From contig JAGOJO010000021.1 in assembly GCA_017995075.1 (NCBI GenBank), positions 1-37,418 of the forward strand: 37,418 nucleotides of DNA, in the 5' to 3' direction. Both the position numbers and the translations under genes were made by a program. The stretch comes from Bacteroidia bacterium. Its GTDB lineage: Bacteria > Bacteroidota > Bacteroidia > AKYH767-A > OLB10. This document shows, in pieces, positions 1-37,418 of this stretch. Within the stretch, counting starts at the first letter, position 1. Every line of letters begins with the position of its first letter. The notes under the pieces were generated by a model. The model was not told the origin of the DNA and made no database searches. It saw only the letters and a list, made by a program, of their open reading frames with translations.

Positions 1-126
1 CGGGAAGAGCCTGTAAGCGGTTTTCCCTATATCTTTAAACGCAATAACTTAACCTCCGGCATTTATCTTTACACAATCACCCAAGCAGGGAAAATACCTA
101 TCACCGGTAAAATGGTGGTGGAGTGA
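1..126 (+). CDS. C-terminal end of a T9SS-exported protein (partial)
   Basis: An open frame enters from the left edge and stops with TGA at 124-126, giving 41 residues. The pattern NLTSGIYLYTI, a short turn, then a strand ending in KMVVE is the last part of a type A T9SS sorting domain, the tail that sends proteins through the outer membrane in Bacteroidota. The functional part of the protein lies outside the window, so its role is unknown. No clear terminator follows. The 268 bases to murF are AT-rich and show only a weak CATAG/CTATG hairpin and the murF promoter. Confidence 0.75.
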   Translation, partial: REEPVSGFPYIFKRNNLTSGIYLYTITQAGKIPITGKMVVE

Positions 127-382
127 AACGGAATAATTTTTTTTATAAATATCATAGTCCTGCTCTATGAGTTGAATCTAAAATCAATGGATCCTGTTTG
201 TTATTCCTGATTCCATATTTCTTTCACTGAATCCTACAATTAACAGGGTAAAATAAATACATTGGAAAATCCTCAATTATCCTTTTTCAACTAACCTATT
301 CCCATTAAATCAATCTAACATCAATCAATACAATAGCTATCACTCCTCAGTGATTGAATTTCCTAAGCTGTTTCGTTTAAAT

Positions 383-390
383 TATCTTTG
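383..390 (+). promoter_or_regulatory. murF -7 promoter box, TATCTTTG
   Basis: TATCTTTG matches the Bacteroidota -7 consensus TAnnTTTG and is followed by CAGC and then the ATG. With a start site some 5 to 9 bases downstream of the box, transcription would begin at or next to the start codon. The nearest upstream TTG (354-356) is about 26 bases away, longer than usual, so the -33 element is uncertain. Confidence 0.6.
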
Positions 391-394
391 CAGC

Positions 395-1693
395 ATGGTA
401 ACCACCGAACAACTCTACGATTTCTATCAGGACCACCCAGTGGTTTCTACCGACACACGTCATCTTCCAAAAGGCTGCATCTACTTTGCACTGAAAGGAC
501 CAAATTTCAACGGGAACACTTTCGCGCAAAAAGCTCTTGAACTGGGTGCTGCTTATGCTGTAGTTGATGAACCGGCCGGTGATGATCCCAGAATACTGAT
601 GGTGAAAGATGTTTTGAAGAGTCTTCAGGAACTGGCAACCTTACATCGCCACCGTCTGGACATTCATGTATTGGCTATTACCGGCAGTAACGGAAAAACC
701 ACCACGAAAGAATTGTGTGCAGCTGTTCTGAAAAAAAATTTTGAAACACATTATACCCGTGGTAACCTGAACAACCACATCGGTGTTCCCTTAACCTTAC
801 TTGAACTGAATGAAGACCATGATTTCGCAGTGGTGGAGATGGGTGCCAATCACCAACGTGAAATCGCTGAACTCTGTGAAATTGCCTGTCCGGATTTTGG
901 TCTGATCACCAATATCGGAAAAGCTCACCTCGAAGGCTTCGGAGGAGAAGAAGGCGTTAAAAAGGGAAAAGGTGAAATGTATGATTATCTGCGTAGTCAC
1001 GGTGAACTCATTTTTATACAACTCGACAATCCGGTATTACGTGAAGTGCTGCATGGCTATGACAATATCGTCACCTATGGCCACAGTAAAACAGTACAGT
1101 TTCAGGGGAATGTGATAGAAAATACAACCGGGTTTCTGGAAGTCGAAATCACCCGCCCTTTTCACCTGCGTATAAAAACCCAACTCACCGGCGACTATAA
1201 CCTCGACAATGTACTCAGTGCGGTTGCAGTTGGCTCTCAGTTCGGCGTAGAGCCCCATGAAATACAGGAAGCTATCGAACACTATACTCCCGGCAATCAG
1301 CGCTCACAAGTCGTAAAAATCGGAAACCTGACCATCATACAGGACATGTACAATGCCAATCCCAGCAGTATGACCGCTGCTTTGCAGAATTTCGACAAGA
1401 GTTTTTCCGGAAAAAAAATAATTGCACTCGGCGAAATGCGTGAATTAGGTGCTTCATCAGAGGAAGAGCATGAGAAGATCGCTGATCTTGCTGCCGGATT
1501 AAAGAATACGCAATTACTTCTGGTAGGCCACCTTTTCAAATCACCGGCTGAACGAATCGGATGTAAGTACTTCGAGGATTCAACAGCCTGCACTGAATGG
1601 CTGAAAAGTAATATTCCATCAGAAGGTAATCTGCTGATAAAAGGCTCCAGAGGATCTAAGATGGAAAAATTAATGGAGGCCTTTGCCGTATAG
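395..1693 (+). CDS. murF: UDP-N-acetylmuramoyl-tripeptide--D-alanyl-D-alanine ligase
   Basis: MurF adds D-Ala-D-Ala to the UDP-MurNAc tripeptide using ATP, the last cytoplasmic step of peptidoglycan precursor synthesis. The 432-residue protein has the N-terminal STDTR and KGCIYFALKG elements of MurF, the Mur-ligase P-loop TGSNGKTTTK at about residues 96-105, the NLNNHIGVPLTLL segment, and the C-terminal domain with MYNANPSSM and LIKGSRGSKMEKL. An in-frame start exists at 350, but 395 is preferred because it begins at the conserved N-terminus and the promoter box lies inside the longer version. Its stop is 20 bases from the converging kinase gene, with no terminator visible between them. Confidence 0.95.
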   Translation: MVTTEQLYDFYQDHPVVSTDTRHLPKGCIYFALKGPNFNGNTFAQKALELGAAYAVVDEPAGDDPRILMVKDVLKSLQELATLHRHRLDIHVLAITGSNGKTTTKELCAAVLKKNFETHYTRGNLNNHIGVPLTLLELNEDHDFAVVEMGANHQREIAELCEIACPDFGLITNIGKAHLEGFGGEEGVKKGKGEMYDYLRSHGELIFIQLDNPVLREVLHGYDNIVTYGHSKTVQFQGNVIENTTGFLEVEITRPFHLRIKTQLTGDYNLDNVLSAVAVGSQFGVEPHEIQEAIEHYTPGNQRSQVVKIGNLTIIQDMYNANPSSMTAALQNFDKSFSGKKIIALGEMRELGASSEEEHEKIADLAAGLKNTQLLLVGHLFKSPAERIGCKYFEDSTACTEWLKSNIPSEGNLLIKGSRGSKMEKLMEAFAV

Positions 1694-1713
1694 TACGCGA
1701 CTACGATAGCTGA

Positions 1714-4113
1714 TCAGGAGTTTTTACGGGCAAATATCCCGAAAATCTTCCTCCAGCCACGATTACGTTCATTCTCCTCTTCTACTGAATCGTAGTATCC
1801 GGCATTGCCATTGATATAACCATAGTGATGGCCATATCCATAGCTCCGGGTAAAATCAGAATCGTTCAGCAATATACATGCATTCGGAATTTTGCCTTCC
1901 TTATACAGATCTTCGAGTGAACGCAGGTATTCCAGACGTGAATATCCCTGACGCACCAGATACATGCTCACATCACTGTATTGCATCAACTGAAAGGCGT
2001 CTGAAACTACTCCCAACGGCGGTGTATCTATGATAATAAAATCATAACGTTTACGCAGGTCCGAAATCATATCAGACATCGCCTGCTTCGAAAGTAATTC
2101 AGCCGGATTCGGGGGAATAGGTCCGGATATAATGATATCCAGGTATGGATCATCTGTTTTACGGATAACCGAATCCAGCGAAGCTGCGCCAGCGAGATAG
2201 TTCGATGCCCCCATATCATTCTTCCAGCCGAAATCCTGATATAGTTTTGGTTTTCTCAGATCAAGTCCGATCACTACCACTTTATTCTGTTGCAAACTCA
2301 ACACTGAGGCCAGATTCAACGTCACAAACGATTTTCCTTCACCGCCTACAGAGGAAGTAATCAGAATCGTTTTGCATTTATCGGAGGACCCATAAAACTG
2401 CAGGTTGGTACGTATGGTACGGAAAGCCTCAGCCAATGCCGACTTCGGTCGCTTCAACACCGCCAGATTATTGGTTTCTGTTGAGTGGCCTACTACACCG
2501 ATTACAGGAACTTCTGTTGCTGAAGTAATATCGTCCTTGTTCATCACTGTAGTACGAAGAAGGCTTCGGGTACTGATAAATGTAACCGGAATTATCAAGG
2601 TCAGCAGGAGAATCACTGCAGCCAGTATTTTTTTATTCGGCGCAACAGGCTCATCAGCAAGCGCTGATTCATCAAGAATTTTATTGTCGGAAACGGCAGT
2701 CGCCTTGGCAATACTGGTTTCTGCTTTCTTCTGAAGCAGGTAGGTGTAAATATTTTGATTTACCTCGAAATTACGTTTGATACCCAGCAACTGGCGTTCC
2801 ATTTCAGGCACCTGCTTGATACTCTCTTCGTATTCGTTCAGTTGTTTGTCAAGTGCAGTCCGGGTAACATTCAATCGCTGCTGGATATTCCGGATATTTT
2901 CAATCAATGAAGCGCGTGTCTCTGCAATCTGCTGATCAAGTACCTTAACAGCAGGAGCATCACTTTTAACTCCATAGGAAATTCCTTTCCGCTTCGATTG
3001 CAACATCTGAAAATTAGTGATTAACTCTACCAACAAAGGATCAGGTAATCCCATACTCGTTGGTGCCATATTGGTGATATCTTCATTCTTCACCACATAA
3101 CTGTACAGATTCTCGAGTGATTTGAGTTCAATATTATTTTTAACCCGTTCAACATCGAGCGTATTCAGTTTTTGCAATACCGCCTTTGACTCTTCACTGA
3201 GATCAACCGTTTTATTCTTTTCTTTAAATGCCTGCATCTCCTGCTCGTTACTGCTGAGCATAGTGCCGGTTGTACTCAATTGCTCATCTACAAACTTTAA
3301 TGTCAATGATGCAACCTCTGCTTTATCCTGAATGTCGAGGTCGATATATACCTTCCCGATTGCATTGAGGATATCCAGCGCCCTGACAGGAATAACATCC
3401 TGATAGGTCATCTTTACGATGTTCGCTTCTTTATCCAGCGGCTCCACCGCCAAGTTTTCAAGGATCTCGGCTATAAGTTTTGTATTGGACCGAACTTTAA
3501 ACTCATAGGTACTTCCATTTTCTACAACGATGGAATCATTTCTGAATAAGCGAAAACTAAAATGATCAGTCTTTACAGTTTCGCCAAACGCAAACTTTTT
3601 ATTCAATTGAAAATACGGAAGCTTATCGCCATCGTATTCTACTTCCAGATTATAATTTTTATTATCCAGCACCGTCACTTCAAATGCCAGATCCTTGTAC
3701 TCGCGGATAAATGTATCAACCTCCACTCGTAGCGGACTCCTTGGATAGAGCGGCTGAGCAGGAAACGTATTTGTATTCCAATATTGAACCGAAAGATGTA
3801 ATCGTTCTATTGTCTTCTGAATAACTGTACGGGAACGCAGAATACCAATTTCAGTTGGCAGATTCAGATTAGTACCAAACAAATCACTCGACAATATATC
3901 TGTAAGATTCGATGGCGAGGATTTTTCATCATCAATCAATATACTGCTTGACGCCTGATATACCGGCAATGTGAACTTGATGTACAACAAAGTGAGTCCG
4001 GCGAATAATACTCCGGCAACTACAAAATAATGCCACTTCAGTAATATCTCGCGAAAGATACTCTGAATCTGAAATTCATCTTCGTTTTTATAACGTTTCG
4101 AAAGGTTGTTCAT
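1714..4113 (-). CDS. Wzc/GumC-like chain-length regulator with tyrosine autokinase domain
   Basis: This inner-membrane protein of 799 residues fuses a Wzz-type polysaccharide co-polymerase to a bacterial tyrosine (BY) kinase, as in E. coli Wzc. Two membrane segments, at about 30-48 and 492-512, bracket a long periplasmic part with coiled-coil character. The cytoplasmic domain has Walker A GGEGKS near 589, Walker A' DLRKP near 617 and Walker B IIIDTPP near 693. A tyrosine cluster with six Tyr (YGYGHHYGY then GYY) lies at about 755-778 and is the expected autophosphorylation tail. Its ATG overlaps the stop of the upstream export lipoprotein (TAATG), which suggests translational coupling. No glycosyltransferase, flippase or polymerase gene is nearby, so the exported polymer cannot be named. 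Confidence 0.9.
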   Translation of the reverse strand: MNNLSKRYKNEDEFQIQSIFREILLKWHYFVVAGVLFAGLTLLYIKFTLPVYQASSSILIDDEKSSPSNLTDILSSDLFGTNLNLPTEIGILRSRTVIQKTIERLHLSVQYWNTNTFPAQPLYPRSPLRVEVDTFIREYKDLAFEVTVLDNKNYNLEVEYDGDKLPYFQLNKKFAFGETVKTDHFSFRLFRNDSIVVENGSTYEFKVRSNTKLIAEILENLAVEPLDKEANIVKMTYQDVIPVRALDILNAIGKVYIDLDIQDKAEVASLTLKFVDEQLSTTGTMLSSNEQEMQAFKEKNKTVDLSEESKAVLQKLNTLDVERVKNNIELKSLENLYSYVVKNEDITNMAPTSMGLPDPLLVELITNFQMLQSKRKGISYGVKSDAPAVKVLDQQIAETRASLIENIRNIQQRLNVTRTALDKQLNEYEESIKQVPEMERQLLGIKRNFEVNQNIYTYLLQKKAETSIAKATAVSDNKILDESALADEPVAPNKKILAAVILLLTLIIPVTFISTRSLLRTTVMNKDDITSATEVPVIGVVGHSTETNNLAVLKRPKSALAEAFRTIRTNLQFYGSSDKCKTILITSSVGGEGKSFVTLNLASVLSLQQNKVVVIGLDLRKPKLYQDFGWKNDMGASNYLAGAASLDSVIRKTDDPYLDIIISGPIPPNPAELLSKQAMSDMISDLRKRYDFIIIDTPPLGVVSDAFQLMQYSDVSMYLVRQGYSRLEYLRSLEDLYKEGKIPNACILLNDSDFTRSYGYGHHYGYINGNAGYYDSVEEENERNRGWRKIFGIFARKNS

Positions 4114-4880
4114 TATTGTGAGCGGAAATAAGCGGTTGCCAGTAACGCGACTGCAGTGATTAATGAAGTTATTACCGCTGTTGCCGGTGAAACTGCCGTG
4201 AAGGCTTTCTTACGGGTTGGCGGAACATAAATCACATCGTCCGGATAAATGAACTTACTTACCCCTGTGAATGCTTCTTTACTGGTGAGATTAACCGGAA
4301 TTTCGATTGTTCCTGTCGGAGTTTTACGCAATATCCGCAGATTGGTTCTGTCAGCATAATTATTCAGATCACCGGCCATTGCAAGTCCTTCCAGTAAAGT
4401 AAGTTGCTCGTTGGGGACATAATAGAGTCCCGGGCGATTTACCTCACCAAGTACTGAAACTTTAAAGCTCAGCTTCTTGATAATAATAACCGGTTCATCA
4501 ATGTATTTCTTGAATCGATTCAGAATTGTATCATGCGCATCATCCATGCTCAATCCGGCCACGTGGATACTTCCCACATAAGGCAATGCCAGATCACCTT
4601 TCTTGTCTACTACAAAACCTTTTTCGTACGCTGAGCGGCTGTCATTTCCTTCAGTGGCTGAGGCAGAAATACCGAGTCCGGGAAACGCTTCCGGATTTAC
4701 AGTAAACAGCTGAACCATCAGAATATCCGACGGGAAAATTTTCATCTCGAAACTGGAACTATCGTTGGCGAACAGGTTAGCGTCACCTTGAAGATATACC
4801 AGTTTCCGCTGCGGTGTGCATGCACCGAGGGCTACTACAAGAAGAAGAAAAAGAAAACGATGCAGGCAGGTCAGGCGCAT
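4113..4880 (-). CDS. Polysaccharide export outer-membrane lipoprotein (Wza/GumB-like)
   Basis: The 255-residue protein starts with a lipoprotein signal peptide whose lipobox is ALGAC (Cys21). A poly-export domain (FPSDILMVQLF) and an SLBB-like segment (VSVLGEVNRPGLYYV, then LTLLEGLAMAGDL) follow, and the C-terminus has a hydrophobic helix (about 230-250). This matches Wza-type outer-membrane channels that export capsule or exopolysaccharide. A longer frame exists back to 4964, but it would run into the acyl-CoA dehydrogenase and bury the signal peptide, so the ATG at 4880 is chosen. It starts 4 bases after the dehydrogenase stop and ends in a TAATG overlap with the Wzc-like kinase, its usual partner. 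Confidence 0.88.
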   Translation of the reverse strand: MRLTCLHRFLFLLLVVALGACTPQRKLVYLQGDANLFANDSSSFEMKIFPSDILMVQLFTVNPEAFPGLGISASATEGNDSRSAYEKGFVVDKKGDLALPYVGSIHVAGLSMDDAHDTILNRFKKYIDEPVIIIKKLSFKVSVLGEVNRPGLYYVPNEQLTLLEGLAMAGDLNNYADRTNLRILRKTPTGTIEIPVNLTSKEAFTGVSKFIYPDDVIYVPPTRKKAFTAVSPATAVITSLITAVALLATAYFRSQ

Positions 4881-4884
4881 AGGC

Positions 4885-6024
4885 TTATTGGAGAATACTT
4901 CGGGCAATGACAATTCGCTGGACTTCGGATGTTCCTTCGTATATCTGTGTGATTTTCGCATCACGCATCAATCGTTCAACATGGAACTCTTTTACGAATC
5001 CATATCCTCCGTGCACTTGTACGGCTTCAACTGTTGTACGCATTGCTACTTCTGAAGAGAACAACTTTGCCATTGAACTGGCTTCATTGTAATCCATATG
5101 GTTGTCTTTTAACCAGGCGGCTTTCAGACATAATAATCGGGCGGCTTCAATCTCAGTAGCCATATCCGCTAATTTAAACTGAATCGCCTGATGGTTGCAG
5201 ATTTCTGTTCCGAAGGCTTTACGCTCTTTCGAATATTTCAATGCGAGTTCATAAGCTCCACTGGCAATGCCGAGCGCTTGTGCAGCGATTCCGATACGTC
5301 CGCCGGTGAGTGTTTTCATGGCAAACTTAAATCCGAATCCATCTTCACCAATTCGGTTAGCTTTTGGCACCTTCACATCCTGGAACATGAGTGAATGTGT
5401 ATCCGACCCACGAATTCCAAGTTTGTTTTCTTTCAATCCAACTGTAAAGCCGGGTGCTCCCTTTTCTACAATCAGGCAGTTAATGCCCTTGTGGCCTTTG
5501 CCGACATCTGTCTGCGCCATTACCAGATACACAGAAGCTGTACCTCCGTTGGTAATCCAGTTCTTGGTTCCATTCAACAGGTAATGATCTCCCATGTCGA
5601 TGGCGGTTGTACGCTGTGATGTTGCATCAGATCCTGCTTCTGGTTCTGAAAGACAAAAAGCACCGATGATTTCTCCCTTGGCCAGAGGTACCAGGTATTT
5701 CTGTTTCTGCTCTTCGTTACCGAAGGTTTCAAGACCCCAGCATACCAGAGAATTGTTCACAGACATCACTACCGATACAGAGGCATCTACTTTGGAAATT
5801 TCTTCCATGGCGAGAACATAGGAAATAGCATCCAGTCCGCCACCACCGTATTTCGGATCTACCATCATTCCCAGAAAACCAAGTTCGCCTAAGCGCTTGA
5901 TTTGTTCTGCCGGAAATTTCTGGTTTTCGTCACGTTCTATTACACCGGGGAGGAGCTCCTGCTGCGCGAAATCACGGGCAGCTTGTTGGATCATCAGATG
6001 TTCTTCGCTGAGTTGAAAGATCAT
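4885..6024 (-). CDS. Acyl-CoA dehydrogenase, short/medium-chain type
   Basis: This FAD-dependent enzyme oxidises an acyl-CoA to the trans-2-enoyl-CoA and passes electrons to electron-transfer flavoprotein. It is 379 residues, the usual length. The family signatures are CLSEPEAGSDA, the NGTKNWITNGG flavin loop, the KLGIRGSDT segment and the C-terminal QIYEGTSEVQR. The catalytic base of short- and medium-chain members is the Glu in YEGT (Glu363 here). The chain length it prefers cannot be read from the sequence; butyryl-CoA dehydrogenase is plausible. It is the first gene of a minus-strand run that leads into the export genes, which look functionally unrelated. Confidence 0.93.
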   Translation of the reverse strand: MIFQLSEEHLMIQQAARDFAQQELLPGVIERDENQKFPAEQIKRLGELGFLGMMVDPKYGGGGLDAISYVLAMEEISKVDASVSVVMSVNNSLVCWGLETFGNEEQKQKYLVPLAKGEIIGAFCLSEPEAGSDATSQRTTAIDMGDHYLLNGTKNWITNGGTASVYLVMAQTDVGKGHKGINCLIVEKGAPGFTVGLKENKLGIRGSDTHSLMFQDVKVPKANRIGEDGFGFKFAMKTLTGGRIGIAAQALGIASGAYELALKYSKERKAFGTEICNHQAIQFKLADMATEIEAARLLCLKAAWLKDNHMDYNEASSMAKLFSSEVAMRTTVEAVQVHGGYGFVKEFHVERLMRDAKITQIYEGTSEVQRIVIARSILQ

Positions 6025-6046
6025 AATCGTATTTTTCTTAGGATGT

Positions 6047-6054
6047 CAAAAATA
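6047..6054 (-). promoter_or_regulatory. -7 box TATTTTTG for the acyl-CoA dehydrogenase operon
   Basis: On the minus strand TATTTTTG lies 22 bases before the dehydrogenase ATG and fits TAnnTTTG exactly. It sits back to back with the putative anmK promoter in an 82-base divergent gap. No convincing -33 TTG was found. Confidence 0.5.
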
Positions 6055-6093
6055 AAGCATTCGTAGTCTTGAAGGGCCTATTGGTAGAAAGTT

Positions 6094-6101
6094 TTTCTTT
6101 G
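6094..6101 (+). promoter_or_regulatory. Putative anmK -7 box, TTTCTTTG
   Basis: TTTCTTTG differs from TAnnTTTG at one fixed position and lies 5 bases before the anmK ATG. A TTG at 6069-6071 is 22 bases upstream, an acceptable spacing for a -33 element. If real, the transcript would be nearly leaderless. Confidence 0.4.
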
Positions 6102-6106
6102 TATCC

Positions 6107-7183
6107 ATGTTGAAAGACTTAGATCAGGGCAATTTGGTGGTGGTCGGACTTATGTCGGGCACTTCTCTGGACGGTATCGACCTGGCTGCCTGCCGGTTTG
6201 AACGTCAGGATTCAGGATACCGTTACGAACTGCTGGCGGCAGAAACCTATGCTTATTCACCAGAGTGGGAAGATCGTTTGCGGCACCTCCATTCGGCGTC
6301 GGCAGAGGAGATATTCGAGACAGATGCAGCCCTGGGGACCTTGTACGGACATCACCTGAAAGAGTTCATCGGATCACTGAAAATACGTCCGCAGCTGATT
6401 GCTTCTCACGGACATACCCTCTTTCACCAGCCGGGAAAAGGTTTTACAACCCAAATCGGATCCGGCGCCCATATTGCGGCAGTTACCGGCATCGATACCG
6501 TTTGCGATTTCCGAAGTAAGGATGTTGCGCTGGGTGGTCAGGGTGCACCGCTCGTTCCGGTGGGCGACCACTTTCTTTTTGCCGGTTATGAAGCTTGTTT
6601 GAATCTGGGTGGAATCGCGAATATCTCTCTCCTATCAGAGGGAAAACGAAAGGCGTTTGATATTTGTCCGGTAAACATGGCTTTGAATGAACTGGCCCTG
6701 CGTACCGGTGTCCCGTTTGATAAAAACGGCGTATTAGCCGCATCCGGAAATCTGCTTCCCGATCTGCTGGAACAAATGAATAACCTTAGCTTTTATCAGC
6801 AAACAGGTGCAAAATCACTCGGAAGGGAATGGTATAGCCTCCACTTTGCGCCATTGTTGGAAAATGGCTCACCGGCAGACTTATCCCGAACTGTTTGCGA
6901 ACACATAGCCGTGCAAATAAACAAAATCATGCAGGCTCTACCGGCAGGTGCAAAGGTGCTGACCACCGGAGGAGGTGCATTTCATCAGTTTCTGATAGGG
7001 CGAATGGAAAATACAGGCAATAGCCATTACGTCATTCCCGAAAAGGAACTCATTATGTTTAAGGAAGCAATTGTATTTGCGTTCCTTGGGGCCTTAAATT
7101 ACTGGGGAAGAGTAAATGTTTTCGATAGTGCAACGGGTTCTGTTAAACAACATGTGGGTGGAGCAATGTACCGTGGCGATTGA
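6107..7183 (+). CDS. anmK: Anhydro-N-acetylmuramic acid kinase
   Basis: AnmK cleaves and phosphorylates 1,6-anhydro-MurNAc to MurNAc-6-phosphate, recycling cell-wall sugar. The 358-residue protein has the N-terminal phosphate-binding motif GLMSGTSLDGID (about 14-25), the segment ASHGHTLFHQP, LNLGGIANIS in the middle and the C-terminal TGGGAFHQFLI that forms part of the nucleotide site. Length and motif order are normal. It is a single gene on the plus strand. Its TGA directly abuts the stop of the converging small acidic protein gene, leaving no room for a terminator between them. Confidence 0.95.
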   Translation: MLKDLDQGNLVVVGLMSGTSLDGIDLAACRFERQDSGYRYELLAAETYAYSPEWEDRLRHLHSASAEEIFETDAALGTLYGHHLKEFIGSLKIRPQLIASHGHTLFHQPGKGFTTQIGSGAHIAAVTGIDTVCDFRSKDVALGGQGAPLVPVGDHFLFAGYEACLNLGGIANISLLSEGKRKAFDICPVNMALNELALRTGVPFDKNGVLAASGNLLPDLLEQMNNLSFYQQTGAKSLGREWYSLHFAPLLENGSPADLSRTVCEHIAVQINKIMQALPAGAKVLTTGGGAFHQFLIGRMENTGNSHYVIPEKELIMFKEAIVFAFLGALNYWGRVNVFDSATGSVKQHVGGAMYRGD

Positions 7184-7411
7184 TTACATATCATCATCGT
7201 CATCGTCATACACATCGTCGAAGCCTTTGAAGTTATCGTCCATCATTTCCGGATCGAGATCTCCTTCTTCTTCTTCTTCTTCGTCTTCGAAATCATCAAA
7301 TTTCTGATTCTTTAATTCTTTCGATTTCAGTGGCTCCATTTTGCGGGATTTTCCTTCCGCCACCTTCTTTTTGTCGGCGCCTGGTTTTGCCGTCTTCTTA
7401 GGGATTTTCAT
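7184..7411 (-). CDS. Small charge-segregated protein, basic head and acidic tail
   Basis: I do not recognise this 75-residue protein. Residues 1-37 are rich in Lys and Arg with few acids, while residues 39-75 are mostly Asp and Glu, including EDEEEEEEGD and a run of six Asp just before the final Met. It has no signal peptide or membrane segment and is probably disordered. The stop codon touches the anmK stop tail to tail. Such dipolar proteins can be chaperone-like, ribosome-associated or DNA-mimicking, but nothing here decides this. The Asp/Glu codons give a GAA/GAT-rich stretch, so chance coding should be considered. The clean ATG and lack of overlap with other genes favour a real gene. Confidence 0.6.
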   Translation of the reverse strand: MKIPKKTAKPGADKKKVAEGKSRKMEPLKSKELKNQKFDDFEDEEEEEEGDLDPEMMDDNFKGFDDVYDDDDDDM

Positions 7412-7569
7412 TGTTTGGTTAATGAAATGAAATAGTCAGGTTGTTTTTATGTGGTTAATTGCTTGAATGACACTCCAGTTAACGTATCCGACAAATGTAA
7501 AAAAGAAAGGTTAGTAATTCACAAACCACTCCCCTCTTTTTTTAGTTAACAATTTATAAAACAATTACT

Positions 7570-7577
7570 TATCTTTA
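7570..7577 (+). promoter_or_regulatory. Probable -7 box TATCTTTA for the DUF2461 gene
   Basis: TATCTTTA matches TAnnTTTG except for the last base and lies 26 bases before the ATG at 7604, in an AT-rich region. The oligopeptide permease gene has the same variant box. Confidence 0.4.
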
Positions 7578-7603
7578 CAAAAATATTGTGAATACCCTTA
7601 AAT

Positions 7604-8269
7604 ATGCTTCAAAATCCGACTATTAAGTTCCTAAAAGACCTGAAAAAGAACAATAACCGTGAGTGGTTTGATGCCAATCGGCCGGTTTATGATAAAGCAA
7701 AAGCCGACTTTGATGGCTTTGTAGAGAAGCTGATTGCGGCTTTGATAAAAACAGATCCGCGTCTGGCAGGTTTACAAGTGAAAGATTGTATTTTTCGGAT
7801 ATACAGAGACGTTAGGTTCAGTAAGAATAAAGATCCATACAAAACCAATTTTGCGGCGTCGGTAAATATCGGCGGAAAAAAATCTCCGAACGGTGGATTT
7901 TACATTCACATTGAACCGGAAGGTGGATGGGGTTCGTTTATCGGTGGCGGCTATTGGATGCCTGAAGCTCCTACGTTGAAAAAACTTCGGCAGGAAGTGG
8001 AGTTTAACCATGAGGAGTTCTTTAAAATTCTGAAGGATAAAAATTTTAAAAAGCACTTTAAGGAAATGGAAGTACATAAACTTACCCGTGTGCCGAAAGG
8101 AATGGATCCGGAGCACCCTGCTGCTGAGTACCTGAAGTATACCAGTTTCCTGGTTACAGAGGAACTCACGGCTACCGATATTAAATCTCCTGACTTGATT
8201 AAAAAATGCGTGTCGGCTTATAAAGCAATGCTGCCGTTCCTTGATTTTCTGAATAGGGTGCATCATTGA
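7604..8269 (+). CDS. DUF2461 family protein
   Basis: The 221-residue protein matches DUF2461 (TIGR02453), a family common in Bacteroidota with no known biochemical role. Features recalled from the family are FLKDLKKNNNREWFDANRP at the N-terminus, IFRIYRDVRFSKNKDPYKTN in the first third and a Gly-rich GGFYIHIEPEG strand followed by GGGYWMPEAPTLKKLRQE. It has no signal peptide or membrane helix, so it should be cytoplasmic. It stands alone, between a small acidic protein gene and the converging metK, and ends before a shared bidirectional terminator. Confidence 0.88.
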   Translation: MLQNPTIKFLKDLKKNNNREWFDANRPVYDKAKADFDGFVEKLIAALIKTDPRLAGLQVKDCIFRIYRDVRFSKNKDPYKTNFAASVNIGGKKSPNGGFYIHIEPEGGWGSFIGGGYWMPEAPTLKKLRQEVEFNHEEFFKILKDKNFKKHFKEMEVHKLTRVPKGMDPEHPAAEYLKYTSFLVTEELTATDIKSPDLIKKCVSAYKAMLPFLDFLNRVHH

Positions 8270-8366
8270 TGAATTGATTCAAGTGTATTGTAGATTCACT
8301 GCTGTTTTCGGCGTAAGTCAGCAATAACAATTACTACAAAATAGACTCTGCCATTGAATGAAAAAT

Positions 8367-8398
8367 AAAAAGCTCCGGATATACACCCGGAGCTTTTT
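8367..8398. terminator. Bidirectional terminator between the DUF2461 gene and metK
   Basis: An 8-bp perfect stem AGCTCCGG/CCGGAGCT (8371-8378 with 8387-8394) has an 8-base loop and is flanked by A and T runs, so it would work as an intrinsic terminator on both strands. It lies between two converging genes. Confidence 0.88.
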
Positions 8399-8417
8399 TT
8401 ATTGTTTTATCAGTGAA

Positions 8418-9821
8418 TTAAGCGAGCAACAACAATTGCTTTGCTTTTTTCTCACCTGCTTTACCGTTACCGGCTTTGGCAGGTTTTGCAGCAACCTTCA
8501 CGGCAGCTTTAGCAGAAGCTTTGGAAGGCTTAGCTGTTTTACCGGCAGAAGAAGATGTTCCGCTCAATCCGAAGGCCTTCTTGGTAGCTTCTACCGCGTT
8601 CAGGCGCTCCCAAGGGAACAATACTACTTTCACTTTTTTCTCTGATTTCTTTCCTTTATTGAACACCTTCACTACCTCTTTCGACTCGCGGCCCATATGT
8701 CCGTAAGCAGCAGTTTCACGGTAGATCGGTGTGCGCAAAGCAAAACGCTTCTCGATGAAGTATGGACGCATATCGAAATCCGCCATCTTCTCAATCATAC
8801 GGGCAATTTGTCCGTCAGTCATTGGCACTTTCGCAGTACCATAAGTATTCACATACAAACCAACCGGCTTCGCAACTCCGATAGCATAAGCTACCTGCAC
8901 GAGTGCCTCATCACATACGCCGGCAGCAACAAGGTGCTTCGCGATATGACGTGCCGCGTAAGCAGCAGAACGGTCAACTTTAGATGGATCTTTACCTGAG
9001 AATGCACCACCACCGTGAGCACCTTTACCACCGTAAGTATCTACGATGATTTTACGTCCGGTAAGTCCGGTATCTCCATGTGGTCCGCCGATAACAAACT
9101 TACCGGTAGGATTCACGTGATAGCTGATTTTATTGTTGAAGAGCGCCTGTACGCGTTTAGGCAACTTCTTCATGATACGTGGAATAAGAATGCTCTTTAC
9201 ATCCTTTGTAATCTGATCGAGCATCTTCTTCTCGGCACCGAAATCATCGTGCTGCGTAGAAATTACGATGGTATCAATACGGATCGGACGATGATCGTCA
9301 CTGTATTCAATCGTCACCTGACTTTTAGCATCAGGACGAAGATATTTCATTACTTTTTTCTCACGACGGATAGCAGCGAGTTCGCGGAGTAACAAATGCG
9401 CCAACTCCAATGGAAGTGGCATATAGTTGTCAGTCTCACGGCTTGCATATCCGAACATCATACCCTGATCGCCGGCACCCTGCTCTTCAGGCTTTCTGCG
9501 TTCAACACCCTGGTTGATATCCGGTGATTGTTCGTGAATAGCCGAGAGAATACCACATGAATTGGCTTCAAACATGTACTCGCTCTTGGTGTAACCGATA
9601 TCACGGATTACTTCGCGGGCGATGTCCTGAACATCCAGGTACGCATCGGATTTCACTTCTCCGGCAAGTACAACCTGTCCGGTAGTAACCAGTGTTTCAC
9701 AGGCTACCTTCGACGAAGGATCGTACGCTAAGAAGTAATCAATAAGTGCATCGGAAATCTGATCCGCCACCTTATCCGGATGGCCTTCAGATACTGACTC
9801 TGAGGTGAAGAGATATGACAT
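8418..9821 (-). CDS. metK: S-adenosylmethionine synthase with Lys/Ala-rich C-terminal tail
   Basis: MetK makes S-adenosylmethionine from methionine and ATP. The core carries [19 protein letters not shown], the [12 protein letters not shown] methionine-loop region, the [20 protein letters not shown] motif and [19 protein letters not shown], all intact. The protein is 467 residues. The enzyme fold appears to end near residue 421 (KKAFGLSG). The last 46 residues form a low-complexity tail of Lys, Ala, Ser and Pro that ends in QLLLLA. E. coli MetK is about 384 residues and, as I recall, other Bacteroidota forms are near 430, so the tail is an addition. It resembles the histone-H1-like repeat protein at 26769. 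No riboswitch is evident in the short upstream region. Confidence 0.95.
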
Positions 9822-9862
9822 TTTATGGGGATTGAATTAAATTAAAACTTTATTTCGGGGGT

Positions 9863-9870
9863 CAAATATA
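9863..9870 (-). promoter_or_regulatory. metK -7 box TATATTTG
   Basis: TATATTTG on the minus strand fits TAnnTTTG exactly and lies 41 bases before the metK ATG, in the short gap after gldA. It implies metK has its own promoter rather than being read only from gldA. Confidence 0.5.
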
Positions 9871-9895
9871 AAGATTGAGATGGTGCTCCCGTGAT

Positions 9896-10810
9896 TTATT
9901 TTTCAACGGTAAGTTGTCGGAAAACAGACTCCAGATTATTCTCCTGTTTCTGCATGGTGATCACAGCTAATTGATGATCCACTGCAAATCGGAAAATCTC
10001 CTGTCGGCTATCGGCTCCTCCTAAACTTTCCAGCAACCACACATTATCTCTCTGTCGTTGTGCACTTTTCACTCCGGGAATCTGCTCCAACAATGTTCCG
10101 CTTACGGGTTTGTCAAATTCAACCAGCACGGTATTGCGGTCGGCTGACTGGCCCCTGAGAACACTCGTTGTATCATTAGCAACAATCTTCCCTTTGTTAA
10201 TAATTATCACCCTATCGCAGATGGCTTCCACCTCCTGCATAATATGGGTAGACAGTATTACGGTCTTTTCGCGTCCAATGTTTCGAATAAGTTGCCTTAT
10301 TTCAACCAATTGGTTCGGATCAAGCCCTGTTGTGGGTTCATCCAGAATCAAAACACCGGGATTGTGAATCATTGATTGGGCAAGCCCCACCCGCTGCCGG
10401 TACCCTTTCGATAAAGAGCCGATTTTTTTATGTTGTTCAGGGCCGAGTCCGGTAATCTCAATCATACGGTCCGCTTGCTTCTGTGCTTCGGCCGGAGAGA
10501 GCTGTATGCCGCCAATGAATCGTAAAAACTCCTTGACATACATATCCAGATAGAGTGGATTATGCTCGGGAAGATACCCTACCCGCTTGCGGACTTCTAC
10601 CGGCTGCTCCCTTACATCGAAGCCATCTACCGATACCATCCCCTCTGTTTGAGGAAGGAAGCAGGAAATAATTTTCATCATTGTAGACTTCCCCGCTCCG
10701 TTCGGACCCAGAAAACCGACTACTTGTCCGGGATCTACCTGAAACGACACCTGATCGAGCGCCTTTTGCGGCCCGTACAGTTTTGTTACTGATTGCACCA
10801 ATATTGACAT
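9896..10810 (-). CDS. gldA: Gliding-motility type ABC transporter ATP-binding protein
   Basis: The 304-residue protein is an ABC ATPase with Walker A GPNGAGKST, signature LSKGYRQRVGLA, Walker B VLILDEPTTGLDPNQL and the switch His in LSTHIMQEVEAICD. The opening MSILVQSVTKLYGPQKALDQVSF and the DPNQLVEIR segment agree closely with GldA as I recall it. GldA pairs with the membrane subunits GldF and GldG and is linked to gliding in Flavobacterium. Those partners are not in this window. The longer frame to 10861 is rejected because the conserved N-terminus begins at 10810. A general ABC-2 exporter ATPase is the alternative, and presence of gldA does not prove that the cell glides. Confidence 0.85.
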   Translation of the reverse strand: MSILVQSVTKLYGPQKALDQVSFQVDPGQVVGFLGPNGAGKSTMMKIISCFLPQTEGMVSVDGFDVREQPVEVRKRVGYLPEHNPLYLDMYVKEFLRFIGGIQLSPAEAQKQADRMIEITGLGPEQHKKIGSLSKGYRQRVGLAQSMIHNPGVLILDEPTTGLDPNQLVEIRQLIRNIGREKTVILSTHIMQEVEAICDRVIIINKGKIVANDTTSVLRGQSADRNTVLVEFDKPVSGTLLEQIPGVKSAQRQRDNVWLLESLGGADSRQEIFRFAVDHQLAVITMQKQENNLESVFRQLTVEK

Positions 10811-10860
10811 GGAATGCAAAGGTAATAGTTCAAACTGATGCCGGCTGCCGTATACTCGCA

Positions 10861-10868
10861 TATATTTG
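10861..10868 (+). promoter_or_regulatory. rsgA -7 box TATATTTG
   Basis: TATATTTG fits TAnnTTTG and is followed by CCCT and then the GTG start codon, the same four-base spacing as at murF. This supports the GTG at 10873 as the start and suggests a leaderless transcript. Confidence 0.55.
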
Positions 10869-10872
10869 CCCT

Positions 10873-11790
10873 GTGAAAGGAAGAGTCCTCAAATCAACCG
10901 GCACCTGGCTGCAGGTGGAATCCGAAAACGGTGCATTGATCGCCTGCAGGGTGCGGGGAAACATGCGTCTGCGTGGAATCGACAGCACCAATCCGATGGC
11001 CGTTGGTGATCTCATCCACTTTGAACTGGAAGATGATGGCACCGGTGTAATCAGCGATTTCGAGCCGAGGAAAAACTATATTATCCGTAAGTCCGTCAAT
11101 CTTTCTAAACAAACGCAAATTCTTGCAGCGAACATCGATATGTTATGGCTGGTGGTGACGCCGGCTCTCCCGAAAACATCTACCGGTTTTATCGATCGCT
11201 TCATTGCCGCAGCCGAGTCGTTCCGCATCCCCTCCGCCCTGATCCTCAACAAATCTGATCTTTTTACAGGAGAACTGGAGGCGGTCCAACAGGAGATAAT
11301 AGATATCTATGAACCATTGGGTTATCCTTGTTATAAAGTAAGTGCCCTCCAGGGAGATGGACTTGATGAGCTAAAAGCTGCATTCAAAGGGAAAGTCAAC
11401 CTCCTCTCCGGACATTCCGGCGTAGGGAAATCAAGTCTGATCAATGCCCTCGCCCCGGGACTCAATCTGAAAACAGGCGATATCTCCCGCCAACATCTCA
11501 AAGGCAAACACACCACCACCTTTGCAGAGATGCATCAGTTACCATTTGGTGCTTACCTGATCGATACTCCCGGAATACGTGAATTTGTGAATATCGATTT
11601 TAAACCGGCAGAAATCGGACATTACTTTGTAGAGATCCGCGTACGAATGCAGGACTGTAAATTCAACAACTGCCTGCACGATACCGAAAAAGAATGCGCT
11701 GTGAAAAAAGCAGTAGAAGCAGGAGAAATTCATCGCGAGCGATATTACAATTATATCAGCATGCTCCGAAACGAAGACATCTACAAATAA
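10873..11790 (+). CDS. rsgA: Ribosome small-subunit-dependent GTPase A
   Basis: RsgA is a GTPase that checks late assembly of the 30S ribosomal subunit. The 305-residue protein has an N-terminal OB-fold (KGRVLKSTGTWLQV), a circularly permuted GTPase domain with NKSD, then GHSGVGKSSLIN, then DTPGIREF, and a C-terminal zinc knuckle with CKFNNCLHDTEKEC. The frame is open back to 10783, but family members start with MKGxVxKSTGxW. That fits GTG at 10873, directly after a promoter box. It is the first gene of a probable run with dtd (23-base gap) and the MazG-like gene (37-base gap). Confidence 0.93.
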   Translation: MKGRVLKSTGTWLQVESENGALIACRVRGNMRLRGIDSTNPMAVGDLIHFELEDDGTGVISDFEPRKNYIIRKSVNLSKQTQILAANIDMLWLVVTPALPKTSTGFIDRFIAAAESFRIPSALILNKSDLFTGELEAVQQEIIDIYEPLGYPCYKVSALQGDGLDELKAAFKGKVNLLSGHSGVGKSSLINALAPGLNLKTGDISRQHLKGKHTTTFAEMHQLPFGAYLIDTPGIREFVNIDFKPAEIGHYFVEIRVRMQDCKFNNCLHDTEKECAVKKAVEAGEIHRERYYNYISMLRNEDIYK

Positions 11791-11813
11791 CCACTGAAAA
11801 CAGCTAAGCACAC

Positions 11814-12266
11814 ATGAGAGTTGTTATTCAACGTACCACTTCGTCGTCGGTACTGATTAATCAAACTGAACTTCGGAAATGCGGAGCAGGAATGATGATC
11901 TTATTAGGCATTGAACACGATGATACGCAGGAAGACATTATCTGGCTGAAACAAAAAATAGCGCGCCTGCGAATCTTTGCAGACGAAGAAGGGGTGATGA
12001 ATAAATCCATTCTTGAATCCGGCGGAGAAATATTACTCATCAGCCAGTTCACTTTACACGCCTCAACAAAAAAAGGCAATCGCCCCTCCTATATCCGCGC
12101 TGCACGACCGGAGTTAGCCATTCCTCTCTACAATCAGTTCATCAATGCACTGCAGACTGAAACCGGGAAGGCCCCAGTGACGGGAGAATTTGGAGCAGAC
12201 ATGCAAGTCTCCCTGGTAAACGACGGACCCGTAACTATCATCATCGACTCCAAAGCGAAGGAATAA
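11814..12266 (+). CDS. dtd: D-aminoacyl-tRNA deacylase
   Basis: Dtd removes D-amino acids (and Gly from tRNA-Ala) from mischarged tRNAs, protecting translation. The 150-residue protein has both active-site motifs of the family, SQFTL at 77-81 and NDGPVT at 136-141 with the cross-subunit Gly-Pro, and a normal N-terminus MRVVIQR. It probably shares a transcript with rsgA. The two genes have a common theme of translation quality. Confidence 0.95.
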   Translation: MRVVIQRTTSSSVLINQTELRKCGAGMMILLGIEHDDTQEDIIWLKQKIARLRIFADEEGVMNKSILESGGEILLISQFTLHASTKKGNRPSYIRAARPELAIPLYNQFINALQTETGKAPVTGEFGADMQVSLVNDGPVTIIIDSKAKE

Positions 12267-12303
12267 AACTCCCATGGACTTCCACCTATCGAAAAAATAA
12301 AAC

Positions 12304-12630
12304 ATGGAAATAAAGCAGGCACAACAACAGGTTGACGAATGGATTAAAACATATGGAGTGCGCTACTTCAGTGAACTCACCAATATGGCACTGTTAACTG
12401 AAGAAGTAGGTGAATTGGCAAGAATAGTCGCCAGGAAGTACGGAGAACAATCCTTCAAAGCCGGCGAAGATGACACCCGATTGGCGGATGAAATGGCGGA
12501 TGTTTTATTTGTCCTCATCTGCATGGCCAACCAAACCGGTGTAGATCTCGAAACCGCGCTGAAAAACAATCTCGACAAAAAGACAAACCGCGATAAAACA
12601 CGACATAAAGACAACGAAAAACTGAGGTAA
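12304..12630 (+). CDS. MazG-like nucleotide pyrophosphohydrolase
   Basis: The 108-residue protein fits the all-alpha NTP pyrophosphohydrolase (MazG-like) fold. It has a metal-binding pair EEVGE (residues 33-37) and ExxD (Glu63, Asp66) in DEMADVLFVLICMAN. Such small proteins act as dimers or tetramers and hydrolyse (d)NTPs, often damaged ones, to monophosphates. The substrate cannot be deduced. The last 20 residues are highly charged and probably disordered. It lies 37 bases after dtd on the same strand. Confidence 0.88.
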   Translation: MEIKQAQQQVDEWIKTYGVRYFSELTNMALLTEEVGELARIVARKYGEQSFKAGEDDTRLADEMADVLFVLICMANQTGVDLETALKNNLDKKTNRDKTRHKDNEKLR

Positions 12631-12686
12631 AGGTCTGTTTGTTAATTACTTTTACGTTAAGGAATGCTTCACTCCTATCAATAACG

Positions 12687-12694
12687 TATCTTTG
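12687..12694 (+). promoter_or_regulatory. -7 box TATCTTTG for the CNNM/CBS transporter gene
   Basis: TATCTTTGCAGC is identical over 12 bases to the murF box region and lies 22 bases before the ATG at 12717. It sits inside a longer open frame starting at 12639, which argues for the shorter protein. Confidence 0.6.
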
Positions 12695-12716
12695 CAGCGG
12701 ACCATCTATTCCCCGA

Positions 12717-14030
12717 ATGATTGCTGACATACTTCTGACTGCCCTGCTTGTTTTCCTCAATGGTTTTTTCGTAGCTGCAGAGTTTGCTATCGTTAAAGTT
12801 CGCCAATCGCAGATTGAGTTAAAAGCGAATCAGGGAAATGCCGTAGCCCGTACTTCACAGCATATCCTAAATAATATGGATGGGTACCTCAGTGCCTGTC
12901 AGCTAGGAATTACCCTGGCAAGTCTGGCTTTGGGTTGGATCGGTGAACCGGTTGTAGCCAAAATGGTTCGCAGCTTTACCGAGTTCTTCCAGTGGACAGT
13001 CGCGGAGGATAGCCTTCATCAGATATCGATTGTTATTGCGTTCGGATTAATCACCGTTCTGCATATCGTACTTGGTGAACAGGTTCCAAAAACTGCAGCT
13101 ATTCGTCACCCATTACGTTACACGATGATTGTGGCTGTCCCATTGCGGATTTTTTATGTAGTCTTCTCCCCATTTATCTGGGTACTGAACGGACTCTCCA
13201 CCACAATACTTCGCGTATTCGGACTGAAGGGTTCTGAACACTCCGACATTCATAGCGAAGAAGAGATCAGAATGCTTCTCACGGAATCGGAAGAAGGTGG
13301 TGCCATTAAACCATCGGAACATGAGTTGATTCAAAACGTATTTGAATTCGACGACCGTGTTGTAAGGCAAATTTTAATTCCACGCACAAAAATTTCTGCT
13401 ATTGATGTTGAATCTACCCGTGAAGAGGTGGTGCAGAAAGTAATTGATGAAGGTTATTCACGGATGCCCGTTTATCAGGATTCACTCGATAATGTTATCG
13501 GAGTAATTTACACCAAGGACCTGATCAAAGCACTGCATGAAAAGAACTTCAAAGGTGTAAATGATCTGATTCGCCCTGCATATTTTGTTCCTCTCAACAA
13601 ACGCATTAACGACTTACTACGCGAGTTTCAAACGCAGCATATCCAGATGGCCATTGTCACCAATGAATTTGGCGGCACTGCCGGTATCGTGACCATGGAA
13701 GATATCATCGAAGAGCTGGTAGGTGAAATTCAGGATGAATACGATGATGAAAAGCCACCGGTAGAAAAGAAAAGTGAGACGGAATTTATCGTCAATGCCA
13801 TGGCTTCTATTGGGGACGTTAACGATTTACTGCCGATTACTTTACCTGAGAGTCCAAGTTATGATACCGTATCCGGATTGCTGAACAATATCTACGGACG
13901 TATTCCGGCAGTGAATGAGAAGAAAGAATTCGGAGGATATGAATTTATGATTGTCAAACGTTTTAAGCACAGTGTTGACAGCGTAAAGATGACCGTTTTA
14001 AATCCGGAGCAGGTCAACGAAGAAGAATAA
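12717..14030 (+). CDS. CNNM/CBS-domain membrane protein, hemolysin C/CorC family
   Basis: The 437-residue protein has an N-terminal CNNM membrane domain (DUF21) with helices starting at LLTALLVFLNGFFVAAEFA and containing LGITLASLALGWIGEP. A pair of CBS domains follows (IPRTKISAID and PVYQDSLDNVIGVIYTKDL, then FGGTAGIVTMEDIIEELVGEI), and a C-terminal CorC_HlyC domain. Bacterial relatives export Mg2+ or related cations and sense nucleotides through the CBS pair; 'hemolysin' is a historical name. The frame extends upstream to 12639, but the ATG at 12717 starts the first membrane helix and follows a promoter box. It ends at a gene-free region. Confidence 0.92.
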   Translation: MIADILLTALLVFLNGFFVAAEFAIVKVRQSQIELKANQGNAVARTSQHILNNMDGYLSACQLGITLASLALGWIGEPVVAKMVRSFTEFFQWTVAEDSLHQISIVIAFGLITVLHIVLGEQVPKTAAIRHPLRYTMIVAVPLRIFYVVFSPFIWVLNGLSTTILRVFGLKGSEHSDIHSEEEIRMLLTESEEGGAIKPSEHELIQNVFEFDDRVVRQILIPRTKISAIDVESTREEVVQKVIDEGYSRMPVYQDSLDNVIGVIYTKDLIKALHEKNFKGVNDLIRPAYFVPLNKRINDLLREFQTQHIQMAIVTNEFGGTAGIVTMEDIIEELVGEIQDEYDDEKPPVEKKSETEFIVNAMASIGDVNDLLPITLPESPSYDTVSGLLNNIYGRIPAVNEKKEFGGYEFMIVKRFKHSVDSVKMTVLNPEQVNEEE

Positions 14031-14411
14031 CACAACCCCTGCTATCATTAATTTCAGCAGAACTGAATTGTAGTTTTCATTAAATGCTTTTTGCTTTTAT
14101 TGAACACCACCATATTCTTCGTAGTGCAATCTACGTTTATCCGTGTTCCATACCTGAGGGAACGCAGATGAGGCGGATTTAGCTGATTTTCGCAGATTTA
14201 TTTTGTGGAAATGGCACGCTATTATTAGTCGAATTTAATCCGCGCATTCCGCTAATAAACATATGGTACTTAAGATGGAGTTAGTTGAAGCGGAACATCA
14301 CAATCTGTGTTCATCCGTGTTCCTATTTCCGATTAAAAAATCCGCGAAAACCCGTTTAATCCGTTTCATCCGTGTTCCCCCATTCCAGGTTTAAAACAGA
14401 CTCTACAACTT
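14031..14411. other. Gene-free stretch with several ATCCGTGTTCC repeats
   Basis: This 381-base gap shows no convincing gene. It contains three copies of ATCCGTGTTCC (14139-14149, 14313-14323, 14368-14378) and the inverted repeat pair listed separately. A fragment AATCCGCGCATTCCGC near 14235 looks like a further degraded copy. No terminator with a T-run was found. Confidence 0.6.
14159..14378. repeat. Imperfect 41-nt inverted repeat pair (14159-14199 / 14338-14378)
   Basis: Reading 14378 back to 14338 on the minus strand and 14159 to 14199 on the plus strand gives 32 identical positions out of 41, by hand alignment. Most differences are G/A changes. The unit has a CGGAT motif recurring about every 9 bases. 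Similar sequences (ATCCGCG..., ATCCGTGTTC) are, from memory, dispersed in many bacterial genomes as small intergenic repeats. No transposase is adjacent. Confidence 0.6.
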
Positions 14412-14813
14412 TTATCTCGAGCAAACAGCTGTCGCACTTTGTCCATCGGTAGAATATGCCAGATTTATTTTTTCATTTCCACCGGTACTCGAATAGGTGC
14501 CTGAACCCTGCACCACAATATTGGTCACTCCTATTTGCTGATTTGGAATCACAATTGAATTACCTGTAGATAATCCGAGAGCAACTGCGGTATTTCCGTA
14601 ATTTGAAAAGTTCGACAATCGCATGGAATCACTTTCACCGTAAGAAGTAATGTAAATTTTAAAGGTCATACTATTTGTTCCGATGGTCTCGGTACAATTC
14701 CATTCCCCTAAAAACTTCTCCCGGTCGTCGATTGTCGGATCAGCAGCGTCATCTTCAGCACAGGAAGCGAAGAGCATTAAGGCAGGAAGGCAATAAAGCA
14801 GGATTTTTTTCAT
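14412..14813 (-). CDS. Small secreted lipoprotein, possibly lipocalin-like
   Basis: This 133-residue protein begins MKKILLYCLPALMLFASCAEDD, a signal peptide with lipobox FASC (Cys18). The mature part starts with an acidic tether and has FLGEWNCTETIG followed by alternating beta-strand segments. That resembles the small beta-barrel lipoproteins common in Bacteroidota, but the assignment is weak. The frame extends to 14858, but the added residues would precede the signal peptide, so 14813 is preferred. It is transcribed divergently from thyA. No partner gene is evident. Confidence 0.75.
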   Translation of the reverse strand: MKKILLYCLPALMLFASCAEDDAADPTIDDREKFLGEWNCTETIGTNSMTFKIYITSYGESDSMRLSNFSNYGNTAVALGLSTGNSIVIPNQQIGVTNIVVQGSGTYSSTGGNEKINLAYSTDGQSATAVCSR

Positions 14814-14919
14814 GATTACAGGCGAAACTATACAGCATCTCTCCAAAAAGCAAACCAAATATTAACAAACGGCAATTTTTCTTTTAAAAAAATTTCGTCC
14901 GGCCATTCCCTTCCCTTAC

Positions 14920-14927
14920 TAACTTTG
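14920..14927 (+). promoter_or_regulatory. thyA -7 box TAACTTTG
   Basis: TAACTTTG fits TAnnTTTG and lies 14 bases before the thyA ATG. A purine-rich AAGGGA directly precedes the ATG. Confidence 0.55.
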
Positions 14928-14941
14928 CAAAAAACAAGGGA

Positions 14942-15736
14942 ATGAAGCAATACCACGATCTACTCCGCCATGTACTCGAAAACGGTGTTAAAAAGGAAGA
15001 CCGCACCGGTACAGGTACGATCAGTGTTTTTGGCCATCAGCTACGTTGCAACCTTTCGGAAGGATTTCCCCTCCTTACCACCAAAAAACTGCATACCCGC
15101 TCCATATTCCATGAACTTCTTTGGTTCTTAAAGGGTGATACCAATATCAAATACCTGAAGGATAACGGAGTAACGATCTGGGATGAATGGGCAGATGCGA
15201 ATGGAAACCTCGGACCCGTTTACGGAAAACAATGGCGATCATGGCCGACACCTGACGGAAAACAAGTGGATCAGATCACGCAGGTAATTGACCAGATCCG
15301 GAAAAACCCTGATTCCCGCCGTTTATTGGTAAGTGCCTGGAATGTAGGAGAAATCCCTCAGATGGCGCTTCCTCCTTGCCATATCTTGTTTCAGTTTTAT
15401 GTGGCAGATGGAAAACTGAGTTGCCAGCTTTATCAACGCAGTGCTGATCTCTTTTTAGGAGTGCCATTTAATATTGCCTCTTACGCCTTGCTGACACATA
15501 TGGTAGCCCAGGTTTGCGGGTTGAAGGTCGGAGACTTCGTACATACTTTCGGAGATGTGCATATCTACAGCAACCATCTGGAACAAGTAGAACTCCAGCT
15601 GAGCCGTGAACCACGACCATTGCCTACTCTGCAGTTAAACCCATTGGTGAAAGAGCTACTCGATTTCACCTACGACGATATTGCGGTGATCAATTATGAT
15701 CCATGGCCTGCCATCAAGGCTCCGGTTGCCATCTGA
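14942..15736 (+). CDS. thyA: Thymidylate synthase
   Basis: ThyA methylates dUMP to dTMP using methylene-tetrahydrofolate and leaves dihydrofolate, which FolA (encoded at 21175) must reduce. The protein is 264 residues, the same length as in E. coli, with catalytic Cys146 in [11 protein letters not shown], the phosphate-binding RRLLVSAWN segment and [21 protein letters not shown]. All key motifs are present and the C-terminus ends in the conserved PVAI. It is a single gene. Confidence 0.97.
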
Positions 15737-15941
15737 TACACCTAAACTTCCTTTCTTAATTCTCAGATTATCGTGTAAATGTCAGGCATTTGTCATGGCC
15801 GCGACGCTCGTATGAATCAGCTTTGTTTTCCCCGATACATTCCCACGATTTATCTACTTTTCTTAATATTATTTTAACATTGGCATTAAACCTCTTACTT
15901 TCGAAGTTCTCAAACAATTACCAATCGGAAAACCTACCCCA

Positions 15942-18296
15942 ATGCAACTAAAAAGAATTCTCAAAGGTTGCGCCCTGTTGTCGATCCTCCTTGGCGGCAG
16001 TGTAAACGCGCAAAACCTTCCCTATGAGTACTCCATTTCAACTGACGGGCGTCAGATGATTTTGGGTACTAAAGCACATACCGGACTCTTTGACCAAACC
16101 CAGGTCCGACGTATTGACCTCACCTTTCCCTCAGCCAACTTCTACACCCAGCTCACGAGCAACTACGCAACAAAAACTTATATCCCGGCAACATTAACCA
16201 TCGATGGGGTTTCCTGGGACAGTGTTGGAGTGCGATTCAGAGGAAACACTTCATACCAGCAAACCGGTGCGTCGCAGAAAAAATCATTCAAAATTGAACT
16301 CGACAACTGGATCAGCGGAAGTGATTATGACGGATACAGCACCATCAAACTGAACAATGCTGCCGGTGATGCATCCATGATGCGCGAAGTATTTTATACT
16401 ACAGCTATCCGTAAACATATTCCAACCGCGAAATCGAGCTTTGTTAAATTATATCTGAATGGCTCTAACTGGGGACTCTACACCAATGTTCAGCAGATGA
16501 ACAAAGATTTTCTGGAAGAGTGGTTCTTCAGTAATGATGGCATCTGGTGGAGAGCTGATCGTCCAACAACAGGCGGAGGTCCCGGTGGCGGCGGTGGCTG
16601 GGGAGATGGAACAGCTGCATTGAATTTTTTAACATCCGACACAGCAGATTACCAGCAATACTACACGCTTAAAGAATCGACACGCACCCAACCATGGGAT
16701 TATCTGGTAACTGTTTGTGATAAATTAGAAAACACACCACTTGCTGCACTTGAAGACACACTTTTAAACTATATGGATCTCGATCGTACATTATGGTATC
16801 TCGCATCCGAGATTGCATGGACAGACGACGACAGTTATGTCTACAAAGGCAAAATGGATTACTATGTTCACCTGGAAGAAGAAACAGGACTCGTTGTTCC
16901 AATGGAATATGATGGTAACAGTGCTCTTGAAACCGGACCTGCTACTTCCTGGGGCGTATTTTACAATGCTACCAATGCCAACTATCCACTCCTGAATCGC
17001 CTGCTGAATGTTCCAACATTACGTCAGCGTTACCTCGCTCATATGCGCACAATCATTGCCGAAGAATTTGACACCAGCATCACCAACGCCACGTTTGCAT
17101 CATTCAGAGCATTGGTAGATACTGTAGTGACAAATGATCCGAAGAAGATGTATACCGTGACCCAGTACAACAATGAAGTGCAAGTATTAAAGAACTTCAT
17201 CAATACCAGAAAAAACTACATTAATTCGAATGCCGAAATTCAACAGGTAGCCCCTGTAATTACTGACGCTCCCTTCTTTGTAACAGGAGTACAATATCAG
17301 CAACCTGCAGCCGGACAAACAGTACAGGTACGTTCAACCATTTCCTCCACAGCAGGAATTGATAATGTGCAGTTATACTACTCCCCAACTATTGTAGGTA
17401 GATTTTATAAAACTGAAATGTTTGACGATGGCGCGCACGATGATGGTGGTGCCGGCGATGGAGTATTCGGAGGAACAATTCCTGCGTATGGAGCCGGAAC
17501 CTGGGTTCGTTACTATGTACAGGCTGCATCTGCAAACACAGCAAAAAGTGTGAGTTATCTTCCTGTAGGTGCTGAGCACAATGTCTTCATTTATACCGTT
17601 GCTCCACTTGCATCTGCAGACACATCGTTAGTGATTAACGAAGTAATGGCTTCCAATGTAAGTACAGCAGCAGATAACTTTGGTGAATACGATGACTGGA
17701 TTGAATTATACAACAAATCAAACTTACCAATTGATATCAGCGGATATTATCTGACTGATAATCCTATCAACCTCGATAAATTTGAAATTCCTGCGGGCAC
17801 AATTATTCAACCGAATGATTATTTGATTGTTTGGGCAGATGAAGACAGCAGTCAGGGACCGTATCATGCCAACTTCAAATTATCAGCAACCGCAGAGCTA
17901 TTGATGTTACTTGACCCATCACAAAATGTTGTTGATTCGGTTTCATGGACAGGCCAGCTTGCTGATCAGGGATACGCACGTGTTCCAAACGGAACCGGAA
18001 ACTTCGTCATACAAGGACCAACCTTCTCTGCCAATAACAATTCAGTTGGTATCAATGAAATTTCAAATGAAACTCCCGCGCAGATCTCTCTGTATCCAAA
18101 CCCGGCAACTGACCTGGTGCAGATTCAATTGCTGGATGATTCACACCGCGACCTGGAAATCTACAATGCCTTCGGACAACAAATTGAACGCAAAGGGTAC
18201 ACTTCATTCTATAGCATCAGTACATCTGATTGGGCAGCCGGAGTGTATTATGTTCGTTGTGGAGAAAGCGTAAAGAAATTGGTAATTCGCCACTAA
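15942..18296 (+). CDS. Secreted CotH-kinase / lamin-tail domain protein with T9SS tail
   Basis: The 784-residue protein has a signal peptide (about 1-23, ending VNAQ). A CotH kinase-like domain follows at about 45-425, with VGVRFRGNTSYQ, KKSFKIELD, the WTDDDSYVYKG segment and PMEYDGNSA. A beta-rich linker leads to a lamin-tail domain (about 560-690; LVINEVMASN, DDWIELYN, DISGYYLTD), and a type A T9SS sorting domain starting at ISLYPNPATD closes the protein. Bacillus CotH is a protein kinase that phosphorylates spore-coat proteins, so an extracellular protein kinase on the cell surface is possible. A Gly-rich loop (GGGPGGGGGWG, about residue 210) interrupts the domain. The VTC/DUF4956 operon nearby is a recurrent neighbour of CotH proteins, from memory. 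Confidence 0.88.
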   Translation: MQLKRILKGCALLSILLGGSVNAQNLPYEYSISTDGRQMILGTKAHTGLFDQTQVRRIDLTFPSANFYTQLTSNYATKTYIPATLTIDGVSWDSVGVRFRGNTSYQQTGASQKKSFKIELDNWISGSDYDGYSTIKLNNAAGDASMMREVFYTTAIRKHIPTAKSSFVKLYLNGSNWGLYTNVQQMNKDFLEEWFFSNDGIWWRADRPTTGGGPGGGGGWGDGTAALNFLTSDTADYQQYYTLKESTRTQPWDYLVTVCDKLENTPLAALEDTLLNYMDLDRTLWYLASEIAWTDDDSYVYKGKMDYYVHLEEETGLVVPMEYDGNSALETGPATSWGVFYNATNANYPLLNRLLNVPTLRQRYLAHMRTIIAEEFDTSITNATFASFRALVDTVVTNDPKKMYTVTQYNNEVQVLKNFINTRKNYINSNAEIQQVAPVITDAPFFVTGVQYQQPAAGQTVQVRSTISSTAGIDNVQLYYSPTIVGRFYKTEMFDDGAHDDGGAGDGVFGGTIPAYGAGTWVRYYVQAASANTAKSVSYLPVGAEHNVFIYTVAPLASADTSLVINEVMASNVSTAADNFGEYDDWIELYNKSNLPIDISGYYLTDNPINLDKFEIPAGTIIQPNDYLIVWADEDSSQGPYHANFKLSATAELLMLLDPSQNVVDSVSWTGQLADQGYARVPNGTGNFVIQGPTFSANNNSVGINEISNETPAQISLYPNPATDLVQIQLLDDSHRDLEIYNAFGQQIERKGYTSFYSISTSDWAAGVYYVRCGESVKKLVIRH

Positions 18297-18315
18297 GCCA
18301 TTACACAGAAATATT

Positions 18316-18351
18316 AAAAAAGGGTCTGATATTCCATCAGGCCCTTTTTTT
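18316..18351 (+). terminator. Terminator after the CotH gene
   Basis: A 15-bp stem (18316-18330 with 18336-18350, one G-T wobble) with a 5-base loop ends in a T-run 20 bases after the stop. The A-run on the other side makes it potentially bidirectional. The following bases up to 18593 show no further feature. Confidence 0.88.
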
Positions 18352-18593
18352 ATAAATATAGCTCCAAACAATTCAACGGATTCAAATGAAATATCCTACA
18401 AGTAAATACAATTCAGGTTATGATCACACAGTCAACATCATTCCATTAAAATCAAAGGTATATGTCTGAACAGATTTACTAATCAAAAGTGCGTACGATC
18501 TTCTCCTGTGATTGAAACAGCGGAAAGAATGGCAGAGTAGAAACAACGAAGCACTATGGTTACACGGATTCTCCGATAGAAAGAAAAACGTTA

Positions 18594-19268
18594 TCAGTCT
18601 TTGAACTTATAGATATAGCCAACTCCAAAATTCATCCTGCGCGTATCAACCAGGTCCTGATACATCACAAAAAAATCAAGGAAATGTTGCTTATTCAACT
18701 TCGACTCCATCCCCAGAACGAAGCGGCGCTGATCAAAGTCTGCCACACCTGCCCGTAACGTTTCAAACTGCTCTACCGAAAATGAAAACTCCTGCTTAAA
18801 AAACTTCTTCTTAACAGTCAATTTCTGACGCAGCACCATCTCACTCAAACTTACAATTCCCTCTGCATTACCGGGTTCATCTTCACGACCCGCGCGAAAA
18901 CGTAATGCAAAATCGTACTTTTTAATCTTCATACTTCCAATTGCATCCAGCATCAGCCGATGAGAAGATTCACGTACACCTAATCCGCGATTTGATGTAA
19001 TGTACCGGTAATGAAGAACTGTAGAGAAATTATCCGACCACTTACGCTGAATGCCCAGGTTCGGAAAATAACGCACTGCCATTAACGGATCAATATTCCA
19101 CCGCGACTCCAGCGTCAATTCCGCACGTGTTTTAGGAATAATTTTCTTCTGCAATTGCACGGAAGTCCACACCTGATTCTCCCAACGCACCTGCGCAAAA
19201 GAAGAACCCGACAACAGCAATAATAATGCTGCTACCCGCAATCGACGCAATGACAAACAGCTAAACAT
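18594..19268 (-). CDS. DUF2490 family outer-membrane protein
   Basis: The 224-residue protein begins with a signal peptide (basic start, long Leu/Ala core, cleavage near SSFAQ). Amphipathic beta-strand segments such as TRAELTLESRW, FSTVLHYRYITS, KYDFALRFRAG and MNFGVGYIYKFKD follow. This fits DUF2490, a predicted outer-membrane beta-barrel with no established function. The frame extends to 19298, but the ATG at 19268 starts the signal peptide and overlaps the DUF4956 stop as TAATG, suggesting coupled translation. It is the last gene of a four-gene operon. Confidence 0.8.
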   Translation of the reverse strand: MFSCLSLRRLRVAALLLLLSGSSFAQVRWENQVWTSVQLQKKIIPKTRAELTLESRWNIDPLMAVRYFPNLGIQRKWSDNFSTVLHYRYITSNRGLGVRESSHRLMLDAIGSMKIKKYDFALRFRAGREDEPGNAEGIVSLSEMVLRQKLTVKKKFFKQEFSFSVEQFETLRAGVADFDQRRFVLGMESKLNKQHFLDFFVMYQDLVDTRRMNFGVGYIYKFKD

Positions 19269-19846
19269 TAGTAATAGTAGATTTTCAGTTCGGCACAATC
19301 TTTCAGGAAATCAATATGCACCACTGAAACTTTATGAATTTTTAATCCGGTACGGTTCATCAGATCCTGGCGCAACTCCTCCACTTTATCTTCTCTCACC
19401 AGCTCAATTTTTTCATAGAGGATCGTTTGTGTTTTCTCATTCTTCACCAGCTTACCTCCATCCAGAATCCAGGCAACCAGCATTAGAATACCATTCAGGA
19501 TAAATGACTCAAAATAAGTTCCCTTTACTGTAGAGTTTATCAAGCCCATCGCAATAAACAACAAAAGATAGGTCATGTCCTTCTCAGAAATATTCTCTGT
19601 ACGGTAGCGAAGGAGCGAAAACACAGCAAACAAACCGAAGGCCGCACCAAATGACATCTCCACCTTACTCAACAAATACGTGATGATATAAATGATCACG
19701 TTGAACATAAAAAAGGTAAACAGATGATCCCGCTTCTTATAGTTCGGCAGATAGATCGCAAATACGATGATACTTACAGCGACCACATCGACCAGTAATC
19801 GCATGAAGAATTTTTCTCCGAGTTTATCAAATAATTCTAATTCCAT
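19268..19846 (-). CDS. DUF4956 integral membrane protein
   Basis: The 192-residue protein has about five hydrophobic segments (roughly 16-33, 42-60, 66-81, 91-107, 113-128). The DUF4956 signature SFGAAFGLFAVFSLLRYRTE with ISEKDMTYL follows the second segment. The soluble C-terminal domain of about 65 residues (IELVREDKVEELRQDL, then HIDFLKDCAELKIYYY) has a ferredoxin-like alternation of strands and helices. The function is unknown. DUF4956 proteins, as I recall, are usually encoded beside VTC-domain polyphosphate polymerases, as here: its ATG directly abuts the stop of the VTC gene. Confidence 0.88.
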   Translation of the reverse strand: MELELFDKLGEKFFMRLLVDVVAVSIIVFAIYLPNYKKRDHLFTFFMFNVIIYIITYLLSKVEMSFGAAFGLFAVFSLLRYRTENISEKDMTYLLLFIAMGLINSTVKGTYFESFILNGILMLVAWILDGGKLVKNEKTQTILYEKIELVREDKVEELRQDLMNRTGLKIHKVSVVHIDFLKDCAELKIYYY

Positions 19847-20590
19847 TTAGGCTCTTGATTGTATTTGGTGAATGGTGAGTTGTTGACGTTTAAATAAATT
19901 ATGTTTTAATTCCGGACGCAGCAAACTGAGTCCGAGGCAATACTTTGAAATTGAAAATGGAGCAACATGATGACTTTTGATTATCTTAATAAATGCCGAT
20001 GGTGCTTTACTTCCCTGTTTCACTTCCGCCACAATCAGATTACCGAATGATTTGGAAGTATGTTCATTCGCGAATGTCAGATTCAGATCGAGAGTCATAC
20101 GTTCAGGTGGGTCAAGACTAACAAGGGTAATCCGCTGAAAGGTTATTCGGGTAGCAAACTTCCATTCCTGCTCCTGCTGACCGGTCACCTCACGAAAAAA
20201 CTGCAATTGTTCTGCTGTAAGAGCCTCACCGAATGCTGTTGTTTTCTTTCTGGACTTTACCGTACGACCTGTATTGGTCTTCCGTTTCATCTCCATATAA
20301 TTAATTGACGAACTGCCATACCGGCGAAGACGCAGCTTATATCTGCTCCCTCTCTGATTATGATGCGCCAGGTACATACCAAACTGAGGATCGTCAAAAT
20401 ACAACGTGTCATATGGATGCTCCCGGCAATCGTCGATGGTAAGAATACGATAGGACTGTTGAAGTTCCGGCAACAACACAGGCAACAGCGACTGATGGAA
20501 AACGAACTTCGTATCGATCCGGTTGGTTAATGCCACCGTATCCATCTCCGCCAATCCAATCGGACCAAAACCTTCCAGCAAGTGTTGCAT
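19847..20590 (-). CDS. VTC-domain polyphosphate polymerase-like protein
   Basis: The 247-residue protein fits the VTC domain, which in yeast Vtc4 makes polyphosphate from ATP inside a tunnel lined with basic residues. The core pattern is complete: NRIDTKF (Arg24, Lys28), YKLRLRRY (Lys85, Arg87, Arg89), MEMKRKT (Glu100, Lys102, Lys104), RITFQR (Arg148, Arg153), ERMTLD (Arg164), AEVK (Glu189, Lys191) and SKYCLG (Lys216). It has no signal peptide or membrane helix, so it is cytoplasmic, presumably attached to the adjacent DUF4956 protein. Catalysis is inferred. Other triphosphate-tunnel functions are possible. Confidence 0.87.
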   Translation of the reverse strand: MQHLLEGFGPIGLAEMDTVALTNRIDTKFVFHQSLLPVLLPELQQSYRILTIDDCREHPYDTLYFDDPQFGMYLAHHNQRGSRYKLRLRRYGSSSINYMEMKRKTNTGRTVKSRKKTTAFGEALTAEQLQFFREVTGQQEQEWKFATRITFQRITLVSLDPPERMTLDLNLTFANEHTSKSFGNLIVAEVKQGSKAPSAFIKIIKSHHVAPFSISKYCLGLSLLRPELKHNLFKRQQLTIHQIQSRA

Positions 20591-20597
20591 ACCCTGC

Positions 20598-20996
20598 TTA
20601 GTTCAGTTTTATAATGGTAATATCGTCCAGGCTCACTTCCGATTTATTTTTGGAAATTTTCGCATCAAGAATAATCGGAATCTTTTCGCCAAAAGTGGTC
20701 AGATTGGTATCTTCTGAATAAACAAACACACGGTAATTCCCCTTATTCAGAAACTGGAACTTATAACTTCCATCGAAGCTGGTACGGGTACGATCATCAA
20801 ACGTATCATCCTCATCGCCGTAAATAATATAAATATCCTCATCCGATGCCTCCCGTTCAGTATAAAGAATTGGGAACGCTGTATACTCACGCACCCTCAC
20901 CTTTCCTTTGATCACAGAGTTCCCGCCTTCCCCTTCCTCCTTTTCACAAGAAGTAAAAGCCAGAACAGCCAGAAGCATTACACATAGTTTTTTCAT
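20598..20996 (-). CDS. Small lipoprotein leading the VTC operon
   Basis: This protein of about 132 residues starts MKKLCVMLLAVLAFTSCEKEE, with lipobox FTSC. The mature part has a VIKGKVRVREY strand, a stretch of acidic residues (GDEDDTFDD) and FDGSYKFQFLNKGNYRVFVYSED. That is typical of the carboxypeptidase-regulatory or prealbumin-like beta-sandwich found in envelope lipoproteins. Another ATG three codons upstream (21005) is equally possible. It ends 7 bases before the VTC gene and is almost certainly cotranscribed. The acidic patch might bind metal ions, but this is a guess. Confidence 0.8.
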   Translation of the reverse strand: MKKLCVMLLAVLAFTSCEKEEGEGGNSVIKGKVRVREYTAFPILYTEREASDEDIYIIYGDEDDTFDDRTRTSFDGSYKFQFLNKGNYRVFVYSEDTNLTTFGEKIPIILDAKISKNKSEVSLDDITIIKLN

Positions 20997-21010
20997 TGTC
21001 TGCATTTTTC

Positions 21011-21045
21011 AAGGATACGATTTTACAAAAAATTAACGTATCCTT
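21011..21045. promoter_or_regulatory. 9-bp perfect inverted repeat upstream of the VTC operon
   Basis: AAGGATACG (21011-21019) and CGTATCCTT (21037-21045) are perfect reverse complements separated by 17 AT-rich bases. The repeat is 6 to 15 bases before the candidate start codons of the lipoprotein gene. It could be an operator for a dimeric regulator or a hairpin in the 5' leader. No T-run follows, so it is not a classic terminator. Confidence 0.5.
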
Positions 21046-21174
21046 TATAATAACCTAACGCAAAAGAAAGGTTTTCCGGGGTACGGGGAAAGTCCAAAGA
21101 CCTCGTAATACGTAGATTTCACCTCGGTTGACAATTAAAATACATAATTTCACACACTGAATCCTGAATATACC

Positions 21175-21663
21175 ATGGTGCTCTCTCTCATTGCGGCTGT
21201 CGATAAAAAACTTGGAATTGGCAAGGACAACAAACTATTATGGCATCTGCCGGCTGACTTACAGTACTTTAAACGAGTCACTTCCGGAAGCACTGTCATC
21301 ATGGGCCGAAAAACCTATGAGTCTATCGGACGCGCCTTGCCAAACCGAAGAAACATAGTACTTACACGCACGGAAGATTACAATGCACCCGGCTGTGAAG
21401 TAATGGAAGAGCTTTTTGATGCCATTAAATCCTGCTCCAAAGAAGGCGAAGTGTTTATCATCGGAGGTGCAGAAATTTATCGCCAGGCCATTCAGGTAGC
21501 CGATAAAATTTATCTCACAAGGGTTGATGTAGAAACTGATGCCGATACTTTTTTCCCGGATTTCAGCTTGAGTGCCTGGAAACTCATCCATCTGCTAAAG
21601 CACAAAGCCGACGAGAAGAACAAATACGACTATTCCTTCTCTATTTACCAGCGGGTAGCTTAA
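21175..21663 (+). CDS. folA: Dihydrofolate reductase
   Basis: FolA reduces dihydrofolate to tetrahydrofolate with NADPH, completing the cycle fed by ThyA at 14942. The 162-residue protein begins LSLIAAVDKKLGIGKDNKL and carries the active-site Asp28 in LPADLQYFK. It also has the NADPH-binding VIMGRKTYESIGRALPNRRNIVLTR segment and EVFIIGGAEIY. Length and motif order are normal. Thymidylate synthase and FolA are often adjacent in other bacteria. Here the lipoprotein/CotH/VTC block lies between them, which may be an insertion or a rearrangement. Confidence 0.96.
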   Translation: MVLSLIAAVDKKLGIGKDNKLLWHLPADLQYFKRVTSGSTVIMGRKTYESIGRALPNRRNIVLTRTEDYNAPGCEVMEELFDAIKSCSKEGEVFIIGGAEIYRQAIQVADKIYLTRVDVETDADTFFPDFSLSAWKLIHLLKHKADEKNKYDYSFSIYQRVA

Positions 21664-21686
21664 AAATCTCTCTGGATTTATTCTCT

Positions 21687-22925
21687 TCAGGCAACCCGAA
21701 GTTGTTTGATATTGGACTTATTCAGTTTTTCGGTAGCGTAATCCAGCGTAACAGTAAATTCTTTTTGGTTTTTACCGCTTGGCACGTCAAACATCGCATC
21801 CAGCATAATCGCCTCACAGATACTGCGCAAGCCTCGGGCACCCAACTTAAACTCCACTGCCTTCTCCACTATAAAATCAAGGGCATCATCAGAGAAGTTC
21901 AACTTGATACTCTCCATTTCGAATAACTTCTGATACTGGCGCACCAATGCATTTTTCGGTTCCGACAGAATTCTACGCAAAGCAGATTTATCGAGCGGTG
22001 ACAAGTGCGTGATCACAGGTAAACGGCCAATCAGTTCCGGAATAAGACCAAATGATTTCAGATCCACCGGACTCACATACTGCACCACGTTTTCATGATC
22101 CACTTCCTGCTCCATCTTCTGCGCATAGCCAATTGCATTGGTCTGCAAACGACGGTTGATGATTTTATCGATACCATCAAAAGCACCACCACAAATAAAA
22201 AGAATATTCTGTGTATTCAGCGCAATCAGTTTTTGCTCCGGGTGCTTACGTCCACCTTGCGGCGGAACATTCACCACAGAACTCTCCAGCATCTTTAAAA
22301 GACCCTGCTGCACTCCTTCGCCGGAAACATCACGTGTGATAGAAGGATTATCACCTTTGCGGGCAATCTTATCCATCTCATCAATAAAAACGATTCCTCT
22401 CTCTGCGGCCGCCACATCGTAATCGGCGTTTTGCAAGAGACGAGCCAGCACATGCTCCACATCTTCCCCAACATAACCTGCTTCGGTCAGTACGGTAGCA
22501 TCCGCAATACAAAACGGCACTTTCAATAACTTAGCAATAGTACGCGCCAACAAGGTTTTTCCGGTCCCTGTTTCGCCCACCATAATAATATTCGACTTCT
22601 CCAGTTCCACATCCTCCTTCGAGAGTTTGCTTTTATGGATCAAACGCTTGTAATGGTTATAGACCGCAACAGAAAGCACTTTCTTCGCATGCTCCTGACC
22701 GATCACATACTCATCCAGAAACTTCTTTATCTCTGCCGGTTTCGGTAATGTTAAAGGAGAGCCGATTGTAGATTTCAGTTTCTGATCCTGCTCCTCGGAG
22801 ATGATATTCTGCGCCTGTGACACACATTGATCACAGATATGGCCGTTAATACCGGCAATCAGTACGTTTGCCTGGCTTTTATCACGCCCGCAAAAGGAAC
22901 AAACTATATCCTGTTTCTGCTTCAA
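21687..22925 (-). CDS. clpX: ATP-dependent Clp protease ATP-binding subunit ClpX, TTG start
   Basis: ClpX unfolds tagged proteins and feeds them to ClpP. The N-terminal zinc domain has CSFCG and CDQC. Then come Walker A GETGTGKT, the pore loop GYVGEDVE, Walker [12 protein letters not shown], the RKH loop GGRKHPEQ and the sensor region [12 protein letters not shown]. The loop that docks on ClpP has IGY where E. coli has IGF. No in-frame ATG lies before the zinc domain. TTG at 22925 gives the family-like start (M)[12 protein letters not shown] and 412 residues. An earlier TTG at 22979 would add 18 basic residues and lies in a hairpin, so it is less likely. Confidence 0.92.
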
Positions 22926-22944
22926 GGTTCTGTATCTATAAGGA

Positions 22945-22978
22945 TGAAACCGGTACACCTTCCGATGCACCGGTTTCA
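22945..22978. other. Perfect 10-bp hairpin between clpP and clpX
   Basis: TGAAACCGGT (22945-22954) pairs perfectly with ACCGGTTTCA (22969-22978) across a 14-base loop. It lies after the clpP stop and before the likely clpX TTG start. There is no T-run on the clp strand, so it is more likely an mRNA processing or stability element than a strong terminator. Confidence 0.6.
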
Positions 22979-22999
22979 AAGTTCTGAATTATTTTAAAA

Positions 23000-23686
23000 T
23001 TATTTAGTACCTCTTACTTTAAAGAGCACTTCGTCAATCATACCATATTCCTTGGCTTCATTGGCGGTCATCCAGTAATCGCGGTCAGAATCTTTCCAAA
23101 CCTGCTCATAATCTTTACCACTGTGCTGGGAGATGATTTCATACAACTCCTTCTTCAGTTTCTGGATTTCACGCGCTGTAATTTCGATATCGGAAGCCTG
23201 TCCTTCAGCACCGCCCATTGGCTGGTGAATCATTACACGGCTATGCTTTAAAGCACTACGTTTTCCGCTGGCTCCGGCACAAAGTAACACAGCAGCCATA
23301 GAAGCAGCCATACCGGTACAAACGATACCTACATCCGGCTGAATCCACTGCATGGTATCATAGATTCCGAGGCCGGCATACACTGAACCACCCGGACTAT
23401 TGATATAAATAGTGATATCACGCTTCGCATCTGAAGATTCCAGGAAGAGCAACTGGGCCTGAATGATATTAGCCACATAATCGTTGATTCCCACTCCCAG
23501 GAAGATAATACGATCCATCATCAAACGTGAAAACACGTCCATTTGCGCCACATTTAACTGACGCTCCTCGATGATAGTTGGAGAAATATAATCGGCGTGA
23601 ACAGAACTGATGTACTGATCAACTCCGAGGCTACTCATACCGCGATGTTTCACGGCATACTTGGTAAATTCTTTGCGGAAGTCCAT
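23000..23686 (-). CDS. clpP: ATP-dependent Clp protease proteolytic subunit
   Basis: ClpP is the serine peptidase barrel that degrades proteins delivered by ClpX. The 228-residue protein has INSPGGSVYAGLGIYD, the catalytic Ser129 in GMAASMAA, catalytic His154 in MIHQPMGG, and the Asp in the KDSDRDYWM region. The extra 30 or so N-terminal residues before YISPTIIEERQ could be a propeptide. The gene lies 21 bases after tig and 74 bases before the likely clpX start, in the order common across bacteria. Confidence 0.97.
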   Translation of the reverse strand: MDFRKEFTKYAVKHRGMSSLGVDQYISSVHADYISPTIIEERQLNVAQMDVFSRLMMDRIIFLGVGINDYVANIIQAQLLFLESSDAKRDITIYINSPGGSVYAGLGIYDTMQWIQPDVGIVCTGMAASMAAVLLCAGASGKRSALKHSRVMIHQPMGGAEGQASDIEITAREIQKLKKELYEIISQHSGKDYEQVWKDSDRDYWMTANEAKEYGMIDEVLFKVRGTK

Positions 23687-23707
23687 ACGTTTTTTTTGTT
23701 TGGGTGC

Positions 23708-25078
23708 TTAATGGTGATGTTGCATATGACGGCTCATGATATCCACGAATTCGTCATGACTCACTTTTTTTACGTCCTTGGTGACCATTTGGTTCAGGTA
23801 TTCGAAAACTTTTCTGCCGCTCAGGTTCTCCACCACCCGCTGAACCGATTCCGGGTTCTTCAGATAACGATCTGTTAACTCCTTTAGTTTCTCCTCATCA
23901 AGCATATGAGCCTGACCATAACGCATATACTGGTCCATAATCATAGCCCGCGCATAGCTCTCAATCTCCTCTTTGCTGATCTGCATATTCTGATCTGCAT
24001 AGATTTTATTTTCGATCAGTCTCCACTTCAGATCGCGTGCATACTGATGATATTCCTTCGCCAACTGCTCGTCGGTGATTTTTTCGTTACTGAATTTCAA
24101 CCAACGCTTCAGAAACTCATCCGGCAAACTCAGGTTGGTATCCTTTAACATTACATCTTCAATTTCATGTTTCAGCGAATGCTCTGACTCATATGTATAA
24201 CCCTGAGCAATCTCTGCGCGGATTTTCTCACGGAAACTTGCCAGATCCGTTACAGCACCTTCACCGTACACCTGATCAAAGAGAGCCTGGTTGAATTCAG
24301 CCTTCTCTACCTTATTAATACGTTCGAGGGTAAAACGGAAATCTTTATTGTAATCCTGCACATTGCCTTCCTTAATACCCAGGAGGTATTTCACTTCATC
24401 TTCCGCACGAATACTCGCCACCGGATTGAACACAACCACGTCGCCGTTTTTAATTCCAACGAATTTATTTCTTGCAGCTTCATCGCTTACTTTAGAGATC
24501 ATCATGAAAGCCTGATTGCTCAAGCCATTTTCCACCTCTGCCCCTGCAGCATCAATTTCACGGAAGGTACCATATACAGAACAATCTGCATCTGTTACTT
24601 CCGGACTTGTATAATTCCCAAAGCGACGTGCCAGTTTATCGATTTCCTCATCGATCATTTTTTCATCTACCTGGATATCATAAGCTGTAAAAGTATGAGA
24701 AGGAGGCAGAGTGAGATTCACCTGAGGAGCCAATGCCATATCAAAAGCGAACTCAAAATCAGCCGGCTGATCCCAGTTCATATCAAAGTCATTATCCGGT
24801 TTCGGCATTGGATTTCCCAAAACCTGCAACTGATTTTCGGAGATAAACTTATCCACTGAATCAGCAACAATCCGATTCAGCTCATCCACCAGCACCGACT
24901 TTCCGTACATTTTACGAACCAGACTTTCCGGCACATGACCCGGACGAAAACCCGGCATTGAAACTTTCTTTTTATACTTGCGGATCGCGCTATCCACCTG
25001 CGGTTTGTAATCATCCGGGGATAACTTCACTTTCAACACTGCATTCAGCGCGTCAATGTTCTCTTGAACGATATTCAT
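23708..25078 (-). CDS. tig: Trigger factor, ribosome-associated chaperone
   Basis: Trigger factor binds nascent chains at the ribosome exit tunnel. The 456-residue protein starts MNIVQENIDALNAVLKVKL and has the ribosome-docking signature PGFRPGHVPESLVRKMYG at about 40-57. A degenerate prolyl-isomerase region follows, as in other Bacteroidota, and a long helical C-terminal arm full of charged residues. The C-terminus is His-rich (RHMQHHH). The frame extends to 25123, but the conserved start is at 25078. It opens the tig-clpP-clpX set. Confidence 0.93.
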   Translation of the reverse strand: MNIVQENIDALNAVLKVKLSPDDYKPQVDSAIRKYKKKVSMPGFRPGHVPESLVRKMYGKSVLVDELNRIVADSVDKFISENQLQVLGNPMPKPDNDFDMNWDQPADFEFAFDMALAPQVNLTLPPSHTFTAYDIQVDEKMIDEEIDKLARRFGNYTSPEVTDADCSVYGTFREIDAAGAEVENGLSNQAFMMISKVSDEAARNKFVGIKNGDVVVFNPVASIRAEDEVKYLLGIKEGNVQDYNKDFRFTLERINKVEKAEFNQALFDQVYGEGAVTDLASFREKIRAEIAQGYTYESEHSLKHEIEDVMLKDTNLSLPDEFLKRWLKFSNEKITDEQLAKEYHQYARDLKWRLIENKIYADQNMQISKEEIESYARAMIMDQYMRYGQAHMLDEEKLKELTDRYLKNPESVQRVVENLSGRKVFEYLNQMVTKDVKKVSHDEFVDIMSRHMQHHH

Positions 25079-25210
25079 ATTAATGGAATGGTATTTTGTA
25101 TCTAAATGATTCGGATAGAACAAAGAGTAGAAACGGGCACGATGATTCCGGATCTGATCTATCCGTTAATGACCAGTCCCGGTTTGCTTTCCGGGAAGGT
25201 TGTAATTAAG

Positions 25211-25237
25211 TGATCCCGAACTATACATCCGGGATCA
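25211..25237. other. 8-bp stem-loop TGATCCCG/CGGGATCA
   Basis: TGATCCCG (25211-25218) and CGGGATCA (25230-25237) form a perfect hairpin with an 11-base loop, downstream of the tRNA-Leu trailer repeats on the minus strand. A smaller TCCCGG/CCGGGA stem lies at 25177-25196. Neither has a strong T-run. They may end or protect the tRNA transcript. Confidence 0.45.
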
Positions 25238-25250
25238 CCAATTAACTTCT

Positions 25251-25389
25251 TGTGCGCATGGAGGGACTTCCCTCGGCTCGCTCGGGATAAACTTCTCCCC
25301 CCTCCATTCTTGTGCGCATGGAGGGACTTCCCTCGACTCGCTCGGGATAAACTTCTCCTCCCTCCATTCTTGTGCGCATGGAGGGACTC
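25251..25389. repeat. 60-nt tandem repeats containing the tRNA-Leu 3' end (2 full, 1 partial)
   Basis: Units at 25251-25310 and 25311-25370 differ at two positions (25276/25336 and 25299/25359). A third partial copy from 25371 is the true 3' end of tRNA-Leu. Each unit begins TGTGCGCATGGAGGGACT, the complement of the tRNA 3' terminus. A segment with CCCTCGGCTCGCTCGGG follows, which resembles the small palindromic repeats dispersed in many Bacteroidota. Open frames crossing the array (CAWRDFPRLARDK repeats) are not believed to be genes. Confidence 0.85.
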
Positions 25390-25454
25390 GAACCCCCACG
25401 CCTTTCGGCACCAGATCCTAAGTCTGGCACGGCTACCAATTACGCCACATGCGC
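25373..25454 (-). tRNA. tRNA-Leu (anticodon UAG)
   Basis: On the minus strand the acceptor stem GCGCATG (25454-25448) pairs with CATGCGC (25380-25374), with discriminator A at 25373. The anticodon arm is CCAGA-CTTAGGA-TCTGG, giving anticodon TAG for CTA codons. A long variable arm (TGCCGAAAGGCG) marks a class II tRNA, and the T-arm GGGGGTTCGAGTCCCTC is normal. CCA is not encoded. The trailer contains the tandem repeats described separately. Confidence 0.95.
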
Positions 25455-25665
25455 AAGAATAAATGATGTAAAAGAACTATGAATTCAACCAGACACTTGT
25501 GAATTCCATTTCCCGAATTGAATTAAACCGGATAGCGACAATCTGCCATTTTCCGGATCTGCTTCGAAACGGTCGGCAAAAATAGCAATCTTTTTTGGGA
25601 AAAACAGTGCCACGTATAGGATACTTTCTGATTTTTGCACCGTAGAATCAAGCAATTAAGAAAAA

Positions 25666-26571
25666 ATGACATATAAAAGCCTCGACCCCAAAGAACTGAA
25701 GACCCAGGAAATACATGCTTACATGTTAGGCGCCATCGCTCCCCGACCTATTGCATTCGTCAGCAGCATCGACCGTGAAGGCCAGGTTAACCTGAGTCCA
25801 TTCAGTTTTTTCAACGCATTTGGCTCGAACCCTCCTACTGTTATATTCAGTCCTGCGCTCAGAGGACGCGACGGACAGACAAAGCATACACTGGAAAACG
25901 TCAGGCAGATTGACGAGGTAGTCATAAACATTGTCAATTATGCCATGGTACAGCAAATGTCGCTGGCCAGTACCGAGTATCCCAAAGGAGTCAACGAATT
26001 TGTCAAGTCGGGATTCAACATGGAGCCATCCCTGCTCGTAAAGCCACCGCGCGTAAAAGAATCGCCTGCACAATTAGAATGCAAAGTCAAACAAATCATC
26101 CAAACCGGAGTAAAGGGCGGAGCAGCCAACCTGGTGGTCTGTGAAATTGTCATGATCCATATCAGCGAGGACGTCCTGAACGAAAAAGGCGGCATTGACC
26201 CGTTTAAAATAGATCAGGTTGCACGATTAGGGGGCGATTGGTACTCCAGAGCATCTAAAGGATTGTTCGAAGTCCCTAAGCCATTAACGACACTTGGAAT
26301 CGGAGTAGATGAAATTCCGGCCGAAATCAGATTCAGTAAAATTCTTTCCGGGAACGATCTCGGACTACTCGGAAACACAGAAAAGTTCCCTTCCGAAGCT
26401 GAAATTTCTTCGTTCGCCAACAGAGAAGATGTCAAAAAACTCTTCCATGCACTACAGGGCGACACAGAGAATTTAACAATGGCAGTACATCTGGCAGCTC
26501 ACCATCTACTCGAAAAAGGAGAGGTAAGTGAGGCGTGGATGCTACTACTTACACATCATAAGAAAAGTTGA
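25666..26571 (+). CDS. Flavin reductase-like (FMN-binding) family protein
   Basis: The 301-residue protein has a flavin-reductase-like domain in its first 200 residues. APRPIAFVSSIDREGQVNLSPFSFFNAFGSNPPTVIFSP is the characteristic FMN-binding region of the family, and HTLENVRQIDEVVINIV follows. Relatives act as NAD(P)H:flavin oxidoreductases or flavin-binding proteins in the cytoplasm. The last 90 residues form a helical extension (SEAEISSFANREDVKKLF and HLAAHHLLEKGEVSEAW) that I do not recognise. A GATTTTTG box at 25630 is near the promoter consensus. The gene stands alone and ends before a strong hairpin terminator. Confidence 0.85.
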   Translation: MTYKSLDPKELKTQEIHAYMLGAIAPRPIAFVSSIDREGQVNLSPFSFFNAFGSNPPTVIFSPALRGRDGQTKHTLENVRQIDEVVINIVNYAMVQQMSLASTEYPKGVNEFVKSGFNMEPSLLVKPPRVKESPAQLECKVKQIIQTGVKGGAANLVVCEIVMIHISEDVLNEKGGIDPFKIDQVARLGGDWYSRASKGLFEVPKPLTTLGIGVDEIPAEIRFSKILSGNDLGLLGNTEKFPSEAEISSFANREDVKKLFHALQGDTENLTMAVHLAAHHLLEKGEVSEAWMLLLTHHKKS

Positions 26572-26677
26572 TTCCCCCTCTGAAAACACATTATTTTATC
26601 TCGTAAAAAGCAGAAAGAAATTTCTGCTTTTTTATTTCCCTCTGAGCCCCCTCTGAAAATGTTGATTTCCCCCTCTG
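26572..26677 (+). repeat. Three CCCCCTCTG motifs after the flavin reductase gene
   Basis: TTCCCCCTCTGAAAA (26572-26586), AGCCCCCTCTGAAAA (26645-26659) and TTTCCCCCTCTG (26666-26677) share a C5TCTG core. A fourth copy, TTTCCCCCTCTGA, lies at 32606-32618 before the large surface protein gene. Their role is unknown. They could be a regulator's site or a small dispersed repeat. Confidence 0.6.
26605..26632 (+). terminator. Terminator after the flavin reductase gene
   Basis: A 12-bp perfect stem AAAAAGCAGAAA/TTTCTGCTTTTT is closed by a GAAA tetraloop and ends in a T-run. It is about 33 bases after the stop codon. Confidence 0.88.
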
Positions 26678-26768
26678 TGATTGTTAATAAATTTCAGGAG
26701 AGACAGTGGTTCCCTACGCTTAGCAGAGATAAATTAGCACCACTCAACATCATTAACATTTAACCACA

Positions 26769-27254
26769 ATGGCAACTAAAAAAGCAAAACCTGCTAAGAA
26801 GGCTACTAAGAAAGCCGCTCCAAAGAAAGCCGCTAAAAAAGCTGCTCCAAAGAAAGCCGCTAAGAAAGCTGCTCCAAAGAAAGCCGCTAAGAAAGCTGCT
26901 CCTAAAAAAGCTGCTAAGAAAGCTGCTCCTAAAAAAGCTGCTAAGAAAGCTGCTCCTAAAAAAGCTGCTAAAGCCGCAAAAGCACCTAAAGCAAAAACAA
27001 AGCGTACACCTAACGCTGCTTTCATGAAAGCAATGACTCCAAGCGCTACGCTTGCTGCAGTTATTGGTAACGGTGCAGTACCACGTACTGAAGTAGTAAA
27101 GAAAATCTGGGGTTACATTAAAAAGAATGCCCTCCAGGACAAGAAAAACAAGCGCATGATCAATGCTGACGACAAGTTGAAAGCAGTTTTCGGCGGAAAA
27201 AGTCAGGTTTCAATGTTTGAAATGACTAAGCTTGTTAACAAGCACCTGTCTTAA
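26769..27254 (+). CDS. SWIB/MDM2-domain protein with histone-H1-like Lys/Ala repeats
   Basis: The 161-residue protein has two parts. Residues 1-77 are almost only Lys, Ala and Pro, with six tandem AAPKKAAKK units at 16-69, like the C-terminal tail of histone H1. Residues 78-161 form a SWIB/MDM2 fold (PSATLAAVIGNGAVPRTEVVKKIWGYIKKN, ending FEMTKLVNKHLS). SWIB domains occur in eukaryotic chromatin remodellers and in a few bacterial groups such as Chlamydiae. A nucleoid-binding, DNA-compacting role is likely but inferred. The gene stands alone between two strong terminators. Confidence 0.93.
   Translation: MATKKAKPAKKATKKAAPKKAAKKAAPKKAAKKAAPKKAAKKAAPKKAAKKAAPKKAAKKAAPKKAAKAAKAPKAKTKRTPNAAFMKAMTPSATLAAVIGNGAVPRTEVVKKIWGYIKKNALQDKKNKRMINADDKLKAVFGGKSQVSMFEMTKLVNKHLS
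26814..26975 (+). repeat. Six 27-nt tandem repeats coding AAPKKAAKK
   Basis: The six units fall into two DNA types. Units 1-3 use CCAAAGAAAGCC and units 4-6 use CCTAAAAAAGCT. Neighbouring units are nearly identical within each block, so the array probably grew by two separate rounds of local duplication. Confidence 0.85.
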
Positions 27255-27270
27255 TTCTTGATTGAAGTTT

Positions 27271-27309
27271 AAAAAAAGAAGCCATCTCTGCGAGATGGCT
27301 TCTTTTTTT
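27271..27309. terminator. Bidirectional terminator between the SWIB gene and the permease gene
   Basis: GAAGCCATCTC (27278-27288) pairs with GAGATGGCTTC (27292-27302) around a 3-base loop, and A7 and T7 runs flank it. It lies between converging genes. The remaining bases up to 27430 hold no other visible feature. Confidence 0.93.
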
Positions 27310-27430
27310 TGGACTTCTTCGATGCACGTAACGATGTAATCTTCGGTTTGCTAATCCTAGAACCGGATATAATAGCACACAAGACCGGGGAATTTTTCCT
27401 CCTGCAATTATCCGGAAAAGCTTTTCTGAC

Positions 27431-28534
27431 TCAGACCTTAGTATCAAAAGCGTCGCGCAGACCATTGCCCAACAGTGTAAACGAAAGCACCATTAAGGCG
27501 ATAGCACCGCCCGGAAATAATGCCAGCCAGGCAGCATCAACAACGATGTACGAATAATTTTCCTTGATCATCATACCCCAGCTGGGTGTAGGTGGTTGTG
27601 CACCCATTCCCAGGAAACTGAGTCCTGCTTCAAGTAATATCGCCGAGGCAAAATTGGAAGCTGCTATTACAATGACTGGACCCATAATATTCGGCAGAAT
27701 ATGTTTCATCATGATACGACCATTTTTATAACCCAGTGCCTTTCCAGCCTCCACGAACTGCAACTCCCGCAGTGAAAAAAATTGTCCGCGAACGAGGCGC
27801 GCTACTTCCACCCACATGGTTAATCCAACAGCGATAAACACCTGAATAAATCCCTTGCCGAGCGCCATGGTAATAGCAACCACTAATAGTAAAGTTGGAA
27901 TAGACCAGATCACATTTATAAACCAGACGATAATCCGGTCGGTGGTTCCGCGAAAATATCCGGCCAGAGCACCAAGACTAATTCCGATCACTAATGATAT
28001 AATCACAGCAATCAATCCTACCGACAACGAAATCCGGGTAGCTACAATCAAACGACTCAATAAATCGCGACCAAAACGATCTGTTCCCAGCCAGAATGTC
28101 CGCCGAACAACAACATCATTCCCCGAAAGCCGGGCATCTTCCCCCTTCAGCACCAGTTTATTCTCTACACCTTTTACAGTAGCATCGCCCACATATTCCT
28201 CGTAATAAATAGTATCGTTTACTCTTCTCCATGAAGCTACCGGAATAAGATTATGCCGAAGTGGTTTACCCGAGAATACGCGACTCAGGAAAGATGGTTG
28301 TTCGTTTTCCGGACGAGGAGTTTTCAGAAAATCGACCGAAGAACCGGGAGGAAGCAGACTAATTTGCAAACTCATTGCATTGCTGTCAGGACTATTATCC
28401 GGCACCAATACATAACAAAAAACGGCCAGCAACATCGCAGCAATAATCACATAAAAACCGAACATCGCACTTTTATGATGGCGTAGTTTATTCCAGGCCA
28501 ACTGCCCGGGCGATAGCGTGATTTCTTCTGACAA
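27431..28534 (-). CDS. ABC transporter permease, oligopeptide/dipeptide (OppC/DppC) type, TTG start
   Basis: The 367-residue inner-membrane protein has a first helix at about 24-44 and a periplasmic insert of about 110 residues. The typical DppC core follows: WLGTDRFGRDLLSRL, four to five helices and the ATPase-contact (EAA) loop EAGKALGYKNGRIMMKHILPNIMGP. It ends LLEAGLSFLGMGAQPPTPSWG and a last helix. It would import peptides or a nickel-type substrate with partner subunits, none of which is nearby. The start is TTG. The first ATG is at residue 24, inside the first helix, so TTG is preferred. A TATCTTTA box (28554-28561) lies 19 bases upstream. The 238-base gap to the next gene shows nothing else. 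Confidence 0.88.
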   Translation of the reverse strand: MSEEITLSPGQLAWNKLRHHKSAMFGFYVIIAAMLLAVFCYVLVPDNSPDSNAMSLQISLLPPGSSVDFLKTPRPENEQPSFLSRVFSGKPLRHNLIPVASWRRVNDTIYYEEYVGDATVKGVENKLVLKGEDARLSGNDVVVRRTFWLGTDRFGRDLLSRLIVATRISLSVGLIAVIISLVIGISLGALAGYFRGTTDRIIVWFINVIWSIPTLLLVVAITMALGKGFIQVFIAVGLTMWVEVARLVRGQFFSLRELQFVEAGKALGYKNGRIMMKHILPNIMGPVIVIAASNFASAILLEAGLSFLGMGAQPPTPSWGMMIKENYSYIVVDAAWLALFPGGAIALMVLSFTLLGNGLRDAFDTKV

Positions 28535-28553
28535 ACTCTTTCCTTTAGCGAGG

Positions 28554-28561
28554 TAAAGATA
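28554..28561 (-). promoter_or_regulatory. Probable -7 box TATCTTTA for the permease gene
   Basis: TATCTTTA on the minus strand matches TAnnTTTG except for the last base and lies 19 bases before the TTG start, supporting that start. Confidence 0.4.
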
Positions 28562-28772
28562 ATAGCTAAATCATTTAAACAAGAAACCAAATCAACAGAT
28601 AAGAAAGAGTAATGAAACAAGCTATGTTATTCTACAACATAAATAGAGACAAAACATCGATAATTAATCAGGGAACATCAATCTGAAAACAGAACTGACA
28701 AATACTCAAGCACAATAAACTAATGAAACCGGATTCTAATCCCCTATATATTTAAGAGCAAAGAAAGCCGGT

Positions 28773-29411
28773 TTAATTTTTGCAATTACAACTCGGCGAA
28801 AAATAAATATCCGTATCCGGCAACAGACTTCTGATATGATCCTGCTCTGCTTCTGAAAACAGAATACCTCTCAACTCCAGCACCTGCAGGTTATGGAGAT
28901 ACTTGATTTCATCAGGCAAACCCATCACTTCGTTGTCCCACATCTCAAGGGTTTGCAGCAACTCAAGGTTACCGATCTCCTTTGGCAACGTTTCAATCAG
29001 ATTGCGGTTAAGTCCGAGATAAGTCAGATATCTGCATTCACCGATCGATGCCGGAATCTCCTTCAGCTTATTATAGCCTACATCCAGCACCTGCAAATTT
29101 TTAAACTCACCAATCCATGCCGGTAATTCCCGCAGTTGGTTACGGGATAATTTCAGCACCTGCAACTTTTTGAACTGACGAATCTGCTCCGGCACTTCCT
29201 TCCTCTTCTGACGGCTCAGATCAAGAATAAAAACAGAGTCCGGTTGCAACAAGCCATCACCAAAACTTCTGTACACCCTTTGCGATGCAAGAGAAGCAGA
29301 ATCGAGCAATACCCTATCTGTATCTGCCGAATCCGCCACCTGGGCAAACAGGGACGAAGAACAACATATACTACCAAGAAAAAACACGAATACGATAGTG
29401 GCTCTGATCAT
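28773..29411 (-). CDS. Secreted leucine-rich-repeat protein
   Basis: The 212-residue protein has a signal peptide (MIRATIVFVFFLGSICCSSSLFAQ). After a linker come four to five leucine-rich repeats of 23 residues, with the pattern LQVLxLxxNxLxxLPxxIGxxxx, the plant and bacterial 'LPxxIG' class. The C-terminus ends in CNCKN, a possible capping or disulfide element. It is probably exported and binds a protein, but the partner is unknown. The frame extends to 29531, but the added residues would precede the signal peptide. A TATATTCG box lies four bases before the ATG at 29411. It follows ribF by 92 bases. Confidence 0.82.
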   Translation of the reverse strand: MIRATIVFVFFLGSICCSSSLFAQVADSADTDRVLLDSASLASQRVYRSFGDGLLQPDSVFILDLSRQKRKEVPEQIRQFKKLQVLKLSRNQLRELPAWIGEFKNLQVLDVGYNKLKEIPASIGECRYLTYLGLNRNLIETLPKEIGNLELLQTLEMWDNEVMGLPDEIKYLHNLQVLELRGILFSEAEQDHIRSLLPDTDIYFSPSCNCKN

Positions 29412-29415
29412 TTGA

Positions 29416-29423
29416 CGAATATA
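29416..29423 (-). promoter_or_regulatory. Putative -7 box TATATTCG for the LRR gene
   Basis: TATATTCG differs from TAnnTTTG at one position and is followed by TCAA and the ATG, the same four-base spacing as at murF and rsgA. It would give a leaderless transcript. Confidence 0.35.
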
Positions 29424-29503
29424 CGGAGTACTCCCTCCTTTAAAACGGCTGAAAAAGTTATTTATTGAGAACCGTATGTAAATAACTCTGAAAGCGGCAG
29501 AAA

Positions 29504-30436
29504 TCAGATCGAAGACAAGAGATGCAAACACTTCTCTACATCCAGTTGCATCTGTGAAATCAACTCCGCTGCAGAGTGAAATTTCAATTCCGGCCGGAGA
29601 TAATGATGGAAATGCAGCGTCATTGAGCGGCCATAAATATCTTCATCAAACCCCAGAATATGCACTTCAATGGAACGGTTGCCATTATCAAAAGTCGGCC
29701 GATGCCCGATACTCAGCGCACCATTCAGGAACTGACCATCCAGCTCCACTTTCACTGCATAAATCCCATTTGCCGGCACCAGTTTATCCGGATCAACTAC
29801 CTGCAGATTAGCCGTCGGGAAACCGAGAGTACGTCCCAGCTGCTGCCCCTTCACCACCCTACCGGTCAACATATACGGATAACCAAGCAACTGCGCCGCC
29901 ACCTCCACCTCTCCATTCTTCAAAGCCTTGCGGATACGGGTAGAACTCACTGCGATTGCATCAATTTCCTGCTCCGGAATTTCCTCCACCTCAAAACCAA
30001 GAGAAGGTCCCATTTCACGTAGAGCCTTCATACTTCCCTTCCGCTGATGCCCAAACTGATGATCATAACCAATCACCAAGCGCTTCACCCCCAACTTATC
30101 AACCAGGATATTCCGCACAAAATCATCGTATTCCATCTTCGAAAAATCAACTGTAAACGGCTGAATAACAAGATGATCAACGCCAAAAGAAGCCATTCTG
30201 GAAGCCTTTTCCTCCAGGGAACTCAACATTTCGAGACCAGCCTCCTGACCGAAAATCACCTTTCGTGGATGCGGATGAAAAGTCATCAAAACCACCTCCC
30301 CGTTCAGTTCCCGGGCCAAATCACGCACCCTGTTCAGCAACATTTTATGGCCGATATGCACTCCGTCAAACGTCCCAACTGTAACGATAGGATATTGAGG
30401 CTTAATGTATTCGTCGAGATGCTTATAAATTTTCAT
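29504..30436 (-). CDS. ribF: Bifunctional riboflavin kinase / FAD synthetase
   Basis: RibF phosphorylates riboflavin to FMN and adenylates FMN to FAD. The 310-residue protein has the N-terminal adenylyltransferase half, with TVGTFDGVHIGHKMLL, FHPHPRKVI, IGYDHQFGH and SSTRIRKAL. The C-terminal kinase half has GRVVKGQQLGRTLGFPTANL, NGIYAVKV and SIGHRPTF. All key motifs are present. The start at 30436 is chosen over 30463 because MKIYKHLDEY precedes the fold directly. It is divergent from atpD. No FMN riboswitch is evident upstream. Confidence 0.95.
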   Translation of the reverse strand: MKIYKHLDEYIKPQYPIVTVGTFDGVHIGHKMLLNRVRDLARELNGEVVLMTFHPHPRKVIFGQEAGLEMLSSLEEKASRMASFGVDHLVIQPFTVDFSKMEYDDFVRNILVDKLGVKRLVIGYDHQFGHQRKGSMKALREMGPSLGFEVEEIPEQEIDAIAVSSTRIRKALKNGEVEVAAQLLGYPYMLTGRVVKGQQLGRTLGFPTANLQVVDPDKLVPANGIYAVKVELDGQFLNGALSIGHRPTFDNGNRSIEVHILGFDEDIYGRSMTLHFHHYLRPELKFHSAAELISQMQLDVEKCLHLLSSI

Positions 30437-30438
30437 AG

Positions 30439-32076
<1,638 letters not shown>

Positions 32077-32099
32077 TTCCTCTCTTAAAACTGCGAAAA

Positions 32100-32339
32100 A
32101 TGTACCTCGAAATAATCACTCCTGATAAAAAAGTATTTGAAGGCGAAGTAAGCTCTGTTACCGTTCCCGGAACAAAGGGTCGCTTCCAGATGCTCGAAAA
32201 TCACGCCGCCATCATCTCAACGATGATCAATGGCTCCGTGAAAATCAAAACCTCAGCGGGCGAGGAACAATTCGACGTGAAAGGTGGAGTTGTAGAAATG
32301 CTGAACAATAAAGTGATTATTCTGGCTGAGTCAGTTTAA
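32100..32339 (+). CDS. atpC: ATP synthase epsilon subunit, short form
   Basis: The epsilon subunit forms part of the central stalk of F1. The protein is only 79 residues and contains just the N-terminal beta-sandwich (MYLEIITPDKKVFEGEVSSVTVPGTKGRFQMLENHAAIIS). The C-terminal two-helix domain that inhibits ATP hydrolysis in other bacteria is absent. Similar short forms are known in Bacteroidota, so this is likely complete. A strong terminator follows the stop. Confidence 0.93.
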   Translation: MYLEIITPDKKVFEGEVSSVTVPGTKGRFQMLENHAAIISTMINGSVKIKTSAGEEQFDVKGGVVEMLNNKVIILAESV

Positions 32340-32357
32340 TTATCTTAAAATAATCCA

Positions 32358-32388
32358 AAAAAGCCCCGGGAATATCCCGGGGCTTTTT
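32358..32388 (+). terminator. Terminator of the atpD-atpC operon
   Basis: GCCCCGGGA (32363-32371) pairs with TCCCGGGGC (32375-32383) around a 3-base loop, with A5 and T5 flanks, about 20 bases after the stop. The following 312 bases up to 32700 hold a CCCCCTCTG motif at about 32608 and the next promoter. I see no gene there. Confidence 0.93.
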
Positions 32389-32674
32389 CATTTTCCGGCA
32401 AACTTGATTTCACCCGTAAAATAATGTTTTTCAATTACTTGACAAATTGGAAATATTTTCTATTTAAGATGCCCGAAAATTCAGAGACCAGAAATAATCC
32501 AATTATATACGGAAGCTGGACACTAACCGGCTGAATGAAAAACCTGATTTATCACGAAAAACAGAGCCATTTTCACTGCTAAAATTCACCCATTCAGAGC
32601 AACCATTTCCCCCTCTGATAAGTATAATCACAAAAAAGTGACTTTTAAGCACCGGATTGTTGGTAAATTGCACT

Positions 32675-32682
32675 TATATTTG
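32675..32682 (+). promoter_or_regulatory. -7 box TATATTTG for the large surface protein gene
   Basis: TATATTTG fits TAnnTTTG exactly and lies 18 bases before the ATG at 32701. TTG triplets at 32657-32662 are upstream but closer than the ideal -33 spacing. Confidence 0.5.
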
Positions 32683-32700
32683 AGAATCAAACCACGCGCA

Positions 32701-35700
32701 ATGACTATATCCAAACTATCCGGCTTTCTTCTTATTGGAATTTTAATGGCTTTTTGCCAACGTTCCAATGCACAGCTGACTGTAAATACTGCTCCTACAC
32801 CAACTCAGCTTGTGCAGAATATTCTGCTAGGCACCGGCGTTAGTGTAGCCAACATTACTTTCTCCGGTGATCCCGCACAGAAAGGTTCATTCAATTGTGC
32901 TGGCCCCTGCAACACAACTATCGGCATTGGCAGTGGAGTTATGTTAACTTCCGGTTCACTGAGCAATGCTATCGGCCCAAACAATTCAACAGGCGCCGGA
33001 ACAGACACACCTGCCGGATCTGATATTGATTTGAACGGATTAAACCCAGGAGGATCAGGAGCGCAGGATGCAGCAGTACTTCAATTTGACTTTACACCGG
33101 CAACAGATTCTGTGCGCTTCAGGTATGTATGGGCATCGGAAGAATATAGCGATTACGTGAACTCCAATTGCAATGACTTCTTCGGATTCTTCGTTAATGG
33201 ACCTGGAATCACCGGTAAGAAAAACATTGCATTAGTTCCCAATTCTACCACTGCTATCTCTATCAATACAGTGAATAACGGATGGGCTGCAGGTGGTACT
33301 TCACCCAATGGCCCTTGTACAAACTGCGCGTATTTCCGCGACAATCATGGAAGTGCATCAGTGCAATACGATGGTCTGACCACAGTTTTAACAGCAGGTA
33401 CCGCTGTTTGTCCTTGTGAAACTTATCATATTAAACTTGCTGTTCAGGATTTCTGCGATGGAGCATTTGACTCCGGCGTATTCCTTGAGGCGAATTCATT
33501 TTCATCAAATGGTTTCAATGCAATTCCGATTATTGCCGTTAACGGAAATTACACCCAGATAGCTGATACAATTTTTATCTGCCCCGGGGACTCGGTTCAA
33601 ATCGGAGTTGACATAATGAATAATTGTCGTATTCCTAACTGGAATACCGGTGATACAACGTTTAACATCTGGGCTAGTCAGCCGGGAGGTTACTATTGCT
33701 CGTTCGTAAATCTTGCGCCATTCTGCTTTGCTTCCTCACCGGTGATGTACATCGCTTATGCTCCAAGCACCAGCAGCATCACTGCAAACGGTCCGGTATC
33801 TTTTTGTCCTGGCGACAGTGTGGTTCTTACCGCAACTCCAGGCAGCAGTTACCTTTGGTCAAATGGTGCAACTTCACAAAGTATCACCGTATTTAATCCA
33901 GGAAACTACTCTTGCACAGTGAATGCAGGTGGAGCATGTATCAGCCAGACAAATGTGATTGCAGTAAGTAACCTGGCTGGATCCACACTCACAATTGCTA
34001 CTTCCGGTACAACAACTCTTTGTCAGGGTCAAACAGTAACATTGACCAGTTCTACTCCAAGTGTATCATGGTCAACAGGTGCAACAACACAAAGTATCAC
34101 GGTGAATTCAGCCGATACTTACACAGCTACTCCAACGGCAGCTGGTTTCTGTCCTGCTCCATCGAGTGTTACTGTAGCGGTTAATCCGAATCCAACAGTG
34201 ACTGTAACGGGCACAACCGCCTTCTGTCAGGGAGGAAGTGTAAACCTTGGTACGAGTACTGCTTTCACGAACTACAACTGGTCGAATGGACAAACAACAT
34301 CTACCATCAACGTAACATCAGGCGGTAGTTATGCTGTCACTGTTACAGATGTAAATGGTTGTACGGCTAACAATAATCTGACTGTAACAATGAATGCTCT
34401 CCCTTCACCTGCTATTTCGGGTGACTTTGATTTCTGTCAGGGTATAGGTTCCAATATCACCGCAACTGCAGGATTTAACACATATGCGTGGTCAACAGGT
34501 GCAAACACTTCAACCATTAATGTTTCCTTCGCAGGAAATTACACTGTGACTGTGACTGACGCAAATGGTTGCAGTAATTCTACCAGTCAACTGATAACGG
34601 TATACAACAATCCGCTTCCATTCATCAATGGAACAACAGCAATTTGTCAGGGCGCCAATGCTAATCTGGTTGCCAACCCTGCCGGCTTAAATTATGTTTG
34701 GTCGACCGGTTCAACATCATCCAGTATTCAACCGGCAACTGCCTCCACTTATACTGTAACTGTAACTGACGGAAACGGTTGCTCAGGCACTGCTTCACAA
34801 CTGGTGAATGTCAATGCCAATCCTACACCAGCGATCACCGGATCACTCAGTGTATGTACCGGCAGTACTTCCGCCTTAGCAGCTACAGCAGGTTATACTG
34901 GTTATTTATGGTCGACAGGAGATATCACCGCAGGAATCACAGCCAATACTTCCGGAAATTATACCGTAACTGTATCTGATGCCAACGGATGTACAGGATC
35001 TACCAGTGTTAACTTCACTGTATTACCATTCACACCACCAACTATCACCGGACCTGCAGGATTTTGCCAGGGCAACAATGCACTCATCGACGCAGGCGCC
35101 GGATATGCAGGATATATCTGGTCGAATGGAGCCATTTCTCAACAACAGACAATTACTAACGGTGGCGCCTATACGGTAACTGTAACTGCAGCCAATGGTT
35201 GTACCGGTTCCACTTCGTTCAATACCACTGTATGGGCATTACCGACACCAGTGATTGGTGGAATTACTGCTGTATGTAATGGCAACGCTGCAAGTTTACA
35301 GGTTACACCAGCCGGACTCAATTACCTCTGGTCAGATGGCAGCACAGCCGCTACCCTGAACACAGGAAATGCCGGAACCTACACTGTAACGGTAACTGAT
35401 GCTAATGGATGTAGTGCCAATACTTCACAAGCTGTAACAATTAATGCCAATCCTACTGCAACCATCACCGGACAATTTGATGCCTGTCAGGGAGCAAGCG
35501 GAACATTGGATGCTGCTCAAAGCGGAATCAGCAGTTACCTCTGGTCGAACGGAGCCAACTCAGCAACTATACAACCGACAACAGCCGGAACCTACACAGT
35601 AACCATCACAGATGGCAATGGCTGCACAGGAACTACATCACAATTGTTTAGCATAAACGCATTACCAACACCAGGCATTTCCGGACCTACTGCATTCTGC

Positions 35701-37269
35701 GCCGGACAATCCGTTACACTGGCATCAACTACAAGTTATGCTGCGTATTCCTGGTCAACCGGTGATGCTACATTATCTACAACAATTAACAATGGCGGAG
35801 TGTATACCTTGACTGTAACAGACGGAAACGGATGTAATGGATCCACCACTTATAACGTTACAGCAAACGCATTACCACAACCGAACTTAAGCGCAACACT
35901 GGATTTATGTGACGGAACAACTGCAGCCTTACAGCCGGGGGCATTCAGTTCCTACATCTGGTCCAATGGAGCTACAACAGCCGATATCACGGTAAGCACA
36001 ACAGGAATGTACACTGTTACCGTCACTGATATAAATGGCTGTGAAAATTCCACAGGAAGTAATGTAATCTTCCACGCCAACCCTGATCCTGTCATCAAAG
36101 GTGACTCAGTTCTTTGTGATGGTGAAAGCGGAGTACTGACAGTAGTCGGAAGTTTTGCAGGTTACCAATGGTCAACCGGAAGTGCTACATCCACACTCAT
36201 TGTAACTACTCCCGGAAGTTATAGCGTAACCGTTACTGACAACTACGGATGTAAAGGAAATGCCGGCTACAATGTAACGGTACATCCACGTCCTTTAGCT
36301 GAAATCACCGGCGACCTTGATATCTGCACAGGTGAACAAACACGCCTCGATGCTGTTCCCGGACAAGGAGGATACCAATGGTCAACAGGAGGAAACGACC
36401 CATACATCATTGTTGCAAAAGGAGGAGTTTATACTGTAATAGTAACTAACCAATACGGATGTACGAAAACAGCCAGCGCAACAGTAAATGAACATCCTGT
36501 TCCTGTTGTTGACTACACACCGGTGCCACAAATCACCTGCGATAATCTGAAGGTCAAATTCGACAACAATTCAGCCTACGAACAAGGATCTGTATTCACA
36601 TGGGATTTCGGCGATGGTGTTAAATCAAACGACAAATCACCAACACATATTTACTTACTGCCTGGAGATTATTTGACCCACCTCAGCATCGTGACAGCAT
36701 TTGGATGCAGTGATGAAGACTCATCGTTATTCTCTATTACAATTCCACCACTGCCTGAAGCTAAATTCACTCAGTCATCCAGAGTTGTAAGTGTATTCAA
36801 CTCTGAAATCAGCTTCGACAACAAATCAGAAGATGCAGTACGCTACAAATGGAGTTTCGGCGATGGCAATTCTTCTGAAGAAGTGAATCCGAAACATATT
36901 TTCGATCAGGTTGGAACATTGAAGATCACTCTGCACGCTTACAATGCAGCGGAATGCCATGATGAATTTGAAACTACCCTTGAAGTTGTACCGTTCTTTG
37001 TTCCATCTGCCTTCACTCCGAACAACGATGGTAAAAACGATGTCTTCTTCGATGGAGTGCCGTACATGAATCTCACCTCCTACGATATGAAAGTATTCAA
37101 CCGTTGGGGACAGCAGGTTTACAGCACCGACAGTTTCCTTCGCCCATGGGATGGAAATTTACAGAATGGAGATCCTGCACCGGAAGGGCTTTACACCTAT
37201 ATGATCAAAATAGTAAGCATTAAAGGTAAGTACTACGAGTACCCGGGTACATTTAGTCTGATCAGGTAA
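32701..37269 (+). CDS. Large surface protein: choice-of-anchor L, 13 repeats, PKD, T9SS type B tail
   Basis: The 1522-residue protein starts with a signal peptide (to about SNAQ, residue 26). A choice-of-anchor L domain follows (about 40-270; GVMLTSGSLSNAIGPN, RYVWASEEYSDYVN, NDFFGFFVNGPG). About 13 tandem repeats of about 70 residues span roughly 375-1275, each with CxG, then YxWSTG or WSNG, then YTVTVTDxNGC. Two PKD domains follow (WDFGDG and WSFGDG), and a gliding-motility-associated type B T9SS sorting domain (SAFTPNNDGKNDVF, FNRWGQQVY, GLYTYMIKI) closes it. It is probably an exported adhesin or filament exposed on the surface. The ATG at 32701 starts the signal peptide; the frame extends to 32638. 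It is followed by a terminator. Confidence 0.93.
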   Translation: MTISKLSGFLLIGILMAFCQRSNAQLTVNTAPTPTQLVQNILLGTGVSVANITFSGDPAQKGSFNCAGPCNTTIGIGSGVMLTSGSLSNAIGPNNSTGAGTDTPAGSDIDLNGLNPGGSGAQDAAVLQFDFTPATDSVRFRYVWASEEYSDYVNSNCNDFFGFFVNGPGITGKKNIALVPNSTTAISINTVNNGWAAGGTSPNGPCTNCAYFRDNHGSASVQYDGLTTVLTAGTAVCPCETYHIKLAVQDFCDGAFDSGVFLEANSFSSNGFNAIPIIAVNGNYTQIADTIFICPGDSVQIGVDIMNNCRIPNWNTGDTTFNIWASQPGGYYCSFVNLAPFCFASSPVMYIAYAPSTSSITANGPVSFCPGDSVVLTATPGSSYLWSNGATSQSITVFNPGNYSCTVNAGGACISQTNVIAVSNLAGSTLTIATSGTTTLCQGQTVTLTSSTPSVSWSTGATTQSITVNSADTYTATPTAAGFCPAPSSVTVAVNPNPTVTVTGTTAFCQGGSVNLGTSTAFTNYNWSNGQTTSTINVTSGGSYAVTVTDVNGCTANNNLTVTMNALPSPAISGDFDFCQGIGSNITATAGFNTYAWSTGANTSTINVSFAGNYTVTVTDANGCSNSTSQLITVYNNPLPFINGTTAICQGANANLVANPAGLNYVWSTGSTSSSIQPATASTYTVTVTDGNGCSGTASQLVNVNANPTPAITGSLSVCTGSTSALAATAGYTGYLWSTGDITAGITANTSGNYTVTVSDANGCTGSTSVNFTVLPFTPPTITGPAGFCQGNNALIDAGAGYAGYIWSNGAISQQQTITNGGAYTVTVTAANGCTGSTSFNTTVWALPTPVIGGITAVCNGNAASLQVTPAGLNYLWSDGSTAATLNTGNAGTYTVTVTDANGCSANTSQAVTINANPTATITGQFDACQGASGTLDAAQSGISSYLWSNGANSATIQPTTAGTYTVTITDGNGCTGTTSQLFSINALPTPGISGPTAFCAGQSVTLASTTSYAAYSWSTGDATLSTTINNGGVYTLTVTDGNGCNGSTTYNVTANALPQPNLSATLDLCDGTTAALQPGAFSSYIWSNGATTADITVSTTGMYTVTVTDINGCENSTGSNVIFHANPDPVIKGDSVLCDGESGVLTVVGSFAGYQWSTGSATSTLIVTTPGSYSVTVTDNYGCKGNAGYNVTVHPRPLAEITGDLDICTGEQTRLDAVPGQGGYQWSTGGNDPYIIVAKGGVYTVIVTNQYGCTKTASATVNEHPVPVVDYTPVPQITCDNLKVKFDNNSAYEQGSVFTWDFGDGVKSNDKSPTHIYLLPGDYLTHLSIVTAFGCSDEDSSLFSITIPPLPEAKFTQSSRVVSVFNSEISFDNKSEDAVRYKWSFGDGNSSEEVNPKHIFDQVGTLKITLHAYNAAECHDEFETTLEVVPFFVPSAFTPNNDGKNDVFFDGVPYMNLTSYDMKVFNRWGQQVYSTDSFLRPWDGNLQNGDPAPEGLYTYMIKIVSIKGKYYEYPGTFSLIR

Positions 37270-37290
37270 AATAGCACAAATAGTGAATAC

Positions 37291-37321
37291 AAAAAGCCTT
37301 CTGAAATCCAGAGGGCTTTTT
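37291..37321. terminator. Terminator after the large surface protein gene
   Basis: AAAAAGCCTTCTG (37291-37303) pairs with CAGAGGGCTTTTT (37309-37321), with one wobble pair and a 5-base loop. It has A and T runs on both sides, so it may also serve a converging gene at the right edge. Confidence 0.88.
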
Positions 37322-37329
37322 ATTTCACC

Positions 37330-37418
37330 CTACCCGTATACCGAACGCTGAAGCAAACTGATTGCACGGATATAACGTTTTTCAAAGATCTCCGTATCTG
37401 AGCAACTAATGAATAAAT
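37330..37418 (-). CDS. Possible C-terminal end of a minus-strand gene (partial)
   Basis: On the minus strand a frame is open from the right edge to TAG at 37332-37330, giving 28 codons ending in FEKRYIRAISLLQRSVYG. It converges on the bidirectional terminator at 37291-37321, as an end of gene would. The piece is too short to identify a family, and a chance frame of this length is possible. Confidence 0.4.
   Translation of the reverse strand, partial: LFISCSDTEIFEKRYIRAISLLQRSVYG

Follow-up and report, generated by a model that had tools for sequence, protein, structure and literature searches.

Several described systems resemble parts of the locus reported here. The yeast VTC complex (Vtc4/Vtc3/Vtc1) shares the tunnel polymerase fold and the main catalytic residues, and it likewise pairs a cytoplasmic enzyme with a membrane component (PMC9911596). 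In Bacteroidota, however, the enzyme and the membrane part are separate proteins without SPX, the membrane part (DUF4956) showed no similarity to Vtc1 by its profile or by a structure model of moderate confidence, and the set targets a Gram-negative envelope and adds outer-membrane parts. The trio of VTC, DUF4956 and CotH is already known from Gram-positive Pel loci, where the same three families stand side by side as the accessory CotH-PPP-DUF4956 genes (PMC7112168, PMC12345266) and in C. perfringens NELoc-2 (PMC2879425). The Bacteroidota loci differ in having no recurrent Pel neighbors and in adding either DUF2490, a lipoprotein and a YD-repeat gene, or HlyD/OEP genes. The trio is reportedly not found outside Pel loci (PMC12345266), and the Bacteroidota loci correct this statement. 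DUF4956 also adjoins DUF2490 in B. thetaiotaomicron BT3498-99, although that pair appears as a single line of an expression table and no function was proposed for it (PMC10434189).

In a literature search, mostly outside the subscription journals, we came across no description of the Bacteroidota operon, of its outer-membrane, lipoprotein or YD members, or of the HlyD/TolC link. The route by which polyphosphate leaves bacteria and the energy source of extracellular kinases are both open questions. A Vtc4-like enzyme encoded with inner- and outer-membrane parts and a secreted CotH brings both within reach of direct tests in Cytophagales that can be cultured. If the explanation that we favor is true, the many Bacteroidota with this gene set may make and display surface polyphosphate by a route not yet described.

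Gene arrangement

The window is the whole stretch of DNA that we analyzed, 37,418 nucleotides from a Bacteroidia bacterium (GCA_017995075.1, contig JAGOJO010000021.1). The original prediction, made from the letters alone, described four minus-strand genes with gaps of 7, 0 and -1 bases that face a CotH gene. The open reading frames and strands match this description and the gaps are exact (Table 1). The CotH gene forms its own transcription unit, with a terminator-like palindrome between it and the operon; a palindrome scan did not list this palindrome because it has one internal mismatch. NCBIfam has no model for any of the four operon proteins.

Table 1. Features of the locus, in window coordinates.
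Feature	Position	Strand	Description
Lipoprotein gene	20598..21005	-	First operon gene, 135 aa
VTC-domain protein gene	19847..20590	-	247 aa; Pfam VTC PF09359 E 6e-28
DUF4956 inner-membrane protein gene	19268..19846	-	192 aa; Pfam PF16316 E 5e-51
DUF2490 outer-membrane protein gene	18594..19268	-	224 aa from ATG 19268; Pfam PF10677 E 2e-16
CotH/lamin-tail/T9SS-tail secreted protein gene	15942..18296	+	784 aa; Pfam CotH PF08757 E 1e-44
Terminator-like palindrome between convergent genes	~18317..18352		AAAAAAGGGTCTGATATTCCATCAGGCCCTTTTTTT, read directly

Linkage across Bacteroidota

The number of loci counted differs by neighbor: 77 scannable ones for DUF4956, 79 for DUF2490, 70 for the lipoprotein and YD-repeat genes, and 56 for CotH. 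VTC adjoins DUF4956 in 75 of the 77. DUF2490 lies beside VTC/DUF4956 in 69/79 loci, directly downstream of DUF4956, and its adjacency survives a permuted gene order (upstream of VTC in G054, G075 and G172). The lipoprotein family is present at 42/70 loci and a gene for a secreted YD-repeat protein, which the window lacks, at 47/70. CotH was searched with an iterated profile, a narrower first profile having missed L130, and is found just upstream in 33/56. The six-gene order CotH-lipoprotein-YD-VTC-DUF4956-DUF2490 is conserved in many loci.

Of 42 genomes of the order, 25 have VTC, and DUF4956 occurs in precisely these 25, as its neighbor every time. A phylum-wide sample of 148 genomes has 29 with VTC, and all 29 also carry DUF4956 and CotH (p=2e-14 for the association of VTC with CotH). 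We rejected a simple chance cluster, since the linkage counts are far beyond chance. The recurrence of the trio, which the original prediction gave as known from family work, is borne out across the Bacteroidota loci. The same holds for the proposal that DUF2490 and the lipoprotein extend the trio to the outer membrane: the original prediction had itself put forward their co-occurrence as the point on which it could fail, and both turned out to be linked beyond chance. Many Bacteroidota share a fixed VTC/DUF4956/outer-membrane/CotH gene set. DUF2490 is also found in genomes without VTC, which counts against the export explanation given below.

The VTC protein

The VTC protein scores 98.5 bits against the Pfam family, for which the cut-off is 23, and its structure model has a pLDDT of 94.6. 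The closest solved structure to the model is Vtc4 (3g3r; Z 18.7, 2.6 A, 211 residues), whereas hydrolytic tunnel enzymes reach a Z of 14.4 or less (the next non-VTC chain is at 14.4). Residues K28, R87, R89, K102, K112, R153, R164 and K216 align with Vtc4 K200, R264, R266, K281, K294, R361, R373 and K458, respectively. The tunnel residues had been called intact, and these positions are indeed invariant in 24 relatives and mostly so in 62, with K216, R87 and R89 among those that never vary in the 62. Hydrolytic tunnel enzymes bear an acidic patch (PMC4641920). Of the three patch positions that we checked, R24 and K191 are basic and D26, whose Vtc4 counterpart is T198, is acidic; this one retained acidic residue of a hydrolase-type patch counts against a polymerase reading.

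We regard the protein as a candidate polyphosphate polymerase with a cytoplasmic triphosphate-tunnel fold. The part of the predicted polymerase-type chemistry that stands is that of the modeled fold and the kept residues. PPK1 is present in the window's genome and its distribution is independent of VTC (p 0.5), so we rejected VTC as a PPK1 replacement, and for the same two reasons VTC would not simply be the cell's storage polymerase. Two further observations count against the export explanation: the protein is a single domain with no SPX and no membrane domain, and deletion of the VTC gene in Streptococcus intermedius gave no aggregation phenotype (PMC12345266).

The membrane proteins and their alternatives

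DUF4956 is predicted to have five helices followed by a cytoplasmic ACT/ferredoxin-like domain (model of moderate confidence, pLDDT 78), and it has a near-invariant loop, R80-x-R82-T-E84....K89. This moderate-confidence model had no match above noise in the PDB, and neither it nor the DUF4956 profile matched the Vtc chains. A homologue has been interpreted as MgtC plus ACT (PMC12345266); comparing DUF4956 with MgtC proteins of the same order by hhalign, with shallow alignments on both sides, we found nothing.

In lineages without DUF2490 (L153-L158 and L162), HlyD-type and outer-membrane-efflux genes come directly after DUF4956, and in L168 the whole set is in one operon, CotH-DUF4956-HlyD-OEP-VTC. 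In two scans, DUF2490 was never beside DUF4956 at a locus with a strong HlyD neighbor, and HlyD was never inside the operon at a DUF2490 locus. Since DUF4956 is linked with HlyD and TolC-like genes in other lineages, the protein seems to be the inner-membrane component of an exporter whose exit can be swapped. The trans-envelope export that had been proposed gains independent support from this linkage elsewhere, at the level of gene content. One family (L153-L158) has DUF4956 and HlyD-OEP without VTC, so DUF4956 need not carry the VTC product.

The DUF2490 protein is basic, with a pI of about 10. The lipoprotein has its lipobox Cys at residue 20, and a Pfam search with it gave only sub-threshold beta-sandwich matches. 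It belongs to a new family, marked by C-x-K-x-x-G-x-G-G at the N-terminus and by a small domain that resembles a beta-sandwich; the lipobox Cys and the N-terminal motif are in all 70 members found, with K at +3 in 67/70. C-X-K-(D/E)2 is a surface-export signal of Bacteroidetes lipoproteins (PMC5080379). The window's C-E-K-E-E fits this signal, with the acidic residues at +4/+5 kept less often in the family, and on this motif we believe that the lipoprotein is probably surface exposed.

The facing CotH protein

The facing gene had been described as a CotH/lamin-tail T9SS protein, and Pfam agrees: behind the CotH domain it places a lamin-tail domain (4e-20) and then a T9SS sorting tail (4e-10). 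The protein shares a fold family with the Bacillus CotH spore-coat kinase (5jd9; PMC7821199) and keeps two conserved catalytic Asp, D297 and D324. It differs from the Bacillus protein in being T9SS-secreted with a lamin-tail, and it and its orthologues are changed at three positions that are among the best conserved in the family (Glu to Gln at Q184, Asn to Asp at D306, Trp to Tyr at Y323). An orthologue is equally placed and convergent in genomes of the same genus (L047, L048, L053).

In the window, no CotH gene occupies the slot upstream of the lipoprotein where the operonic copy usually lies. We rejected the facing CotH as a member of the operon: it is convergent and of a diverged CotH clade, and the canonical CotH of relatives is the one in that upstream slot. 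Its convergent position, as a unit of its own, and its diverged active site make a kinase role for the window's CotH doubtful. The gene is not co-transcribed with the operon, and it is poor evidence for a kinase step in this genome.

Proposed mechanism and alternatives

Our best explanation, to which we give a probability of roughly 0.45, is that polyphosphate or a like polymer is made in the cytoplasm and exported to the surface by an envelope-spanning machine. VTC would polymerize phosphate from ATP on the cytoplasmic side of the inner membrane, as its computed fold and residues suggest. DUF4956 would be the inner-membrane passage, with the chain entering at the conserved basic cytoplasmic loop, and the two together may correspond to yeast VTC divided into two proteins, the yeast polymerase and channel being parts of one complex. 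The DUF2490 barrel and the lipoprotein, given their linkage, the lipobox and the match to the export signal, could help the polymer across the outer membrane; in other lineages, going by gene linkage, HlyD and TolC-like proteins would take their place. T9SS-secreted CotH-family and related surface proteins might then attach to the polymer or take phosphoryl groups from it.

There is no ATP outside the cell for secreted kinases, and a polymer serving as phosphoryl donor would solve this. A wider version of the export explanation, in which polyphosphate synthesis and two-membrane export (DUF4956, then a DUF2490/lipoprotein or HlyD/TolC-type exit) are phylum-wide and the polymer is the donor for secreted CotH-family kinases, is a long shot in our judgment.

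The alternative that survives best, though we still think it unlikely, is modulation or decoration of an exopolysaccharide or surface-protein layer, with VTC hydrolyzing or sensing triphosphate or nucleotide, DUF4956 a regulatory MgtC/ACT-like protein, and CotH phosphorylating surface proteins. The trio adjoins Pel polysaccharide genes in streptococci, clostridia and bifidobacteria (PMC7112168), and deleting the DUF4956 or CotH gene alters Pel level and aggregation while deleting VTC does not (PMC12345266). The acidic D26, the published MgtC-plus-ACT reading (PMC12345266) and the modeled ACT-like C-terminal domain of DUF4956 point the same way. However, no glycosyltransferase or Pel-like gene is among the recurrent neighbor clusters of the Bacteroidota loci, the VTC fold and basic residues favor a polymerase, the HlyD and TolC-like partners indicate export, and the DUF4956/MgtC profile comparison, on shallow alignments, was negative.

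Somewhat less likely again is export across the envelope of a different VTC product, phosphate-rich or anionic (for example a polymer derived from nucleotides, or a short tri/tetraphosphate), with DUF4956 as its carrier. The same linkage evidence would fit it, the tunnel fold accepts many triphosphate substrates (PMC4641920), and the L153-L158 loci suggest that the cargo may vary; yet the nearest solved fold is specifically a polyphosphate polymerase, and the equivalent of its catalytic Lys458 is kept. Phosphate or divalent-cation uptake and homeostasis, with DUF2490 and the lipoprotein importing an anion, DUF4956 as a transporter and VTC storing or sensing cytoplasmic phosphate, is improbable: the outer-membrane barrel is basic and BT3498-99 is among iron-responsive genes (PMC10434189), but the partners are of export type (HlyD, OEP, T9SS cargo) and not TonB-dependent or ABC import genes.

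Operon layout

The four-gene operon, which a CotH gene faces (table below), is a real, conserved, envelope-spanning system, for which we consider putative polyphosphate synthesis with export (probability roughly 0.45) the best single explanation. The gaps of 7, 0 and -1 bases given for the operon in the original prediction were exact on re-measurement. We found a palindrome resembling a terminator directly beyond the CotH stop codon, and CotH is therefore taken as a transcription unit of its own. The CotH/VTC island (window 14942-21663) is inserted between thyA and folA, which are often neighbours, and the same is seen in same-genus genomes, including the loci L047 and L048. A further small lipoprotein adjoining thyA (window 14412-14858, minus strand) is conserved in the genus. 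Window 26769-27254 encodes a small protein with a Lys/Ala-repeat N-terminus (KKAAPKKAA), in composition like histone H1.

Features of the operon and the CotH genes (G000, the window's own genome; C135, one of its contigs)
Feature	Location	Strand	Length	Remarks
Four-gene tight operon	18594-21005	minus		ORF and domain assignment
Lipoprotein		minus	135 aa	operon member
VTC protein		minus	247 aa	operon member
DUF4956 membrane protein		minus	192 aa	operon member
DUF2490 outer-membrane protein	from ATG 19268	minus	224 aa	operon member
CotH protein			784 aa	lamin-tail and T9SS sorting domains; faces four-gene operon; domain search
Second CotH gene	G000:C135:23793-24881 (L149:619-2682)		~690-aa type	also in VTC-less family members

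Gene linkage

Of the 42 genomes in the order, 25 carry both VTC and DUF4956 and the other 17 carry neither (Fisher p 4e-12); the two genes adjoin each other in all 25, one contig break excepted. CotH is present in 25/25 VTC genomes versus 5/17 of the remainder (p 6e-7). DUF2490 was found in 24/25 VTC genomes (p 3e-5), and in 23 of those 24, one contig break counted in, it is the next gene by coordinates. PPK1, the control, was not associated with VTC in the 42 genomes (p 0.5).

Across 148 phylum-wide genomes, which are not mutually independent although VTC is spread over 16 families, 29/29 VTC genomes also have DUF4956 and CotH. The DUF4956/CotH counts were 42-3-18-85 (p 5e-19).

A separate DUF4956-profile scan yielded 80 named loci. 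They come from Cytophagales, Bacteroidales, Chitinophagales, Flavobacteriales and further groups; a few lie in genomes already counted in the order set. VTC is adjacent to DUF4956 in 75/77 loci. DUF2490 (adjacent in 69/79) and the lipoprotein family (present at 42/70) were borne out as added members. In 33/56 loci a same-strand CotH lies no more than 5 kb upstream, immediately adjacent in 30 of these; we estimate a chance expectation of ~0.4% (~5 CotH genes per 3.3 Mb genome). After the operon, one clade (L059, L071, L077, L080, L082, L083, L089, L091, L099, L117) carries ispF and genes resembling T9SS porV and porU on the opposite strand.

The CotH/VTC/DUF4956 trio is known from Gram-positive Pel loci, in which its genes are accessory (PMC7112168), and from C. 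perfringens NELoc-2 (PMC2879425). Mild Pel phenotypes have been reported, and a search for the trio beyond Pel loci failed (PMC12345266); our data contradict that limit. BT3498-99 appears in one table as DUF4956-DUF2490 (PMC10434189). Neither the Bacteroidota operon, with its lipoprotein and YD member, nor the HlyD/OEP link was described in any paper that our literature search found.

Lipoprotein and upstream slot

Judged by its sequence, the lipoprotein is a new family: no NCBIfam model matches it, and C-x-[K/N]-x-x-G-x-G-G stands directly at the lipid anchor in 70/70 members. The window's C-E-K-E-E matches C-X-K-(D/E)2, the published surface-export signal of lipoproteins (PMC5080379). A small secreted YD-repeat protein, lost from the window's genus, is encoded between lipoprotein and VTC in 47/70 loci. 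From these recurrent slots, the usual order is therefore CotH, lipoprotein, YD, VTC, DUF4956, DUF2490. Where CotH is absent, its slot may be filled by other surface proteins, T9SS-tailed or carbohydrate-binding, or by unrelated genes; Cthe_2159-type carbohydrate-binding beta-helix proteins adjoin the operon in L102, L120, L126 and L134 (Pfam-checked in L134 alone).

VTC and CotH

The AlphaFold2 model of VTC (pLDDT 94.6) has Vtc4 as its top structural match (3g3r, Z 18.7, 2.6 A, 211 residues), with which Foldseek agrees, versus Z <=14.4 for hydrolytic tunnel enzymes. The family profile detects Vtc4 from sequence (E 0.0017) and aligns K28, R87, R89, E100, K102, K112, R153, R164 and K216 with Vtc4 K200, R264, R266, E279, K281, K294, R361, R373 and K458; across 62 sequences all nine are invariant save R164 (>90%). 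In hydrolases, the basic exit-path residues of Vtc4 are replaced by an acidic patch (AtTTM3 Glu2, Glu4, Glu90, Glu171; PMC4641920). By strand register, Glu2 and Glu4 correspond to VTC R24 and D26, and Glu171 most likely to K191, so these positions appear mostly, not wholly, polymerase-like.

Across 67 CotH domains one Asp, aligned to 5jd9 residue 224, never varies, and another Asp is almost as constant. In the window CotH and its orthologues a conserved E is replaced by Q, N by D and W by Y, and kinase activity may be lost or changed. The second CotH keeps E and W-D, with S for N. The perfect genome-level co-occurrence is what suggests that VTC-made polyphosphate could be the donor for secreted CotH.

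DUF4956 and proposed export

DUF4956 is predicted to have five helices and an ACT-like cytoplasmic domain, a fold that no solved structure matches. Its near-invariant loop R80-x-R82-T-E84....K89 is cytoplasmic by the positive-inside rule. The strongest clue to its function lies in comparative gene context. In divergent-DUF4956 lineages (L153-L158, L162), genes for HlyD-type membrane-fusion proteins and TolC-like outer-membrane proteins come next, L168 is a single CotH-DUF4956-HlyD-OEP-VTC operon, and the order VTC-DUF4956-HlyD recurs in L165, L177, L179, L180 and L183. In several further loci VTC adjoins a gene for a single-anchor protein of ~356 aa that weakly resembles HlyD. In the scans made, strong HlyD partners and DUF2490 are mutually exclusive neighbours of DUF4956. 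We read HlyD/OEP and DUF2490 as putative interchangeable exits for one inner-membrane exporter. VTC is absent from L153-L158, so the cargo may differ there.

The VTC-less DUF4956-HlyD-TolC-like set of L153-L158 and L162 looks like a tripartite exporter without an ABC or RND pump. At L159:4263-7371, DUF4956 likewise occurs without VTC, and the genes after it encode an unknown 341-aa product and a protein resembling purple acid phosphatases.
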